A stretch of 64,000 nucleotides of DNA, taken from positions 6,324,001-6,388,000 of the forward strand of contig NZ_CP107819.1 in the NCBI RefSeq assembly GCF_036346295.1. Reading direction: 5' to 3'. Shown one piece after another: positions 1 to 64,000 of the stretch; within the stretch, counting starts at the first letter, position 1; each line of letters opens with the position of its first letter. Position numbers and translations under genes: made by a program. The notes under the pieces are model-generated. The model was not told the DNA's origin and searched no databases. It saw only the letters and a list, made by a program, of their open reading frames with translations. The stretch comes from Streptomyces sp. NBC_00536 (GTDB lineage Bacteria; Actinomycetota; Actinomycetes; Streptomycetales; Streptomycetaceae).

Positions 1-1619
1 ACGGGCAGGGCGCCGTCGCCCTCCATGGACACGTCGGGGGTGGCCCTGCGGGCCGGCTTGCCCGCGGCCGGGGCGGGGACGCGGCCGTGCTGGTACCACG
101 GCTCGGGGGAGTCGCCGAGCCCACCGCCGCCGCCGAAGGCGAAGACCCCGGGGACGGGGCCCCAGGCCCGCGCGGCGCCGGCGCCGGTGAGGACCGACAG
201 CTCGTCGCCCATGCTGGTCTCCCAGGCGTAGTCGCCGTGCTCGTCCAGGGCCAGGGTGGTGCCTCCGACGGAGGTCACCCAGGGCGAGCCGCTGGGGAAG
301 TCCGCCTGGGCCGCGGTGGTCTTCGCGTCGCAGTTGACTCCGGTCTCGGCCGCACCGGGAGAGGAATCGCCGCAGTCGCCAGCGGCGAAGTAGATGCCGA
401 TGCCTTCGGCGGCGGCCTGCTGGAACAGCAGGTTCCAGGCATTGACCAGGTCCGGCGTCAGATGTCCGGGCTCGGAATGGACGATCTCCGCCCAGGAGTT
501 GGAGACGGAGTCGGCCAGATGCCCGTCGATGACGGCGGCCTCGGCATCCATCAGGTCGTCGTCCAGGCAGGAGTTGGCGCCGACGTAGAGCACGTCGGCG
601 TCGGGCGCGAGGCCGTGGGCCATGTCCACGTCCAGGGCCTGCTCCCCGGCCCAGGACGCGGGCGGTGCGCAGGCGGGGCTCAGGTTCCAGTCCTTCGGCG
701 TGACCTGCTGGCGGTACTGGCCCAGGCGGAACGGCCGGTCGCCGGTCGCCTTGGCGAACCGGTCCGCGTCGGCGGGCATGGTGGGGGAGCCGTACGCGTC
801 CACGATGGCGATGGTGGCACCCTTGCCGGTCGCGCCGGCACCTCCCGCGCCGTAGGCCCGGCGGAGTTGCGCGGGGACGTACGGGCAGGGGGAGTAGGCC
901 GTCGTCCTGCCGTACGCGGGGGGCAGGTCTGCGGCGGGCTTCTGCCCGAAGTGGTCGGAGCAGACGGCGGGCGCACCGGTGGGGGCGTCGGCGGGCGTAC
1001 TGACGGGCCCGGTGGTGCGCGAGGACAGGGGGCGGACCGCCGCGGGCGCGGACAGTCCGGACACGGCGACGATGTCGGCGCCCAGGGCGCCCGGGACGCT
1101 CACGTCGCCGCTGGGAGCGCTGACCGTGCCCCGGGGGGTCCGGTAGCGGTGGACCGGGCTGCCGAGAGCCTGTTGTACGGCCTTCGCCGGGCCGGAGATC
1201 TCCAGGTAGTGCGGGGTGTCCCGGGTGACGGTGAGCCCGGCGCCGGTGAGCCAGCGGGCGAGGGCCCGGTGCTCTTGGGGGCTGAGGTCGAAACGCCGGC
1301 GGTACTGGTCGGGCGTCAGGAAGTGGCGGTAGGAGGGGCTGTGGGGGTCGCTGACGCCCTTGATGAATGCCGCCAGGCCGGCCGGGTCGCGGGAGTCGAG
1401 GTGCAAGCGCGCGGTGAGGCGTTCCTCGGCGGGGACCGGACCGGTGTCGGCCGAGGCGGTGGCGTAGCCGGGGTGCGAGCCGGGCAGGATGTGGCGCTGC
1501 TCGGCGGGGGAATCGGCGTGGGCGGCCGGTCCGGCGAGCGCGGTGCCCAGGAGCGCGGCGCAGACCGCGGCGGCGAGCGTGCGGGGCCGTATGCGGACGT
1601 GCGGGGACGACGGGGACAC
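1..1619 (-). CDS. Secreted S53 (sedolisin/kumamolisin-type) peptidase, C-terminus beyond the window edge
   Basis: The protein is read from a GTG at 1619, six bases after AGAAGGG; 539 residues are visible. A twin-Arg-free signal peptide (about residues 1-36, ending PAAHA) precedes a pro-kumamolisin propeptide with the typical SPSYRHFLTPDQYRRRF stretch. The mature domain starts near the YVPAQLRRAYG segment and contains the sedolisin Glu/Asp pair in EQALDVD (E326, D330) and the oxyanion Asp in FAAGDCG (D415). The catalytic Ser motif SGTS would lie beyond position 1 and is not visible. The family acts outside the cell as a pepstatin-insensitive acid endopeptidase. The gene lies 88 bases downstream of the M23 peptidase on the same strand, so it may be transcribed with the peptide unit, but that is inference. 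Family assignment is firm; the substrate is unknown. Confidence 0.88.
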   Translation of the reverse strand, partial: MSPSSPHVRIRPRTLAAAVCAALLGTALAGPAAHADSPAEQRHILPGSHPGYATASADTGPVPAEERLTARLHLDSRDPAGLAAFIKGVSDPHSPSYRHFLTPDQYRRRFDLSPQEHRALARWLTGAGLTVTRDTPHYLEISGPAKAVQQALGSPVHRYRTPRGTVSAPSGDVSVPGALGADIVAVSGLSAPAAVRPLSSRTTGPVSTPADAPTGAPAVCSDHFGQKPAADLPPAYGRTTAYSPCPYVPAQLRRAYGAGGAGATGKGATIAIVDAYGSPTMPADADRFAKATGDRPFRLGQYRQQVTPKDWNLSPACAPPASWAGEQALDVDMAHGLAPDADVLYVGANSCLDDDLMDAEAAVIDGHLADSVSNSWAEIVHSEPGHLTPDLVNAWNLLFQQAAAEGIGIYFAAGDCGDSSPGAAETGVNCDAKTTAAQADFPSGSPWVTSVGGTTLALDEHGDYAWETSMGDELSVLTGAGAARAWGPVPGVFAFGGGGGLGDSPEPWYQHGRVPAPAAGKPARRATPDVSMEGDGALP

Positions 1620-1707
1620 GAAATGCCCTTCTGGCAGGCGGACATGGCGGAAGCGTCCCGGACCGCGGGACGTGCGGGGGCCGTATGACACCGGGGTGGG
1701 AGGGGGG

Positions 1708-2892
1708 TCAGGTGCGCAGGACGCGCGCGCGGTGCAGCGTCCCGGAGATGCCGGTGAACCGGAGGTCGAGTCCGAGGCCGTCGCGTTCGGCGTGGATGTG
1801 CAGGTGCGGCTCGCTGGTGTTGCCGGAGTTGCCCACCTCGCCGAGCGGTTGACCGGCGCGCACCCGGTCGCCGACGGCCACCGTCACGCTGCCCGGTCGC
1901 AGATGCGCGAGTTTGACGACTTCACCGCCCGTGTCGATGAACACGTGGTTGCCGTACGGGGGTTCGTAGCGGATCGCGCCGGGCGTCTGGTCGGCGTAGT
2001 CGTCGGCGGCGGACACGACGTACCCGTCGCAGGGGGCGTACAGCCGCGCACCGTAGATCCGGTAGGCGTCCGGGGCGGAGCCCCCGTGGCGGCGGTCCCC
2101 CCGTGCTCCGATGGCGATGACGTCGAGCGCCCCGCGCTGTTCGGGCAGGGACAGGTGGTGGTTGAGGCCGCGGCCGCCGCCCTGGGCGATGAGCCAGGTC
2201 CCGTCGCGCAGCGGGAAGTGCAGGGGCGCGGACAGGGGCGCGCCCCAGCGGTGGCGGCGCGCCCGCATCAGGAACCAGGCGCAGCCCGCCACCAGGGCGA
2301 GGCCGCCCGCGAGCTCCGCGTCGGCCCGGCCCACGGGCAGGTGCGGCAGGCGCCAGGCGGAGGCGAGCGCGACGAGCGAGCCCGCCTCCAGGGCCCGGCG
2401 GATCCACCGGGGCAGCCGGGCCGGGGTGAAGAGCCCCTCCATGACCAGATAGGCGGCGCCCACGAGGAGTACGTCGGCGCACCAGGAGGTCACGGCCGGG
2501 GCGCTCCAGCACGCCGCGACCCGCAGCGACAGCAGCAGGCACCACACGGCCCAGCCCACGGCGCCGCGCACACCCGGCGGGACGCGCAGCCGGGCGGGCC
2601 GGTAGGGGCCGGGGGAGATGCGCAGGTGGGCGAGGTTCCCGTCGGCGTCCGCCCGGGCGAACGCGAGGGCCCGGCCGGCCGTTCCCCCGATCACCAGCCC
2701 GTCCGGGCCGTCGGTGACGCCGGTGAACTCGCCGGCGTGTTCCCGGGTCGCCGCGACGATCCCGCGCAGCCGCTCGTGGCCGACGGCGGCCACGACGCGC
2801 GGCGCCAGCCGTGGCCACTGTCCGGGGTCGGCGAGAAGGAACCGTTCGAGTGCGCGGGCCGCGTCGGCGTGCTCCGGGCCGGGATCAGGCAT
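1708..2892 (-). CDS. Membrane-anchored M23 (LytM-type) metallopeptidase
   Basis: This 394-residue protein has an uncharacterised N-terminal 100 residues, hydrophobic segments at about 110-128, 133-152 and 193-210, and a C-terminal M23 domain. The zinc-binding signature is visible as the variant first motif NHHLSLPEQRGALD (HH 245-246, D257) and as HLHIH at 363-367, with the family's GNSGNTSEP just before. M23 enzymes cut glycyl or D-alanyl bonds in peptidoglycan or secreted peptides on the outer face of the membrane. Its ATG lies inside the end of the HTTM gene (8-base overlap), so the two are probably translationally coupled. That places it functionally with the Sdp-like unit, perhaps trimming or releasing the peptide or opening the wall for it. 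The role is inferred; the family is clear. Confidence 0.85.
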   Translation of the reverse strand: MPDPGPEHADAARALERFLLADPGQWPRLAPRVVAAVGHERLRGIVAATREHAGEFTGVTDGPDGLVIGGTAGRALAFARADADGNLAHLRISPGPYRPARLRVPPGVRGAVGWAVWCLLLSLRVAACWSAPAVTSWCADVLLVGAAYLVMEGLFTPARLPRWIRRALEAGSLVALASAWRLPHLPVGRADAELAGGLALVAGCAWFLMRARRHRWGAPLSAPLHFPLRDGTWLIAQGGGRGLNHHLSLPEQRGALDVIAIGARGDRRHGGSAPDAYRIYGARLYAPCDGYVVSAADDYADQTPGAIRYEPPYGNHVFIDTGGEVVKLAHLRPGSVTVAVGDRVRAGQPLGEVGNSGNTSEPHLHIHAERDGLGLDLRFTGISGTLHRARVLRT

Positions 2893-3952
2893 CGGCGCCG
2901 CTGCCGTGGGTCTGGAGCAAGCTCACTGCCGGGTCCGAGACGGGTGCGGGCCCGGACGGCCCGGACGGCCCGGACGGCCCGGACGGCGCGGCCGCCCGGC
3001 CGCGCCGGACGAAGCGCGAAGCGAGGCCGCTGACACGGGTCTTGAGGGACAGGTAGTCCTCGTCGCGCAGGCAGGTGCAGTCCGCGCCGATCATCAGCAG
3101 GCCGAAGCACACCAGTCCCATGAGGGCCATGATGCCCAGGTGCATGCCTTCCAGCGCCAAGGCGTTGGCTTTCCGTACCCAGCCGCGGGCGGACAGGATC
3201 GCGAAGGGGAGGGCCAGCTCGATGAAGATGGTGAAGTAACTGACGGCGGTGGTGACGTACGCGTTGGTCATCAGGTGCGCGTAGGCCGGCCACACCTGAA
3301 AGCCCGTGAGCCGACTGATGTAGTACATGGCCACACCGTCCTGCCACATCTTCCCGGTGATCTTCCAGTACCCGGCCGCGAAATAGAGGACCGCCGTCTG
3401 GAAGACGATCAGATAGGCCGCCAGGTTGTGCAGGACCGTGGGCAGGGAAGGCCCCGTTTCCTTCTGGAACCGCTCACGGCGTCGTTTCGCGCCGGGTGCG
3501 AAATAGGCATTGGATACCGTGAACACCATGAAGATGATGAGGATCTGCGCGAGGTTGTCGCCGCCTTCGAGCACATCCTGGTTCCGGTTGTGCAAGGACC
3601 ACATGAGTACGGCCTGAAGCAGGGTGAGTGCCCTGCCGCCGTACACCATGTAGACGGCGGACATCAGGATGGTGCCGTGGAACACGATCTCGAACCATAC
3701 CGTGGAATGACTGAAGAAATAGAGGGAGAAACTCCCGTGGGACAGCGCGGCCTGCGCGGTCTCGATCGAGTTGTAGGAGTCGGGGCCCCACAGGAACCGC
3801 CGGTTTCCGTAGTCGGAGAGGCAGTACATGACGGTCGCGAGACCGATCACGATCCGCAGCAGCGCTATCCCGATCAGCCGGTGCTTGCGGCCCGCCAGTC
3901 GCAGCAGTCCGGCGTCGAGCCGGGCCATGCCGGACATCGCCCATGCGTGCAT
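2885..3952 (-). CDS. SdpB-like HTTM-domain membrane protein
   Basis: This 355-residue polytopic protein begins at an ATG overlapping the TGA of the upstream gene (TGATG), so it is translationally coupled. Its sequence matches the HTTM fold shared with vitamin K-dependent gamma-carboxylase and Bacillus SdpB: an N-terminal helix with IGIALLRIVIGLATVMY, a loop with GNRRFLWGPD, then several hydrophobic helices and a conserved AAGYWKITGKMWQDG segment. A Cys pair (ADCTCLRDEDYLSL) follows the last helix. In Bacillus, SdpB works with SdpA to mature the secreted toxin SdpC in the membrane. The C-terminal tail carries four Pro-Ser-Gly units from 9-base DNA repeats at 2951-2986. Function here is inferred from family and gene order; the enzymatic reaction of HTTM proteins is not settled. 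Confidence 0.8.
   Translation of the reverse strand: MHAWAMSGMARLDAGLLRLAGRKHRLIGIALLRIVIGLATVMYCLSDYGNRRFLWGPDSYNSIETAQAALSHGSFSLYFFSHSTVWFEIVFHGTILMSAVYMVYGGRALTLLQAVLMWSLHNRNQDVLEGGDNLAQILIIFMVFTVSNAYFAPGAKRRRERFQKETGPSLPTVLHNLAAYLIVFQTAVLYFAAGYWKITGKMWQDGVAMYYISRLTGFQVWPAYAHLMTNAYVTTAVSYFTIFIELALPFAILSARGWVRKANALALEGMHLGIMALMGLVCFGLLMIGADCTCLRDEDYLSLKTRVSGLASRFVRRGRAAAPSGPSGPSGPSGPAPVSDPAVSLLQTHGSGADA
2951..2986. repeat. Four tandem 9-base repeats inside the HTTM gene
   Basis: The unit CCCGGACGG occurs four times without interruption and encodes Pro-Ser-Gly repeats in the hydrophilic C-terminal tail. Copy number could vary by slippage without breaking the frame. Confidence 0.85.
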
Positions 3953-4668
3953 CAGCGGGCCACCCCCGGAACGTAGTCCATCCAGGAGGTCTCGAGAATG
4001 GACTTGACCGGCTGGTCGGGCTTTGGACTCGCATAGCGTTGGGAAAAGGGAACCATGGCCTTGTTCTTGAACGTGGCCTGAACCGAGACGATCCGCGCCT
4101 GCGGATACATCGAGTCGGCCTGGGTGGACAGGAACCGCTGGATCTCTTTGAATTCCGATGTGTACTGCTGGTCCAGGAGGTCCTGTGCCTGCTTGCGATC
4201 GGCCTCGGGGAGGTTCTTGAAGTTCGTCACCGCGGTGGCGTAGCGGTTGGCCGCCGCGTCGAAGGCCAGCGGCAGACCGGGGAGCTTCGTCGGGTTGAGC
4301 GGGAATTCGCGCGGGGTCCGGTCGATGGCGTCCTCGATTTCCACGGGACTCGTCTCCACGACGGCGTCCGACCCGGCGGGTTTCATGCGCACGGTCATGT
4401 AGATCAGGTCGTTGTTGCTGCCCGGGGTGGGTCCGAAGAGCTGCCAGTCCTGCCAGAAATAGGGCTGGAGGGCCTTGGTGGCCATGCCCTGCACGCGGGA
4501 TTTGACCGGCGAGTCGGGCGCGTTGTAGGCGAGGCAGGCGACCGTGTACAGCGCCACCGGCACCAGTGCCAGCGCGGTGCAGACGCGCAGTCGGGCCGTG
4601 ATCGCGCGCTCGGGCGCCGGTGCCGGGCCGCCACCGGTGCTCCTGGGGGCCCGCCCGAAGGCTTTCAT
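3952..4668 (-). CDS. DUF5819 / SdpA-like single-pass membrane protein
   Basis: The ATG at 4668 is eight bases after GGAGGTG, giving 238 residues. One transmembrane helix (about residues 28-48) is followed by the conserved motif FWQDWQLFGPTP at 71-82, then an extracytoplasmic domain. This W..F.P.P motif just after a helix is the hallmark of DUF5819 proteins and resembles the W-FF-P motif of Bacillus SdpA. The gene sits between the small secreted peptide and the HTTM protein, the same neighbourhood as sdpA-sdpB-sdpC. SdpA is soluble or membrane-associated and needed for SdpC maturation; an equivalent partner role is inferred here. Whether DUF5819 and SdpA are truly homologous cannot be decided by eye. 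Confidence 0.75.
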   Translation of the reverse strand: MKAFGRAPRSTGGGPAPAPERAITARLRVCTALALVPVALYTVACLAYNAPDSPVKSRVQGMATKALQPYFWQDWQLFGPTPGSNNDLIYMTVRMKPAGSDAVVETSPVEIEDAIDRTPREFPLNPTKLPGLPLAFDAAANRYATAVTNFKNLPEADRKQAQDLLDQQYTSEFKEIQRFLSTQADSMYPQARIVSVQATFKNKAMVPFSQRYASPKPDQPVKSILETSWMDYVPGVAR

Positions 4669-4770
4669 GGTGGGGACACCTCCGTTCCATGTCGGGGTTC
4701 TTGACGCGGTGAGGGTGCCCGACGGCGCGGGGGACGCCGCCGGGCACGTCTTCAGGTGGTGCCGTGCAGG

Positions 4771-4800
4771 GTGCCGGGCCCGGTGTGAAGGGCCCGGCAC
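4771..4800 (-). terminator. Intra-operon hairpin (attenuator-type) after the peptide gene
   Basis: A perfect 11-base-pair stem (GTGCCGGGCCC, 4771-4781; partner 4790-4800) with an 8-base loop starts seven bases after the peptide stop codon. It lies in the 138-base gap before the DUF5819 gene. It has no U-tract, as is usual in Streptomyces. Its position suggests that the peptide is transcribed at a higher level than the downstream genes. Confidence 0.6.
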
Positions 4801-4806
4801 ACCGGA

Positions 4807-5169
4807 TCAGTTGGCGTCGTACTGAACGTCGCCCGGGATGACCCCGTGCGCGCCCTTCGGGCTGATGGCGGGACCGCCGCTGGAGGAGGACGAGGACTCG
4901 CTGGACGAGGACCTGACCTTCGTCGTGACCTTCACGGCGGCCTCGGTGGCCTTGACCGCGGTGGCGGCGACCACGCTCTGGGCGACGGCGTGCCAGAACT
5001 GCGGCTGCACGCCGTCGTTGACTACGGTCGCGGTGGCGACGGACTGCTGCGCCGCCGCCTTCTGCACGGGCAGCGAGGTGGCCGACGCGCTGGCCGAGCC
5101 GAGGCCGACGGCCCCGGTCGCGGCAATGGCGGTGACGACGGCTCCTGCGATGAAACGCTTGGCGTTCAC
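4807..5169 (-). CDS. Small secreted peptide precursor of an Sdp-like unit
   Basis: The GTG at 5169 follows AGAAGG by eight bases and gives 120 residues; upstream in-frame starts have no ribosome site. A signal peptide is plain: MNAKRF, then a hydrophobic Ala/Val/Gly core, ending near ASASA (about residue 30). The mature part has a hydrophobic helical stretch from FWHAVAQSVV to about residue 86, rich in Ala and Val with spaced Lys, then a Ser-rich linker (SSSSESSSSSS) and a polar C-terminus ending DVQYDAN. It has no Cys. In Bacillus the hydrophobic core of SdpC is excised as the active toxin; here the 28-residue hydrophobic stretch is the equivalent candidate. It is first in a unit with SdpA-like and SdpB-like genes. 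The peptide itself matches nothing I recognise, so the toxin role is a hypothesis. Confidence 0.7.
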   Translation of the reverse strand: MNAKRFIAGAVVTAIAATGAVGLGSASASATSLPVQKAAAQQSVATATVVNDGVQPQFWHAVAQSVVAATAVKATEAAVKVTTKVRSSSSESSSSSSGGPAISPKGAHGVIPGDVQYDAN

Positions 5170-5632
5170 TGTGCTCGCCTTCTGTATGTAATTGATGTGT
5201 GTGGGATGGATCCGGACATGGGGAATCCCGGCCCGGAACATGAAAAGACCGCTCGAATCGATTCGCTCGCGAAACGGTGCGCTGTGCACGCGGCTCCATG
5301 GCTGACGTGCAAGCGGTGAGGTGAAATCCGGAAGAGGGGTCAGCTCTTCCGACGGAAAGAAACGCCGGTTCCCCCTCGCGGATGCCGCGGGAAGGTCGGG
5401 AATCTGCAGGTTTCCCTTCCCCCGTTGTGCGGCATCCCCGGGTCGATACCCGATGAATGCGGCTGGGGCGCCTTTCCTGAAAAGTAACCTAGCAGGATGA
5501 TCAATAGCGAGGCAATCGGGATCGCGGTCACGGAGAGTGGCGGCTGCCCGGATCCTCAGGTGGACCTCAGATTCATTAAATTTTCTTTACCTGTACGTGA
5601 CGGCGCCGCCCTCGAACCCCGGAGATTCAAGC

Positions 5633-5673
5633 GGAATCTTTACATCCACCAGGGAATCTTTACCGGCGTAAAG
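5633..5673. promoter_or_regulatory. Direct repeats and palindrome with a CTTTAC core
   Basis: GGAATCTTTAC occurs twice, at 5633-5643 and 5653-5663, exactly 20 bases apart, and TCTTTAC occurs again at 5584-5590. The second copy also forms an inverted repeat CTTTAC-CGGC-GTAAAG (5658-5673). Direct repeats about two helical turns apart are a usual pattern for SARP-type activators and other dimeric regulators. The cognate protein is unknown. Confidence 0.45.
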
Positions 5674-5718
5674 GGTTCGGAGTCGCCGTTCCCCCACCTG
5701 ACCCAAAGGGGAGTCACG

Positions 5719-5790
5719 ATGTGTCATCACCCTTCGAGCCATGGGGACTTGAGGATCCGTGAGGCGTGCGCCGCCGAGTCGTACCGGTAG
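5719..5790 (+). CDS. Candidate 23-residue small ORF with strong ribosome site
   Basis: ATG at 5719 follows AAAGGGGAG by five bases, one of the best ribosome sites in the region. The product would be MCHHPSSHGDLRIREACAAE followed by three more residues; it has two Cys and two adjacent His. It begins 46 bases after the CTTTAC palindrome and ends 289 bases before the SARP gene. It could be a leader peptide, a small protein, or chance. It does not match the usual cysteine-attenuation leaders that I know. Low confidence. Confidence 0.35.
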   Translation: MCHHPSSHGDLRIREACAAESYR

Positions 5791-6079
5791 CCCGGAGCGC
5801 CGCCCGCAGGGGCAGGAATGGCCCATCCGGCGCGTGATAGTGTCCAGAATTGGTGGCCCGGCGCAGACCAGCCAGGCCTCCTGGGGGAATCCAGGCGGCC
5901 CGGTGTCGTCGGATCGCCCTCGGCAATTCAAGCGCGTCGGCGAGGGGTGCATGCGTAAAGGTGAGCACTCGCCAACCTGTGCCAGGAGCTGCCGGCGCGG
6001 CTTCTGCTTTATCCGCACACCAAGCCCGGACTCGCCGGACCGCCGGTTCTGAGGGTTCGGGGTCTTTTCACATCGGGGG

Positions 6080-6877
6080 ATGAGAAGGATCGTGTATTTT
6101 CGCGTTCTTGGAGCACTTGCAGTAGAGACCGATGACGGGACGCCGCACACGCCGCAGGCGTTGAAACTCCGGACCCTGTTAGCCCTGTTGTGCCTGAACG
6201 ACGGCCGCCCGCTGTCCGCGGCGCAGCTCATCGACGGCCTCTGGTCGGGTACGCCGCCACGCACCGCGTCCACCGCGCTTCAGGTCTATGTTTCCCGGCT
6301 CCGCAAACATCTGGCGGGTGCGGGCTTCGGCGCTTCCGGGCTGCTGACCCGGCCGCCCGGTTACATGATGGAACTGGCCCCGCTCACCCTGGACCTCCAC
6401 AGATTCGAATCGCTGTGCCTGCGGGCCGCGGAGGCGCGGACGGCGGGCCGGCTGGAGGAGGCCTCGCGGCTGCTCTCCCAGGCGCTCGGGCTGTGGTCCG
6501 GCCCCGCCCTGGCGGACCTGCGCACCGTTCCGCTCCTGCAGAGCCTGGGCCACCAACTGGACGAGAAGCGGTCGGCGGCCCTGGAGGAACGGGCCGAGAC
6601 GGAACTGCTCCTGGGGCGGCACAAGCCGCTGATCGGCGAGCTCTACGGGCTGATCGACGAACAGCCGATGCGGGAGACCTTCCACGGTCTGCTGATGCTC
6701 GCGCTGTACCGCAGCGGCCGACCGGCCGAAGCCCTGATGATCTACAACCGCATCCGGCGCGTCCTCATCGACGAGATCGGCATCGAACCGGGCCCCAGAC
6801 TACGGCAGTTGCAGCAGTCGGTCCTGTCGCGGGACGCCGACCTCGAAGAGCACACCCTCGCCCACCTCGCCTGCTGA
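6080..6877 (+). CDS. SARP-family transcriptional activator
   Basis: This 265-residue protein has the Streptomyces antibiotic regulatory protein layout: an OmpR-like winged helix DNA-binding domain (about 1-95, with FRVLGALAVE and STALQVYVSRLRKHLAGAG) and a bacterial transcriptional activation domain (about 100-250, with LDLHRFE and EALMIYNRIRRVLIDEIGIEPG). It has no ATPase or TPR extension, so it is a short SARP like ActII-ORF4. SARPs bind direct repeats overlapping the -35 region and recruit RNA polymerase to biosynthetic promoters. It most likely activates the NRPS cluster downstream, and possibly the divergent peptide unit. The ATG at 6080 has GGGGG upstream; a GTG at 6092 is an alternative with a poorer site spacing. 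Confidence 0.9.
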   Translation: MRRIVYFRVLGALAVETDDGTPHTPQALKLRTLLALLCLNDGRPLSAAQLIDGLWSGTPPRTASTALQVYVSRLRKHLAGAGFGASGLLTRPPGYMMELAPLTLDLHRFESLCLRAAEARTAGRLEEASRLLSQALGLWSGPALADLRTVPLLQSLGHQLDEKRSAALEERAETELLLGRHKPLIGELYGLIDEQPMRETFHGLLMLALYRSGRPAEALMIYNRIRRVLIDEIGIEPGPRLRQLQQSVLSRDADLEEHTLAHLAC

Positions 6878-6920
6878 ACGGCCACTTTCCCGGCTGACGC
6901 GGCCCTACGGCCCTACGACC

Positions 6921-6960
6921 CCTCCGGCCCCGCGACGCGCTCCGCTCGCGGGGCCGGAGG
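6921..6960. terminator. Bidirectional terminator
   Basis: A perfect 15-base-pair stem (CCTCCGGCCCCGCGA, 6921-6935; partner 6946-6960) with a 10-base loop lies between the convergent SARP and lysyltransferase genes, four bases from the stop codon of the latter. Confidence 0.85.
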
Positions 6961-6964
6961 CATC

Positions 6965-8776
6965 TCACGCCCGCGCCCGCTTCCGGCCCCACTTCGGCAG
7001 GCCGAGGGTGAGGAAGGCCTCCGCCTGCAACGCCGCGAGCCCGATCCGCGGCAGATCGCGGGTGTGCGGGAAGACCAGGAACCGCGGCACCCACTCCGGC
7101 TGGAACTTCGCGTTGAACTTGTACAGCGACTCGATCTGGAACCAGCGCGAGAGCAACACGAGCAGCCCCCGCCAGGCCCGCAACACCGGTCCCGCGCCGA
7201 GCCGTTCACCCCGGGCCAGGGCCGAGCGGAACATCGCGAAGTTGAGCGAGACCCGGCGTATGCCGAGCGCGGGCGCCGCTTGCAGGACGGCGACGATCAG
7301 CAGCTCGTTGAGGCCGGGGTCGGCGGCGCGGTCCCGGCGCATCAGTTCCAGTGAGATCCCCTCGGGGCCCCACGGCACGAAGTGCAGCACGGCCGCGAGG
7401 TCGTCGGTGTCAGCCGCCCCGCCGGTCCCGCCCTCTTCACCGTCCGGGGACCTGTGCGCGGTGACCACCACACAGCCGGTGTCCCGCGCGTCACCGAAGC
7501 GGCCAAGAGCGGTGGAGAACCCCCGCTCGATGTCGGTGCCGCGCCAGCGGGCCGAGGCGTCCGCGATCCGCGCCCGCTCCGCTTCGTCGAGGTCGCAGAC
7601 CCGGCGGACCTGGCAGAAATAGCCGGCCCGTTCGACGCGTTTGACCATCTGGCGCACATTGCGCATGGCCCGCCCGCTCAGCGAGAAGTCGGCCGTGTGC
7701 ACGACCGCCTCGTCACCCAACTCCAGGGCGTCCATGCCCGTTTCGCGCGTCCACACCTCGCCGCCCGTCTCGCCGCACCCGATCACCGCGGGCACCCAGG
7801 CGTGCCGCCCGGCCTCGTCCATGAACGCCTTGACCGCCCCGGGCCAGGCCTCGACGTCGCCGATGGGGTCGCCGGAGGCGAGCATCACACCCGACTCGAC
7901 GCGGTAGGCGATGGCGGCCTTGCCGGTCGGCGAGAACAGCACGCTCTTGTCGCGCCGCAGCGCGAAGTACCCCAGCGAGTCGCGCGCCCCGTGCCGCTCC
8001 AGCAGCCGACGCACCCGCGCCTCGTCCTCGGCGGAGAGCTCCGCCAACGGCTTCTCGGGCCGCAGGAACAGGTAGGAGGTGGTCAGCAGCGTGATCAGAC
8101 CGAGCGCGCCGAGCGAGTAGCCGACCAGATCCCCGACCCGGTCCGAGGTGTAGCGCACCGGCCCCTCGACCCCGACGAGCCCGTACGCGGTGTGCCGCAG
8201 TCGCTCTGCCAGGGAGGGCGAGCCGGCCTCGTAGTGCGGGTGCACGTTGGTGATCAGCAGCCCCAGGATGAGGGATGCGCCTCCCACCGCGAGGAAGTTC
8301 AGCAGTGCCCGCCAGCGGGTCCGCGGGTCGGACAGCGCGTAGAACTCCCGTCGGTACAGCAGCATGACGAGGAGCAGCGCGAACGACAGCATGCCGGCGG
8401 CCGTGGTGTGCCAACGCAGCAAGTGCAGCAGCCCGCCCACCGGCAGCAGCACCACCACCGCGCGCCAGGCGCGCCGCTTGCGGCGACGCAGCGCATGCGC
8501 CAGCAGCATGAGCAGCACGCCCACCATCAGTGAGCCGACCGCGGCCACCGTGGTGGTCCCGCCGGGCAGTTGACCGGCAAGCAGGCGCACCCGGTTGTGG
8601 CGGAAGCCCGGGAAGACGGCCGCCGCGAGGTCGATCAGCCCGATCAGCAGACAGGCGTACGCGGCGAGGGCGGGAACGCGCGGCCGGGACGCGGGGGTCG
8701 CCCGGTCACGGAGCGTGCGCGGCGCCGGGCGACGGCTCGTGGCCGAACCCGGGTGCGGGGGTGCTGGAATGTCCAT
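6965..8776 (-). CDS. MprF-like phosphatidylglycerol lysyltransferase (DUF2156) membrane protein
   Basis: The 603-residue protein has about six to seven N-terminal transmembrane helices (residues about 35-250, for example LIGLIDLAAAVFPG and LLMLLAHALRR), then a cytoplasmic DUF2156 domain with the dual GNAT fold of MprF/LysX. The segments FSPTGKAAIAYRVESGVMLA and LNELLIVAVLQAAPALG, and the terminal YKFNAKFQPEWVPRFLVF, are typical of the family. Such enzymes move an aminoacyl group from tRNA to phosphatidylglycerol, making the membrane less negative and more resistant to cationic peptides. It is convergent with the SARP and divergent from the NRPS, so it sits inside the cluster but on the other strand. 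A self-protection role is possible; a housekeeping role is equally possible. Streptomyces genomes often carry several such genes. Confidence 0.85.
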   Translation of the reverse strand: MDIPAPPHPGSATSRRPAPRTLRDRATPASRPRVPALAAYACLLIGLIDLAAAVFPGFRHNRVRLLAGQLPGGTTTVAAVGSLMVGVLLMLLAHALRRRKRRAWRAVVVLLPVGGLLHLLRWHTTAAGMLSFALLLVMLLYRREFYALSDPRTRWRALLNFLAVGGASLILGLLITNVHPHYEAGSPSLAERLRHTAYGLVGVEGPVRYTSDRVGDLVGYSLGALGLITLLTTSYLFLRPEKPLAELSAEDEARVRRLLERHGARDSLGYFALRRDKSVLFSPTGKAAIAYRVESGVMLASGDPIGDVEAWPGAVKAFMDEAGRHAWVPAVIGCGETGGEVWTRETGMDALELGDEAVVHTADFSLSGRAMRNVRQMVKRVERAGYFCQVRRVCDLDEAERARIADASARWRGTDIERGFSTALGRFGDARDTGCVVVTAHRSPDGEEGGTGGAADTDDLAAVLHFVPWGPEGISLELMRRDRAADPGLNELLIVAVLQAAPALGIRRVSLNFAMFRSALARGERLGAGPVLRAWRGLLVLLSRWFQIESLYKFNAKFQPEWVPRFLVFPHTRDLPRIGLAALQAEAFLTLGLPKWGRKRARA

Positions 8777-8852
8777 AGAGCGCGAATCTAAAGCGGGCTC
8801 CGGAGATTTTCCTCATCCTGAAGAATGAGATCCCATCGGAGTTAAGAGGCGC

Positions 8853-8909
8853 TTTAGCGGGGTGAAATATAAGGGGCGTGCATGCGAGGGTTTAGCGCCC
8901 GGGTTTAGC
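8853..8909. promoter_or_regulatory. Repeated TTTAGC motifs upstream of the NRPS gene
   Basis: TTTAGC occurs at 8853-8858, 8891-8896 and 8904-8909; the last two belong to GGGTTTAGC repeats exactly 13 bases apart. They lie in the 274-base divergent gap between the lysyltransferase and the NRPS, where the NRPS promoter must be. They are candidate operator elements, possibly for the SARP; the spacing is not the classical 11 or 22 bases. Confidence 0.35.
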
Positions 8910-9050
8910 CTTCTTCTCGCAGGTGGGGGCAGTTGGAGCTGTACTTGCGGGGAGGGATCGCGACGATGCGTTTTCTGCTCCCCGGCTTTTCCGTACACCC
9001 TCCGTATTCCGTCCCCGCATTCGGCGAGAAGTCGCTGACCGCTGCGCAAC

Positions 9051-12000
9051 ATGAGGAGTGTGGGAGAAGTGTCAGGGTCCGGATCCGGCGGCATGTACCT
9101 TCCCGTGTCAACGGCCCAGCGCGAGATGTGGCTGGCCGAGCAGGTCGATCCGACCGCTCCGCAGCAGCGCATCGGTGAATACCTGGAAATCCACGGGCCC
9201 GTCGACCGGCGGGTCTTCGAGACGGCGGTGCGGCAGACCGTCGCGGAGGCCGTCCCGATGCACGCCCGGTTCGTCGAAGAGGACGGTGAACCCCGCCAGC
9301 GCGTCGTCCCCTTCACCGACTGGGAGTTCCCGGTCCTCGACGTCACCGGCGAGCCGGACCCCGCGGCCGCCGCGCGGGCCTGGATGCGGGCCGATCTGTC
9401 CCGCCGGATGGACCTCTCCCGGGGGCCGCTCTTCTCGTACGCGCTGTTCACCCTCGGGCCGGACCGCAGCTTCTGGTACCTCAGCGCCCACCACGCGGTC
9501 GCGGACGGGCACACGGGAGCGCTCATCGCCCAGCGGGTGTCCGAGCTGTACGCCGCCATGACCGAGGGACTCCCCCTGCCGGACGGCCCGTTCGGCGACA
9601 TCCGGGAGATGCTGACGGACGACGCGGACTACCAGGCCTCCGACCGGGGCGCGGCGGACCGGGCGTACTGGACGACCCGGTTCGCGGACGGACCGGACGT
9701 CGCCACCCTCGCCTCCGGGCCGGCCGGCGGGCCCGCCGCGCAGGGACAGATCAGCCACACCGGCAGCCTCTCCGCGGCCGAGACCGAGGGGCTCAAGGCC
9801 GCCGCCCGCGCGGCCCGCACCCACTGGTCCGTCCTGGTGATCGCCGCCGCGGCCGCCCAGGTCCACCGGATCTCCGGCGAGCAGGACGTCATCCTGAGCC
9901 TGCCGATGGCCGCCCGCACCGACGCCGCGGCGCGCGCCATGCCCGGGATGTACTCCAACGTCCTGCCCCTGCGCGTCACGGTCCGCCCCGACCTCACGGC
10001 GTACGGGCTCATCCGTGAAGTCGCCGGTGGATTCCGGCAGATGATCCGCCACCAGCGGCACCGGGGCGAGCACCTGGGGCGCGACCTCGGCCTGCCGGAC
10101 ACCGGACGCTACCGGACCGGTCCCATGGTCAACATCATGGCCTTCGACTACGACGTGCACTTCGCCGGGCTGCCCGCCACCGCCCACCACCTGACGCAGG
10201 GGCTCGTCGAGGACCTGTCGTTCACCGCCTTCGACCGCGCGGACGGCCGGGGGCTGCGCATCGACCTCGTCGCCAACCCGGCCCGCTACGGCGCCGACGA
10301 GTCGGCCGCGCACCACGCGCGCTTCCTGCGCGTCCTGCGCGCCTTCATCGCGGACCGGGACGTGCCGGTCGGCTCCGTCGAGCTGCTCACCGAGGGCGAG
10401 CAGGTCCGGCTGCTCACCGAGCTCGGCGGCCCCGAGCACAAATACCCGGAAGCCACCCTTCCGGAGCTGTTCGCCCGGCAGGCCGCGGACACCCCGCACC
10501 TGCCGGCCGTCGTCTCGGCGGAGACCACCCTGACCTACCGGGAGCTGGACAGCGCCTCGAACCGGCTCGCCCGGCTCCTCATCGCGCGGGGCGTCGGGCC
10601 CGAGCGGATCGTCGCCCTCGCGCTGCCCCGCTCGGCCGGCCTCGCCGCCGCCGTCCTCGCCGTCCTCAAGGCGGGCGGCTGCTACCTGCCCGTCGATCCC
10701 GAATACCCGGCCGAGCGCCTCGCGTTCATGCTGGACGACACCGCGCCCGCCGTCGTACTGACCACCGCGGACACGGCCCGGCGGCTGCCGGACACCGACG
10801 CCCCCCGCCTGCTCCTCGACGCGCCCGACACCGTACGGGAGCTGGCGGGCCTGGCCGACACGGCGATCGACGACGAGCAGCGGCCGGGCCGGCTCGACCC
10901 GGCGCATCCCGTGTACGTCATCTATACCTCGGGCACCACCGGCCGGCCCAAGGGCGTGGTGATGCCCGGGCAGGCGATGGTCAACCTCCTGTCGTGGCAC
11001 GACGAGGCCTTCCACTCGGCCGCCGGGACCAGGATCGCCCAGTTCACCGCGCTGAGCTTCGACGTGTCCGTACAGGAGATCCTGTCCGCGGTGCTGTTCG
11101 GCAAGACCCTGGTGGTGCCCGCCGACGAGGTCCGGCGCAACCCCGAGCTGCTCGCCGCCTGGCTCGACGAGGAGCGCGTGAACGAGCTCTTCGCCCCCAA
11201 CCTCGTCCTTGAGGCCCTGTGCGAGGCGGCCCTCGACCAGGGACGGACCATCCCGTCACTGCGGCTCCTGGCGCAGGGCGGCGAAGCGCTCACCCCGAGC
11301 CACCGGGTGCGCGAGTTCGTGCACGGCCAGGCCGGGCGCCGCCTGCACAATCACTACGGCCCGAGCGAGACCCACCTGGTGACGGCCCACACCATGGCGG
11401 CGGACGTCGATGCCTGGCCGGCCGCCGCCCCGATCGGCCGGCCGATCCCGAACATCAGGGCGTACGTCCTCGACGCCGGGCTGCGCCTGGTTCCGGAGGG
11501 GGCGCGGGGCGAGCTGTACCTCGCCGGGGCCGGGGTGGCCCGGGGCTACCTCAACCGCCCCGGACTCACCGCCGTACGGTTCGTCGCCGACCCGTACGGG
11601 CCGCCGGGAAGCCGGATGTACCGCACCGGGGACGTGGTCCGCTGGATGCCCGACGGGCAGCTGGAGTACCACGGCCGGTCCGACGACCAGATCAAGATCC
11701 GTGGCTTCCGGATCGAGCCCGGCGAGATCAAGGCGGCCCTCGCCGCCTGCCCCGGCATCGTCCACGCCGAGGTGGTCGCCCGCGAGGTCCGGCCCGGGGA
11801 CAAGCGGCTCGTCGGGTACGTCGTGCCCGGGACGCCGGGCTGCGACACGGACGCGGTCCGCGCGTTCGTCCGGGGCAGGCTGCCGGCCCACATGGTGCCC
11901 TCGGCCGTCGTCGAGCTGGCGGAGCTCCCGCTCACGCCGAACGGGAAGCTGGACCGCCGGGCGCTGCCCGAACCGCGTCTCTCCGGCGCCGCACCGGCCC

Positions 12001-12983
12001 GCGAACCGGCCACCGAGCAGGAACGCGTGCTGTGCGCCCTCTTCGCCCAGGTACTGGACTTGCCCGCGGTCGGCGTCGACGAGAACTTCTTCGACCTCGG
12101 CGGGCACTCCCTTCTCGCCGCCCGCCTCGTCGCGCGGATCCGGGCCGCCCTCGGCACACCGCTGGAGGTGCACGCCCTGTTCGAGTCCCCGAGCCCGGCC
12201 GGGCTCGCACGGCGGATCGCCGACCCGTCGTCCGGCGCCGCGCCGCGGTCCCTGCTGCCGCTGCGCGCGGAGGGCTCCCGGCCCCCGCTGTTCTGCGTCC
12301 ATCCGGCCGCCGGAATGGGCTGGCCCTACGCGGGGCTCCTGCCGCACCTCGGTCCCGACCAGCCCGTGTACGCACTCCAGGCGCGCGGCCCCGGGGACGC
12401 GGCGGGCCTCCCGGCCACCGTCGAGGAGATGGCCGCCGACTACGTGGCGCAGATCCGGGCCGTCCGCCCCGAGGGCCCCTACCGGATACTCGGCTGGTCC
12501 TTCGGGGGTCTGGTGGCCCACGCCATGGCCACCCTCCTGGAGAGCGCGGGCGCGGCGGTCGACCTGCTCGTGATGGTGGACTCGTATCCGGTGGACGAAC
12601 GGCTCCGGGCCGACATGCCCCGGTTCAGCGAGGACGAGTTCGACCGCTCCCTGCTCCAGTCGGCCGGCGACGACGAGTTCCCCCTCGGCGACGACCGGGC
12701 CCGCGCCGCGCTCCTCGACGTCTACCGCAACGACCTCGACCTGATGGCCGACTTCAGGCCCGGCAGGTTCCAGGGCGGCCTGCTCTTCTTCCGCGCCGCG
12801 GAGATCGACCCCGACGACCCGTACGAACCCGGTCGCGGCACGGCGGCCGCCTGGGCGGGCCACGTCGACGGCGCCGTCGCCTCCCACGACGTGCCGGCCA
12901 CCCACCACCGCATGATGCGGCCCCCGGCCCTGGCGCGGATCGGCCCGGTCCTCGCCGCGCGGCTGCGGTCCGCCGACGCGTAA
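9051..12983 (+). CDS. Single-module nonribosomal peptide synthetase, C-A-T-TE
   Basis: The 1310-residue enzyme contains, in order, a condensation domain (about 14-430; HHAVADG at 147-153), an adenylation domain (about 465-960; [11 protein letters not shown] from 625, [21 protein letters not shown]), a thiolation domain (LGGHS, phosphopantetheine Ser1020) and a thioesterase (GWSFGG, Ser1150; His in ATHHRMM). The ten pocket residues, aligned by eye to PheA, read D-V-Q-L-L-Q-H-L-V-K. This is closest to the proline-type code D-V-Q-L-I-A-H-V-V-K, so proline or a modified proline is the suggested substrate. With a C domain first and no loading module, it must take an acyl or aminoacyl partner from elsewhere. 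It starts a run of co-directional genes (oxygenases, dehydrogenases). The start is uncertain: ATG 9051 has no clear ribosome site; GTG 9069 and ATG 9093 are in frame. Confidence 0.92.
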
Positions 12984-13044
12984 CGGCCCGGCCCCCACCC
13001 ACCCCACGCACAGGCGCCCCCCGAGGACCAGGAGGTCCACCCCC

Positions 13045-14022
13045 ATGACATCCACCCCGACCCACCCCGAGACGGCGGACGTCGACGCCGAGCCGGCCGA
13101 CGTACGGTCGCTGGCCCGCCGTGGCATCGAGGGCCGGACGGACTATCACGGCCCCCGGCTCCTGCGCAGGCTCGCCGAGGGGCAGCAGGGGGGCCCGTAC
13201 GAGCACGTCGAGGTACGCCCCTCGGGGCCGCTGATCGGCGCCGAGATCCACGGCGTCGACCTGCGCACCCCGCTGAGCGACGAGGTGTTCGGCGAGCTCG
13301 ACCGGGCCCTGCTCGAATGGAAGGTGCTGTTCTTCCGTGACCAGGACATCACCGCCGAGCAGCAGCGCGCCTTCGCCTCCCGGTGGGGCGCGGTCGACGG
13401 GCACCCGTTCCTGCCCCCGGGCACCGGCGAGGACGTCGTGCGACTGGAGAAGGGCACGCGGAACCCCGGCTTCGAGAACGTCTGGCACTACGACTTCCCC
13501 TGGATCGAGCGGCCCCCGCTGGGCGCCGTCCTGCGCATGGTGGAGCTGCCCCGAGGGGGCGGCGGCGACACCCTGTTCACGGACGCGGCCGCCGCGTACG
13601 ACAACCTCCCCGACGAGGTGAAGGCGCGCATCGACGGGCTGAAGACGGTCAACGACTTCACCCCGTCGGCGAACTACCGCGAGCTGATGACCGACGAGCA
13701 GCGGGCGCACTTCCAGGGGGTCTACCCGCCGGTGGAGCACCCGCTGGTGCGCACCCACCCGAGGACCGGGCGCAAGACGCTGTTCCTGACGTCGATCTTC
13801 ACCACGCACCTCGCGGGCCTGCCGGCCGACGAGAGCGAGGAACTGCTCTCGTACCTCTTCCACCAGCTGGAGTACCCCGAGTACCAGGTGCGCTTCCGCT
13901 GGGAGGCGAAGTCCGTCGCCTTCTGGGACAACCGGGCCGTGCAGCACTACGCGACCTCGGACTACCACCCGGAGCGCCGGGTGGCGGACCGGACCGCCAT
14001 CGCCGGAGATCGGCCGTTCTGA
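13045..14022 (+). CDS. TauD/TfdA-family Fe(II)/2-oxoglutarate dioxygenase
   Basis: This 325-residue protein follows AGGAGG at good spacing, 61 bases after the NRPS. The iron facial triad is complete: H148 and D150 in WHYDF and H301 in QHYA; R316, fifteen residues after the last His as in TauD, should bind 2-oxoglutarate. The family motifs LIGAEIHGVDL and WKVLFFRDQDIT are present. Such enzymes hydroxylate, desaturate or otherwise oxidise small molecules or carrier-bound amino acids using O2 and 2-oxoglutarate. The neighbours point to tailoring of the NRPS substrate or product; the exact reaction cannot be read from sequence. Confidence 0.9.
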   Translation: MTSTPTHPETADVDAEPADVRSLARRGIEGRTDYHGPRLLRRLAEGQQGGPYEHVEVRPSGPLIGAEIHGVDLRTPLSDEVFGELDRALLEWKVLFFRDQDITAEQQRAFASRWGAVDGHPFLPPGTGEDVVRLEKGTRNPGFENVWHYDFPWIERPPLGAVLRMVELPRGGGGDTLFTDAAAAYDNLPDEVKARIDGLKTVNDFTPSANYRELMTDEQRAHFQGVYPPVEHPLVRTHPRTGRKTLFLTSIFTTHLAGLPADESEELLSYLFHQLEYPEYQVRFRWEAKSVAFWDNRAVQHYATSDYHPERRVADRTAIAGDRPF

Positions 14023-14023
14023 C

Positions 14024-14824
14024 ATGACCTCCGAGAAGACCTCTGACATGACCTCTGACATGACCTTTGGCACGACCTTCGGCACGACCGGATCCCTTGC
14101 CGTGGTCAGCGGCGGCACCCGGGGCATCGGCCTCGCCCTCAGCTTGCGCCTCGCGCACCTCGGCCACCGGGTGGCCGCCCTCTACCGCGGCGACCACCAG
14201 GCCGCGCGGGAGGCGGCCGCGCTCGGCGCGGGCCGGATCGAGACCCACCAGGTCGACATGACCCGCCCCGACGAGGTGCGTGCCGTGTCCGAACGGCTGC
14301 TCGCCGAGCACGGCGCGCCCGAGGTGCTGGTGAACAACGCCGGGATCAACCGGGACCGGCCGTTCCTGGAACTCAGCGACGAGGACTGGGACCAGGTCCT
14401 GGCGACCAACCTGTCCGGACCGTTCCACCTGACCCGGGCCCTCGCCCCGGCGATGGTGGCGGCGGGCCGCGGCGCGATCGTCAACGTCGGCGCGACCACC
14501 GGCATCCGTCCGCGGGCCAACGGGGTCAACTACTGCGCCAGCAAGGCTGGTCTGCTGCACTTCACCCGGTGCCTGGCGCTGGAACTGGCCCCCACGATCC
14601 GGGTCAACTCGCTCGTCCCCGGGTTCACCGACACTCCGGAGGTGGTCGAACGGTACGGGCTGGAAGACCCCGTCCGGCGGGCCGAGGTGCTCGGGCAGAT
14701 CCCGCTGCGCTCCCTGGGCACCGTAGAGGACATCGCCGACGCGCTGGAGTTCCTCGTCGGCCGCCCGGGCCGCTACGTCACGGGGCAGCAACTGATCATC
14801 GACGGCGGCAACTTCATGGGCTGA
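14024..14824 (+). CDS. Short-chain dehydrogenase/reductase (FabG-like) with a substituted catalytic Ser
   Basis: The ATG lies one base after the TGA of the TauD gene, so the two are coupled. The 266-residue product has the cofactor motif SGGTRGIG (29-36), NNAG (104-107), and Y170-x3-K174, all as in FabG-type ketoreductases. At the position of the catalytic Ser (E. coli FabG S138) it has Ala157, followed by two Thr (NVGATTG); the spacing to Tyr170 is the normal 13. Activity may use a Thr or be altered. The first 22 residues are low-complexity (repeated SDMTSDMTFGTTFGTT) encoded by a near-tandem repeat carrying extra in-frame ATGs at 14048 and 14060, so the true start may be later. In context it probably reduces or oxidises a carbonyl/alcohol made by the oxygenases. 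Confidence 0.87.
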   Translation: MTSEKTSDMTSDMTFGTTFGTTGSLAVVSGGTRGIGLALSLRLAHLGHRVAALYRGDHQAAREAAALGAGRIETHQVDMTRPDEVRAVSERLLAEHGAPEVLVNNAGINRDRPFLELSDEDWDQVLATNLSGPFHLTRALAPAMVAAGRGAIVNVGATTGIRPRANGVNYCASKAGLLHFTRCLALELAPTIRVNSLVPGFTDTPEVVERYGLEDPVRRAEVLGQIPLRSLGTVEDIADALEFLVGRPGRYVTGQQLIIDGGNFMG

Positions 14825-14878
14825 GCAGTCGGCCAGCCGCACCCCGCACCGCCGCCCACCGTCACACGAAGGAACATC

Positions 14879-15691
14879 ATGCGTCTCAGTGAAGAACAAA
14901 TCGCCCGGTACCACGAGGACGGATTCCTCTTCGTGGAGTCCGCGCTGGACGAACGGGAAATGGACCGGCTGCGGGCCGCCTTCCAGCGCGACTGCGACGT
15001 CCGCGGTCCGCAGGTCATCAGGGAGGAGTCCGGGGACGAGGTGCGCGCGGTGTACGCCTCCCACCACCGGCAGCCCGAATACGCCGGGCTGATCCGCGAC
15101 CCCCGCGTGCTCGGGCCGGTGCGGCAGCTGCTCACGGACGACGTGTACGTGTACCAGTTCAAGATCAACGCGAAGCCGGCGTTCGGCGGCGAGAAGTGGT
15201 CCTGGCACCAGGACTACGTCGCCTGGCGCATCGCCGACCAGCTGCCCGCCCCGCTCCAGGTCAACGTCGGTGTCTTCCTCGACGCCGTCGACGAGTTCAA
15301 CGGCCCCGTGATCTTCCTGCCCGGATCGCACCGCTCCGGCCTGGTGCGCGACAGCCGCACGGCCGAGGCCAGGTCCGCCCAGCACCTGGACCCGGACGAC
15401 ATCGCGCTGACCCCCGACCAGCTGTCCGCGCTGGTCGCCGAGCGCGGCATGGTCAGCCCCAAGGGCCCGGCCGGCTCCCTCGTCTTCTTCTCGCCCGAGA
15501 TCGTGCACGGCTCGGCGCCCAACATGTCGCCCTTCCCGCGCCGCCTGCTCATCACCACCTACAACGACACGGCCAACCTGCCGAGCTGGCCCGGCGAACC
15601 GCGGCCCGACTACGTCGTGTGCCGGGACACCGAGGCCCTGCGCGTCCTCGACGCCCCCTTCCTCGACGCCCTCGAAGGGGTGTCGGCGTGA
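14879..15691 (+). CDS. PhyH-family (phytanoyl-CoA dioxygenase-like) Fe(II)/2-oxoglutarate oxygenase
   Basis: The 270-residue protein follows GAAGGA with ATG at 14879. The iron ligands are visible as H110 and D112 in WHQDY and a distal H210 in IVHGS; an Arg in FPRRLLITTYN should bind 2-oxoglutarate. N-terminal YHEDGFLFVESAL and LPGSHRSG are standard family segments. Members include ectoine hydroxylase and several free or carrier-bound amino-acid hydroxylases, including proline hydroxylases. That fits the proline-like code of the NRPS, although the match is only to the family. Its stop overlaps the start of the next gene (TGATG), so both belong to one operon. Confidence 0.9.
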   Translation: MRLSEEQIARYHEDGFLFVESALDEREMDRLRAAFQRDCDVRGPQVIREESGDEVRAVYASHHRQPEYAGLIRDPRVLGPVRQLLTDDVYVYQFKINAKPAFGGEKWSWHQDYVAWRIADQLPAPLQVNVGVFLDAVDEFNGPVIFLPGSHRSGLVRDSRTAEARSAQHLDPDDIALTPDQLSALVAERGMVSPKGPAGSLVFFSPEIVHGSAPNMSPFPRRLLITTYNDTANLPSWPGEPRPDYVVCRDTEALRVLDAPFLDALEGVSA

Positions 15692-16794
15692 TGCGCGGCA
15701 AGGCAGTCGTCCTGGAGGAGTTCGGCCGGCCGCTCGCGCTGCGGGAGTACGAGGTCCCGGCCGCCCCGGCCGGGGGCATGCTCGTCGCCTGCCGCCACGG
15801 CGGCATCTGCGGCACCGATCTCCACCTCCAGCAGGGTCATCTGCCGATCCCCACCCCGCTGGTCCTCGGCCACGAAGGCCTCGGCACCGTACACGAGCTC
15901 GGCCCGGACGCCCCCGCGCACGATGCCACGGGAGCCGCACTGCGCGCCGGCGACACCGTGATGTGGGCTTCCTCGATCGCCTGCGGCTCCTGCGTGCCGT
16001 GCCGGCTCCACCGCGAGCCGACCCTGTGCGAGAACCGCCGCACCTACGGGGTCAATCGCTCCACCACCGAGGGCCCCGAACTATCGGGTGCCTGGGCCGA
16101 GTTCATCGTGCTGCAGGCCGGTACCACCGTCGTGAAGCTCGACGACGGCATCGACCCGCTCGCGGCCATGTCCCTGGCCTGCGCGGGGCCGACCGTCGTG
16201 CACGCCCTCCACGAGCGGCGGCCGGTGCGCCTCGGTGAGACGGTCGTGGTCCAGGGCAGCGGCCCGGTGGGCCTCGCGGCCGCCGCGTTCGCGCAGCTGG
16301 CCGGGGCCGCCAAGGTCATCCTCGTGGGCGGCCCCGACAGCCGCCTGGCCCTCGCGGCCGCCGCCGGGATCGGTGACGTCCACCTCGACATCACCGCGCC
16401 CGGTGGCGCCGAGGCCGTCCTGGAGCGGGTCCGCGCGGAGACCGGAGGCGCCGGGGCCGACCTCGTCATCGAGTGCGCGGGCGTGCCCGCGGCCGTCGCG
16501 CAGGGCCTCACCATGGCCCGCCGCGGCGGCTCGTACCTGGTCATCGGCCAGTACACGGACGCGGGGGACACCCTGCTCAACCCGCACCAGATCGTGTACC
16601 GGCAGCTCGACGTCGTCGGATCCTGGGCGTTCACCGGCGCGCACCTCGTCGAGTACGTACGTCTGCTGCCCGCCCTCACGGCCCGCTTCGACCTGGCCAG
16701 CCTGGTGTCGTCCTATCCGCTGGACGACCACGAGGCCGCGCTCGCGGCCGTGGCGGACGGTTCGGTGATGAAGGCGGTCCTCACGAACCGGTAG
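15691..16794 (+). CDS. Zinc-dependent medium-chain alcohol dehydrogenase
   Basis: ATG at 15691 overlaps the previous TGA; 367 residues, normal for the family. The catalytic zinc site is C40 (CGTD) with H61-E62 (GHEGLG). Four Cys at 98, 101, 104 and 113 bind the structural zinc, with one residue more than usual before the last. The Rossmann motif QGSGPVGLAAAA follows near residue 187. The enzyme should oxidise an alcohol to a ketone or aldehyde with NAD(P)+, or the reverse. As the last gene of the run after two oxygenases, it may oxidise a hydroxyl installed by them. The gene ends just before a strong terminator. Confidence 0.9.
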   Translation: MRGKAVVLEEFGRPLALREYEVPAAPAGGMLVACRHGGICGTDLHLQQGHLPIPTPLVLGHEGLGTVHELGPDAPAHDATGAALRAGDTVMWASSIACGSCVPCRLHREPTLCENRRTYGVNRSTTEGPELSGAWAEFIVLQAGTTVVKLDDGIDPLAAMSLACAGPTVVHALHERRPVRLGETVVVQGSGPVGLAAAAFAQLAGAAKVILVGGPDSRLALAAAAGIGDVHLDITAPGGAEAVLERVRAETGGAGADLVIECAGVPAAVAQGLTMARRGGSYLVIGQYTDAGDTLLNPHQIVYRQLDVVGSWAFTGAHLVEYVRLLPALTARFDLASLVSSYPLDDHEAALAAVADGSVMKAVLTNR

Positions 16795-16817
16795 CAGGTG
16801 AGCGAGAGGTGTCGCGC

Positions 16818-16854
16818 GTGCGGAGCCGCCGGATCCCATCCGGCGGCTCCGCAC
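16818..16854. terminator. Bidirectional terminator between the biosynthetic run and the exporter gene
   Basis: A perfect 17-base-pair stem (16818-16834 with 16838-16854) and a three-base loop CCC. It closes the plus-strand operon and also the minus-strand exporter gene, whose last base coincides with the stem end. Confidence 0.9.
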
Positions 16855-18371
16855 TAGTGTGAGACCGTCATCGGGACGGCGTCGGTCTTCCCGGTGGCGG
16901 CTCCGGCCCCGGCGCCCTGGGACCCCGTACCGCCGTTCTGCCGCCCCGCGTTGATGAGGGTGAAGGCCACGGCCGCGGCCGCGACGAGGATGCCGACCGC
17001 CCACCAGATCGCGGTGGCATAGCCGTGCACGGCCGCCGCGTCGGCCAGCCTGGCCCGGTCGGCGGCCGAACGGGCGTGCTCGGCCATCCAGTCGGTGGTG
17101 GCACCCGCCGCGATGGTGTTCAGCAGGGCGGTGCCGATGGAGCCGCCGACCTGCTGGGAGGTACTGACCAGGGCGGACGCCACACCGGCGTCCTGCGGCC
17201 GCACACTGCGGGTGGCCAGGCTCATCGCGGGCATGAACGCCGTGCCCATGCCGAGGCCGAGGAGCACCTGCGCGGGCAGGATCACCCCGGCGTACGAGCT
17301 GTCGACCTTGATCTGGGTGAGCAGCGCGATGCCGAGTGCCGAGGTCAGGAAGCCCGGACCCATCAGGAGCCGCGGTGGCAGGCGGGTCATCAGCCGGCTG
17401 CCGATCTGCGTCGACCCGATCACCATGCCGACGATCATGGGCAGGAAGGCGAATCCGGTGAGGACCGGCGTGTACCCCTTCACGACCTGGAGGTAGTAGG
17501 TCAGGAACAGGAAGAGCCCGAACATGCCGATGACGGCCAGCCCCAGGGAGAGGTAGATGCCGCCCCGGTTGCGTTCGGTCACCACCCGCAGCGGGAGCAG
17601 CGGGGCCGCGACCTTGCTCTCGACCAGGACGAACGTGCCGAGCAGCACCACCGAGGCGATGAAGAGCGCGACGGTGACGGGGGCGGTCCAGCCGTCGGAC
17701 TCGGCGCGGGTGAACCCGTACACCAGTGACAGCAGGCCGAAGGTGGCGAGGACGAGCCCGGGGAGGTCCAGGCGGCCGGTCTTGCGGGCACCGGCGGGCT
17801 CGCGCATCACGGTGACGGCGCCGAACGCGGCCGCGATGGCGAACGGAATGTTGACGAACAGCGCCCAGCGCCAGTTCAGGTACTCGGTCAGTGCGCCGCC
17901 CATGATCAGGCCGACGGCGCCGCCGGCACCGGAGATCGCGCTGTAGATCCCGAACGCCTTGGCCCGCTCCCCGGGTTCGGTGAAGGTGACCGCGAGCAGC
18001 GAGAGCGCGGCCGGGGCGAGCAGCGCGCCGAACACGCCCTGCAGGGCGCGGGCGCCGAGCAGCATCCCGGGGTTGACCGCGAGGCCGCCCAGTGCGGACG
18101 CGCCGGCGAAGCCGAGCAGGCCGATGATGAACGCGCGTCTGCGGCCGGTGAGGTCGCTGATGCGCCCGCCGAAGAGCAGCAGGCTGCCGAAGGCCAGCGA
18201 GTAGGCGGTGATCACCCATTGCCGGTTGCCGTCGGAGATGCCGAGGTCGTGCTGGGCCGAAGGCAGGGCGATGTTCACGATGGTCGTGTCGAGCACGACC
18301 ATCAACTGGGCGAGGCCTATGAATAACAGCGCTTTCCAGCGCTGCGGGTCCGACTGAGGAGTTGCGTGCAT
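16854..18371 (-). CDS. MFS multidrug exporter, DHA2 (EmrB/QacA) type
   Basis: The 505-residue protein is the usual length for 14-helix drug:H+ antiporters. The first helix ends in the family motif VVLDTTIVNIALPSAQ; motif A appears as GGRISDLTGRRRAF; motif C as SGAGGAVGLIMGGAL. The first acidic residue of helix 1 (Asp of LDTT) is typical of proton-coupled drug exporters. It sits 52 bases downstream of a TetR gene on the same strand and next to the NRPS run, the normal layout of an inducible self-resistance exporter. It probably exports the product of the cluster. Confidence 0.9.
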   Translation of the reverse strand: MHATPQSDPQRWKALLFIGLAQLMVVLDTTIVNIALPSAQHDLGISDGNRQWVITAYSLAFGSLLLFGGRISDLTGRRRAFIIGLLGFAGASALGGLAVNPGMLLGARALQGVFGALLAPAALSLLAVTFTEPGERAKAFGIYSAISGAGGAVGLIMGGALTEYLNWRWALFVNIPFAIAAAFGAVTVMREPAGARKTGRLDLPGLVLATFGLLSLVYGFTRAESDGWTAPVTVALFIASVVLLGTFVLVESKVAAPLLPLRVVTERNRGGIYLSLGLAVIGMFGLFLFLTYYLQVVKGYTPVLTGFAFLPMIVGMVIGSTQIGSRLMTRLPPRLLMGPGFLTSALGIALLTQIKVDSSYAGVILPAQVLLGLGMGTAFMPAMSLATRSVRPQDAGVASALVSTSQQVGGSIGTALLNTIAAGATTDWMAEHARSAADRARLADAAAVHGYATAIWWAVGILVAAAAVAFTLINAGRQNGGTGSQGAGAGAATGKTDAVPMTVSH

Positions 18372-18423
18372 GACGTCTTTCGGTTGACCGGGCGGCCGGG
18401 GTGGGCAGGGTGGGCGGGGCTGC

Positions 18424-19068
18424 TCAGGGAGCGTGGTTCAGCGAGGGCAGCAGGGCGGGCAGGAGTTCGGCGAGTACGTCGACCGCGGCGTCCAGCACTT
18501 CATCGCTGCCGGGTCCGCCCGTGGCGGTCCGGGCGAGGACGCCCTCGCGGGAGGCGAGCAGGAAGGTGGCGAGGCTCTGCGCGCCGGCACTCTTGCCGTT
18601 GCGCTCCAGCAGGAGCGCGAGGGCTCCGGTGACGGCCTTGTCGTGCTCGTGGAGCCGCGCGCTGAGCTCCGGGCTGCGGGCCGCGTCGAGCCGGAACTCC
18701 AGGAAGAGCAGGATCCAGCCCCGCTCGTCTGGATCCACCGCCAGGAGCAGTTCCCCGATCCGGCGGGCCGACCCCGGGGCCGGTGCGTGCAGCAGGCTCT
18801 CCAACTGGTCGAGCCGGTGTGCGGAATGACGGTCGAAGAGCGCGAGGACGAGGTCCTGCTTGCTCTCGAAGCTGGAGTAGAACGCACCCCGGGTGTACCC
18901 CGCGGCCGCGCACACGTCCTCGATGGTGGTCTTCGCGTACCCCCGCTCGACCAGCACGCGCCCGGCGGCGTCGAGCAGTCGCGCACGGGTGTGGACGCGT
19001 CGGCGGGGCGGCCGATCGGAATCGGTGGAAGCAGTCTGGGAGGGAGCCACGCGGGAACGATACAACAT
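18424..19068 (-). CDS. TetR-family repressor of the exporter
   Basis: The helix-turn-helix (RARLLDAAGRVLVERGYAKT, then TIEDVCAAAGYTRGAFYSSF) is canonical TetR, followed by a ligand-binding domain of about 140 residues. The exporter gene follows on the same strand. A 27-base palindrome covers 19061-19087, exactly at the start. The ATG at 19068 (214 residues) lies inside this palindrome and has no ribosome site; a GTG at 19050 lies just after it, with TATCGT about ten bases upstream as a possible -10, so a leaderless GTG start is at least as likely. Autorepression and repression of the divergent gene are expected; the inducer may be the cluster product. Confidence 0.88.
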   Translation of the reverse strand: MLYRSRVAPSQTASTDSDRPPRRRVHTRARLLDAAGRVLVERGYAKTTIEDVCAAAGYTRGAFYSSFESKQDLVLALFDRHSAHRLDQLESLLHAPAPGSARRIGELLLAVDPDERGWILLFLEFRLDAARSPELSARLHEHDKAVTGALALLLERNGKSAGAQSLATFLLASREGVLARTATGGPGSDEVLDAAVDVLAELLPALLPSLNHAP

Positions 19069-19087
19069 GTATTTAATACATGGTGTA
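19061..19087. promoter_or_regulatory. TetR operator (27-base palindrome)
   Basis: Half-sites TACAACATGTATT and its partner (reverse complement TACACCATGTATT) differ at one base and meet around a central A/T pair. The site is AT-rich in GC-rich DNA and overlaps the start of the TetR gene, between it and the divergent membrane-protein gene. This is the usual size and position of a TetR operator. Confidence 0.75.
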
Positions 19088-19190
19088 TCGAACTCTCCGG
19101 ACGTCACGCCGCCATGACTGGTGCTCAGGTCCGGACCAGGACCCGCCGTATCATTCGGTGATCATCACGGCATGGGGGACGGGGCGACGC

Positions 19191-20033
19191 GTGAGTGCGT
19201 ACACGGGCGGAAGTGGCTACGAAAACAGACCCGTTGGCGGGCGGCGGCGGGGGTGCGTCGGGTTCCTGTTGCTGCCGGTGCACCTCGCGGGGCGGGTGCA
19301 CCGGCCGACGCGGGCCGACCGGCTGGTGGACCAGGCCATCGAGCGGGCCCAGATCGCCCGTTCGCTCATCGGGCTCGGCGCCACCTTCTGGCTGCTCTAC
19401 TCCTACCCCGTCCAGGAGTCGGCCAAGGGGCTGATGGAGGACCGGCTGGTCGAACTGATCATCAGCGCGGGCCTGTTGCTGGTGCTCGCCCCGCTCATGA
19501 TCGGGGCCTTCGTGTTCTCCGCGCGCCCGCCGGGCCCGGCCTTCTACCGGCGACGGCTGCGCGGACCGCTGCTCTCGCTGGGCGTGCTGCTCGCCACCGC
19601 CGTCGCGTTCTGGGCCGGGGTGCTCCAACAGGGCTACACGAACACGCTGTTCGGGGCCGGGGCGCTCGGCATGCTGCTGACGCCGGTCCTCGGCTTCCTC
19701 GCCCTCTTCTCCCTCCCCTTCACCCTCGCGTCGGCGGCGCTCTGCGTGCACCACGCCTTCCGCACCGCCGACGTCCACGAGGTGCTGCCGCCGCTGATAT
19801 CACCCGTGCTCGTGTGGGCGCTGGCGATCGTGCAGGTCTTCGACAAGGGGCCCGTCGACGCCCCGCTCCCGGTCCGGATCCTCTTCCTGCTCGGGCCGCC
19901 GCTGTCCGTGACCGCCCTGTCCGGCTGGGAACTTCGCCGGCTGCGGGTGCGGTACGGGATCACCCTGCGCGCGGCCCTGGGGCGTCCGGTGTCCGGCGTC
20001 AGCTCGCGGTCGGGTGCCGCCGGACGAGGGTGA
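19191..20033 (+). CDS. Unknown membrane protein divergent from the TetR gene
   Basis: Read from GTG at 19191, the product has 280 residues and about five to six hydrophobic segments, for example LIISAGLLLVLAPLMIGAFV, LLSLGVLLATAVAFWAGVL and LGMLLTPVLGFLALFSLPFT. The N-terminus is Gly/Arg-rich and carries HRPTRADRLVDQAIERAQIA. I recognise no catalytic motif. An in-frame start at 19080 lies in the TetR operator and is less likely. The gene overlaps the convergent VOC gene by 35 bases. Being divergent from the TetR gene, it may be under the same repressor; otherwise nothing ties it to the cluster. Confidence 0.6.
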   Translation: MSAYTGGSGYENRPVGGRRRGCVGFLLLPVHLAGRVHRPTRADRLVDQAIERAQIARSLIGLGATFWLLYSYPVQESAKGLMEDRLVELIISAGLLLVLAPLMIGAFVFSARPPGPAFYRRRLRGPLLSLGVLLATAVAFWAGVLQQGYTNTLFGAGALGMLLTPVLGFLALFSLPFTLASAALCVHHAFRTADVHEVLPPLISPVLVWALAIVQVFDKGPVDAPLPVRILFLLGPPLSVTALSGWELRRLRVRYGITLRAALGRPVSGVSSRSGAAGRG

Positions 20034-20787
20034 ACACCGCGCCCTCCGGGTCCGCGACCAGTGCGAGGCGGCCGAGCGCGGCGTCGTGGGGCGCGTCGAG
20101 CACCCGGCCGCCCAGTTCCACGACCCGCGCCGCCGCCGCGTCCGGGTCGGCCACCGCGAAGAAGGTCATCCAGTGCGCGCCGCGCTCGTGCGGCAGCGCG
20201 CGGCCGACCCCGTGCACCGCGGCGACCGGGCTGCCCTCCAGGTGCAGGGTCAGGTGGTCGAAGTCGGGCTCTTCCGCGGCCTCGCAGTCGTGGCCGAACA
20301 CCGTCTCGTAGAACTTGCCGACGGTCGTGGTGTCCTGAGTGATCAGCTCGTTCCACACGGGGGTGCCGGCGGGCCCGGCCAGCCCGGTGCCCATGTGGCC
20401 CTCGGCCTGCCAGATGCCGAAGATCGCACCCGCCGGGTCCGAGCAGATCGCGACCCGGCCCGCGGCGCCCGCGTCGAGCGGGCCGACCGCGACGGTGCCG
20501 CCACAGGCGCGGATGGCCTCCGCCGTCGCGTCGGCGTCATCGGTGGCGAGGTACGTCGTCCAGGCCACCGGGAGCTGACGGTCGCGCGGCATCTCACCGA
20601 TGCCCGCCACCTCGACGCCGTCCAGCAGGGCCCGGACGTACGGGCCGAGCTGCGCGGGGCCCGGAGCGTACTCCCAGCCGAACAGATCGGCGTAGAAGTC
20701 CTCGGTCGTGCCGAGGCCGTGCACCATCAGGCTCACCCAGCACGGTGTGCCGGGAGTGCGCCGCGTCGCTCCCGCTGCCTCGGTCAT
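19999..20787 (-). CDS. VOC (glyoxalase/bleomycin-resistance fold) protein, two domains
   Basis: The 262-residue protein consists of two tandem VOC half-domains (about 10-130 and 140-260), each with the beta-alpha-beta-beta-beta pattern. Visible signatures are GLGTTEDFYADLFGWEYA and TTTVGKFYETVFGHD, the two helices after the first strands, and DPAGAIFGIWQ and DPEGAVFTLV at the ends. This two-domain type is common in Streptomyces and is usually annotated as a hydroxylase-like or glyoxalase-like protein of unknown substrate. The 3' end overlaps the convergent membrane-protein gene. No operon partner is visible. Confidence 0.85.
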   Translation of the reverse strand: MTEAAGATRRTPGTPCWVSLMVHGLGTTEDFYADLFGWEYAPGPAQLGPYVRALLDGVEVAGIGEMPRDRQLPVAWTTYLATDDADATAEAIRACGGTVAVGPLDAGAAGRVAICSDPAGAIFGIWQAEGHMGTGLAGPAGTPVWNELITQDTTTVGKFYETVFGHDCEAAEEPDFDHLTLHLEGSPVAAVHGVGRALPHERGAHWMTFFAVADPDAAAARVVELGGRVLDAPHDAALGRLALVADPEGAVFTLVRRHPTAS

Positions 20788-20961
20788 GTCAGCCGTCTCC
20801 TCCGTCGTACCGCGCCCCGTGTCGGGGCTGATGCTTCCACCCCGGGAGCCCTCGCGCGCCCCGACCGGGCCGCTTTTCCGGGTGCCGCGACAGAGATGAC
20901 CGAATCACTACGGCCCGTCGATGTCCGGCTTGTTACGTGGGCCGACCGGGTGGGGAGGAAG

Positions 20962-21843
20962 ATGGCCCGCATGACTGTGAAGCCCGCGAAGTCCGCGAAG
21001 CCCGCGATCCTCTCCGTGTCCGAACTGACGGCCGAGCTGGCGGGAGGCCGGCCGCCGGTGCTCCTCGACGTCCGGTGGCAGCTCGGCGGCCCCGACCTGC
21101 GCGCCGCCTACGAATCCGGGCACCTGCCCGGTGCGGTGTACGTCGACCTCGATCACGAACTCGCAGGTCCCGCGGGGTCGGGTGGCCGCCACCCGCTCCC
21201 GGACCCGGAGGCCTTCGGGGCGGTCATGCGGCGGGCCGGGGTCTCGGCCCAGGCGCCCGTGGTCGTGTACGACGGCGGTCAGGGGTGGGCGGCGGCCCGC
21301 GCGTGGTGGCTGTTGCGCTGGACGGGTCACGGGGACGTCCGTGTCCTGGACGGGGGACTGGCCGCGTGGACGGCGGCCGGGGGTGCGGTGACGGCCGAGG
21401 CGGTGGCACCGGCCGAGGGTGATTTCAAGCCAAACCCGGGTGCGGAGGGCGGGGCCGGGCTCCTGGACGCCGACGGGGCGGCGGCGCTGGCCAGGGCCGG
21501 GGTGCTGCTGGATGCGCGGGCGGGGGAGCGGTACCGGGGGGACGTGGAGCCGATCGACCGGGTCGGCGGGCACATTCCGGGAGCGGTGTCGGCGCCGACC
21601 TCGGAGAACGTGGGGGCGGACGGGCTGTTCCTGGCCCCGGACGTGCTGCGGGAGCGCTTCGCGGGGCTGGGGGCCGGGGGGTCGGCGCCGGTGGGGGTCT
21701 ACTGCGGGTCGGGGGTGTCCGGGGCGCACGAGGTGCTGGCGCTTGAGGTGGCGGGGATCGGGGCCGCGCTGTACGCGGGCAGCTGGTCGGAGTGGTCCTC
21801 CGACCCCACCCGCCCCGTCGCCACGGGCCCGACCCCCCAGTAG
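20962..21843 (+). CDS. Thiosulfate/3-mercaptopyruvate sulfurtransferase (double rhodanese)
   Basis: The 293-residue protein has two rhodanese domains. The N-terminal one (about 15-130) contains LLDVRWQLGG and the usual ESGHLPGAVYVDLDHEL; the C-terminal catalytic one has HIPGAVSAPTSEN and the active loop YCGSGVSG, in which the Cys carries the persulfide. A Gly-Ser in the loop favours thiosulfate or mercaptopyruvate as donor. Two start codons (20962 and 20971) share one GGGGAGGAAG ribosome site; the first is three bases and the second twelve bases away. A sulfurtransferase at this place, upstream of a convergent sepH, is also the order in Streptomyces coelicolor as I recall it. Likely a housekeeping enzyme of sulfur metabolism. 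Confidence 0.9.
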   Translation: MARMTVKPAKSAKPAILSVSELTAELAGGRPPVLLDVRWQLGGPDLRAAYESGHLPGAVYVDLDHELAGPAGSGGRHPLPDPEAFGAVMRRAGVSAQAPVVVYDGGQGWAAARAWWLLRWTGHGDVRVLDGGLAAWTAAGGAVTAEAVAPAEGDFKPNPGAEGGAGLLDADGAAALARAGVLLDARAGERYRGDVEPIDRVGGHIPGAVSAPTSENVGADGLFLAPDVLRERFAGLGAGGSAPVGVYCGSGVSGAHEVLALEVAGIGAALYAGSWSEWSSDPTRPVATGPTPQ

Positions 21844-21870
21844 CCGCGCCCGGCCCCGGCCTCCGGCGAC

Positions 21871-22192
21871 GCCTCAAACGCCGGCGGGGCTGGGGGTGGC
21901 CTCCGGTGACAGCCCAAGCGGCCCGGCTGCCTCTGCGGTGGCTGGGCCCGGTGGCCGCCGGCGCGGCTGGTGTTGCCTCCGGCGGCGCCTCAAACGCCGG
22001 CGGGGCTGGAAGTGGCTGGGGTAGCAGGGCGGCAGCGCCCGGTCCGGCCTCCGGCGGCGCCTCAATCGCCGGCGGGGCTGGAAGTGGCTGGGGTGGCGGG
22101 GCGGCAGCGCCCGGTCCGGCCTCCGGCGGCGCCTCAAACGCCGGCGGGGCTGGAGGTGTGGCGGGAGTTTTTAGCCTGCCCGGCGTTTGAGG
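21871..22192. repeat. REP-like repeats with a 72-base tandem period
   Basis: The core GCCTCAAACGCCGGCGGGGC occurs at 21871, 21987, 22059 (one base changed, AAT) and 22131. The last three are exactly 72 bases apart, so 21987-22130 is two tandem 72-base units differing at only a few bases, with the start of a third. An inverted copy (CGGCGTTTGAGGGC) ends the block at about 22179-22193 and could pair with the last direct copy as a hairpin. The same core recurs at 29701-29781. The block fills most of the 523-base gap between the convergent sulfurtransferase and sepH genes; nothing else is seen there except the terminator at 22327. Confidence 0.8.
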
Positions 22193-22326
22193 GCCCGCCG
22201 GAGGCTGTACCGGCCGGGCGGGCGCAGGCGCTTCCGCCGTCTGCCCGGCGGCCCGGGCTGGGGGCTGCCTCTGGCGTCCGCCCGGCCGGAGGCCACGGGC
22301 GGCGGGTCGCTGGGGGCCGCCTCTGC

Positions 22327-22357
22327 CTGGTGGGGACGGGGGGCCCGGCCCCACCAG
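22327..22357. terminator. Terminator at the 3' end of sepH
   Basis: Stem CTGGTGGGG (22327-22335) pairs with 22349-22357 around a 13-base GC-rich loop, ten bases after the sepH stop codon on the minus strand. Confidence 0.65.
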
Positions 22358-22366
22358 GGAGGTGGG

Positions 22367-23398
22367 TCACTCCTGCTTTTTGCGGCGGGTGCCGAAGACG
22401 ATCTCGTCCCAGCTCGGGACGGCGGCGCGGCGGCCCGGGCGGACGCCGTCGGCTTCCGCCTGGCGGTCCGTGGTGCCGGTGAGGCGCTCCCGGTGACCCG
22501 CCACGGTGCGCGGCATCAGGACGTCCGCGTAAGCGGCACCCGCACTCGCCGACGCGGCCGGCGGCTGTTCCGCCACCGGCTCGTCCGGCTCCGGCGGTTC
22601 GGCCGCCGAGGGCCGCTCCGGTACGACCAGGTCGCCCCGGAAGCTCGGCACCGCCTCCAGCAGGCTGGTCAGCGAGTCCCGCTCCTCCTCCGGCTCCGGG
22701 GGCGGCGGGGGCGCGGGGCGCTCCAGCTGCCGGTCCAGGGCGCGGTCCAGCGGCCGGTCCCGCGGCAGCCGCGCGATCCTCGGCACGAACGGGAAGCTCG
22801 GCTCCGGCGTCGCGGGCAGGTCGTCGGACTCGCCGATCAGGGAGCGGGCCTCGTCGTCCACGGCCACGACCAGGCGGCGCGGGGGATCGTAGGTCCAGCT
22901 CGCGGAGTGCGGTTCGGCCGCCACCCGGTAGACGAGCAGGACTTCCCAGGTGCCGTCGTCGCGGCGCCACGAGTCCCACTGGACGGATTCCTTGTCGGCC
23001 CCGCGCAGCGTCAGCCGCTCTTGCACGGCCTCGCCGAGCTGGGGTCCGGTGTTCGTGTTCTCGCCGGGACGTCGCACGGAGGTCTTCCGGGCCCGCTCGG
23101 CCATGAACGCGCGCTCCGCGAGCACGGGGCCCTCGAAGCGGCGTACCCGGTCGACGGGGATGCCCGCGAGTTGAGCGACCTCCTCCGCGGAGGCACCGGC
23201 TCGTATCCGGGCCTGGATGTCGCGGGGGCGGAGGTGGCTCTCCACCTCGATCTCGATCTGGTTCAGACGCGCGCGGTCGTTGCGCACGGCTGCCCGCAGC
23301 CGCTCATCGATCGGAAGGGTGTACTCCGTGCTGTCCGCAGCTTTGAGCACCAGTCGTGTGCCGTCATTGGAGACGGCCACGACACGCAGTTCGGGCAT
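22367..23398 (-). CDS. sepH: Septation protein SepH (DUF3071)
   Basis: The ATG at 23398 follows GGGAGGT and gives 343 residues. The N-terminal DUF3071 domain, from MPELRVVAVSNDGTRLVLKA on, is followed by a helix-turn-helix-like part with ESHLRPRDIQARIRAGA and EEVAQLAGIPVDRVRRFEG. The middle is a long Pro/Glu-rich disordered stretch, and the end is a short conserved motif (PSWDEIVFGTRRKK). SepH is an actinobacterial cell-division protein that binds FtsZ and promotes its assembly at sporulation and vegetative septa. Its position beside the sulfurtransferase agrees with the conserved chromosomal order. No sign of alteration. Confidence 0.95.
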   Translation of the reverse strand: MPELRVVAVSNDGTRLVLKAADSTEYTLPIDERLRAAVRNDRARLNQIEIEVESHLRPRDIQARIRAGASAEEVAQLAGIPVDRVRRFEGPVLAERAFMAERARKTSVRRPGENTNTGPQLGEAVQERLTLRGADKESVQWDSWRRDDGTWEVLLVYRVAAEPHSASWTYDPPRRLVVAVDDEARSLIGESDDLPATPEPSFPFVPRIARLPRDRPLDRALDRQLERPAPPPPPEPEEERDSLTSLLEAVPSFRGDLVVPERPSAAEPPEPDEPVAEQPPAASASAGAAYADVLMPRTVAGHRERLTGTTDRQAEADGVRPGRRAAVPSWDEIVFGTRRKKQE

Positions 23399-23897
23399 GG
23401 GGACCTCCCGGGTGGTGCCTGCCGACGTCACGTGCGTCGCTGCTTCCGCTAGTCGAGTGTGGCCTGCCCGGGTGCAGCCTGCCACAACCTTGCCGAGTTC
23501 ATCCGGCGTGTCGGGCATGCGCCCTTGATCGCCGTTATGGCACGGTTACCTGTTGGCCACACACAGTGACCGGACAGTCACTCTGCGCATCAGGAATCCG
23601 TGAGATTCCGCGGCATTGCCGGTTTCGAGCGCCGATTCTGCACCAGCCGGCCCCCTCTCCCGAGTCCGGACATCCGAAAGGAAGGACGGCCCCAGGGCTC
23701 GCCACAGTACTCCATTCGGGCCATGCGGGTGGACCGCCGCGCCGCCGAACTTGTCCAGGGCGGGGGCAGTTGAAAGGCCGTACTTCCGTACGTGGTGTCT
23801 TGCTTCACAGAATCGCCTGAAATGGAACTATCCGTTTCGCTCGCGTGTCAGTAACTGCAGGAAGCACTGAAACGGACGGGGTCTGGGCGCGCAGAGG
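23399..23897. other. Divergent intergenic region upstream of sepH
   Basis: These 499 bases hold the promoters of sepH and of the divergent membrane-protein gene. Two small inverted repeats are visible: GGAATC-N5-GATTCC around 23590-23606, and TCCGTTTC (23831-23838) with its partner GAAACGGA (23869-23876), the latter close to the plus-strand gene. I find no convincing gene in any frame. Confidence 0.5.
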
Positions 23898-24860
23898 ATG
23901 GGGATGGGTCACAAGAGGACGCAAGGGATCGAAGCGATAGGGCCGATCGGGGGTGTGGGGGAGCCGGAGGAGAAGAAGAAGCTGGATCTGAGCGTGGCTC
24001 AGGTCGCGGGTTCCTCCCTGGCCACGGTCGCCGCGGCGGTCCTCGCGCAGGGGCTCGGCGTGTACGGGACGATCATCGGTGCGGGCGTGGTGAGCGTGGT
24101 CGCCACGGCGGGTGGGCCGGTCATCGGCCACTTCTTCCGGCGGACCGGGGGCCAGTTGCGCGAGACGGCCCGGCCCAAGTCCCGGCAGGTTCCCGTCGTG
24201 GACGGAGCCGAGGCCACGACCCTCCTGCCGGTGCACGGCGGTGATCCGACGACCGTCCTCCCGGTGTACGGCGCCGACCCGACGACCGTCCTCCCGGTGC
24301 ACGGCGCCGACCCGACCACCGTCCTGCCCGTGCACCGCGCCGACGCCACCACCGTGCTGCCCGTGGCCGGGCCGCCCGGCGCCGCGCCGGACGAGGAATT
24401 CAGCCGGGCCACCACCCACGGCACCACGGCCCGCGGCTGGAAGCGCACGGCGGTCGCCGCCGGCAGCGCCTTCGCCATCGCGCTGGGCGGCATCGCGGCG
24501 TACGAGGGGCTCTCGGGCCGGTCGGTCAGCGACCGGCCCCTCTACACCGCCGTCACCGGAAGTTCCGGCGACAGCGGCAGGAAGCAGGACCCGCCCGCCG
24601 CCCCCGACGGGCAGCGCAGCCCCGGCACCGGGGAGCGGCGGCACGACGAGGAGCCGGCGGCCGGGAGTTCCCCGAGCCCGTCCCGGTCCCACGGCGGCCG
24701 GGACCCGAGCCCCGACCCGAGTCCCTCGCACTCCACCGGACCGACGCCGAGCCCCGATCCCTCGCGGTCCGCGGGCCCGACGCCGACGCCCTCCAAGCCC
24801 ACGCCGACCCCGGAGAAGTCCACGCCGACGGCCGGCCAGGGCGGGGCGAGCCCCTCCTGA
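23898..24860 (+). CDS. Membrane protein with TTVLPV repeats and Pro/Ser-rich tail, unknown function
   Basis: The 320-residue protein has a charged N-terminus (EEKKKLDL), a hydrophobic stretch near 35-75 (SLATVAAAVLAQGLGVYGT and following) and a second helix near 185-200 (AVAAGSAFAIALGGIAAYEG). Between them are four 11-residue repeats, TT(V/L)LPV(H/Y)G(A/G)DP, and a partial fifth. The C-terminal 110 residues are Pro, Ser, Thr and Gly-rich, as in wall-spanning tails. The design suggests a membrane protein with a cytoplasmic or periplasmic linker and an extracellular tail. I recognise no enzyme motif. Two starts (23898, 23904) are possible. Confidence 0.7.
   Translation: MGMGHKRTQGIEAIGPIGGVGEPEEKKKLDLSVAQVAGSSLATVAAAVLAQGLGVYGTIIGAGVVSVVATAGGPVIGHFFRRTGGQLRETARPKSRQVPVVDGAEATTLLPVHGGDPTTVLPVYGADPTTVLPVHGADPTTVLPVHRADATTVLPVAGPPGAAPDEEFSRATTHGTTARGWKRTAVAAGSAFAIALGGIAAYEGLSGRSVSDRPLYTAVTGSSGDSGRKQDPPAAPDGQRSPGTGERRHDEEPAAGSSPSPSRSHGGRDPSPDPSPSHSTGPTPSPDPSRSAGPTPTPSKPTPTPEKSTPTAGQGGASPS
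24216..24371. repeat. In-frame 33-base tandem repeats inside the membrane-protein gene
   Basis: Four units of 33 bases (24216-24347) and 24 bases of a fifth encode TT(V/L)LPV repeats. Units two and three are nearly identical, so copy number may vary between strains. Confidence 0.8.
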
Positions 24861-24892
24861 CCCCGGCCCCTGCCCCGGCCCCTGACCCCGGG

Positions 24893-26242
24893 TCAGTCGC
24901 CCAGCACGCGCCGGAGGTAGTCGTTCGCGAACACCCGCTCCGGGTCCAGCCGGTCCCGGAGCGCGGTGAACTCGCCGAACCGCGGGTAGACCCGGGCGAA
25001 GTAGTCCGCGTCCCGCGTGTGCACCTTGCCCCAGTGCGGACGCCCGCCGTGCGCCGTGAAGATCTGCTCGGCGGCGGTGAAGTAGGCGTGGTACGGGGTG
25101 CCCTTGTACATGTGCACCGCGATGTACGCGCTCTCGCGGCCGGAGGCGGTGGACAGGGTGATGTCGTCCGCCGGGGCCGTGCGCACCTCCACCGGGAAGC
25201 TGATCCGCAGGCTGGAGCGGTCGACCATGGCCTTGAGCTCCCGCAGCGCCTCGACGACCCGCTCGCGCGGAACGGCGTACTCCATCTCGATGAAACGGAC
25301 CCGGCGCGGGCTCGTGTACACCTTGTACGGGATGTCCGTGTAGGTGCGCGCCGACAGGGCGCGGCTGGCGATCCGGGCGATGCCCGGGATGGCGGCCGGG
25401 ACCGCGCGGCCGAGGGAGTTGACGGCCTGGAAGACGCCGTTGGAGAGCAGCTCGTCCTCGACCCAGGCGCTGACCGCGCCGGGCGGGGCGGCGGGGCCCT
25501 GGCTGCGGTTGTTCCGCTTGGTGTTGCAGTTGCCGGTGTGCGGGAACCAGTAGAACTCGAAGTGCTCGTTCTCCGCGAAGTGCTGGTCGAACTCGGCGGT
25601 CACCCGGTCGAAGGCCATCGGCTCCTCACGGGCGGTCAGGAAGAACAGCGGCTCCACGGCGAAGGTGATCGCGGTGACGATGCCCAGGGCGCCGATGCCG
25701 AGCCGGGCGGCCGCGAAGACCTCCGGATTCTCCTTCTCCGAGCACGTCAGCAGCCGTCCGTCCGCCGTGACCAGCTCCAGCGCGCGGATCTGCGCGGAGA
25801 GGGAGGCGGAGTCCCGGCCGGTGCCGTGGGTGCCGGTGCTGGTGGCCCCGGAGACGGTCTGCTCCATGATGTCGCCCATGTTGGTGAGCGAGAGGCCCTC
25901 CCGGGCCAGGGCGAGGTTGAGGTCCTTGAGGACCGTGCCCGCCGCCACCGTGACCGTCCCGGCGGCCCGGTCGATCTCCCGTATCCCGGCCAGGGCCTGG
26001 GGGCGGATCAGGACGCCGTCGGTGGCGGCGGCCGAGGTGAAGGAGTGGCCGGTGCCGACCGCCTTCACCCGCAGACCGTCCGAGGCGGCCCGGCGGACCG
26101 CCTCCTGAAGCTCCCCGACCGAGGCCGGGGTCACGACACGGGCGGGTGTCGCGGAGACGTTGCCCGCCCAGTTACGCCACGCTGCGGTCGGTGCCGTGCT
26201 GCTGCCCGGCCCGCTCTTGCCTGCTGTCCCCGTCGTCGCCAT
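24893..26242 (-). CDS. FAD-linked oxidoreductase of the D-arabinono-1,4-lactone oxidase (ALO) family
   Basis: The 449-residue protein has an N-terminal VAO-type FAD domain (GTGHSFTSAAATDGVLI and TSTGTHGTGRDSASLS) and a C-terminal ALO domain ending in the family signature RVFANDYLRRVLG. GTGHSF lies where the flavin-linked His is found in aldonolactone oxidases. Its N-terminus overlaps the end of the upstream MFS gene by 71 bases in another frame, so the two are co-transcribed. Members oxidise sugar lactones or polyols with O2; alditol oxidase of Streptomyces is a relative. The natural substrate cannot be told from sequence. Confidence 0.87.
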   Translation of the reverse strand: MATTGTAGKSGPGSSTAPTAAWRNWAGNVSATPARVVTPASVGELQEAVRRAASDGLRVKAVGTGHSFTSAAATDGVLIRPQALAGIREIDRAAGTVTVAAGTVLKDLNLALAREGLSLTNMGDIMEQTVSGATSTGTHGTGRDSASLSAQIRALELVTADGRLLTCSEKENPEVFAAARLGIGALGIVTAITFAVEPLFFLTAREEPMAFDRVTAEFDQHFAENEHFEFYWFPHTGNCNTKRNNRSQGPAAPPGAVSAWVEDELLSNGVFQAVNSLGRAVPAAIPGIARIASRALSARTYTDIPYKVYTSPRRVRFIEMEYAVPRERVVEALRELKAMVDRSSLRISFPVEVRTAPADDITLSTASGRESAYIAVHMYKGTPYHAYFTAAEQIFTAHGGRPHWGKVHTRDADYFARVYPRFGEFTALRDRLDPERVFANDYLRRVLGD

Positions 26243-27446
26243 CGCTAGAGGGCTCCTCCCCTTGCGCCGGCCTCGTCAGCCGGCGGTAACCCGCGAACGC
26301 CACCGCCGCCGCGGCGGCCCCCGCCGATATGGAGACGACGTACCCGGTGCGCGCGCCGGAGGCGTCGATGACCCAGCCGGCCACGGAGGAGCCGACGGCG
26401 ACACCGACCGCGAGGCCGGTGCTGATCCAGGTCATGCCCTCGGTCAGCTTCGCGCGCGGTACGTGCGCCTCGATCAGGGCCATCGTGGTGATCATCGTGG
26501 GAGCGATGGCGAGGCCCGAGACGAAGAGCGCCACGGCCAGAAACGGAAGGTTCCCGGCCAGTAGGAGGGGGATCATACTCACGGCCATCGCACATATGCC
26601 CAGCACCCACCTGCGTTCGGCCTTGCCCTTGAGGTGGAGCAGGCCGAAGGCGATCCCGGCGAGGCAGGAGCCGAGCGCCCAGACGGCGAGGATCACGCTC
26701 GCCAGGGGCTTGTGGCCCCGCTCGTCCGCGAAGGCCAGGGTGGCCACGTCGATCGAACCGAAGATCGCCCCCGTGGCGACGAAGGTGCCCATCAGCACCT
26801 GGAGTCCGGGGGAGCGCAGGGCGGAGGTCCGGTCGGTGTGCTCGTCGTGCGGGTGCGGCTCGGGTTCGGTGGCGCGCTGCGCCGTCAGCCACCACACGCC
26901 CACCAGCAGGCAGACCGCGGCGATCAGCGGCCCCGCCTCGGGGAACCACGTCGTGGACAATCCGATGGCGATGATCGGGCCGAAGATGAAGCAGATCTCG
27001 TCGACGACGGACTCGAAGGAGTAGGCGGTGTGCAGGCTCGGGGTGTCCCGGTAGATCGCCGTCCAGCGGGCGCGGATCATCGAGCCGACGCTGGGCACGC
27101 AGCCCGCGAGGACGGCGAAGACGAAGAGGGTCCAGTCCGGCCAGCCGTTCGCGGCGGCCAGCAGCAGTCCGGTCACCGCGACGACCGCGAAGAGGGTGGC
27201 GGGGCGCAGGACGCGCCGCTGGCCGTAGCGGTCGACCAGCTTGGACACCTGGGGGCCGACCGCGGCCGCGGAGAGGGCGAGGGAGCCGGTGAGCGCGCTG
27301 GCGAGCCCGTACCGCCCGGTGATCTCGGAGATCATCGTGAGGATGCCGACGCCCACCATGGACAGCGGCATCCTGCCGATGAAGCCGGCGGCGCTGAACC
27401 TCTTGCTGCCTGGGGCGGCGAAGATCGCGCGGTAGGGACTGGGCAA
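26172..27446 (-). CDS. MFS transporter, 12-helix type
   Basis: The 424-residue protein shows about twelve hydrophobic segments; the loop after helix 2 reads VSKLVDRYGQRRVLRPATL, the MFS motif A. A hydrophilic loop near the middle (TEPEPHPHDEHTDRT) separates two six-helix halves. It resembles the sugar-efflux/multidrug type common in actinobacteria. The C-terminal tail is Asp/Gln-rich and overlaps the ALO-family gene. Substrate unknown. The start follows a weak GGAGG-like stretch (AGGGCCCC on the message). Confidence 0.83.
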   Translation of the reverse strand: MPSPYRAIFAAPGSKRFSAAGFIGRMPLSMVGVGILTMISEITGRYGLASALTGSLALSAAAVGPQVSKLVDRYGQRRVLRPATLFAVVAVTGLLLAAANGWPDWTLFVFAVLAGCVPSVGSMIRARWTAIYRDTPSLHTAYSFESVVDEICFIFGPIIAIGLSTTWFPEAGPLIAAVCLLVGVWWLTAQRATEPEPHPHDEHTDRTSALRSPGLQVLMGTFVATGAIFGSIDVATLAFADERGHKPLASVILAVWALGSCLAGIAFGLLHLKGKAERRWVLGICAMAVSMIPLLLAGNLPFLAVALFVSGLAIAPTMITTMALIEAHVPRAKLTEGMTWISTGLAVGVAVGSSVAGWVIDASGARTGYVVSISAGAAAAAVAFAGYRRLTRPAQGEEPSSDGDDGDSRQERAGQQHGTDRSVA

Positions 27447-27525
27447 GGGGCCCTCCGTAAGGGACGTCGGTGGCCCATACAGGTTACGACCGCAGGTGCG
27501 GTACCCGCAGGGTGAGCGAGAAGCG

Positions 27526-27544
27526 GCAAGTTAGGCTGACCTTA
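27526..27544. promoter_or_regulatory. Probable iron box (DmdR/IdeR operator) upstream of hemH
   Basis: By eye, 14 of 19 bases agree with the actinobacterial iron-box consensus (TTAGGTTAGGCTCACCTAA); the core TTAGGCTGACCTTA is visible. It lies 73 bases before the ferrochelatase start and in the shared gap with the divergent MFS gene. DmdR1-type repressors bind such sites with Fe2+. Confidence 0.6.
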
Positions 27545-27617
27545 CCTGCGCGGTGATCGGGATCCGACCGCCGAGGCCGATTCCCGGGCGCCGTGGCCGG
27601 GTGGCAGGATTCGGGGC

Positions 27618-28805
27618 ATGTCAGACCAGCACTCCGCCGCCGCCCGTCCCGCCGGTCACGAGACCGGAGCCGCCGGACCCGCCGCCCCCTACGACGCCCT
27701 GCTGCTGCTGTCCTTCGGCGGTCCGGAGGGCCCGGACGACGTGGTGCCCTTCCTGGAGAACGTCACGCGCGGCCGCGGCATCCCGCGCGAGCGGCTGAAG
27801 GAGGTCGGCAAGCACTACTTCGGCTTCGGCGGGGTCAGCCCGATCAACGGGCAGAACCGCGAGTTGCTCGACGCGCTGCGCAAGGACTTCGCCGGGCACG
27901 GGCTGGACCTGCCGGTCTACTGGGGCAACCGGAACTGGGCGCCCTACCTGAACGACGTCATGCACGAGATGGCCGCCGACGGGCGCCGCCGCATCGCCGT
28001 CCTCGCCACCAGCGCGTACGCCTCGTACTCCGGGTGCCGCCAGTACCGCGAGAACCTGGCCGACGCGCTCGCCGCGGTCGAAGCGGAAGGCCTGGAGCGG
28101 CCCCGGGTGGACAAGCTGCGGCACTACTTCAACCACCCCGGCTTCGTACAGCCCATGATCGACGGGGTGCTCGCCGCGCTGGAGTCGCTGCCCGAGGAGG
28201 CCCGCGCGGGCGCCCACCTCGCCTTCACAACGCACTCCATCCCGGATTCCGCGGCCGATTCCTCGGGCCCGGCCGAGGACCACACGGAGAACGGCGAGGG
28301 CGGTGCGTACGTCAAGCAGCACCTGGACGTCGCCCGCGTGATCGCGGACGCGGTACGGGCGCAGACGGGCGTCGAGCGGCCCTGGCGGCTGGTCTATCAG
28401 TCGCGCAGCGGCGCCCCGCACACGCCCTGGCTGGAGCCGGACATCTGCGACCACCTGGAGGCCCTGCACGCCGCCGGGGCCCCCGCGGCGGTGATGGTGC
28501 CCGTCGGCTTCGTCTCCGACCACATGGAGGTCCTGTACGACCTCGACACGGAGGCGACCGCGAAGGCGGCGGAGCTGGGCCTCCCCGTGGCCCGGTCCGC
28601 GACCGTGGGCGCCGACCCGCGCTTCGCGGCCGCCGTGCGCGAGCTGGTGCTGGAGCGGGCGGCGGGCGAGCGGGGCGAGGCCGTGGAGCGCTGCGCGCTC
28701 GGACTGCTCGGACCGAGCCACGATCTGTGCGCGGTGGGCTGCTGCCCGGCGCGCTCGCCCCGGCCCGCGGCCGCGGGCGCCGACAGTCCGTACGCGGACG
28801 CGTGA
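27618..28805 (+). CDS. hemH: Ferrochelatase (actinobacterial, coproporphyrin type)
   Basis: The 395-residue protein has the whole ferrochelatase fold: [19 protein letters not shown] at the start, [28 protein letters not shown], the metal-site His in TTHSIPDS, and [15 protein letters not shown]. In actinobacteria this enzyme inserts Fe2+ into coproporphyrin III, which a later enzyme decarboxylates to heme. The C-terminal Cys cluster CAVGCCPA fits the [2Fe-2S] site of this group. A 19-residue, Ala-rich N-terminal extension precedes the domain. An iron box lies upstream, so expression probably follows iron. The IMPase gene follows eleven bases later, probably in one transcript. Confidence 0.95.
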
Positions 28806-28815
28806 GGAGCCTGCT

Positions 28816-29661
28816 GTGACCGCTCAGACCCCCGAGAACCCTGTGACCCCTGTGAACCCCGTGAGCGACGAGCTGCTCGCCGAACTGCTGGAGGTGGCAC
28901 AGGAGGCCGCCCGGCGCGCCGGTGAGCTGCTGAAGGACGGCCGCCCGGCCGATCTGGCCGTGGCGGCGACCAAGTCCAGCCCGATCGACGTGGTGACCGA
29001 GATGGACATCGCGGCGGAGAAGCTGATCACCGGCCTCCTCGCGGAGCGCCGGCCCGCGGACGGGATCCTCGGCGAGGAGGGCGCGGACACCCCCGGCACG
29101 AGCGGGGTGCGGTGGGTCGTGGACCCGCTCGACGGGACCGTGAACTACCTCTACGGCCTGCCCAGCTGGGGGGTCTCGATCGCGGCCGAGTACCGGGGCG
29201 AGACGGTCGTGGGCGTGGTGGCGGCGCCGATGCGCGGCGAGACCTGCCACGCGGTGCGCGGCGGCGGGGCGTGGATGGACGGCGTACGGCTGTCCTGCCG
29301 GCCGGCCGCGCCGCTGGACCAGGCGCTGGTGGCGACCGGATTCGCCTACGTCCAGACGCGGCGCGACCACCAGGCCGAGGTGGCCCGGCACATCGTTCCG
29401 CTGGTGCGGGACATCCGGCGGGGCGGATCGGCCGCGCTGGACCTGTGCGACGTCGCGGCGGGACGGCTGGACGCCTACTACGAGCGCGGGCTGAACCCCT
29501 GGGACCTGGCGGCGGGGGACCTGATCGCCCGCGAGGCGGGGGCCCTGACGGGCGGTCGGCCGGGGGAGCGGGCCTCCGGGGAGCTGGCGGTCGCCGGGTC
29601 ACCGGCCGTCTTCGCGTCGCTCCAGCCGCTGCTGGACGCGGCCGGGGCGTGGCACGACTGA
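28816..29661 (+). CDS. Inositol monophosphatase-family phosphatase
   Basis: Starting at GTG 28816, the 281-residue protein has the metal and substrate motifs of the family: GEEGAD (metal Glu), DPLDGTVNYLYGLP, and the third Asp in LNPWDLAAGDLIAREAGA. Such enzymes use three Mg2+ to hydrolyse inositol-1-phosphate and related phosphates; some actinobacterial members act on histidinol phosphate or fructose-1,6-bisphosphate. The order after hemH matches that in Streptomyces coelicolor as I recall it. A Pro-rich N-terminal extension of about 15 residues is not part of the fold. Substrate not decided. Confidence 0.9.
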   Translation: MTAQTPENPVTPVNPVSDELLAELLEVAQEAARRAGELLKDGRPADLAVAATKSSPIDVVTEMDIAAEKLITGLLAERRPADGILGEEGADTPGTSGVRWVVDPLDGTVNYLYGLPSWGVSIAAEYRGETVVGVVAAPMRGETCHAVRGGGAWMDGVRLSCRPAAPLDQALVATGFAYVQTRRDHQAEVARHIVPLVRDIRRGGSAALDLCDVAAGRLDAYYERGLNPWDLAAGDLIAREAGALTGGRPGERASGELAVAGSPAVFASLQPLLDAAGAWHD

Positions 29662-29675
29662 CCTGCGGACCGTTG

Positions 29676-29806
29676 CCGGGGCTCCGCCCCGGACCCCGCG
29701 CCTCAAACGCCGGCGGGGCTGGATTTGCCTGGCTGGGCTGGATTGCCCGCAGGGCAATTTCAGCCCGTCCGGCGTTTGAGGACCGGGGTCCGGGGCGGAG
29801 CCCCGG
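29676..29806. repeat. Long imperfect inverted repeat of the REP-like family (probable terminator)
   Basis: Arms of about 48 bases (29676-29723 and 29759-29806) pair with only a few mismatches around a 35-base centre. The inner part of each arm is the CCTCAAACGCCGG core seen at 21871-22192. The outer part (GGGGCTCCGCCCCGGACCCC) is itself palindromic. It lies 14 bases after the IMPase stop and probably terminates transcription from both sides. Confidence 0.8.
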
Positions 29807-29838
29807 TTTCGGGACGGCCCGCGGGTCCGGAGGGGGCA

Positions 29839-29891
29839 CGTACGCCGTCCGGCCCCGGCGCTGAGGGCGCCGGGGCCGGACGGGGCGTACG
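29839..29891. terminator. Second hairpin in the IMPase / small-protein gap
   Basis: Stem GTCCGGCCCCGGCGC (29847-29861) pairs perfectly with 29867-29881, and CGTACGCC outside it pairs with 29884-29891 after a two-base bulge. It is 53 bases from the stop codon of the minus-strand small gene. Confidence 0.7.
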
Positions 29892-29943
29892 GGGGTGAGG
29901 GTCGGGTCCGGGGCGAGCCCCGGGCCGGTGGGCCGGTGGTCGG

Positions 29944-30123
29944 TCAGGCGGCGGAGGCGGAGACCTGCACCTGCACGCCGTGCTCGGCGGCGAGGCGCTG
30001 GAGGTCTTCCAGCTCCGCCTGCTCGACGTCCGCGAGGAAGTCGTCGCCCGCCTCGCGGGCCTGCCTGAGGTCCGTCTGCGTGCTCCTGATGCGCTGCAGG
30101 AGACCCGCGGTGAATGCGTCCAT
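29944..30123 (-). CDS. Small conserved-type protein, 59 residues, coiled-coil-like
   Basis: The frame starts at ATG 30123, with GAGGGGG about nine bases upstream, and ends TGA at 29944. The protein (MDAFTAGLLQRIRSTQTDLR to the end HGVQVQVSASAA) is mostly Glu, Asp, Gln, Leu and Arg and should form one long helix (QTDLRQAREAGDDFLADVEQ, then AELEDLQRLAAEHGV). Small proteins of this look are common in Streptomyces between the IMPase and cutR genes. No function is known to me. The codon bias and ribosome site support that it is real. Confidence 0.65.
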   Translation of the reverse strand: MDAFTAGLLQRIRSTQTDLRQAREAGDDFLADVEQAELEDLQRLAAEHGVQVQVSASAA

Positions 30124-30389
30124 GGGATGCGCCCCCTCTTCGTGGGTCGGCGGCGGCGGGCACGTGGCGCGCCACTGGGAGGGTGATCGGGGTGTGCTGT
30201 CGTCCTCCCCGGCACCCTGGGCGCAGAAACCTCGTGAGGCGGGGGAATCCTCATCTCCCCCCGCCGGAGCCCCTCAGGAGCCCCCCAGGGGCGCCTCAGA
30301 GGCGCCTTACAGCCGGTTTACGGCTGAAAGGGGCAGGATGGACGACGCAATACACGTGTGCCCTGAAGGGCTCGGAGGAAGGAAACGAC

Positions 30390-31043
30390 GTGCGCGTACT
30401 CGTCGTCGAGGACGAGCAGCTGCTCGCCGATGCGGTGGCCACCGGACTGCGGCGCGAGGCCATGGCGGTGGACGTCGTGTACGACGGCGCGGCCGCCTTG
30501 GAGCGCGTCGGTGTGAACGACTACGACGTGGTGGTGCTGGACCGGGACCTCCCGCTGGTGCACGGCGACGACGTCTGCCGCAAGATCGTCGAGCTGGGGA
30601 TGCCCACCCGGGTGCTCATGCTGACCGCCTCCGGCGATGTCAGCGACCGGGTCGAGGGCCTGGAACTGGGCGCTGACGACTACCTGCCCAAGCCGTTCGC
30701 GTTCACCGAGCTGACCGCCCGGGTGCGCGCGCTGGGGCGGCGTACGACCGTCGCGCTGCCGCCCGTACTGGAGCGGGCCGGGATCAAGCTGGACCCGAAC
30801 CGGCGCGAGGTGTTCCGGGAGGGCAAGGAGGTGCAGCTGGCGCCGAAGGAGTTCGCGGTGCTGGAGGTCCTCATGCGCAGCGAGGGCACGGTCGTGTCCG
30901 CGGAGCAGCTGCTGGAGAAGGCCTGGGACGAGAACACCGACCCCTTCACCAACGTCGTGCGGGTGACCGTCATGACGCTGCGGCGCAAGCTGGGCGAGCC
31001 GCCGGTCATCGTGACCGTGCCGGGCTCCGGATACCGGATCTGA
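30390..31043 (+). CDS. cutR: Response regulator CutR (OmpR family)
   Basis: The GTG at 30390 follows GGAGGAAGG and gives 217 residues. The receiver domain (VRVLVVEDEQLLADAVATGL) has the phosphorylated Asp in DYDVVVLDRDLPL and Lys in LPKPF; the C-terminal winged helix includes QLAPKEFAVLEVLMRSEG and NVVRVTVMTLRRKLGE. The sequence agrees almost residue for residue with what I remember of Streptomyces CutR. The partner kinase gene follows five bases later. CutRS is reported to respond to the state of secreted proteins and to affect antibiotic production. Confidence 0.94.
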   Translation: MRVLVVEDEQLLADAVATGLRREAMAVDVVYDGAAALERVGVNDYDVVVLDRDLPLVHGDDVCRKIVELGMPTRVLMLTASGDVSDRVEGLELGADDYLPKPFAFTELTARVRALGRRTTVALPPVLERAGIKLDPNRREVFREGKEVQLAPKEFAVLEVLMRSEGTVVSAEQLLEKAWDENTDPFTNVVRVTVMTLRRKLGEPPVIVTVPGSGYRI

Positions 31044-31048
31044 CGAGG

Positions 31049-32296
31049 ATGGCCGCTTCTCCCGCGCCGCCACCGGCGCCACCGAAACCGACCTGGGACC
31101 CCGGCCAGCCCGAGGGTCCCTTCCCTTGGCTCCGGCCGACGATCCGCATACGCCTCACGCTGCTCTACGGCGGCATGTTCCTGATCGCGGGCATCCTGCT
31201 GCTGTCGATCATCTACCTGCTGGCCGCCCAGGCGCTGCGCGAGGGCAACGGCCTCCCGTTCAAGATCGTGGGCGGGACGAAGGTCGAGGTCTCCAGCAGC
31301 ACCTGTCCGGGCGTGCAGTCGATCGAACAGTCGCTCGACCGCTTCAACCAGGTGATCACCGAGTGCGTCAACGTCCAGCGCAAGCACGCGCTGGACGACC
31401 TGCTCAGCCGTTCGCTGATGGCCCTGCTGGGCCTCAGCATCATCGCCTTCGCCTTCGGCTACGCGATGGCCGGCCGGGTGCTGTCGCCGCTGGGCAAGAT
31501 CACCCGGACCGCGCGGCGCGTGGTCGGCTCGGACCTGACCCGGCGGATCGAACTCGACGGGCCCGACGACGAGCTGAAGGAGCTGGCCGACACCTTCGAC
31601 GAGATGCTCGACCGGCTGGAGCGGGCGTTCACCGCCCAGCAGCGGTTCGTCGCCAATGCCTCGCACGAGCTGAGAACGCCGCTGGCCATCAACCGGACCC
31701 TGCTGGAGGTGCACCTCTCCGATCCCGGGGCGCCGGTGGAGCTCCAGCAGCTCGGCAAGACCCTGCTGGCCACCAACGAGCGCAGCGAGCAGCTCGTCGA
31801 GGGCCTGCTGCTGCTCGCCCGCAGCGACAACCAGATCATCGAGCGCAAGCCGGTGGACCTCGCGGAGGTCGCTTCCCGGGCCCTGGACCAGGCGCGGGGT
31901 GAGGCGGCGGCCAAGGGGGTGGAGATCCGCGGCGAGCGCGCGCTGGCCGTCGTACAGGGCAATGGCGTGCTCCTGGAGCGGATCGCCCTCAACCTGGTGC
32001 AGAACGCCGTCCGGTACAACGTGCCGGAGGGCGGCTGGGTCGAGGTGACCACCGAGGTGCAGCACGGTCAGGCGGTGCTCCTGGTATCGAACACGGGTCC
32101 CGTGGTTCCCGCGTACGAGATCGACAATCTCTTCGAGCCGTTCCGGCGGCTGCGCACGGAGCGCACGGGCAGCGACAAGGGGGTCGGTCTCGGCCTTTCC
32201 ATCGCGCGCTCGGTGGCCCGCGCGCACGGCGGACGGATCCACGCGGAGCCGCGCGAGGGCGGTGGCCTCGTGATGCGTGTCACTTTGCCCATCTGA
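31049..32296 (+). CDS. cutS: Sensor histidine kinase CutS
   Basis: The 415-residue kinase has a Pro-rich cytoplasmic start, a transmembrane helix (about 36-60), an extracellular loop of about 70 residues, a second helix (about 120-140), HAMP, then HisKA with SHELRTPLAIN and a HATPase domain (LNLVQNAVRYN, VGLGLSIARSVARAHGG). The extracellular loop contains exactly two Cys (C86 and C106) in STCPGVQSIEQSLDRFNQVI and the following TEC, a feature reported for CutS and thought to let it sense oxidation or disulfide state outside the membrane. It forms an operon with cutR. All kinase motifs are intact. Confidence 0.94.
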   Translation: MAASPAPPPAPPKPTWDPGQPEGPFPWLRPTIRIRLTLLYGGMFLIAGILLLSIIYLLAAQALREGNGLPFKIVGGTKVEVSSSTCPGVQSIEQSLDRFNQVITECVNVQRKHALDDLLSRSLMALLGLSIIAFAFGYAMAGRVLSPLGKITRTARRVVGSDLTRRIELDGPDDELKELADTFDEMLDRLERAFTAQQRFVANASHELRTPLAINRTLLEVHLSDPGAPVELQQLGKTLLATNERSEQLVEGLLLLARSDNQIIERKPVDLAEVASRALDQARGEAAAKGVEIRGERALAVVQGNGVLLERIALNLVQNAVRYNVPEGGWVEVTTEVQHGQAVLLVSNTGPVVPAYEIDNLFEPFRRLRTERTGSDKGVGLGLSIARSVARAHGGRIHAEPREGGGLVMRVTLPI

Positions 32297-32355
32297 TACT
32301 TCATGCCCGTGTTCGCTCTTGGCTGAATCGAAGGGCGGCCACGGGGGTGGATTCT

Positions 32356-32370
32356 GTGTGATCGATCACA
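32356..32370. promoter_or_regulatory. CRP/FNR-type palindrome
   Basis: TGTGATCGATCACA (32357-32370) is a perfect palindrome and close to the Streptomyces Crp motif GTG-N6-GNCAC, with one mismatch. It lies about 60 bases after the cutS stop codon and 310 bases before the DUF4193 start. Confidence 0.45.
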
Positions 32371-32412
32371 GTGTCGAGTGGGGGGTCATGTACGTTCAGT
32401 GACCCCTGGGGC

Positions 32413-32446
32413 GGCCGGAAAGCCCGGGAAGTCCGGGTTTCCGGCC
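32413..32446 (+). terminator. Hairpin after cutS
   Basis: GGCCGGAAA-G-CCCGG pairs with CCGGGTTTCCGGCC with a single bulged base and a short loop, about 116 bases after cutS. It may terminate the cutRS transcript. Confidence 0.55.
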
Positions 32447-32679
32447 CCCCTCCTGGCGGGAAATACACGAGGTGGCACTCGTGCAAGGCGACCCCCGGAC
32501 CGTGTACGGTCCCGGTCGTCATCCCAGCTGAGCGCTTCATATGGCGAGCGGCTGGGTGTCGATTGAGTAACAGACCTTGATGTGAGGCAAAATCTCCGCC
32601 TCAGGTCGGGCACAAGTCCGGCCTCTCGCGCGTTACGTGCGCTGAGACACCGCTAAATCCCAGAGGGGGAGAGCGAAAA

Positions 32680-32976
32680 ATGGCAACGGACTACGACACC
32701 CCACGCAAGACAGACGACGATGTCGACAACGACAGCATTGAAGAGCTGAAGGCTCGTCGTAACGAGAAGTCGTCCTCGACCGTCGATGTCGACGACTTCG
32801 ACGCGGCGGAGGGCATGGAGCTTCCCGGTGCGGACCTCTCCAATGAGGAGCTGGCCGTCCGGGTCCTGCCCAAGCAGGCCGATGAGTTCACCTGCACGAA
32901 CTGCTTCCTGGTTCACCACCGCAGCCAGCTGGCGCGGGAGAAGAACGGTCAGCCGATCTGTCGCGACTGCGACTAG
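32680..32976 (+). CDS. DUF4193 zinc-ribbon protein
   Basis: This 98-residue acidic protein has an excellent ribosome site (AGAGGGGGAGAG). The N-terminal two thirds are Asp/Glu-rich (KTDDDVDNDSIEELKARRNE). The C-terminal part is a compact zinc ribbon, FTCTNCF and ICRDCD, with the four Cys needed to bind zinc. DUF4193 proteins are small, abundant and nearly universal in actinobacteria, and the last part resembles zinc ribbons that bind RNA polymerase or ribosomes. The function is unknown. The long leader suggests its own strong promoter. Confidence 0.88.
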   Translation: MATDYDTPRKTDDDVDNDSIEELKARRNEKSSSTVDVDDFDAAEGMELPGADLSNEELAVRVLPKQADEFTCTNCFLVHHRSQLAREKNGQPICRDCD

Positions 32977-32987
32977 GAGCGTCGGCC

Positions 32988-33905
32988 GTGACGGGCTCGA
33001 CGCCTTTTCGCAGGCTGCGCTTGCGAAAACAGCAGGATGATCCGGTGGAAACGCACGAGGGAGCCACGGACCCGGCAACGGGTCCCGAAGCGCCCGGCGT
33101 GCCCGCCTTGCCCTCCGGGGCCGGAGGACTCGCTCCCTCGGCCGCGGGGGCTGCCGAGGAGCCCCGGCGAGCCGCCGCGGCCCGTCGGCTGCACGCCGTC
33201 AAGAACGGGGTGCGCAAGGGCGGTGAGGGAGTCAGGGCCGTGGCCCTGTTCGTCACCGACCGGATCATCGAGAACGCCCCGCGCGTTCCGGTACGGGACC
33301 TCGCGACCCTGCGCGCGCAGTTCCCGGACCTGGGTCCCGATCAGCTTGCCGACAAGCTGATCGCGGGCGCCGCCAACGCCAGCTCGACCGTCGGCGCGGG
33401 AATCGGTGCGGCGGCGATGCTGCCCGTGCCGCCCGCCATGCCGGCCGAACTGGCCGCGGAGATCACCGGCGTCGCGGCGATCGAGTTCAAGCTGATCGCC
33501 GAGCTCCACGAGGTCTACGGCCTGCGGCCCCCCGGCACGCTGAAGGAGCGCAGCCTCGGCTACCTCACCGCGTGGACGGAGGAGCGGGGCGTGGACCTCT
33601 CCCGGCCCACGACGCTCAATGCCGCCCTCGGCGGCCAGATGAAGCGGGAGCTGCGCCAGCAGATCATGAAGCGGATGGTGCGGAACCTGCCGAACCTGAT
33701 GCCGTTCATGGTCGGCGCGGCCGTCGGCGCGGTGATGAACCGCCGCGACACCCGCAAACTCGCCGAGAAGGTCCGCAGCGACCTGCGGACCCGGGCCGTG
33801 CCCTGGAGCGCACTGGGACAGCTGCCGCCCCTGGAGCAGCCCACCCAGCCCCTTCCCGAGGCCACCAGGGCCGCCCTCGAAGGGCCCGCCCCGCAGGGAC
33901 TATGA
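32988..33905 (+). CDS. Conserved hypothetical protein with a central hydrophobic domain
   Basis: From GTG 32988 the 305-residue protein has a disordered Ala/Pro-rich N-terminus of about 60 residues, then a conserved region with IIENAPRVPVRDLATLRAQF, a hydrophobic Ala/Gly-rich stretch (STVGAGIGAAAMLPVPPAMP), IEFKLIAELHEVYGLRPPG, and MVGAAVGAVMNRRDTRKLAE. It resembles the EcsC family of membrane-associated alpha-helical proteins in actinobacteria. No catalytic site is visible. It starts eleven bases after the DUF4193 gene, and probably shares its transcript. The end overlaps the convergent DUF3093 gene by six bases. Confidence 0.75.
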   Translation: MTGSTPFRRLRLRKQQDDPVETHEGATDPATGPEAPGVPALPSGAGGLAPSAAGAAEEPRRAAAARRLHAVKNGVRKGGEGVRAVALFVTDRIIENAPRVPVRDLATLRAQFPDLGPDQLADKLIAGAANASSTVGAGIGAAAMLPVPPAMPAELAAEITGVAAIEFKLIAELHEVYGLRPPGTLKERSLGYLTAWTEERGVDLSRPTTLNAALGGQMKRELRQQIMKRMVRNLPNLMPFMVGAAVGAVMNRRDTRKLAEKVRSDLRTRAVPWSALGQLPPLEQPTQPLPEATRAALEGPAPQGL

Positions 33906-34355
33906 CCGCGCCGCGCGCAGGGCCGCCGCCAGGGCTTCCGGTTCCCGCGTCGAGACGTACACGTACGGCGTCGGGTCCGCGGGGTCGGTGACCTCCACGC
34001 GGACCGCCGTCGGCACGTAGCTGCGCATCAGCATGAAGGCGCGGGTATCGGCCTTGTACGTCCGCCAGGCGCGCGCCTCCTCGGCGTCCAGCACCTCGGG
34101 CTCGCCCAGTGCCGAGACCGGGATCCGCGCGTCCCCGATGCTCAGCGCCCCGTTCACCACCCGGACGCGGGCGGACCCGTACGAACTCACCACCAGCCCC
34201 GCCAGGGCCGTCCCGCCGACCAGCCCGGCCAGCAGCGGCAGCGTGCCCAGCGGCAGCAGCATCAGCGCGCACGACAGACCCAGCAGTACGGAGATCCCCC
34301 ACCAGGCGCGGGGGGCGGTCAGTCGTTCGTCGTGGTGCGCGGGGGAGAGCTGCAT
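33900..34355 (-). CDS. DUF3093 membrane protein
   Basis: From ATG 34355 the protein has 151 residues. Two adjacent hydrophobic segments at the start (WWGISVLLGLSCALMLLPLG and LAGLVVSSYG) are followed by a soluble domain with RVRVVNGALSIGDARIPVSA and YVYVSTREPEALAAAL. This is the usual layout of DUF3093, found widely in Streptomyces next to dut. The longer in-frame start at 34457 would overlap the divergent thioesterase gene and has no ribosome site. Function is unknown. It sits between two plus-strand genes in a convergent/divergent pair. Confidence 0.85.
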   Translation of the reverse strand: MQLSPAHHDERLTAPRAWWGISVLLGLSCALMLLPLGTLPLLAGLVGGTALAGLVVSSYGSARVRVVNGALSIGDARIPVSALGEPEVLDAEEARAWRTYKADTRAFMLMRSYVPTAVRVEVTDPADPTPYVYVSTREPEALAAALRAARS

Positions 34356-34413
34356 GGCTCCAAGCTTGGCACGGGGCGACCCGTGGCCGGTGGCGCGGGT
34401 AAGGTCTGCGCCT

Positions 34414-34998
34414 GTGAGTGGACGAAACACAGCGTTGACGCCTCCCGCCGATGCCACGGCGCCGGTGCGGCACCCCGATGCCCCGGCACCCGGCGAACTC
34501 CTCGGTGCGCACTACGAGCACTGTTTCGGCTGCGGCGGGGGCCAGCCGCACGGACTCCACCTGGAGGCCAGGGCGGGCGAGGGCGTGCGGGTCACCGCCG
34601 AGTTCACCGTCAAGCCCGCCCACCAGGGCGCCCCGGGCCTGGCCCACGGCGGTGTGCTCGCCACGGCGCTCGACGAGACCCTCGGCTCCCTGAACTGGCT
34701 GCTGCGCGTCATCGCGGTGACCGGACGGCTGGAGACCGACTTCGTGCGGCCCGTGCCGGTGGACACCGTGCTGTACCTGGAGGCCGAGGTCACCGCCGTC
34801 GCCGGACGGAAGATCTACTCCACGGCGGTCGGCCGGATAGGCGGCCCGCAGGGCCCGGTCGCGCTCCGTGCCGACGCCCTGTTCATCGAGGTCAAGGTCG
34901 ACCACTTCATCGACAACGGACGACCCGAGGAGATCCGGGCGGCGATGGCCGACCCGGACCAGGCCAAGCGCGCTCGCGCCTTCGAGGTGAACCCCTGA
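34414..34998 (+). CDS. Hotdog-fold thioesterase (PaaI-like)
   Basis: From GTG 34414 the protein has 194 residues. The hotdog helix and active-site region is seen as HQGAPGLAHGGVLATALDET; the HGG and following acidic residue are the usual catalytic neighbourhood of PaaI-type enzymes. A Cys-rich start of the domain, HYEHCFGCG, is typical of the actinobacterial group. The enzyme should hydrolyse acyl-CoA or acyl-carrier thioesters; the substrate is unknown. Its stop overlaps the ATG of dut (TGATG), so both are translated together. Confidence 0.88.
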   Translation: MSGRNTALTPPADATAPVRHPDAPAPGELLGAHYEHCFGCGGGQPHGLHLEARAGEGVRVTAEFTVKPAHQGAPGLAHGGVLATALDETLGSLNWLLRVIAVTGRLETDFVRPVPVDTVLYLEAEVTAVAGRKIYSTAVGRIGGPQGPVALRADALFIEVKVDHFIDNGRPEEIRAAMADPDQAKRARAFEVNP

Positions 34999-35534
34999 TG
35001 TCCCAGAACGCCCACGCGCCCGTCGACGTACTGATCCGCCGCGTCGACCCCGAGGTGCCCCTGCCCGCCTACGGTCACCCCGGTGACGCCGGCTGCGACC
35101 TGGTCACCACCCAGGCCGCCGAGCTGGCTCCCGGCGAGCGGACCGTGCTGCCCACCGGCGTGTCCATCGCGCTGCCCGACGGGTACGCCGCCTTCGTGCA
35201 CCCGCGCTCCGGACTGGCCGCACGCTGCGGGCTCGCGCTGGTGAATGCCCCGGGGACGGTGGATGCCGGGTACCGTGGGGAAATCAAGGTGATCGTGGTC
35301 AATCTCGACCCGCGCGAGAGCGTACGGTTCGAGCGTTTCGACCGCATTGCCCAGCTGGTTGTCCAGCGGGTCGAGAGGGTGCGCTTCCACGAGGTGGCGG
35401 AGCTTCCCGGCTCGGCACGGGCCGAGGGGGGCTTCGGGTCCACCGGCGGTCATACGGCCGTGGCCGGATCCGGGGCTGGTCAGCAGGGTGGGAATGGCTA
35501 CGCTTCGGTCGTAACCGACCGGGAAGGACAGTGA
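34998..35534 (+). CDS. dut: dUTP diphosphatase
   Basis: The 178-residue protein shows the trimeric dUTPase motifs in order: AGCDL (motif 1), HPRSGLA (2), NAPGTVDAGYRGEI (3, with the catalytic Asp and uracil-binding Tyr), FDRIAQLVV (4) and GGFGSTGGH (5). It hydrolyses dUTP to dUMP and diphosphate, keeping uracil out of DNA and feeding thymidylate synthesis. The C-terminus has about 25 extra residues after motif 5 (GSGAGQQGGNGYAS), often seen in Streptomyces. It overlaps the thioesterase gene and is one base from the next gene. Confidence 0.95.
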   Translation: MSQNAHAPVDVLIRRVDPEVPLPAYGHPGDAGCDLVTTQAAELAPGERTVLPTGVSIALPDGYAAFVHPRSGLAARCGLALVNAPGTVDAGYRGEIKVIVVNLDPRESVRFERFDRIAQLVVQRVERVRFHEVAELPGSARAEGGFGSTGGHTAVAGSGAGQQGGNGYASVVTDREGQ

Positions 35535-35535
35535 C

Positions 35536-36312
35536 GTGTTCGGACGTCGCAAGAAGAACGACTCCGTCAAGGACGGCAGCGCGGCCGAGCAGGTCGACGG
35601 CATCGAGGCCGAGGGCCAGGACGTCGACGATGACTCCGCCGCGAGCGAGCCGCGCAGGCTGAACCTGCCGCCGGCCCCGCGTCCGGACGGCCCCTGGGAC
35701 GACTCCGAGGTCTCGGCTCCGGCCGAGGGCCGGGTCGACCTCGGCGGCATCCTCGTACCGGGTGTCGAGGGCATGGAGCTGCGTGTCGAGGTCGCCGGGG
35801 ACGCGATCGTCGCCGCGACCGTCGTGCTGCACGACAGCGCGGTGCAGCTCCAGGCCTTCGCCGCGCCGAAGAAGGAAGGCATCTGGGGCGAGGTCCGCGA
35901 GGAGATCGGCGCGGGCATCACCCAGCAGGGCGGCATGATCGAAGAGGTCCAGGGCCCGCTGGGCTGGGAGCTGCGCGCGCAGGTCCCGGTTCCGCTGCCC
36001 GACGGCCAGACCGGCGCCCAGCTGGTCCGCTTCGTCGGCGTCGACGGCCCGCGCTGGTTCCTGCGCGGTGTCATCTCCGGCCAGGGCGCGGTGCGTCCCG
36101 AGGCCGCCGGCGTGCTGGAGCAGATCTTCCGCGACACCGTCGTGGTCCGTGGCGAGGGCCCTATGGCCCCGCGCGACCCGATCGTCCTGAAGCTGCCGAA
36201 CGACGCCCAGATGGTGCCGGACGGCGTGCAGACGGAGGAGCAGGAAGGCTCGCGCTTCTCCGGCGGCATGGGGCAGCTGGAGCGCGGACCGGAGATCACC
36301 GAGGTCCGCTGA
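35536..36312 (+). CDS. DUF3710 protein
   Basis: From GTG 35536, one base after the dut stop and with GGAAGGAC upstream, the protein has 258 residues. It starts FGRRKKNDS, followed by an acidic stretch, and contains the DUF3710 core with RVDLGGILVPGVEGMELRVE, AFAAPKKEGIWGEVREEI and RWFLRGVISGQGAV. Members are conserved in actinobacteria next to dut, with no known activity. No membrane helix or known catalytic motif is seen. The gene ends the dut transcript before a strong hairpin. Confidence 0.88.
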   Translation: MFGRRKKNDSVKDGSAAEQVDGIEAEGQDVDDDSAASEPRRLNLPPAPRPDGPWDDSEVSAPAEGRVDLGGILVPGVEGMELRVEVAGDAIVAATVVLHDSAVQLQAFAAPKKEGIWGEVREEIGAGITQQGGMIEEVQGPLGWELRAQVPVPLPDGQTGAQLVRFVGVDGPRWFLRGVISGQGAVRPEAAGVLEQIFRDTVVVRGEGPMAPRDPIVLKLPNDAQMVPDGVQTEEQEGSRFSGGMGQLERGPEITEVR

Positions 36313-36337
36313 GCACCCGTACGACGCGTTTCCGGCC

Positions 36338-36368
36338 GTGGGCCGCACCCTCGCGGGGTGCGGCCCAC
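36338..36368. terminator. Terminator after the dut/DUF3710 unit
   Basis: A perfect 13-base-pair stem GTGGGCCGCACCC (36338-36350; partner 36356-36368) with a five-base loop, 26 bases after the stop codon. It separates the unit from kdpD, which therefore needs its own promoter. Confidence 0.85.
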
Positions 36369-36481
36369 AGCTGCGTCCGGGGCGGCGCGATCGCGTCGGA
36401 AGCCGTCAGAGAAGCGTCAGGGATGTCCGTACGGGTGGTCATCCGTGCGTATTCGGCCGACTCGTCCCGGAGAATGAGCGC

Positions 36482-39109
36482 ATGGGACGCGGCAAACTAC
36501 GGATCTACCTCGGTGCGGCGCCCGGTGTGGGCAAGACCTACGCGATGCTGTCCGAGGGCCACCGGCGGGTGGAACGGGGCACCGACTGCGTCGTGGGCTT
36601 CGTCGAGCACCACGGGCGCCCGCGCACCGAGGTGATGCTGCACGGCCTGGAGCAGACGCCGCGCCGCCAGGTGACCTACCGCGGAGCCGCCTTCACCGAG
36701 ATGGACGTGGACGCGCTGCTCGCCCGCAAGCCCGTGATCGCCCTGGTGGACGAGCTGGCGCACACCAATGTGCCGGGCTCGCGCAACGCCAAGCGCTGGC
36801 AGGACGTCGAGGACCTGCTCAAGGCCGGCATCGACGTGATCTCCACCGTGAACATCCAGCACCTGGAGTCCCTCGGCGACGTGGTCGAGGCGATCACCGG
36901 GGTCCGCCAGCGGGAGACCGTCCCCGACGAGGTGGTCCGGCGGGCCGACCAGATCGAGCTGGTCGACATGTCGCCCCAGGCGCTGCGGCGCCGGATGGCG
37001 CACGGGAACGTCTACCAGCCCGACAAGGTCGACGCGGCCCTGTCCAACTACTTCCGGCCCGGCAACCTCACCGCGCTGCGCGAACTGGCGCTGCTGTGGG
37101 TGGCCGACCGGGCCGACGAATACCTCCAGCAGTACCGCGGCGAGCACAACATCCGCTCCACCTGGCAGGCGCGCGAGCGGATCGTCGTCGGGCTGACCGG
37201 CGGCGCGGAGGGACGTACGCTCATCCGCCGCGCGGCCCGGATGGCGGCCAAGGGCTCCGGCAGCGAGATCATGGCCGTCTACATCGCCCGCAGCGACGGG
37301 CTGACCGCGGCCTCGCCCAAGGAGCTGGCGGTCCAGCGGACCCTGGTCGAGGATCTTGGCGGAACGTTCCACCATGTGATCGGCGACGACGTCCCCGACG
37401 CCCTGCTGGAATTCGCCCGGGGCGTCAACGCCACCCAGATCGTCCTCGGCTCCAGCCGCCGCAAGGCCTGGCAGTACGTCTTCGGCCCCGGCGTCGGCGC
37501 CACCGTGGCCCGCGACTCCGGACCCGACCTCGACGTCCACATCGTCACCCACGAGGCGGTGGCCAAGGGGCGCGGGCTGCCCGTCGTGCGCTCGGCGGCC
37601 CGGCTCGGGCGCAACCGGATCGTGGCCGGCTGGGTGGTCGGCGTCGTGCTGCCCGGGCTGCTCGCCCTGGTGCTCACGCACGTCGCCGCCGACCCCGGCC
37701 TCGCCAACGAGATGCTGCTCTTCCTCTCGCTGACGGTCGCCTCCGCGCTGCTCGGCGGCCTCTGGCCGGCGCTCGCCTCCGCGGCCTTCGGGTCCCTGCT
37801 GCTCAACTTCTACTTCGCGCCGCCGCTGCACCGGTTCACCATCTCCGACCCCAAGAACATCGTGGCCATCGCGGTCTTCTTCGGCGTGGCCGTCTCGGTC
37901 GCCTCCGTGGTCGACCTGGCCGCCCGGCGCACCCACCAGGCCGCCCGGCTGCGCGCCGAGTCCGAGATCCTCTCCTTCCTCGCGGGCAGCGTGCTGCGCG
38001 GCGAGACCACCCTCGACGCCCTGCTGGAGCGGGTCCGGGAGACCTTCGCCATGGAGTCCGTGGCCCTGCTGGAACGGGAGAGCGACGTGGAGCCCTGGAC
38101 CCCCGCCGGGAGCGTCGGCCCGGACCCGGTGGCCCGCCCCGAGGACGCCGATGTGGACATGCCCATCGGGGACCACATGGCGCTGGCCCTGAGCGGGCGG
38201 GTGCTGCCCGCCGAGGACCGCCGCGTCCTGGGCGCCTTCGCCGCGCAGGCCGCCGTCGTACTGGACCGCCAGCGCCTGGTCGGCGAGGCCGAGGACGCCC
38301 GCCGGATGGCCGAGGGCAACCGGATCCGCACCGCCCTGCTCGCCGCCGTCAGCCACGACCTGCGCACCCCGCTCGCCTCGATCAAGGCCTCCGTCAGCTC
38401 GCTGCGCTCCGACGACGTGGACTGGTCCGAGGAGGACCGGGCCGAGCTGCTCGCGGGCATCGAGGAGGGCGCCGACCGGCTCGACCACCTCGTGGGCAAC
38501 CTGCTCGACATGTCCCGGCTGCAGACCGGCACCGTCACCCCGCTGATCCGGGAGATCGACCTCGACGAGGTGGTCCCGATGGCGCTGGGCGGCGTACCGG
38601 AGGACAGCGTCCTGCTGGACGTGCCCGAGTCGCTGCCGATGGTCGCCGTCGACCCGGGGCTGCTGGAGCGGGCCGTCGCCAACGTCGTCGAGAACGCCGT
38701 CAAGTACAGCCCGGGCGGGGAACCGGTGACCGTCGCCGCGAGTTTCCTCGGTGACCGGGTCGAGGTCCGCGTGGTGGACCGCGGCCCCGGCGTCCCCGAC
38801 GAGGCCAAGGACAAGATCTTCGCCCCCTTCCAGCGCCACGGGGACGCCCCGCGCGGCGCCGGAGTGGGCCTCGGGCTCGCCGTCGCCCGGGGCTTCGCCG
38901 AGGCCATGGGCGGCACCCTGGCCGCCGAGGACACCCCCGGCGGCGGACTGACCATGGTGCTCACCCTGCGCGCCGCCGCCCCGGCCGGGCCCCGCCCGGC
39001 CGCGCGGCTTTCCCTCACACCGACCGACCCGCTCAGCCCGACCGACTCCCTGACACCGACCGACTCCCTCGCACCGACCGACGTACGACAGAAGGCAGGA
39101 CCTCAATGA
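36482..39109 (+). CDS. kdpD: Sensor histidine kinase KdpD
   Basis: From ATG 36482 (GGAG upstream) the protein has 875 residues. The order is KdpD domain with Walker A GAAPGVGKTYAML and DELAHTNVPGSRNAKRWQDV (about 1-215), Usp domain (about 230-360), four DUF4118 transmembrane helices (about 380-490), GAF-like linker, HisKA with AAVSHDLRTPLASI, and HATPase with NVVENAVKYSPGG and GVGLGLAVARGFAEAMGG. KdpD senses low K+ or turgor, and in other bacteria also c-di-AMP through the Usp domain. No kdpFABC pump genes are nearby, as also in this chromosomal place in other Streptomyces. The last 30 residues are repeats of LTPTDS-type units with no known role. The response regulator gene overlaps by four bases. 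Confidence 0.94.
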   Translation: MGRGKLRIYLGAAPGVGKTYAMLSEGHRRVERGTDCVVGFVEHHGRPRTEVMLHGLEQTPRRQVTYRGAAFTEMDVDALLARKPVIALVDELAHTNVPGSRNAKRWQDVEDLLKAGIDVISTVNIQHLESLGDVVEAITGVRQRETVPDEVVRRADQIELVDMSPQALRRRMAHGNVYQPDKVDAALSNYFRPGNLTALRELALLWVADRADEYLQQYRGEHNIRSTWQARERIVVGLTGGAEGRTLIRRAARMAAKGSGSEIMAVYIARSDGLTAASPKELAVQRTLVEDLGGTFHHVIGDDVPDALLEFARGVNATQIVLGSSRRKAWQYVFGPGVGATVARDSGPDLDVHIVTHEAVAKGRGLPVVRSAARLGRNRIVAGWVVGVVLPGLLALVLTHVAADPGLANEMLLFLSLTVASALLGGLWPALASAAFGSLLLNFYFAPPLHRFTISDPKNIVAIAVFFGVAVSVASVVDLAARRTHQAARLRAESEILSFLAGSVLRGETTLDALLERVRETFAMESVALLERESDVEPWTPAGSVGPDPVARPEDADVDMPIGDHMALALSGRVLPAEDRRVLGAFAAQAAVVLDRQRLVGEAEDARRMAEGNRIRTALLAAVSHDLRTPLASIKASVSSLRSDDVDWSEEDRAELLAGIEEGADRLDHLVGNLLDMSRLQTGTVTPLIREIDLDEVVPMALGGVPEDSVLLDVPESLPMVAVDPGLLERAVANVVENAVKYSPGGEPVTVAASFLGDRVEVRVVDRGPGVPDEAKDKIFAPFQRHGDAPRGAGVGLGLAVARGFAEAMGGTLAAEDTPGGGLTMVLTLRAAAPAGPRPAARLSLTPTDPLSPTDSLTPTDSLAPTDVRQKAGPQ
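39017..39082. repeat. In-frame 18-base repeats at the 3' end of kdpD
   Basis: Three 18-base units and one 12-base partial unit encode L(T/S/A)PTD(P/S) repeats in the C-terminal tail, after the kinase domain. Confidence 0.8.
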
Positions 39110-39792
39110 CCCGGGTGCTCGTGGTGGACGACGAGCCGCAGATCGTCCGAGCCCTCGTGATCAACCTCAAGGCGCGCAAGTACGAGGTCGACGCCGCCGC
39201 CGACGGGGCGCAGGCCCTGGAACTGGCCGCGGCCCGTCACCCCGACGTGGTCGTCCTCGACCTCGGCCTGCCCGACATGGACGGGGTCGAGGTGATCAGG
39301 GGGCTGCGCGGCTGGACCCGGGTCCCCATCCTGGTGCTCTCCGCGCGGCACAGCTCCGACGAGAAGGTCGAGGCGCTCGACGCGGGCGCCGACGACTACG
39401 TCACCAAGCCCTTCGGCATGGACGAGCTGCTGGCCCGGCTCCGCGCGGCCGTCCGCCGGGCCGAACCCGGCGCGGGGTCGGGCGAGGACGAGGTGATCGT
39501 GGAGACCGCGGGCTTCACCGTGGACCTGGCCGCGAAGAAGGCCGTACGGGAAGGGCGCGACGTACGCCTGACCCCGACCGAGTGGCACCTGCTGGAGGTC
39601 CTCGTCCGCAACGGGGGCAAGCTGGTCAGCCAGAAGCAGCTGCTCCAGGAGGTCTGGGGGCCCTCGTACGGCACCGAGACGAACTATCTCCGGGTCTACA
39701 TGGCGCAGCTGCGCCGCAAACTGGAGGCCGACCCCTCGCACCCCCGGCACTTCATCACCGAACCGGGCATGGGATACCGCTTCGAGAGGTAG
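39106..39792 (+). CDS. kdpE: Response regulator KdpE
   Basis: The ATGA overlap with kdpD couples the pair. The 228-residue protein has a receiver domain with DDE near the start (RVLVVDDEPQIVRAL), the phosphorylated Asp in VVVLDLGLPDMDG and Lys in VTKPF, and an OmpR-type winged helix (LTPTEWHLLEVLVRNGGKLV, NYLRVYMAQLRRKLE). It matches KdpE over its whole length. Targets may include the K+ genes nearby since no kdp pump is in the window. Confidence 0.94.
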   Translation: MTRVLVVDDEPQIVRALVINLKARKYEVDAAADGAQALELAAARHPDVVVLDLGLPDMDGVEVIRGLRGWTRVPILVLSARHSSDEKVEALDAGADDYVTKPFGMDELLARLRAAVRRAEPGAGSGEDEVIVETAGFTVDLAAKKAVREGRDVRLTPTEWHLLEVLVRNGGKLVSQKQLLQEVWGPSYGTETNYLRVYMAQLRRKLEADPSHPRHFITEPGMGYRFER

Positions 39793-39816
39793 CCGACGCG
39801 CCGGTACGCTTCCTGT

Positions 39817-40236
39817 ATGAGTGCTGAACCGCGTCCCGAGAAGCCCGCGAAACCGGCCAGGCCGGGGGGCCGGTTCCGCCGGATGATAGAGCGGCTGTCC
39901 ACCTCCCAGGAGGAGCTGCATTCGGCGGAGCTGCAGGAGGACGCAGAAGCCGCGGGGTGCACGCGGATCTGCGACTGCCACGACCGCCAGATAGTCAAGG
40001 TCACCGGTACGCTGCGCACGGTCACATTGCGGCCGAGGGCGGGCGTGCCGGCGCTGGAGGCGGAGCTGTTCGACGGCTCCGCCGCGCTGGACGTCGTCTG
40101 GCTCGGCCGTCGCTCGATCGTGGGTATCGAACCGGGCAGGCGCATGATCGCCTCCGGGCGGATCTCCATGAGCCATGGACGCCGGGTCCTCTTCAACCCG
40201 AAGTACGAACTCCGACCGCTCGGACAGGAGCACTAG
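39817..40236 (+). CDS. OB-fold nucleic-acid-binding protein
   Basis: The 139-residue protein begins with a basic, Pro/Lys-rich stretch. After this come a helix (LSTSQEELHSAELQEDAEAA), a CTRICDCHDR motif, and an OB-fold strand pattern (VKVTGTLRTVTLRPRAGVPA, FDGSAALDVVWLGRRSI, VLFNPKYEL). It belongs to the actinobacterial RecG-wedge-like OB family. The three Cys near residue 48-54 are conserved in the family as far as I recall. Ligand unknown. The next gene follows three bases after its stop, so both form an operon. Confidence 0.85.
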   Translation: MSAEPRPEKPAKPARPGGRFRRMIERLSTSQEELHSAELQEDAEAAGCTRICDCHDRQIVKVTGTLRTVTLRPRAGVPALEAELFDGSAALDVVWLGRRSIVGIEPGRRMIASGRISMSHGRRVLFNPKYELRPLGQEH

Positions 40237-40239
40237 CCG

Positions 40240-41007
40240 GTGACGTCACTCGACAAACCGACCCATCAGCCGACGGGCCAGCAGCCCGACGCGCAGCCGA
40301 CCGCCGACCAGAAGGCCGTGACCCAGGCGGCGCTCTTCGACGCCTTCGGCGGCATCCGGGGCACGGTCGAGACCATGTTCCCGGGCCTGCTCTTCGTCAT
40401 GGTCTACACGGTCAACAAGGACGTGACGATCTCCGCCATCGCGGCGGGCGCGGTGGCCGTGCTGCTCGTCATCGTCCGGCTCGCCCGCAAGGACACCGTC
40501 AAGCACGCCTTCAGCGGAGTGTTCGGCGTCGGCGTGGGCGTGGCCTTCGCCCTGTTCACGGGCACCGCCAAGGGCTTCTACCTGCCCGGCATGATCTACG
40601 GCGCGGGACTCGGCGTGGCCTTCACGCTCTCCGCGCTCGTGGGCTTCCCGCTGCTCGGGGTGATGCTCGGACCGGTCTTCAAGGAGAACCTGTCCTGGCG
40701 CACCCGCAATCCGGGGCGCAAGAAGGCCTACACCAAGGCCAGCCTGGCCTGGGGGCTGATCTTCCTCGCCAAGTACGCGATCCTCTTCCCGCTGTACTTC
40801 TGGGGAGACGCGACGCAGCTCGGCTGGGTGCTGATCGCGCTCAAGCTGCCGCCGATGGTGCTGGCCGTGTACTTCACCTGGCTGTTCCTGGCCACCGCGC
40901 CGCCGCCGATCGACGTGATGGCGGAGTGGGAGGCCGAGGAGGCCGCCGAGAAGGAGCGCAAGGCCGAGGCGAAGGCGGCCAAGGCGGCGCGCCACCGGCA
41001 GGTCTGA
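40240..41007 (+). CDS. DUF3159 membrane protein
   Basis: From GTG 40240 the protein has 255 residues. A hydrophilic N-terminus (about 40 residues) is followed by ALFDAFGGIRGTVETMFPG and at least five hydrophobic helices, with the loop FKENLSWRTRNPGRKKAYTK between them, all matching DUF3159. The C-terminus is a charged Glu/Lys/Ala helix (AEWEAEEAAEKERKAEAK). Function unknown; the gene is paired with the OB-fold gene, and this pair is conserved next to kdpDE and trkA in Streptomyces. No motif suggests an enzyme. Confidence 0.88.
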   Translation: MTSLDKPTHQPTGQQPDAQPTADQKAVTQAALFDAFGGIRGTVETMFPGLLFVMVYTVNKDVTISAIAAGAVAVLLVIVRLARKDTVKHAFSGVFGVGVGVAFALFTGTAKGFYLPGMIYGAGLGVAFTLSALVGFPLLGVMLGPVFKENLSWRTRNPGRKKAYTKASLAWGLIFLAKYAILFPLYFWGDATQLGWVLIALKLPPMVLAVYFTWLFLATAPPPIDVMAEWEAEEAAEKERKAEAKAAKAARHRQV

Positions 41008-41028
41008 GCACGGCGTTCACAGGGATTC

Positions 41029-41075
41029 ACGGAGAAGGGGGCGGGAGGCCGATGGCCTCCCGCCCCCTTCTCCGT
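41029..41075. terminator. Strong bidirectional terminator
   Basis: A perfect 22-base-pair stem (41029-41050 with 41054-41075) and three-base loop GAT, with the stem bases ending in CGGAGAAGGGGGCGGGAGG. It sits between the convergent DUF3159 and TrkA genes. Confidence 0.93.
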
Positions 41076-41098
41076 ACGTACGGGCGTGCTCGCCCCGG

Positions 41099-41761
41099 TC
41101 AGCGCCGGGCCTGGAGGAGTTCCTCCAGCTGCTCCTCGCGGGCCTGGGCGGCCACGAAGAGGAGTTCGTCGCCGGACTCCAGGGTCTCCTCCGGGTGCGG
41201 GGTGAGCACCCGGTTGCCGCGGATGATCGTGACCAGCGAGGTGTCCTCGGGCCAGCTGATCTCGCCGATCTGGGTCCCGGCGACCGGGGACTCCGGCGGC
41301 AGGGTCAGCTCGACGAGGTTGGCGTCGCCGTGGCTGAAGCGCAGCAGCCGGACCAGGTCACCGACGCTCACCGCCTCTTCGACCAGGGCCGACATCAGGC
41401 GCGGGGTGGAGACGGCGACGTCCACGCCCCAGGCCTCGTTGAAGAGCCACTCGTTCTTCGGGTTGTTGACCCGGGCCACCACGCGCGGCACCCCGTACTC
41501 GGTCTTCGCGAGCAGCGAGACGACGAGGTTGACCTTGTCGTCACCGGTGGCCGCGATGACCACGTTGCAGCGCTGGAGCGCGGCCTCGTCCAGCGAGGTG
41601 ATCTCGCAGGCGTCGGCCAGCAGCCACTCGGCCTGCGGCACCCGCTCCACCGAAATGGCGGTCGGTGCCTTGTCGACGAGGAGGACCTCGTGCCCGTTCT
41701 CCAGCAGTTCGCCCGCGATGGAGCGGCCCACTGCGCCGGCACCGGCGATCGCGACCCTCAT
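41099..41761 (-). CDS. TrkA-type K+ channel/transporter regulatory protein (second of pair)
   Basis: From ATG 41761 the protein has 220 residues: an N-terminal RCK/TrkA-N Rossmann domain (VAIAGAGAVGRSIAGELLEN, with the nucleotide-binding GxGxxG) and a C-terminal TrkA-C domain (PVAGTQIGEISWPEDTSLVT). This pair of single-unit TrkA proteins (like CeoB and CeoC of mycobacteria) is common in actinobacteria. They regulate K+ uptake by binding NAD(H) or, via TrkA-C, c-di-AMP. The start overlaps the end of the upstream partner by four bases. The transporter is most likely the divergent KimA-like permease or a Trk channel elsewhere. Confidence 0.9.
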   Translation of the reverse strand: MRVAIAGAGAVGRSIAGELLENGHEVLLVDKAPTAISVERVPQAEWLLADACEITSLDEAALQRCNVVIAATGDDKVNLVVSLLAKTEYGVPRVVARVNNPKNEWLFNEAWGVDVAVSTPRLMSALVEEAVSVGDLVRLLRFSHGDANLVELTLPPESPVAGTQIGEISWPEDTSLVTIIRGNRVLTPHPEETLESGDELLFVAAQAREEQLEELLQARR

Positions 41762-42426
41762 GCGTGTGCCTCCTCGGGGCCTTCGGCGAAGGCCGCCTCG
41801 ACCTTGTCGATCTCGTCCGTGCGCATCATCACGTGGACGAGGTCGCCTTCCTGGAGCACGGTCTGGGAGGTCGGCAGCATCGCCTCGCCCAGCCGGGTGA
41901 GGAACGCGACGCGTACGCCGGTCTCCTCCTGCAGGTTGCTCACCTTGTGGCCGATCCAGGCGGCGGAGGTGTGCACCTCGGCCAGCTGGACCCCGCCGCT
42001 GGGGTCGCGCCACAGCGGCTCGGCCCCGGACGGCAGCAGCCTGCGCAGCATCTGGTCGGCGGTCCACCGCACGGTCGCGACGGTGGGGATGCCCAGGCGC
42101 TGGTAGACCTCGGCGCGCTTGGGGTCGTAGATCCGGGCGGCGACGTTCTCGATGCCGAACATCTCCCGGGCCACCCGAGCGGCGATGATGTTGGAATTGT
42201 CACCACTGCTGACCGCGGCGAAGGCTCCCGCCTCCTCGATGCCGGCCTCGCGCAGGGTGTCCTGGTCGAAGCCGACGCCGGTGACGCGGCGGCCCCCGAA
42301 GGACGCCCCCAGTCGGCGGAACGCGGTGGGGTCCTGGTCGACGACGGCGACCGTGTGCCCCTGCTGCTCCAAGGTCTGCGCGAGGGCGGAGCCCACTCTT
42401 CCGCAGCCCATAATGACGATGTGCAC
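41758..42426 (-). CDS. TrkA-type K+ regulatory protein (first of pair)
   Basis: The GTG at 42426 follows GGAAGGAC and opens directly with the Rossmann strand HIVIMGCGRVGSALAQTLEQ, giving 222 residues; an in-frame start at 42501 would add 25 unrelated residues. Domain order is TrkA-N (about 1-130) and TrkA-C (about 145-222, with AAWIGHKVSNLQEETGVRVA). It is the partner of the following TrkA gene, with an ATGA overlap. Both lie divergent from the KimA-like permease in a 277-base shared promoter gap, which suggests common regulation. Confidence 0.9.
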   Translation of the reverse strand: MHIVIMGCGRVGSALAQTLEQQGHTVAVVDQDPTAFRRLGASFGGRRVTGVGFDQDTLREAGIEEAGAFAAVSSGDNSNIIAARVAREMFGIENVAARIYDPKRAEVYQRLGIPTVATVRWTADQMLRRLLPSGAEPLWRDPSGGVQLAEVHTSAAWIGHKVSNLQEETGVRVAFLTRLGEAMLPTSQTVLQEGDLVHVMMRTDEIDKVEAAFAEGPEEAHA

Positions 42427-42703
42427 GGCCGTCCTTCCGGCTGTCGGCGGCTGGCGGCCTGCCGTGGAATTCCCTTCCGGAGTTTCCGTCGGGTGTCCCA
42501 CGGGGACCAGCCTTGTTACCTGCTCAGGCTTAACAGGGTCTCAGACCATGGCCCAAGCTACACACGGGCGGTCACCAGTGTGGCCCGAGTGTCATCTCGA
42601 TGCCGCCCCGGTGCCGCCTCTTGGGGGCGTGTGGTCTGCGAATGCCCCCGCGGTGGGGGTGGTGGTTGGCCAGGCGAATTTCCCAACGCTTACGATCCTC
42701 TGC

Positions 42704-44776
42704 GTGTCCAAACTGACCGACGTGCCCAAACGGATCCTGATCGGCCGGGCGCTACGCAGCGACCGCCTCGGAGAAACGCTCCTCCCCAAGCGGATCGCCC
42801 TCCCCGTCTTCGCCTCCGACCCGCTCTCCTCAGTGGCATATGCCCCTGGCGAGGTCCTGCTGGTCCTGTCGATCGCGGGCGTGTCGGCGTACCACTTCAG
42901 CCCGTGGATCGCGGTAGCGGTCGTCGTGCTGATGTTCACGGTGGTCGCTTCCTACCGGCAGAACGTCCACGCCTACCCGAGCGGCGGCGGCGACTACGAG
43001 GTCGCCAACACCAACCTCGGACCCAAGGCGGGCCTGACCGTCGCCAGCGCCCTGCTGGTCGACTACGTCCTGACCGTCGCCGTATCCATCTCCTCCGGAG
43101 TCGAGAACCTCGGTTCCGCCGTCGATTTCGTCATCGAGCACAAGGTGCTCTCGGCGATGATCATGATTCTGCTGCTCACGCTGATGAATCTGCGCGGCGT
43201 GAAGGAATCCGGGAATCTTTTCGCCATCCCGACCTATGTGTTCGTCGGCGCGGTATTCGTGATGATCGCCTGGGGTGCCTGGCGCGGCCTCGTCGTGGGC
43301 GACACCATGGAAGCCCCGACGGCCCATCTGGAGATCAAGGCCGAACACCAGGGGCTGGCCGGCTTCGCGCTGGTCTTCCTGCTGCTACGGGCCTTCTCCT
43401 CCGGCTGCGCCGCGCTCACCGGCGTCGAGGCGATCAGCAACGGCGTCCCCGCCTTCCGCAAGCCCAAGAGCAAGAACGCGGCCACCACCCTCGCCCTCAT
43501 GGGCGGCCTGGCCGTCACCATGTTCTGCGGCATCATCGCCCTGGCCATGGCCACCAACGTGCGGATGGCCGAGAGCCCCGGCACCGACCTGCTGGACAAG
43601 GGCGTCCCGGTCGGCGCGGGCTACGTCCAGCACCCGGTGATCTCCCAGGTCGCCGAGGCAGTCTTCGGCAACGGCAGCTTCCTGTTCATCGTGCTCGCCG
43701 CGGCCACCGCGCTCGTCCTCTTCCTGGCCGCCAACACGGCGTACAACGGCTTCCCGCTGCTCGGCTCGATCCTCGCCCAGGACCGGTACCTGCCGCGCCA
43801 GCTGCACACCCGCGGTGACCGGCTCGCCTTCTCGAACGGCATCGTGCTGCTCGCCGGCGCCGCGATGCTGCTGGTGTGGATCTACGACGCCGACTCGACG
43901 AAGCTCATCCAGCTCTACATCGTCGGCGTGTTCGTCTCCTTCACGCTCAGCCAGATCGGCATGGTCCGGCACTGGAACCGCCACCTGCGCAGTGAGACGG
44001 AGCCGGCGGCCCGCCGCCGGATGCACCGCTCCCGGGCGATCAACACCTTCGGCGCGATCTTCACCGGGCTCGTGCTCGTCGTCGTACTCGCCACCAAGTT
44101 CACGCACGGCGCCTGGGTCGCCCTGCTCGGCATGGTGATCTTCTACGGCACGATGACCGCGATCCGGAAGCACTACGACCGGGTCGCCACCGAGATCGCG
44201 GCCGCCGAAGGCCCCTCCGAGGACAGCGTGCGACCCTCCCGGGTCCACTCCATCGTCCTCGTCTCCAAGGTCCACAAGCCCACGCTGCGGGCCCTGGCCT
44301 TCGCCAAGCTGACCCGCTCGGACACCCTGGAGGCGCTCAGCATCAGCGTCGACCCGGTCGAGACGAAGGCGCTGCGCGAGGAGTGGGAACGGCGCGGGAT
44401 CAACGTGCCGCTCAAGATCCTCGACTCGCCGTACCGGGAGATCACCCGGCCCGTGATCGAGTACGTGAAGGGGCTGCGCAGCGAGAACCCGCGCGACGCC
44501 GTCAGCGTCTACATCCCTGAGTACGTCGTCGGGCGCTGGTACGAGCACCTGCTGCACAACCAGAGCGCGCTGCGGCTCAAGGGGCGTCTGCTCTTCACCC
44601 CCGGTGTGATGGTCACCTCGGTGCCCTACCAGCTGGAGTCCTCCGAGCTGGCGAAGAAGCGCGCCAAGCGCCGTGCGGACTGGAACGCGCCGGGTGCGGT
44701 GCGCCGCGGTCCCGTGGACACGCCGCGATCGCCCCGCCCGCCGAAGTCGAAGGACAAGGACGCGGCGGCGAAGTAG
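42704..44776 (+). CDS. APC-family permease, KimA/YdaO-like (probable K+ importer)
   Basis: From GTG 42704 the protein has 690 residues: 12 hydrophobic helices (about 30-440) and a C-terminal soluble domain (about 470-640). The helix 1 region VFASDPLSSVAYAPGEVLLV and the helix 3 region YPSGGGDYEVANTNLGPKAG are close to those of KimA, the high-affinity K+ transporter of Bacillus, whose C-terminal domain binds c-di-AMP. The C-terminal domain here (HSIVLVSKVHKPTLRALAFA, YVVGRWYEHLLHNQSALRLK) matches that family. A basic tail of about 45 residues follows. It lies divergent to two TrkA genes and near kdpDE. K+ transport is inferred from family and context; amino-acid transport is the alternative. 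No riboswitch is seen upstream. Confidence 0.87.
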   Translation: MSKLTDVPKRILIGRALRSDRLGETLLPKRIALPVFASDPLSSVAYAPGEVLLVLSIAGVSAYHFSPWIAVAVVVLMFTVVASYRQNVHAYPSGGGDYEVANTNLGPKAGLTVASALLVDYVLTVAVSISSGVENLGSAVDFVIEHKVLSAMIMILLLTLMNLRGVKESGNLFAIPTYVFVGAVFVMIAWGAWRGLVVGDTMEAPTAHLEIKAEHQGLAGFALVFLLLRAFSSGCAALTGVEAISNGVPAFRKPKSKNAATTLALMGGLAVTMFCGIIALAMATNVRMAESPGTDLLDKGVPVGAGYVQHPVISQVAEAVFGNGSFLFIVLAAATALVLFLAANTAYNGFPLLGSILAQDRYLPRQLHTRGDRLAFSNGIVLLAGAAMLLVWIYDADSTKLIQLYIVGVFVSFTLSQIGMVRHWNRHLRSETEPAARRRMHRSRAINTFGAIFTGLVLVVVLATKFTHGAWVALLGMVIFYGTMTAIRKHYDRVATEIAAAEGPSEDSVRPSRVHSIVLVSKVHKPTLRALAFAKLTRSDTLEALSISVDPVETKALREEWERRGINVPLKILDSPYREITRPVIEYVKGLRSENPRDAVSVYIPEYVVGRWYEHLLHNQSALRLKGRLLFTPGVMVTSVPYQLESSELAKKRAKRRADWNAPGAVRRGPVDTPRSPRPPKSKDKDAAAK

Positions 44777-44878
44777 CCCGCCGCGACCCGCTGAACGATT
44801 GGTGAACGGCCGGACGAGATCCACGTAAACTGGTGGGTCGGCTGTCCGGCCGTTCTCATGCGCCCGGAACATCCCTGT

Positions 44879-44916
44879 ACGTTCTTGTACGCCCCGCACG
44901 TTTTTGTACGCCCCGC
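44879..44916. promoter_or_regulatory. Two tandem 19-base repeats before the RNA methyltransferase gene
   Basis: Two adjacent 19-base units (44879-44897 and 44898-44916) differ at one base; the core is TTGTACGCCCCGC. They lie 25 bases before the ATG, close to or in the 5' leader, and could be an operator or an RNA element. Confidence 0.55.
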
Positions 44917-44941
44917 CCTTGATCCTTGGAGTTTCCCCACC

Positions 44942-46276
44942 ATGACCGAGCAGAACGAGACGAAGAAGTCACTGGTCGGGGAAGAGTACGAGGTCGAGGT
45001 CGGCGCCGTCGCCCACGGCGGCCACTGCATCGCCCGCACCGCCGAGGGCCGGGTCCTGTTCGTCCGGCACACCCTGCCCGGCGAGAAGATCATCGCGAAG
45101 GTCACGGAAGGCGACGAGGACTCCCGCTTCCTGCGCGCCGACGCGATCACCGTGCTCGAAGCGTCCAAGGACCGCATCGAGGCCCCCTGCCCGTACGCCG
45201 GCCCCGGCAAGTGCGGCGGCTGCGACTGGCAGCACGCCAAGCCCGGCGCCCAGCGCCGGCTCAAGGGCGAAGTGGTGACCGAGCAGCTCCAGCGGCTGGC
45301 CGGACTCACCCCCGAAGAGGCCGGCTGGGACGGTACGGTCCTGCCCGCCGAGGGCGACAAGCTGCCCGCCGGACAGGTGCCCGCCTGGCGCACCCGCGTG
45401 CAGTTCGCGATCGACGAGGACGGTCACGCCGGTCTGCGCAAACACCGCTCGCACGACATCCAGCCGGTCGACCACTGCATGATCGCGTCCCCGGGCGTCA
45501 CCGAGCTGGGCATCGAGAAGCGCGAGTGGCCCCAGTTGGCCGCCGTCGAGGCCATCGCCGCCTCCGGCTCCGGTGACCGCCAGGTCGTCCTCACCCCGCA
45601 GCCCGGCGGCCGCCTGCCGCTGGTCGAGCTGGACAAGCCGGTCTCGGTCCTGCGGGTCGAGGAGAAGGACGGCGGCATCCACCGCGTCCACGGCCGCGCC
45701 TTCGTCCGCGAGCGCTCCGACGGCCGCACCTACCGCGTCGGCATGGGCGGCTTCTGGCAGATCCACCCGCAGGCCGCCGACACCCTGGTCAAGGCCGTCA
45801 TGCAGGGCCTGATGCCGCGCAAGGGCGAGATGGCCCTCGACCTCTACTGCGGCGTCGGCATCTTCGCCGGCGCCCTGGCCGAGCGACTCGGGGACACGGG
45901 CGCGGTGCTCGGCATCGAGTCGACGAAGCGCGCGGTCGAGGACGCCCGGCACAACCTCCAGGACATGGAGCGCGTCCGCATCGAGCACGGCAAGGTCGAG
46001 CAGGTCCTGCCGCGCACCAAGATCAGCGAGTGCGACCTGATCGTCCTGGACCCGCCCCGCGCGGGCGCGGGCAAGCAGACGGTCCGCCACCTGGCCGGCC
46101 TCTCCCCCCGCCGCATCGCCTACGTCGCCTGCGACCCGGCCGCCCTGGCCCGCGACCTCGCGTACTTCAAGGACAACGGCTACAAGGTCCGCACCCTGCG
46201 CGTCTTCGACCTCTTCCCGATGACCCACCACGTGGAGTGCGTGGCAATCCTGGAGCCGGTCGCGAAAGGCGCCTGA
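44942..46276 (+). CDS. TRAM-domain 23S rRNA/tRNA (uracil-5-)-methyltransferase family protein
   Basis: From ATG 44942 (TTGGAG upstream) the protein has 444 residues. An N-terminal TRAM domain (about 10-70, with VGAVAHGGHCIARTAEGRVL) is followed by Cys residues for a [4Fe-4S] cluster (CPYAGPGKCGGCDWQH), an insert, and a Rossmann methyltransferase domain with DLYCGVGIFAGALAERLG (SAM binding), LDPPRAGAGKQTVRHL and the nucleophile Cys in VACDPAALARDL. The family (TrmA/RlmC/RlmD) forms 5-methyluridine in RNA. Which RNA cannot be told. The gene marks the end of the conserved chromosomal run. Confidence 0.92.
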   Translation: MTEQNETKKSLVGEEYEVEVGAVAHGGHCIARTAEGRVLFVRHTLPGEKIIAKVTEGDEDSRFLRADAITVLEASKDRIEAPCPYAGPGKCGGCDWQHAKPGAQRRLKGEVVTEQLQRLAGLTPEEAGWDGTVLPAEGDKLPAGQVPAWRTRVQFAIDEDGHAGLRKHRSHDIQPVDHCMIASPGVTELGIEKREWPQLAAVEAIAASGSGDRQVVLTPQPGGRLPLVELDKPVSVLRVEEKDGGIHRVHGRAFVRERSDGRTYRVGMGGFWQIHPQAADTLVKAVMQGLMPRKGEMALDLYCGVGIFAGALAERLGDTGAVLGIESTKRAVEDARHNLQDMERVRIEHGKVEQVLPRTKISECDLIVLDPPRAGAGKQTVRHLAGLSPRRIAYVACDPAALARDLAYFKDNGYKVRTLRVFDLFPMTHHVECVAILEPVAKGA

Positions 46277-47118
46277 CCTGTAGGTTCGGGCAGTGTGCAT
46301 TATGTGCGCGTTGTGGGCGATATCACGACGCTCGTGACGCACATTTGACGCACGCAGTCAGCGATGCCTGATGGGCCGTCAGTCGAGGAAGGGTGCCCCT
46401 CGCATCAGGTTGTGACCCTGCTGCGAGAGGCGCCCAATTTCGCTTTCGGTGACCTGGTTGGCCCGTCCATACCGGCGCTCTGGCCTTACCTCTCCGAATA
46501 CTCTCTGTGACATGAGAGGGCCTTCTTGGCCGGGGCGCCGTAGCCGCTCCAGCCACGCAGGAACGCCTGCAGCTCCTCGGCGCGGGGTTCGGGAACATCC
46601 GGTAGGCGGAGCGTCTCGTTGAGTGGGTTCAGCTCTTGCACGTGGCCGTCGGCCTACGCAATCAATGCCTCAGCACCGTCTCTCTCCGGCCCATCCGGCA
46701 GGCAAGGTCTTCCGCGGACTGTGTCGTGTGCTGCGGGCTCAAGCCCGGCATGCGACGAGAGAGTTCTCGGCCACTGTGCGTCGGAGGGTCCGCCTGGGCA
46801 CGGAACGGCTGATCGCAGCGCTCGTACAGCGGAACGAGCACTACCTCTTTGCTTCGGGAGCAGGCAGGGGGAGGCCGCTCGCACGTGAACTGGCACATCT
46901 GGTCTCTGACGCCCTGCGCCACAGCTGTGTTCGGCGTGACCAGCGCGACAGGTGGGCTCGCAGCGGCCGCAGCCCTCTTTGCAGGCGGGGCCACGGTCAG
47001 TGGGGTGAATCGGGATCAGGTTGCCACGGGACCGGGAGCCGAGGTGGCCTCCTACTCCTGGTCTCCAGAGCTCATCTGTGGGAAAGGGCCAGACTGGGGC
47101 AGTGCGCTGCAGGAGGTG
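46277..47118. other. Junction region between the conserved run and the BREX locus
   Basis: These 842 bases hold no intact gene I can defend. The DNA looks less GC-biased and less ordered by codon position than its neighbours. On the minus strand a short stretch (about 46486-46655) looks coding (for example NPLNETLRLPDVPEPRAEEL) but has an in-frame stop upstream and another end nearby. A 44-codon frame (46379-46513) overlaps it. Together they look like remnants of a lost gene. No tRNA or direct-repeat attachment site is seen. Confidence 0.5.
46379..46655 (-). pseudogene. Possible gene remnant at the island edge
   Basis: Reading on the minus strand, a coding-like stretch ADGHVQELNPLNETLRLPDV continues with PEPRAEELQAFLRGWSGYGA and ends at a TAA (46486-46488). 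Its upstream side is closed by a TAG in the same frame. The next frame opens at ATG 46513 (MSQRVFGEVRPERRYGRANQ) and ends at 46379. The two frames could be one gene broken by a frameshift and a stop codon. I do not recognise the family. Confidence 0.35.
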
Positions 47119-49281
47119 TCAGGCGGCAGGCCCGGTGTAGAAGAGCACCGGCCCCTCCAACGCGGCGCGTGCTCCGTCGAAGTCGGCCAGTCGAGCGGCG
47201 ACCGTTGCCACCGCGAGGCGCTCCGGCAGTGCTGCAGAGAACTTCAGGCCGTGCACTGCCCGATGGTCGACATCTGGCAGTACCAGTGCAGCACCGCCAT
47301 CGGCGCCGTCCCGAGCCGTACGCCACATTTCGGGCGTCAGATCCTCCCGCAGCCGTACGCAGCAGTCCGTCGGACGCTGGATGGGGTCGGTGATCAATGG
47401 GAGGGTCGCCGCCAGCGTGGCGTTCGTGCGGTAGCCGGCCCAGGTCCACCAGCGCACGTCGGTTCCCAGGCGAGTGATCAGGGATCCGTCAGGATCGACC
47501 AGTTGGGGGGCGTCCTCTTCGCGCCATTCGAGCAGGCAGACTTCGGCCCGCCGGGTGAGGGACACCGGAGGGTCTGCGCCGAGGAGTACGTCGCGCATCG
47601 CGCGTGTCAAGGCGTACGACAGGCCGGCGAGCGATCCGCTCGACCATTTGGCGACACCGCCGCTGTCGACCGGCTCGACGAAGACCCGCTTGCGCCCCCA
47701 GTCGACGAACGTCACCTGCCAGCTGCGCCCGCCGAGCAGCAGACGGCGTGGCCCCGGCCTCTCCTCCGTCAGTACGGAAGGATCGGTCTGCCCGATCTCG
47801 GTGCGCCCGGACAGAACGGTGAACTGCGGAGGCGCGGTGAACGAGGCCGTCAGCTCGATGAAGTGCCGTCGGCCGAAACGACGTTCTGCCTCGGGGCCGA
47901 TGAACAGCATTCCGCTGTCCTCGTCGAGGAAGCCCTCGCTGAGGAGGTGACGCAGGACCGGAGCCGCCGAGCGGTCGAAGGGGGCGAGCCCGTTCCACAT
48001 CTCCTGCCACAGCTGGTCGCCGATGCGGTGCTGTTGGAGTGTGGCGGCGAGCAGCTGCTGCGCGACGAGATGGCGCGGCTCCGGCGGAGGGGTCACCGGT
48101 TCGACCCAGCCGCGCCCCCAGAGCAGCAGGAGGGCTGCAGCTTGGAGCAGGGAGTCCTTGCCGGTGGCGAGGAGAAGACAGTTGCGCGTGCTTCCTGGGC
48201 GCCTGCCCGTACGGCCGATGCGTTGGAGGAAAGACGCCACTGTGTGGGGCGAGTCGATCTGGATGACCCGGTCCAAGTCGCCTACGTCGATTCCCAGTTC
48301 CAGCGTGGAAGTGGAGACGATGACGCAGTCGCGAGCCTCGGCGAAGGCCTGCTCCGACCTGGCTCGCTCGTCAGCCGACAGCGAGGCGTGCGAGAGGAAC
48401 ACCGTCACCTCGCGCGCCCGCAATGCGGCCCCCAGCTCCTCCACCTGCCGCCTGGACTCGCAGAACACCAACCGCTTCTCACCGCGGTGCAAGGTGGCGA
48501 TGAGTTTGGAGGCATTGTCGAGGGACCCTACGTAGTCCAGCTCCACCTCGCCCGCGGGGCGCGTGCTCGCGGGCGAGGTGCCGGGCTTTCCGGCAACAGC
48601 GGGCGCGACGACGTGGTCCGGGGCAATGACCCGTCCCGGGCGTTTCCCCGCCCCGGAGCCCTGCAGCCACGTGAGGAGCTGCTGCGGATTGCCAACGGTC
48701 GCAGACAGTCCGATGCGCTGGATGGGGCGGCCCGTGACCTGCTCCAGCCGTTCCAGGACCGCCAGGAGGTGCCAGCCTCGGTCGTCCCCCGCGAAGGCGT
48801 GCACCTCGTCCACGACGACCGCCCGGATGTTGCCCAGCAGGTGGGCGTGGTCGGTCTTGACCCCGATGAGCATGGCCTCCAGCGACTCGGGAGTCGTGAG
48901 CAGGATGTCGGGCGAGTCCGTACGGATGCGTCTGCGCTGCGACTCCTTGGTGTCTCCGTGCCACAGCTCGGCGCGGCGGCCCAGCCATTGGGCGTACGAG
49001 TCGACACGCGTGACCAGGTTGTTGAGCAGGGCCTTGAGCGGGCACAGGTAGAGAACGGAGGTACCGGACCAGTGCTGTTCGGACATGGCGGAAAGGATCG
49101 GCAAGCAGGCGGCCTCGGTCTTGCCGCCCGCGGTGGGCGCGAGCAGCACCGCATCCTCGCCGTCCATGAGGGGATTGATCGCGGCCCGCTGCAGCGGTCG
49201 TAGGTCGGGCCAGCCGAGGGTGTTCACCACATGGTGAAGGACGACGGGATCGAGGCGGTCCACCGGGTCTGCGTCACCCAT
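47119..49281 (-). CDS. brxHI: BREX type 2 helicase BrxHI (Lhr-like)
   Basis: This 720-residue DEAD/DEAH helicase has Walker A APTAGGKT (48-55), DEVH in VVVDEVHAFAGD, SATVGN (motif III), a C-terminal helicase domain with STSTLELGIDVGDLDRVIQI, and RIGRTGRRPG (motif VI). The C-terminal third is the Lhr-like WH and accessory region. In BREX type 2, brxHI follows brxD; here its ATG overlaps the brxD stop (TAATG). BREX prevents phage DNA replication while methylating host DNA; the exact part of this helicase is not known. The gene is the last of the minus-strand operon. Confidence 0.93.
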   Translation of the reverse strand: MGDADPVDRLDPVVLHHVVNTLGWPDLRPLQRAAINPLMDGEDAVLLAPTAGGKTEAACLPILSAMSEQHWSGTSVLYLCPLKALLNNLVTRVDSYAQWLGRRAELWHGDTKESQRRRIRTDSPDILLTTPESLEAMLIGVKTDHAHLLGNIRAVVVDEVHAFAGDDRGWHLLAVLERLEQVTGRPIQRIGLSATVGNPQQLLTWLQGSGAGKRPGRVIAPDHVVAPAVAGKPGTSPASTRPAGEVELDYVGSLDNASKLIATLHRGEKRLVFCESRRQVEELGAALRAREVTVFLSHASLSADERARSEQAFAEARDCVIVSTSTLELGIDVGDLDRVIQIDSPHTVASFLQRIGRTGRRPGSTRNCLLLATGKDSLLQAAALLLLWGRGWVEPVTPPPEPRHLVAQQLLAATLQQHRIGDQLWQEMWNGLAPFDRSAAPVLRHLLSEGFLDEDSGMLFIGPEAERRFGRRHFIELTASFTAPPQFTVLSGRTEIGQTDPSVLTEERPGPRRLLLGGRSWQVTFVDWGRKRVFVEPVDSGGVAKWSSGSLAGLSYALTRAMRDVLLGADPPVSLTRRAEVCLLEWREEDAPQLVDPDGSLITRLGTDVRWWTWAGYRTNATLAATLPLITDPIQRPTDCCVRLREDLTPEMWRTARDGADGGAALVLPDVDHRAVHGLKFSAALPERLAVATVAARLADFDGARAALEGPVLFYTGPAA

Positions 49282-50606
49282 TACACGTCCAGGTCGATGT
49301 CGTCGGCCGATCCCGCGGCGGCGAGGTTGCGTTCCACGTCCGTGAGCTCGCTTCTCGTCACCGTAAGGCGGTAGTGCTGACGGGGATCGAAGTCCTCGAA
49401 CTGGTCGACGCGGTCAAGGACGTCTCCGACCAGCTTCTTCAGGAACAGCCGAGGCGCCACACCGACCTTCCCCCCGAGGGCTCCGCCGACCGCCCGGGCG
49501 AGGTCTGCGACGTACGCATCGTCGGCGAGCGTCTTGACGCGGTAGGGGGAGCCGGCCCCCTCCGCGTAGAGGTCCCGGATGGTCACCCCGAGCTCGACCA
49601 GTGACTCCTGCGTGAAGCCGGACAGCCGCAGCTGGACCGCACGCGGATTGTCGAAGCGCGGATCGGTGGTGAAATCGGTGGCGAGGCGCTGGGCGAGCGG
49701 AGCCAGCCGTTGCACGCCCTGCTGTCCGTCGTAGAACGCAGGAGTTCCGGTGATCACGAGGTAGAGGCCGGGGAACCGGCCGGAGTGCACCTCGTCGATG
49801 AGCTGTCGAAGGGCATTCAGCGCCTTGTCCCGGGCGTCCGAACGGACGCGCTGCAGGGTCTCGACCTCATCCAGGACGACGAACAGACCCTTGTGCCCGG
49901 AGTCACGCAACACCGTCAACAAGCCCTGCAGGAAGCCGAAGGCCCCGAAGTGGTCGAGGTCGCCCCGGACGCCGGCGGAGCGCCGGGCAGCCGCCGCCAC
50001 GTGCGGCTGGCCGCCCAGCCAGGCCAGGACGGCCGCCGCCGTCGCCTCGTCACCCTCGGCGAGGGCGGACCGGTAGCCCCGCAGCGCCGTGGCGAAAGAC
50101 GGGGCATGCCGGGAAACCTCGGCCAGGCGCGAGGTCAGCAGCATCTCCACCTCCTGCGGGAGATCCTCCTCGTCGGCGCCGGACGCCAGGACGTCCTCCT
50201 CCAAGGCGTAGAACCACGCATCCACGACGGGCCGGAGCGCGCTCGGCGGGAAGCTCGCCGTGGTCAGCCGCTCCGTGAGGCGCCGGTAGACCGTCTCCAG
50301 CTTGTGGAGCGGGGTCTCGGTCTCCGAGACCTGGATCTCGGCCACGGCGAAACCCCTCCGCTTGGCCCGTTCTCCCAGCCACCGCGTGAAGAAGGTCTTG
50401 CCCGACCCGTACTCGCCACGCACCGCCTTGAACACCGACCCGCCGGAAGCGACGCCGTCCAGCTCGGCGTCGAGAGCGGACTCGAACCGGTCGAGGCCGG
50501 TGGCCAGGAGGTCCAGTCCGCTCTCGGGGACGGCGCCACGCCGCAGCGCGTCGATGGCGGTCCGCCGACGGGCGGCGGAGACAGAAGTGGGGCGAGGCTC
50601 GATCAC
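49281..50606 (-). CDS. brxD: BREX type 2 ATP-binding protein BrxD
   Basis: The 441-residue P-loop protein has Walker A GEYGSGKT (64-71) and Walker B LFVVLDEVETL, and the AAA-type helper ITGTPAFYDG. It belongs to the DUF2791/BrxD family, found in BREX type 2 directly before brxHI, as here. The first 60 residues (RRRTAIDALRRGAVPESGLD) and the last 60 are conserved in the family. It should work as an ATPase with the helicase. One base overlaps brxHI. The AIPR gene lies 45 bases upstream. Confidence 0.92.
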   Translation of the reverse strand: MIEPRPTSVSAARRRTAIDALRRGAVPESGLDLLATGLDRFESALDAELDGVASGGSVFKAVRGEYGSGKTFFTRWLGERAKRRGFAVAEIQVSETETPLHKLETVYRRLTERLTTASFPPSALRPVVDAWFYALEEDVLASGADEEDLPQEVEMLLTSRLAEVSRHAPSFATALRGYRSALAEGDEATAAAVLAWLGGQPHVAAAARRSAGVRGDLDHFGAFGFLQGLLTVLRDSGHKGLFVVLDEVETLQRVRSDARDKALNALRQLIDEVHSGRFPGLYLVITGTPAFYDGQQGVQRLAPLAQRLATDFTTDPRFDNPRAVQLRLSGFTQESLVELGVTIRDLYAEGAGSPYRVKTLADDAYVADLARAVGGALGGKVGVAPRLFLKKLVGDVLDRVDQFEDFDPRQHYRLTVTRSELTDVERNLAAAGSADDIDLDV

Positions 50607-50651
50607 CCTTTCAGTCTCCCATCCGCCGCGGGTCGGGCCCGTTGACCGGGG

Positions 50652-52400
50652 TCACTTCTGGCGCAGGCTCCCGTAACCCAGGTTGGTCGTCAGGTAGGTC
50701 ACGAACTCGCCGCTCTTTGCAGCCTTGTCCGGGCCCCACCCGCGCTCCTTCTGGAAGTTCTCGAACTGTTCCAGCAGGGAGTTCCAGAGGGATTCGAGCT
50801 TGGCGGGGAGCGGGAAAACATCTTCGCGAGCAGAATTGTTCAGGAAGTCGGGACGGTTGAACACCCTGCCGACCAGATCGGTGGCTCCGAGCATGGCGAG
50901 GTGGAAATGGAGGTTGGTGTACTGAGAGCGTGAGATAGGCTCCGGACGCGTCTGCAGGAACTCGTCCACTTGCCTCTGCGCCTTGGACAGCCACAGGTAG
51001 ACCGGCAGTTCCGTCTTCTCCGAAAAGACGCGCCGGTAGTCTGCGTCCGACTTCAGGAGGCTCGACGGGCGAGCCCGTGCGTCGTCGGGACGCCCGAGAG
51101 CCATCGCCATCACGGACTGGGCCAGCAGCGGAATGCTGACGATACGGTCGGTGGTCTTGCCCTGATTGCGGTAGAAGTTCTTGCGGCGGTCGTAGAACCA
51201 CTCGTGTTCCAGGTAGTACGACTCGATCTGGCGCTGAATGTCGTCGGTGGCGCGCAGCGACGCGACCGGAACCGACGTCTGGCGGTTGGTGGCCCGGATG
51301 ACGGCGTCGCGAGCGGCCTGGTCCGCGGTGACGAGGATGCGCACCTGCACGAGGCGGCTGAAGACATCGTCGGACGGTTCTGTGCTGTACCGCTCGCGCA
51401 GTGTTTCGTGCAGCGTGTAGGACGTCTGGAGACCGTTGACGATCTGTACGTCCGACAGGCTGAGCCGCTTCCCGATGGACGTCGCCTGGGAGCAGACGAT
51501 GGTGATGCCGTTGTTGAGCCACCAGAATTCGGGTGCGTCCGGATTCAGGAGGGAAGCGGTGATCTCCCGATTGACCTCGACGTTCCCCTGGTAGTCGCGA
51601 ACGTTCCAGTCGAAGATGTGCGACTTGATCGTCCCGGAGTCATCGCTGAGGAAGTCGATGTAGTCCCCGAGGGCGACCAGGGCGACGTGGCTGGTGCCGT
51701 GGGTGATGCTCTCCATGTAGGGGAGTTCCAGCGTGTACGAGGGCAGGGTGCTGGCGCGCTTCCACAATTCCGCCGGACCCAGAAACTCGACCTCGCCCGT
51801 AGAGACGGCGAAGGCATTGCTGAACTGGGCCTCCAGGAGCTTCGCCTTGGCCTGAACCTTGGGATGGACCTCGTTCGCCTCGCCGCGCGTCACATAGGAG
51901 AACTTGATCAGCACGGTGGGGTGCCGCTTCAGCAGTCGCTGCAACGCGTCCTTGAACAGCCTGAAGCGGGCGATGAGGTCATCGGCGTACAGCACCTTCA
52001 GGGCCGACTCTTCAGCCGAGAGGTCGAGCAGGGTCGAGCAGGTCGATGCCACCTTGTCGAGGGCGACTTCTGAGAAGGTGGCGCTCGTTTTGGCCTGGAC
52101 GAGCCACAGGGTCAGCTGCGTCCCCGACTCCACGTTCGAGGCGGCGGAGGAGTCGTGCAGGATGTCGCTGTCTTCGTGCAGCAGCCGGTTCCCAAGGAAG
52201 ACGTAGACCCCGTCGAGCCCACCGTCGTCGGAGCCGCCAATGACCCCGGCTTCCACTTCCTCCTCGGACAACCCGAAGCCGTGGAGCGCATGCTCACAGG
52301 CGAACCGTTCGAAGGCGGCGTCGAAGGACAGCGGAACCGTACGGGAGTTCCGCCACTCCTCGACCATCTGGTTGATCAGGACGCGGTCATTGGCGCTCAT
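50652..52400 (-). CDS. AIPR-family (abortive phage infection) protein with apparent PD-(D/E)xK nuclease motif
   Basis: The 582-residue protein starts at ATG 52400 and lies in the BREX operon between pglZ (38 bases) and brxD (45 bases). The central AIPR domain is plain: FWWLNNGITIVCSQATSIGK and VQIVNGLQTSYTLHETLRER (about 288-345). The N-terminal part shows E32 (AFERFACEH), a GGSDDGGLDGVYVFL stretch with D63, and QAK (102-104), the spacing and residues of the PD-(D/E)xK/Mrr-type nuclease fold. AIPR proteins are tied to abortive infection and other anti-phage systems, often next to restriction genes. AIPR is not one of the six BREX type 2 core proteins, so it is an accessory here. Nuclease activity is inferred from the motif only. 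Confidence 0.85.
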   Translation of the reverse strand: MSANDRVLINQMVEEWRNSRTVPLSFDAAFERFACEHALHGFGLSEEEVEAGVIGGSDDGGLDGVYVFLGNRLLHEDSDILHDSSAASNVESGTQLTLWLVQAKTSATFSEVALDKVASTCSTLLDLSAEESALKVLYADDLIARFRLFKDALQRLLKRHPTVLIKFSYVTRGEANEVHPKVQAKAKLLEAQFSNAFAVSTGEVEFLGPAELWKRASTLPSYTLELPYMESITHGTSHVALVALGDYIDFLSDDSGTIKSHIFDWNVRDYQGNVEVNREITASLLNPDAPEFWWLNNGITIVCSQATSIGKRLSLSDVQIVNGLQTSYTLHETLRERYSTEPSDDVFSRLVQVRILVTADQAARDAVIRATNRQTSVPVASLRATDDIQRQIESYYLEHEWFYDRRKNFYRNQGKTTDRIVSIPLLAQSVMAMALGRPDDARARPSSLLKSDADYRRVFSEKTELPVYLWLSKAQRQVDEFLQTRPEPISRSQYTNLHFHLAMLGATDLVGRVFNRPDFLNNSAREDVFPLPAKLESLWNSLLEQFENFQKERGWGPDKAAKSGEFVTYLTTNLGYGSLRQK

Positions 52401-52438
52401 GCATTCCTCGGATCATCAGTGCAGCTGCGTACAAGCCG

Positions 52439-55339
52439 TCAGCCTAGATCGAATTGCATGCGAAGAAGAGCGGAATTCAGCCGAAGGGTGCGGCCGTCCG
52501 GCAAGGTTTCCAGCACTTGGACGCCGTCGTAGTTGAGCAGTTGGCGCAGGACCGCGGCGAAACCGTCCGCCCGGGCTGCGGGATAGTCGACGCGTTGTGC
52601 CACGGCGGTGACAGGAAGGGTGCCACCCGCATCGAGAAGAGCCCGAACGGCCCTCTCGACCTTGTCCATCGGTGGCTTGCGGGCGAGGAGGCCCACCTGG
52701 TCGTTGAACGCCTCCGCGGTGAAGAGCGCCGCGACGAGGGCATCGTCGGGAGACACCAGGGTCGGTGTGAGGAGGGCTTGTTCGTCCTCACCTGCGGGAA
52801 CCAGCGCGACATCGAAGAGGGAATCGTGGGTCTGGGCCAGCTCGGCCTGGGCCTTCGTCGGCCTCTGTCGGCTGTGCCGCTCCAGTGGAGCAGGCGATGC
52901 GGGGGCAGGGAGGGCTGCATGAGAGGGCTCCTGACCGTCCAGGAACCACCACGCCGGCCGCTGATCGCCCAGCTCGCGCCAACTCCCCGGCGGTGTCGCA
53001 CCAAAGGGGAGGAAGGCGAGCACGGGGATGGTGAACTCACGCAGGGACGCGCCCCCGTGATAGCCCGCTTTGAGCGCGGTGTAGCGCGAGTCCGCGTCCC
53101 ACAGCGCGACGATCGAGCCGCCCGCTTCGGGCCAGATCACGCGGGGGCCCGACAGCGCCACCTCCGCCTCGGCCAGAGCGCCACCGGGCGCCCGGTGACG
53201 CGCCGAATCCGGGGCGGCCGCATCCACCTTGACACCGCGCCGGTCCACGACGTGGCCGTGGTCGCTGGTCAGGATCACCGCCATGCCCTGGGCGGCGGCC
53301 ACCCGCAGCAGATCGCGCAGACGCCCTATCTCGTCGAGGCGCCAGGCCCCGTCACCGAGCTTCTGCTCCTTGGCGAGCCGGTCGTCGATGGTGTTCAGCA
53401 CGACGGCGACATGCGTCCGCCCGTCGCCGAGGGCCTCGGTGAGCGCCGGGCCGAAGGTGTCCCCGGATCCCTCTGCACGCAGCTCATCCTTGTGGAAGAC
53501 GGCGGCCGGTGCCCCGCCCCAGAAGGCGTGAGCCGGGAAGAGCTTCTTCTCCTCCGCCTGGGTGCCCTTCGTCAGCCTTCCCGCGAACAGGGACGTACGG
53601 CAGACCGTCGTCAGCGTGGGCAGAGCCGCGGCCATGGCGCGGCGGCGCGGGGCCCCCTCGTCCAGCGGATCGAACTCGGCCCATGAAGCGCGCAGTTCCT
53701 CGCCCAGCTCACTGGCGATCGGCGCGCTCATCCCGTCCAGGACCAGCAAGAGGACGCGGCGGTCCGTCCCGCTGCGCACGACCGGCTTCACCACCCGGTC
53801 GAGGAACGTCTCCACGGTGAGCATCGAGCCGGGCTGGGTACCGGCGGAGGTCCAGCCGGCCAGTGCGCGGGCGAAGTCGCCGTCGATCTCGCGCCGCTTG
53901 CGGCGCACCTGCTCGCCGAGCTTGTCGTACGCCGACTTCAGTGCGGGATCCGGATCGCCGCCCGCTTCGACGTGCTCCAGCGCCCGGTCCACCCAGCCGG
54001 TCTCGGCGATATGGCGCTGCAGGGCATCGGCCAACGTGTCCGACGTGACGGCCGGGTCACCGGCCAGCCACTGGGCCAGGCGCTGGCCCATCCGGGCCCG
54101 TTCCACCCGGGCCCGGGCCTCGAGCCCGTCGGCCCGCCGGTGCTCGCCCAAGGCGTGTACGGCTTCCGAGACGACGAGGGGCTGCCCCGCGGCAAGGGCG
54201 CGGCCCACTGCCGCAAAGCGTGCTTCCAGGCCCGCCGCGAGCAGCGAGCTGGCTTCGGCAGCGTCTTCCGCACCGAACTGGCGGACTAGTACGGACGCCC
54301 GGTCCAGGACGGTGTCACTGAGCCGCCGGGCCTCGCGCACGGCCTCCGAGTCACCGCCGGGACCACGGGCCGCAGAGGTGAGCAGTGCGGATACGTACTC
54401 CTCGGCGGCGAGCCCGAACCGGGACACGAGGAGGTCGAGCTCCTCACCCTTGGCGAGGGGCTGCTCGCCGAACCACCGTTCGGCTCGGCCCCGGGCCGTG
54501 TAGGCGGCGGAGTCCGCCTCGCAGTGGACCCACAACGCTGCACAGACGAGCCCGAAGGCCACCGCATCCGCGCCGTGGTCGGCTTCGACGAGCGCGAGGA
54601 GCGCCCGTCCGGCGAGACCGGCCTGGTCCTCCTCGCCGAGGAACGCGGCCAGCCCGGCCCGCTCCGGCCGGCGCAGCTTCAGCAGGAGTTCGGGTCCGCC
54701 GGCCGACAGGGACCAGCCGAACAGCGTGTGCGTGTCCAAGGTGTCACCGCTCGGCGCCCTGCCCGTGGACTCCGATTCGTTGTCGTACCTGCCGAGCCGC
54801 AGCCGGCGCAGGGCCAGGGAGGACAGGGCGGTGCGCCGGGAGAGCATGCCGCCCGCGACGGGCGGCCAGCCCCCGCCCTTGGGCGGTGTGGCGTCGAGGA
54901 GGGCCTCCGCGGCCCAGTTGGATTCCTTGAGCCGGGGATCGACCTGCTGGGCACGGAACGCGTCGCGGACGACGTCCCAGCTGTCGACCGTGTCCACGCG
55001 CTTCTTGTGCGCCCGGGCCAGGATGGCGGGGTCGAGCTCGTTCTGCTCGCGGTCGGTCAGCACGACGAGTACGGCCGGTCCGGGCGCCTTGCCGTCGAGG
55101 TGGTCGAGCAGCAGCTCGTGCACGGCCAGCGGTGAGGGCGCGGGTGCGATGCGCGCGGTCAGCCCGTCGCCCCACGCGGGCTCGGCCGGACCCTCCCACT
55201 GGGGAGCCGAGCGAAGCAGCACGGCACGGCGCCGGCCGCTCCCACCCAGGGAACCGGTGAGGGAGCTCTGGGAGGACAGGTACTGGGTGACGGTCGCGAG
55301 GTTCAGTCTGACGGCGACGGTGGGGGAGGCGACACTCAT
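52439..55339 (-). CDS. pglZ: BREX type 2 protein PglZ (alkaline phosphatase superfamily)
   Basis: From ATG 55339, which overlaps the pglY stop by four bases, the protein has 966 residues. The phosphatase-superfamily core is seen as [17 protein letters not shown] (metal Asp), [15 protein letters not shown] (nucleophile region) and [12 protein letters not shown] (metal Asp and His), with a final His in [15 protein letters not shown]. The N-terminal half is all-helical and PglZ-specific; the last 120 residues resemble a winged helix. PglZ is the one protein common to all BREX systems. Its target and reaction are unknown. No sign of disruption. Confidence 0.95.
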
Positions 55340-58300
55340 CGGCCGACGACCCGCCAGGTGATCTCGATCGTGGCGCCGGGCTCGGCGGCGGCCAGCTCGG
55401 CCAGCTCGGCCTGGAGCTCGGCCACGGCGCGCGAGGCCGTCGTGGTGCGGGCGCCGCTGGTGCGCTGCTTCTGGGCCGGGGTGGGGGAGACCGGCTGCGG
55501 CCGGTCGTGGGGAACCCGGGGATCGCGGGTGGGCGTGTCCAGCGGGACATCGGAGGGCCCCGGGGCGGGAGCCACCGGCGTTGGGGGAGAGACCGCCCGG
55601 TTCCGCTTCACCAGGGCCAGGACCTCGCGCTGGGTGCGTACGAGGGCCTCCTCCAGCTTGTCCGTCCGCTGGTGATCGCTGCGGGCCACGTTGCGCAGGG
55701 AGTCGAGGAGCGCCTCTCCCTCCGGGCCCTCGGCCGAGGCAAGGTCCAGGGTGCTCCAGGAGGCCGTGGCAAGCGCTTCGGCCACCTTCCGGGCCTGCTT
55801 GACCGACGTCCCGTACTGCTCGGCGGTCATCGGGCCGAGGTCGAAACGGGCGAGGGCCTCTACCGTCTTCTTCGCCCCGGCCGCCCCGTGACCGGCCGCG
55901 CCGGTCACCTCCTTGAGCAACTCCACGGCCCGTCGGGCGAGTGCGAGGCGGCCCGTCTCCGCGGTCTGGTCGAGGTGCAGGAACCCGGCGTGCTCGTTGA
56001 GCCGCTCGGCCAGTTCGGCGGAGGCCTCCTGGACGCCGCGGGCCTGGTCGGCGATCTGCCGGGCGAACTGGTTGACGATGCGTCCGCGCAGCAGGGTGGG
56101 CGCCGGCAGGCCGAAGACCGTCGCGAAGCGCTGCCGGGCCGACTCCCAGTCCTCCGGGGAAGGGAGCGGCTGACTGCGCAGGGCGTCGCGGTCCTTGATC
56201 TGGGTGAGCTCCGGAGCCGGGTCGAGGGGAGCGCCCTCGCGCACCCAGACGCGGTCGTCCATCTCGGCGAAGGCCGCCACGACGAGCCGCGCGAGGAAGT
56301 CGGGCAGTCCGCGCGGAGCGGGCTTGTCGGTCCAGTCGGTGAGCGTGATGAGAGTGAGGTCGCCGGTGACGCCCTGTTCGCGGGCGAGCTGGCGGAAGTG
56401 GTCCGCCCAGTACGGGGACAGCTCGAAGTACGCCTCCTTCTGCTGCCCGAGGCGCAGCGGCCCCGCGATCCGCTTCATCAGCGTCCGGTCGGCGGCCGGG
56501 ACCTCGGTCCGGCCGTCGCGCGCCTCGGCTGCGGCCCGGAGGTGCGTGAAGACCCGCTTGGCGTCGGCGGGCTTGACGACCGTCCCACTGTTCTCGGGGT
56601 CGAGGTCCGGGTGGTCCGGGAACTGCGTCGCGAGCAGCTTGCCGGCGATGTGCCGGATGCCGTCGCGCAGCGACTGGCCGAAGGAGAGAGTGAGCCCGTC
56701 GACCTCGCGCAGTGATTCCAGGTGGTCGCCGAAGCCCAGCTCCACGTCCGCGGGCTTCTTCTCGGCCAGACCGTAGGCCTGCTTGAAGGCCGCCTTGACG
56801 TTCTTGAGCAGGGATTCGCGCTGGGTCTCCAAGAGCCCCTTGGCGCGGGCGCGGTTGTCGGCGTTCAGATGGCCGGCGTACTGGCTGTCGAAGCGCTGGT
56901 CGTCGGCGAGGGCCTTGTCGATGACCACGAGCCGGCAGAAGTCCGCGTACCGCTGGCTGGAGAGGTGGGTGGGCAGCCAGGCGACGGTGCGCGACCGCTC
57001 GCCCTGCTGCTTCTCCCGCAGGCGCTGGATGCGGATGGCGTCCTCGCGGGGTCCGTACTCGCCGTCGTCGAAGGGGAGGTCGATGGCGATGCGCCAACGG
57101 CCTTCCTCACGGGGCATCAGGTCGTGGTCGGGCAGCTCGTCCTCATCCGCCATGTTTCCGAAGATGACCTCGACGGCGCGGCTCGTGCCGCGCCAGACGA
57201 ACTGCAGCTCCTCGACCAACTGGCCGTGGGTGACGTCGAGTTCCTCGGAGAGTAGGCGCTTGGCGAGGGCGAGCCGGTTGCCCGGGTTGTTGTTGACGTT
57301 GGCGTTGGCGATGACGGAGTCGACGTCCACGCCGGAGAGCTCCAGACGTACGCCCGGGTTGGTGTCGGTGCCGGTTACCTTGATCTCCGGGAAGCGGCCG
57401 GCCCAGTCGTCGACCTTGTTCTTCAGGATGCCGTACTCACGGCCGGGGATCGGGGCGACGACCGAGCCGTAGTTGAGCGCGGACAGCCTGCGGATGGTCA
57501 GGTCGGCGAGGGCGGGCACGCTCGGCGCGAGCGCGGAGAGCAGGAGGGTGCCGATGATGCGGTTGTCGCCGACGAAGGTCTTCACCCGGCCCCGCAGAGC
57601 CGCGTCGGTGATGCTCTCGGGCCGGTGCGTGTACTGCTCGATGTCCTCCTCGGAGACGTTGTACGTGGCGAGGAGGAAGGGCCGGAGCTTCGTCCGGTAC
57701 AGCTTGTCGGCGGCCTCGAAGACGACCTTGAGGCTGTCGGTGAACGGCTTGTCGCCACCCGCGGTGATCAGCGGGTATAGATCACCGACCGGGATCAGGT
57801 CGCCCAGGCGCAGCTCGTGGCGATGGTCGGCGAGGAGCTGGCCCATCAGCTTCATACCGGTGCGGTTGCGCTGGAGCGCGGAGGAGACGTGGACGAGGGT
57901 GTCCATGAAGGCCGGGGAGAAGGGGTACGTGAGCCGGAAGCTCTCCTCGTCGGCCCCGACGCCGTCGGCCCCGCGGTCGGAACCGAGGAGGGTGTCCCAC
58001 ACCTCCTGGCGGACCTTACGGGTCTTCTCGAACTCGGCGTTGATGAGCGCGGCCGACGTCCCCCCGTCGTCCTTGGGCTGGAGCAGGCGGGCGTGCGCGA
58101 CCTGGGGGAGGTTGCGGTCCTCCAGGGTGATCTTGTCGAACCGGCCGGAGGCCTGGTTGAGGGTGTCCTGGATGGAGGACTCGGCAGCTCCGGACAGCTC
58201 CTCGCCGACCAGCTCGCGCAGGTCGCGCTGGCGGGCGATGAACGACACGATCGGAATGGACCGGCGGGCGTCGGCGCCCTCCACGAAGTTGGTGATCTTG

Positions 58301-59232
58301 CCGGCCTCGCGGGCCACGAACTTCTGGTCGTGGATGAGGGTGGCCAGCCACAGGATCAGCTCGTCGAGGAAGAGGATCAGGCCGTCGTAGCCGAGCGACT
58401 TGGCGTGCTCGGCGATGACGGACAGGCCGGCATCGAGCGAGATGAAGCCGTGCTCGTTCTCGGTGGCGTTCTGCGTGAAGCCGGGCAGCAGGTTGGTGCT
58501 GGCGTCCTGGACCAGGCGGGCGCGCAGCTCCACCGGGGTGGAGGGGGCGACGAGGTTGAGCGCGTACCCGGCCTCGTGGATCTCCTCGGCGGCGATCGCC
58601 GTGTCGAGGAGGGCAGGGGTCCAGGCGAAGGACTCGCCCCACTCGTCGTCCTCGTCCGCCGCCCCGCCGACGGTGGCGAGCCCCTTGATGACGGCCTCGT
58701 CGCCCATCCGCTCCCGCATGGCGCGGATGTCCGCGAAGAGGGAGTCGGTGCGGTAGACGCGGGGGGTCGGGGCCTCGGGGTGGAGCTTCTTGACGTGGCT
58801 CACGTAGGTGCCGAGGACCCGCTGCTCCAGGGCCTTGGCCCCGAGCATGTGGTACGGCACGAGCAGAAACTTCTTGCCGTCCGCGGTCAGCCACTCGTGC
58901 TTGGTCAGCACGGAGTCGAAGTCGGCGCGGTGGTGGGCGGCCGGGCTTCCGCTGAGCAGGGCGTGCAGCACGGCCATGAAGTGCGACTTACCGGAACCGA
59001 AGGAACCGTGGAGGTACGCGGCCTTGGAGGTGTGACCGTCGAGGGAGGCCTTGATGAGCCCGAGGGCCTCGTCGAAGTTCTCCAGCAGCCGCTCCGTGAC
59101 GACGTAGTCCTTGAGCGCGAGCTCGGCACCCTCGGGGGTGGTGGCCTCGGAGAGCTGAAGGACGAAGTCGGACGTGGAGATCGACTCCTTGATGTTGATC
59201 ACATCGCGGAGGAGGGGCGGCTGCTGGGCCAT
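55336..59232 (-). CDS. pglY: BREX type 2 ATPase PglY
   Basis: The 1298-residue protein has Walker A GSFGSGKS (76-83) and Walker [13 protein letters not shown], typical of the BrxC/PglY P-loop family, followed by long helical domains and a Pro-rich linker near residue 1215 ([20 protein letters not shown]). In the Pgl system of S. coelicolor, PglY needs its P-loop for resistance to phage phiC31. It is the first gene of the run pglY-pglZ-AIPR-brxD-brxHI. The gap of about 420 bases to the small gene at 59658 and the strand change inside it indicate a promoter just upstream. Confidence 0.95.
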
Positions 59233-59418
59233 TGCGCGTCTCGCTCACCTTCTGACGGCCGTCGCCGTCGCTGTCCGTGCCGGTACGGGTACCGGGTCAA
59301 GGTCCTCGGGACATTGTCCGGCATCATCGCTGGTTACGGGGCTGATGGGCGGAAATCCCCCGCGGATCAGGATGGCAGCGGGCACTGACAACGACGGGGC
59401 GCGGGGCGGGTGGCCCGC

Positions 59419-59658
59419 TCAGCCGTTCGGACGGGGCGCGCGGCTGCGGGCGTTCACCTCCGCGAGGCGGGCCCGGAGGGCTTCCAGGGAGCTGACCGGC
59501 TCGGTGTCTTCCGGTTCCGCGTCCCACTCCAGGCCGCCGGCGAGGGGGCGGAGCCGGAGGTGGGGGCCGAGGCGGTCGGTGACGATGCCGAGTCGGTTGT
59601 GGTGGGTGTCCCGGACGGTGTCGCCGATGGCAGGGACAGGGACTGGGGCGTCCGTCAC
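59419..59658 (-). CDS. Small Streptomyces-type protein, 79 residues
   Basis: From GTG 59658 (GTGA overlap with the upstream small gene), the protein begins MTDAPVPVPAIGDTVRDTHH and continues with NRLGIVTDRLGPHLRLRPLA; the beta-rich start resembles a KOW/SH3-like barrel. The second half is a helix with SSLEALRARLAEVNARSR. Such small proteins often accompany XRE/DUF397 regulator pairs in Streptomyces. The function is unknown. It lies 186 bases before the pglY start on the same strand and might be co-transcribed. Confidence 0.65.
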   Translation of the reverse strand: MTDAPVPVPAIGDTVRDTHHNRLGIVTDRLGPHLRLRPLAGGLEWDAEPEDTEPVSSLEALRARLAEVNARSRAPRPNG

Positions 59659-59885
59659 GTGGAGGCGCCCTTCGTGATCACTTCCGCGAGGGCGTGGGCC
59701 ACGGGCGCGGAGCAGAGGCCGAGGTGCACGAGGGCGTAACGGGCCTCGTCGGCCCAGGGGGTACGGACATCCATGGCGGGCAGTTGGATGCCGGCCCGGT
59801 GGAGGGCGGTGGCGAGGGCGTCGCGGGCGTCCATGGCCTCCTTGACCTTGAGCTGGTTGGGGGTGGTGGGGCGGGAGGTGGGCAT
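59655..59885 (-). CDS. Small Streptomyces-type helical protein, 76 residues
   Basis: The ATG at 59885 follows AAGGAG by six bases. The product (MPTSRPTTPNQLKVKEAMDA, then RDALATALHRAGIQLPAMDV and on to LHLGLC-like segments) is mostly helical with a conserved-looking DEARYALVHLGLCSAPVA. It overlaps the next gene by four bases, so both are one unit, divergent from the XRE regulator gene. I do not recognise the family by function; such proteins are common beside XRE/DUF397 pairs. A 189-base gap to the XRE gene should hold divergent promoters. Confidence 0.7.
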   Translation of the reverse strand: MPTSRPTTPNQLKVKEAMDARDALATALHRAGIQLPAMDVRTPWADEARYALVHLGLCSAPVAHALAEVITKGAST

Positions 59886-60074
59886 GGCGGACTCCTTCGG
59901 CTGGCTGTGCTCTGGATTCCCGGACCTGAGGGCGCGGGGTGGATTACGGTGCGTAGCCCGGGCACTACGAGCATGCATCCGCAGGAGGCCGGCGACACCG
60001 TGGGCGGGGGTGTGGTTCCCCGGCCCGGAGCGGTAGTTCCACACCTTCCACGGAGATCAGGGAAGGGAGCCGCG

Positions 60075-60917
60075 ATGCCGCCACGGCGGGTCGTTACGGG
60101 CCGGAGCCAGGAGCCGCGGCAGCGGTTCGCGCAGGAGTTGCGGCAGCTGCGGACGGGCAGCGGGGCGAGCCTGCGGCAGCTGGGGGAGCGGCTGGGGTGG
60201 GACTGGTCGCTGTTCGGGAAGATGGAGAAGGGCGAGACCCTGGGCGGTCCGGAGGTGGTCCAGGCGCTGGACCAGCACTACGGGACGTCGGGGATGCTGT
60301 TGGTGCTGTGGGAGCTGGCGCGCGGGGACAAGACGCAGTTCAGGGAGCGGTATCGGCGGTACATGACGCTGGAGGCCGAGGCGGTGAGCCTGTGGCACTT
60401 CGCGGTGAGTGTGTTGCCGGGGTTGCTTCAGACGCCTGGGTACGCAAGGGAGTTGCTGGCTTCTGGTGGATTCAGCGGAGCAGAGCTGACGCAGCAGGTA
60501 GAAGCGCGGATGGGACGGAGGGGCCTGCTGGAAGGGGAGGGGGCGCCACCATTCCGGACCATCCTTTCCGATGCCGTGCTCAGAACGGCGCTGCAGGACG
60601 CGGGGGAGTGGCGGGAGCAGTTGGAGCACTTGGCTCAGCTGGCGGAGGCGCCGACCCTGACGATTCAAGTGCTGCCGGAGAAAGCCGGGTTGCACGGACT
60701 TTCGACCACCGATGTCATGTTCCTCCGTCTGCCTGACGGGCGTACCGTGGCTTACACAGAGAACGGCTACCGGGGCGAGCTCATCGAGGAGAACGCGACG
60801 GTGGAGCGCTTGCAACGTGCGTACGATGCGACACGTGACCTGGCGCTTTCCCCGGCCGAGTCGCGGAAGTTCATCCTGCGCATGTTGGAGGAAGTGCCGT
60901 GCGATCCATCGACCTGA
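60075..60917 (+). CDS. XRE-type helix-turn-helix regulator with DUF5753 domain (WhiJ-like)
   Basis: The ATG at 60075 follows GGAAGGGAG; the protein has 280 residues. An XRE helix-turn-helix spans about residues 15-70 (ELRQLRTGSGASLRQLGERL, then GWDWSLFGKMEKGE), followed by a DUF5753 domain with VSVLPGLLQTPGYARELLA, LTIQVLPEKAGLHG and MFLRLPDGRTVAYTENGYRG. This is the WhiJ-type regulator that occurs many times in Streptomyces, always beside a DUF397 protein. Here it is on the plus strand between pglX and pglY, both on the minus strand. A role in controlling the BREX genes is possible. Confidence 0.92.
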   Translation: MPPRRVVTGRSQEPRQRFAQELRQLRTGSGASLRQLGERLGWDWSLFGKMEKGETLGGPEVVQALDQHYGTSGMLLVLWELARGDKTQFRERYRRYMTLEAEAVSLWHFAVSVLPGLLQTPGYARELLASGGFSGAELTQQVEARMGRRGLLEGEGAPPFRTILSDAVLRTALQDAGEWREQLEHLAQLAEAPTLTIQVLPEKAGLHGLSTTDVMFLRLPDGRTVAYTENGYRGELIEENATVERLQRAYDATRDLALSPAESRKFILRMLEEVPCDPST

Positions 60918-61108
60918 CCGCCGCGACGTGGCGCAAGAGCAGCTACAGCAACCAGGACGGCGGCCAATGCGTCGAGGTCGCCGACGGCTTCGCCGCCATC
61001 GTCCCCGTGCGGGACAGCAAAGACCTGCACGGTCCGGTGCTCGTGTTTCCGGCAGGCGGTTGGTCGGCCTTCGTCACCGCCGTCAAGGACTTCCAACTGC
61101 CTAGCTGA
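60899..61108 (+). CDS. DUF397 protein, partner of the XRE regulator
   Basis: The GTG at 60899 lies inside the end of the XRE gene (19-base overlap). The 69-residue product has the DUF397 pattern: LTAATWRKSSYSNQDGGQCV, then EVADGFAAIVPVRDSKDLHG and VFPAGGWSAFVTAVKD. DUF397 proteins work with WhiJ-like regulators, and the pair is sometimes compared to a toxin-antitoxin module. It ends three bases before a very long palindrome. Confidence 0.93.
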   Translation: MRSIDLTAATWRKSSYSNQDGGQCVEVADGFAAIVPVRDSKDLHGPVLVFPAGGWSAFVTAVKDFQLPS

Positions 61109-61110
61109 GG

Positions 61111-61176
61111 AACGACCACATCCAGACGGCCTCCGAGAACCCTTGGGTTCTCGGAGGCCGTCTGGATGTGGTCGTT
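61111..61176. terminator. 66-base perfect palindrome (bidirectional terminator)
   Basis: Arms of 32 bases (61111-61142 and 61145-61176) pair perfectly around a TT centre. The left arm starts AACGACCACATCCAGACGGC. It begins three bases after the DUF397 stop and ends five bases before the pglX stop, so it should terminate both convergent transcripts. It is longer than any other stem in the window. Confidence 0.9.
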
Positions 61177-61180
61177 GGCT

Positions 61181-64000
61181 CTACTTCTTGGTCGTGCGGC
61201 GGCCTCGGGTGGTGGCGGCCGGGCGCCAGGTGCGCAGGTCGTCGTCGGTCAGGCCGTGCTCGCCCTGCACCATCTGCCGGTCGCCCCGGAAGAACGCGGC
61301 CGGTGAGGCGCCGAAGTTCGCGTCGAACTCGTCGTGCCACTGCTCGAGCCAGGGCTGGAGTTCCAGCAGCCCGGCGAGGAACGGCGTCAGCTCCTCGGAG
61401 GTCAGCGCCTCGTGGGAAGCGATGTACGCGTCGAGGGCGTACGCCTGCTCCTGGTGGTCCCAACCGGCCCAGCCGTAGAGGTCGGGCGTGGGGGCGTTGG
61501 TCTGCCCGTACGAGATGAACCGCTCCTTGGGCACGTCGAGCTTGCCGCGTGCCTTCCAGTAGGAGGCGCGCAGGAAGTCCGCCGAGGTGTACTTCGGCGG
61601 TACGGGGATGCCGTCCCGGATCTTCCGCTTGGCCGGCTCGTCCGGTGCGGCGTCCTCCTGCCGCTGGAGGTCCCAGACGTGCTCCCAGTCCTCACGCTTC
61701 TTCAGCCCGGAGGGCTTGTAGCGCAGGGCGGGGAGGAACGGCACGTGCTCGTCGGTCATCAGCTCGGCGACGACGGCGGGCAGTTCCTTGCGGGGCGCGT
61801 AAATCTTGGCGACGGAGACGAAGTCCTCGTCGCGGGAGAGCGCGTCGGTGAGCCGGGAGAGCGTGACGAGGGCGGGCATCCCGTTCTCGTCGAACCAGTG
61901 GTCCCGGTTCTCGATACGGTCAAGCAGCCAGGACCGAAGCGCCTTGTCTTGAAGCGCGTCCCACCCTTCGGTGGCCCAGCGCCGCTTGTACTCCGGCCGC
62001 TCGACCATGCCGATGGCGCGGCTCGACTCGATGGCGTCGATCCGCTTCTGGACGACCTCCCGGTAAGCGGCAGGCCAGCGTTCGGGGATCTCGGTGATCT
62101 GCGTGGACCCGTGCCGCTTGAACCACTCATCGCTGGCCTCGCCGGCTGCTACCCGCCGTGCGAGTACGATCTCGAAAGCGCGCTCACCCAGGGCGAGGTT
62201 GGGGATGTCGGCCGAGTCGGGGTCCTCAGAGGCGCGCAGGTCTTCGGGGTTGAGCTTGTAGAGCGAGTAGACCTGCCAGTCCAGCTCCTCCTGAAGGGCA
62301 ATCATGCGGGCGCGGGTGGAGTGCCACGTGTCGCGGTCCACCCGGAGTTTGGGAGTGCTAAGGATGGCCCCGTCGGCCAGGCTGGAGGGGCTTGCCGCAG
62401 CGAGCTGTTGGGCGAGGCTATCTAGTGCCGTGGCCAGGAGGCTCGGGTACTTGGCAGGCAGCGGGAAATCGGCCACATTGGTGCCATTGAACTGGTAGAA
62501 ATCTTCGAACGGAACCGTCGACTGACGTGCCCCCTTGGCGTCGACGGTGCTCCCCTTATTGTGGCACCGCATCTTGAGCCATAGCGCCGCTGTAGAACTG
62601 TTGAGCAGGCCAATGAGTTGAATGTGCTGCTCATCGCTGGCATCCTCAGCCAGTTTGATCACCGGTGCAGTCTGCTTGAAGACTTTTCTGTCGCGATCCA
62701 ACACGAAATGGTTGTGTGTTGCTACTTCCGCGAACGTTATCGTCCAAGCATGTGTCTTGGGATCCTTGGGGAGCTGATGCCACTGCCACCAGGGGCGAAC
62801 GTCACTGAAGTAGGTTCCTCCGGAGAAGGTGGCCCTGTTTCCTAGTTCCGTACGAGAGTGCCAGAGCCAGCGGTTCAGTCGAGCGAACGAGCTGAGCTGT
62901 TGCAGATTGCGCTTAACGTCGTACGGGTGGAAGGCGTTGTCCCCATCCAGGAACGCGAAGTCTCGCACCTCGTCGCCCGCAACGAGCCGCCTGACGTATG
63001 CTTCCTCCGCCTGGAACCTGCGGAATGTGCGGGAGACGGCTGTCATCGCGTCGTCAGCGCCCATGATTCCGTAGAACCCAATGCGCGAAACGTCCTGTTT
63101 CAAGACCGCCTGCTTGACTTCGGTGATCTTCTCAAGCATCTCCAGGCCGCCATCTGACAGTACCCAAGGCTGCTTTCCGAAGTAGCGCTCACGCTTCAGA
63201 TCATCAACCGAGACCCATTGGCTAACGGTGCCCGGTTGGTCGATTTGATCGACAATTGCCCTCCAAACCTTTCCCTCTTCGCCGCGATGAGGCGCGGCGG
63301 GCTCCCCCTGGACACTTCGCACCGTGCGAATCGTTGCGGATCGGTGGCTCCCCCCGCGCCGCCTGCCCGCCAGGATGACCGTAGGGGTCCCGTGCCCTGG
63401 AATGTACGCACCTGACGTGTCGATGACCTCCGTCAGCTCCACCTCGTGGCCGAAGAACGTCTCGATCAGTCTTGCACCGAACTCCCTTTTCATGAATGAG
63501 TTCGCCGTGATCTGGCCGACCATGCCGTATCCGCGCCCGCTCTCGGGATCCCCCGCCTTGGCTAGCTCGAAGAAGCGCTGTGCGAACGGCACTGACAGGC
63601 CGTACTTGCCGGCGCAGGCGTCGTACAGCCGCCGGTACAGATCGTTGAGCTTCTTGTCCTTCACTGTGATGTACGGCGGGTTACCGACCACCACGTGGTA
63701 TCGCCCCTGGCGGAGGATCTCAGGGTGCTCGTGCACGTCTTCCGTCACATACTGAAACTCGGCCAGCTCGTCTGTGCCTTCGGCCTCTGAACCTTCGAAC
63801 AGGCTGCCCTGCTGGTGTCGGCGTTTAATTAGCGAGTCCCCGACCGCCACGTGCACTGGCCACTCGTACATCGCGGCCTTCGTCATCGTCCGGACCCCGC
63901 TCGCAGCCATCGCCGCGACCAGCAACCGGAATCGCGCAATGGCTACCGCGAACGGGTTCAGGTCGACGCCGTGCACCGAATTCAGGGCAGCGCGCACGCG
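61181..64000 (-). CDS. pglX: BREX type 2 DNA adenine methyltransferase PglX, 5' end beyond the window
   Basis: About 940 residues are visible. The catalytic motif IV is NPPY (in YHVVVGNPPYITVKDKK), of the N6-adenine type; the part before it (VHGVDLNPFAVAIARFRLLV) is the SAM-binding neighbourhood. The first motif (FxGxG) lies beyond 64000. The target-recognition region and helical C-terminal domain follow, ending GRRTTKK. PglX methylates host DNA in BREX and is needed for phage exclusion. Genes of this type can vary by slippage in G tracts; none longer than five or six is seen in the visible part. pglW, expected in BREX type 2, is not in the window. Confidence 0.94.
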   Translation of the reverse strand, partial: RVRAALNSVHGVDLNPFAVAIARFRLLVAAMAASGVRTMTKAAMYEWPVHVAVGDSLIKRRHQQGSLFEGSEAEGTDELAEFQYVTEDVHEHPEILRQGRYHVVVGNPPYITVKDKKLNDLYRRLYDACAGKYGLSVPFAQRFFELAKAGDPESGRGYGMVGQITANSFMKREFGARLIETFFGHEVELTEVIDTSGAYIPGHGTPTVILAGRRRGGSHRSATIRTVRSVQGEPAAPHRGEEGKVWRAIVDQIDQPGTVSQWVSVDDLKRERYFGKQPWVLSDGGLEMLEKITEVKQAVLKQDVSRIGFYGIMGADDAMTAVSRTFRRFQAEEAYVRRLVAGDEVRDFAFLDGDNAFHPYDVKRNLQQLSSFARLNRWLWHSRTELGNRATFSGGTYFSDVRPWWQWHQLPKDPKTHAWTITFAEVATHNHFVLDRDRKVFKQTAPVIKLAEDASDEQHIQLIGLLNSSTAALWLKMRCHNKGSTVDAKGARQSTVPFEDFYQFNGTNVADFPLPAKYPSLLATALDSLAQQLAAASPSSLADGAILSTPKLRVDRDTWHSTRARMIALQEELDWQVYSLYKLNPEDLRASEDPDSADIPNLALGERAFEIVLARRVAAGEASDEWFKRHGSTQITEIPERWPAAYREVVQKRIDAIESSRAIGMVERPEYKRRWATEGWDALQDKALRSWLLDRIENRDHWFDENGMPALVTLSRLTDALSRDEDFVSVAKIYAPRKELPAVVAELMTDEHVPFLPALRYKPSGLKKREDWEHVWDLQRQEDAAPDEPAKRKIRDGIPVPPKYTSADFLRASYWKARGKLDVPKERFISYGQTNAPTPDLYGWAGWDHQEQAYALDAYIASHEALTSEELTPFLAGLLELQPWLEQWHDEFDANFGASPAAFFRGDRQMVQGEHGLTDDDLRTWRPAATTRGRRTTKK

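Follow-up and report, generated by a model that had tools for sequence, protein, structure and literature searches.

Our analysis of the window, a 64,000-nucleotide stretch of Streptomyces DNA, identified on its minus strand an operon that probably serves a Sec-exported, ribosomally made peptide matured by a membrane protein pair of the SdpAB/LinHL type, as judged from sequence comparison. The peptide, DUF5819 and HTTM genes lie where the original prediction had placed three adjacent genes on one strand (5169-4807, 4668-3952 and 3952-2885). The TGA stop of the DUF5819 gene (3954-3952) and the ATG start of the HTTM gene (3952-3950) have one base in common, the last of the stop codon, which makes the predicted translational coupling between the two plausible. 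The three genes are real, but the operon does not end with them. Next on the same strand, sharing 8 bases with the HTTM gene, lies the gene (2892-1708) of a Peptidase_M23 protein (1708..2892), which contains hydrophobic segments, has its Peptidase_M23 domain at the C-terminus and shows HxxxD and HxH motifs. It is followed by the gene of a pro-kumamolisin/subtilase-like secreted protease (668 aa; 1..1619, running past the window edge), which is complete in L163. A FAD oxidoreductase gene comes after the protease gene, beyond the window. Genes outside the annotated families were called with a simple codon-bias caller; it missed DUF5819 in seven loci (L067, L125, L135, L140, L141, L142 and L146), which a six-frame search recovered.

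The precursor gene (4807..5169, minus strand, GTG start) encodes 120 aa. Its N-terminus resembles a signal peptide, with a hydrophobic segment at residues 6-24, and is followed by a PQFWHAVAQ region, a Ser tract and a QYDAN end. Nothing near any cut-off was found in Pfam or NCBIfam, and the peptide belongs to no described family. Since 17 homologues (E 1.9e-56 to 1.1e-14; alignment of 18 rows) conserve the mature part, we regard this type I precursor as a real gene. The SSSSESSSSSSGGP tract (4870..4911, minus strand) holds an S6-GGP that is invariant in 10 of 10 genes at the DNA level with mixed Ser codons, and the C-terminal QYDAN (4810..4824, minus strand) corresponds to an [FY][DN] found among the five C-terminal residues of all ten type I peptides read. 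Due to the modest hydrophobic moments (best 0.36), a strongly amphipathic helix is not claimed. Type I is scarce, with three strong matches among 392 Streptomyces, the window's genome counted in, and this scarcity speaks against a maturation operon. An unrelated context for the peptide was sought and not seen: strong matches adjoin a DUF5819-HTTM pair wherever examined.

Precursor and DUF5819 genes are separated by 125-386 nt, a gap that contains an inverted repeat (4768..4803 in the window, minus strand, 14-bp stem). A stem of 12-16 bp is present in the gap of all ten type I loci and in eight of them no more than 1 of 60 shuffles equalled it (4/60 in L063, 10/60 in L148), where the shuffling may revert to single bases when the dinucleotide walk fails. 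Because of this gap and repeat the two genes may be separately transcribed, which would suit a chance neighbourhood in which peptide and pair are functionally unlinked and the M23 protein and the protease have other targets. We consider this very improbable, since the order peptide-DUF5819-HTTM-M23-protease is kept in 8 of 8 genome relatives examined across Streptomyces, Streptacidiphilus and Kitasatospora, the first three genes being contiguous in each, and since two further small peptide families (types II and III), ending Phe-Asp (one with an additional Lys/Arg), fill the same slot, some of their genes overlapping the DUF5819 gene (L136, L145). Every one of the ten type I loci has a homologue of the M23 protein and one of the protease.

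The DUF5819 protein (3952..4668, minus strand; 238 aa, one N-terminal transmembrane helix), the SdpA/LinL-type partner, scores 70.8 bits against PF19136 (gathering score 27.1); the HTTM assignment was likewise borne out. No match to the SdpA models PF17418 and TIGR04034 was found up to E 1. In hhalign comparisons the DUF5819 family aligns with SdpA at 88 and 93% (83% without the window's clade) and with LinL-like proteins, a name given from context, at 97.7% (cross controls <1%), whereas the window's clade alone reaches 3% against the SdpA profiles and 28.9% against LinL-like. The links of the window protein to SdpA and LinL pass through the rest of the family, which counts against our reading; at the profile level, the kinship looks weak to SdpA and stronger to the LinL-like proteins of linaridin clusters. 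Foldseek returned no match of the DUF5819 model to solved structures at E <= 0.001, and a second structural comparison gave low Z values (best 5.3); a new fold is not concluded from these results. The word DUF5819 was absent from the literature searched.

The HTTM protein (2885..3952, minus strand; 355 aa) is SdpB/LinH/GGCX-like. It matches SdpB TIGR04033 with 52.5 bits (E 5.2e-14), far under the cut-off of 178.4, and GGCX, whose structures have been solved, with E 3.8e-15. Its invariant K197 aligns on K218 of human vitamin K carboxylase, the aligned Lys being present in 36 of 36 rows, and Foldseek matches the model to GGCX with prob 1.00. Fold and Lys place the protein in the HTTM/GGCX superfamily, although in contrast to GGCX it consists of the membrane domain only. 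Strict gamma-carboxylation of the Ser-tract Glu is unlikely, since Asp takes its place in 3 of 10 type I genes. The NCBIfam models of SdpA and SdpB are named 'export', and a passage of PMC3924187 terms SdpAB an exporter family; HTTM and DUF5819 could then be a dedicated peptide exporter instead of an enzyme. The signal-peptide-like start of the precursor and the enzyme fold with its invariant Lys make this improbable.

In Bacillus, SdpA and SdpB are required to convert SdpC to the SDP toxin. The window shares with SdpABC a signal-peptide precursor, a one-helix protein with Q-x-W-x-x-F and an SdpB-like HTTM protein, and the C-A-B order of a Streptomyces sdpC-sdpA-sdpB operon (L078; TIGR04032-04034) equals its peptide-A-B order. 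The predicted sdpABC logic stands for the HTTM protein, the gene order and the family-level SdpA alignment, though the window's own DUF5819 clade contributes little to the last. As the peptide does not match the SdpC family TIGR04032 up to E 1, the DUF5819 protein is called SdpA by neither model, and the HTTM protein stays far below the SdpB cut-off, we rejected Sdp proper; the additional M23, protease and FAD genes are a further difference. Not covered by the original prediction were the protease and FAD genes, the diverse secreted neighbours of other pairs and the stronger link to LinL/LinH. For YitPOM, a part of PMC6818787 describes joint action with the extracellular protease NprB.

LinL and LinH are thought to act on linaridins. 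In the linaridin-like loci L149-L154 the LinL-like proteins resemble DUF5819, PF19136 being carried by 32 of the 63 homologues listed for the L154 protein, and an HTTM partner is present that aligns with HTTM at 98.8% in hhalign (cross controls <1%). The names LinL and LinH are context-based in these loci, and the HTTM proteins there score 72.8-81.8 bits with our own profile (best E with Pfam HTTM 0.0074, L151). L149-L153 bear the same FAD oxidoreductase family, and the FAD oxidoreductases are 65-68% identical to those of L149 and L150. Nevertheless, the window operon was rejected as a linaridin cluster: the CypA/LinA-type precursor model NF033752 matched neither the window peptide, which appears Sec-exported, nor six type II/III peptides, nor the peptide of L075. 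Among the operon genes read there is no ABC transporter, methyltransferase or decarboxylase, and the hydrolases are of M23 and kumamolisin type, while that of linaridin clusters is an alpha/beta hydrolase.

DUF5819 was found in 291 of 295 Streptomyces genomes, and an HTTM gene lies beside it in 27 of 27 places (396-genome phylum sample, 1.5-kb flanks). The refuting observation named in the original prediction, pairs lacking a small secreted peptide, was made at many places, and the rule that each pair has one was rejected. None lies beside the core pair in three core loci (L007, L080, L081), which counts against our reading, as does the lack of a recognised immunity gene. Among the operon genes scanned, none was recognised as an SdpI/SdpR-type immunity or repressor gene. 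The core loci carry a gene whose product ends in FD and is not a small peptide. S. coelicolor Q9XA27, listed in part of PMC3924187 as a distant SdpAB-family member, is judging from its size probably the core HTTM protein; Q9XA27 and DUF5819 (PF19136) represent the same families as the window pair, the core pairs being read without an adjacent peptide gene. Among the 26 divergent accessory places (L123-L148, 68-141 bits, listed for 70 multi-copy Streptomyces genomes and all examined), 15 have a small peptide (type I 1, type II 5, type III 9) and 11 have none (L123, L124, L126, L129, L132, L133, L134, L141, L143, L146, L147). In L146, DUF5819 is broken into two fragments, with a transposase-like gene close by. 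Within 199 genomes, 4 of 4 strong type II and 8 of 8 strong type III matches lie beside DUF5819 and HTTM, eight of these twelve being in genomes that supplied query rows; two type III matches, both weak and partial, lie elsewhere. Types II and III align at 82% in hhalign, and type I with them at 44 and 51%, respectively, which leaves a single family unproven for type I.

Other pairs adjoin different secreted proteins. Six of 8 examined places at 168-195 bits (L155-L162, out of 47) have ice-binding neighbours, L160 another secreted-looking protein and L156 a divergent gene; among the matches listed, the eight weakest places lie below 41 bits, of which six were examined (L149-L154; G512 and G599 left out). 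Altogether ice-binding proteins (PF11999) were seen beside pairs in 8 loci, and choice-of-anchor G and other LPXTG-like secreted proteins beside further pairs. Such neighbours would fit a cell-envelope or developmental unit, in which the pair processes a 120-aa structural or matrix peptide with the Ser tract as linker and no antimicrobial function. We hold this to be unlikely for the window, since types I-III are small and lack anchors, and their clades share the FAD oxidoreductase with the linaridin-like clusters (14/27 peptide-clade and 5/6 linaridin-like stretches, but 0 of the other 37 stretches >6 kb, including ice-binding and LPXTG-like loci). Each DUF5819 clade retains its own kind of neighbour: the neighbour type changes 12 times on the tree, compared to a minimum of 11 and a shuffled mean of 38.1, with both L073 pairs labelled LPXTG-like (the upstream gene of the second is on the opposite strand) and L074, L076 and L077 labelled from C-terminal sequence read by eye.

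We propose for the maturation operon that the precursor would exit the cell via Sec, and that DUF5819 would hold it at the outer membrane face and present it to HTTM. HTTM may then alter the precursor or prepare it for cleavage, like SdpA/SdpB on SdpC and LinL/LinH on linaridins, while the M23 and kumamolisin-type peptidases may trim it or shield the producer. The hairpin after the precursor gene could let the precursor transcript outnumber that of the enzymes. The chemistry and biological activity of the product are inferred: the central region and the Ser tract probably give rise to a membrane-active peptide with an antimicrobial or signalling role. A wider and tentative idea is that SdpAB, LinHL and DUF5819-HTTM might form one membrane peptide-modifying family on a GGCX-type quinone-linked fold, with the window as its Sec-exported branch. 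Pair and FAD oxidoreductase might then perform alpha-carbon chemistry outside the cytoplasm (epimerisation or Ser dehydration, for example in the invariant Ser tract), and the C-terminal Phe/Tyr-Asp might be a recognition tag.

Placing SdpAB, the linaridin pair and DUF5819-HTTM in one GGCX-fold family yields a testable enzyme hypothesis, for which the window operon, with its secreted substrate, is a compact test case. The three small peptide families, which have no Pfam or NCBIfam entry, are candidate antimicrobials or signals. Our data suggest that exported peptides of several kinds are matured by a single enzyme family, and maturing exported proteins is the likely role of DUF5819, a family that almost every sampled Streptomyces possesses.

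The peptide gene (5169-4807), the DUF5819 gene (4668-3952; Pfam, 70.8 bits) and the HTTM gene (3952-2885) lie on the minus strand of the window as originally predicted, and the translational coupling proposed for the last two agrees with the single base that the stop codon of the DUF5819 gene has in common with the start codon of the HTTM gene. The peptide, said to be of no recognised family, was assigned to none in Pfam and NCBIfam scans. An SdpB-like HTTM protein was recovered in part: the NCBIfam SdpB model matched at 52.5 bits, under its cut-off of 178.4, no Pfam HTTM assignment was obtained (top Pfam match lipase maturation factor, 19.9 bits, under cut-off), and the name HTTM is based here on alignment to the human carboxylase GGCX and to SdpB. 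The three-gene unit exists, but the operon is longer. A gene whose product has an M23 peptidase domain (2892-1708, minus strand) overlaps the HTTM gene by 8 bases and is followed by a gene for a secreted pro-kumamolisin/subtilase-like protease, which an FAD oxidoreductase gene outside the window overlaps by 4 bases. Among ten loci with this type I peptide (L062-L069, L148 and L163, which contains the window's operon), the M23 and protease genes are present in all and the FAD oxidoreductase gene in seven; in L064 and L069 a DCC1-like gene (Pfam-tested in L064) separates the HTTM and M23 genes. Divergent from the operon lies a regulator-like gene (6080-6877, plus strand), presumably of SARP/BTAD type. 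A minus-strand gene (6965-8776), some 1.8 kb upstream of that for the peptide, encodes a 603-aa membrane protein, which we take to be an MprF-like lysyl-phosphatidylglycerol synthetase; MprF proteins confer resistance to cationic peptides.

The type I peptide has 17 homologues, the source-named ones from Streptomyces and Kitasatospora, and genome loci added Streptacidiphilus as a carrier. In the 18-row alignment LP, PQ and S6-GGP are kept and the signal region is variable. Type I peptides end in [FY][DN] followed by another two or three residues. Since the serine codons are mixed at the DNA level, conservation of the serine tract is that of a protein sequence rather than of a DNA repeat. Between the precursor and DUF5819 genes, 10/10 type I loci have an inverted repeat, whose sequence differs among them. 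The distribution is sporadic, with three strong matches in 392 Streptomyces genomes, one of them the window's own; the other two (L090, L091) are accompanied by DUF5819 and HTTM. L092 and L093, where the match is weak and partial, do not carry the pair.

Two further small peptide families occupy the same slot, type II (5 loci) ending in [AS]FD and type III (10 loci) in FD[KR]. An FD end with at most one Lys/Arg beyond it occurs in 13 of 789 called genes, 11 of which encode these peptides. Six scanned type II/III peptides and the L075 peptide gave no Pfam or NCBIfam family. A profile search of 199 Streptomyces genomes returned four strong type II and eight strong type III matches, all adjoining DUF5819 and HTTM and none away from the pair; eight of these twelve come from genomes that supplied profile rows, and all twelve loci had already been met through DUF5819. 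Two weak partial type III matches in the same genomes (L172, L173) had neither partner gene. A PF00144 beta-lactamase-family serine hydrolase replaces the window's M23 and protease genes in type II/III loci (L127, L128, L130, L131; L136-L138, L140, L141, L144, L145, L147, L075; Pfam-tested in L131, L138 and L144).

In the phylum sample of 396 genomes DUF5819 was found at 27 places in 20 genomes, and at 27/27 an HTTM gene lay within the 1.5-kb flanks. DUF5819 is present in 291/295 Streptomyces genomes, HTTM adjacency having been checked for a part of these, namely 12 phylum-sample Streptomyces (17 places) and later stretches. A small secreted peptide is absent beside the core copy of the pair in the three loci read (L007, at ~4.12 Mb of the window's own genome, L080 and L081), an arrangement that the original prediction had named as speaking against it; a recognised substrate was likewise absent among these neighbours. 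This core pair lies between paa-like genes, by eye presumably for phenylacetate degradation, and an rRNA methyltransferase-like gene. Other copies were read in sets of 20 and 40 stretches. Besides three kinds of small secreted peptide, their upstream neighbours include secreted ice-binding-like proteins (PF11999) that have long tails of low complexity and, in Streptomyces, immediately precede the pair (L070, L071, L155, L157-L159, L161, L162), LPXTG-like proteins, choice-of-anchor G among them (L073, L074, L076, L077), and, in L072, a protein containing a collagen-like repeat. The neighbour kind follows the DUF5819 lineage: on a 54-row tree, built by a short search with SH-aLRT support alone, the neighbour classes need 12 changes (least possible 11; shuffles 38.1), a clustering that relatedness by itself also produces. 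The window's DUF5819 clade is separate with full support.

A PDB search with the HTTM alignment retrieved human GGCX (E 3.8e-15), and the invariant Lys197, counted from the printed alignment, aligns with K218, which we take to be the catalytic base of GGCX. The HTTM model (pLDDT 88.6) retrieved GGCX in Foldseek at probability 1.00 and a TM of about 0.5 by query, the matches including a complex with menaquinone-4 epoxide as well as double mutants (K217A/K218A). For the DUF5819 model (pLDDT 85.5) structure search found no clear solved relative. By profile, the DUF5819 family matches SdpA at 88 and 93%, depending on direction, over the TM helix and a Q-x-W-x-x-F motif, compared with 0.5% for the DUF5819-HTTM control; the value is 83% without the window clade and 3% with that clade alone. 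L078, a Streptomyces locus encoding a true SdpB, carries SdpC-like, SdpA and SdpB genes in the order C-A-B, the SdpC-like product scoring 92.5 bits (cut-off 99.2).

Eight DUF5819 places were listed under 41 bits, and the six fetched (L149-L154) are all linaridin or linaridin-like clusters. The L154 precursor matches the cypemycin family at 99.4 bits (cut-off 35) and is followed by an HTTM-alpha/beta hydrolase fusion, a DUF5819-like protein, a flavoprotein and a methyltransferase-like gene. Several short precursors bearing an APVMATPA-type motif are encoded in L151-L153, with one weak match to the model of the cypemycin-type precursor CypA (E 0.0045). L149 and L150, where scans gave no CypA-type match, are assigned as linaridin-like by gene set: an HTTM(-hydrolase) protein, a DUF5819-like protein, a tiny TM ORF, an ABC transporter and an FAD oxidoreductase. 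Their putative precursors are rich in Gly/Ala and nearly Thr-free. The small DUF5819-like protein, labelled LinL-like from context, matches DUF5819 profiles at 97.7% (E 1.3e-12) and SdpA at 0.9%, and the LinH-like protein matches HTTM at 98.8%; with 51 LinL-like rows the values are again 97.7% for DUF5819, 1.3% for SdpA and 28.9% for the window clade alone. SdpA and LinL are therefore joined solely through DUF5819. With the FAD oxidoreductase of the window's operon, the enzymes of L150 and L149 share 68% and 65% identity, and those of types II and III about 46-48%. By tblastn over 70 stretches longer than 6 kb, the gene occurs in 14/27 peptide-clade stretches (including L141 and L147, both without a peptide found), 5/6 linaridin-like ones (all but L154) and 0/37 others. 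A first count by called genes gave 14/27 versus 0/26 (Fisher 1.2e-5), an indicative value as loci are related and flanks differ.

In one source, LinL is a marker of linaridin clusters and the role of the linaridin HTTM protein and alpha/beta hydrolase is called unclear (PMC9927463); in another, grmL is indispensable and potentially codes for a peptide epimerase (PMC10373908). The linaridin literature describes corynaridin with all 8 Thr/Ser dehydrated. Linaridins and SDP loci are both mentioned, as separate groups, in the available text of one paper (PMC5719810), and our literature search, mostly outside subscription journals, returned no further paper joining linaridin with an Sdp term in the text it covered. 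By its anatomy, the operon probably serves the maturation of an exported peptide. More tentatively, and with considerable doubt, the pair might represent a Sec-exported branch of an SdpAB/LinHL family and carry out alpha-carbon chemistry.
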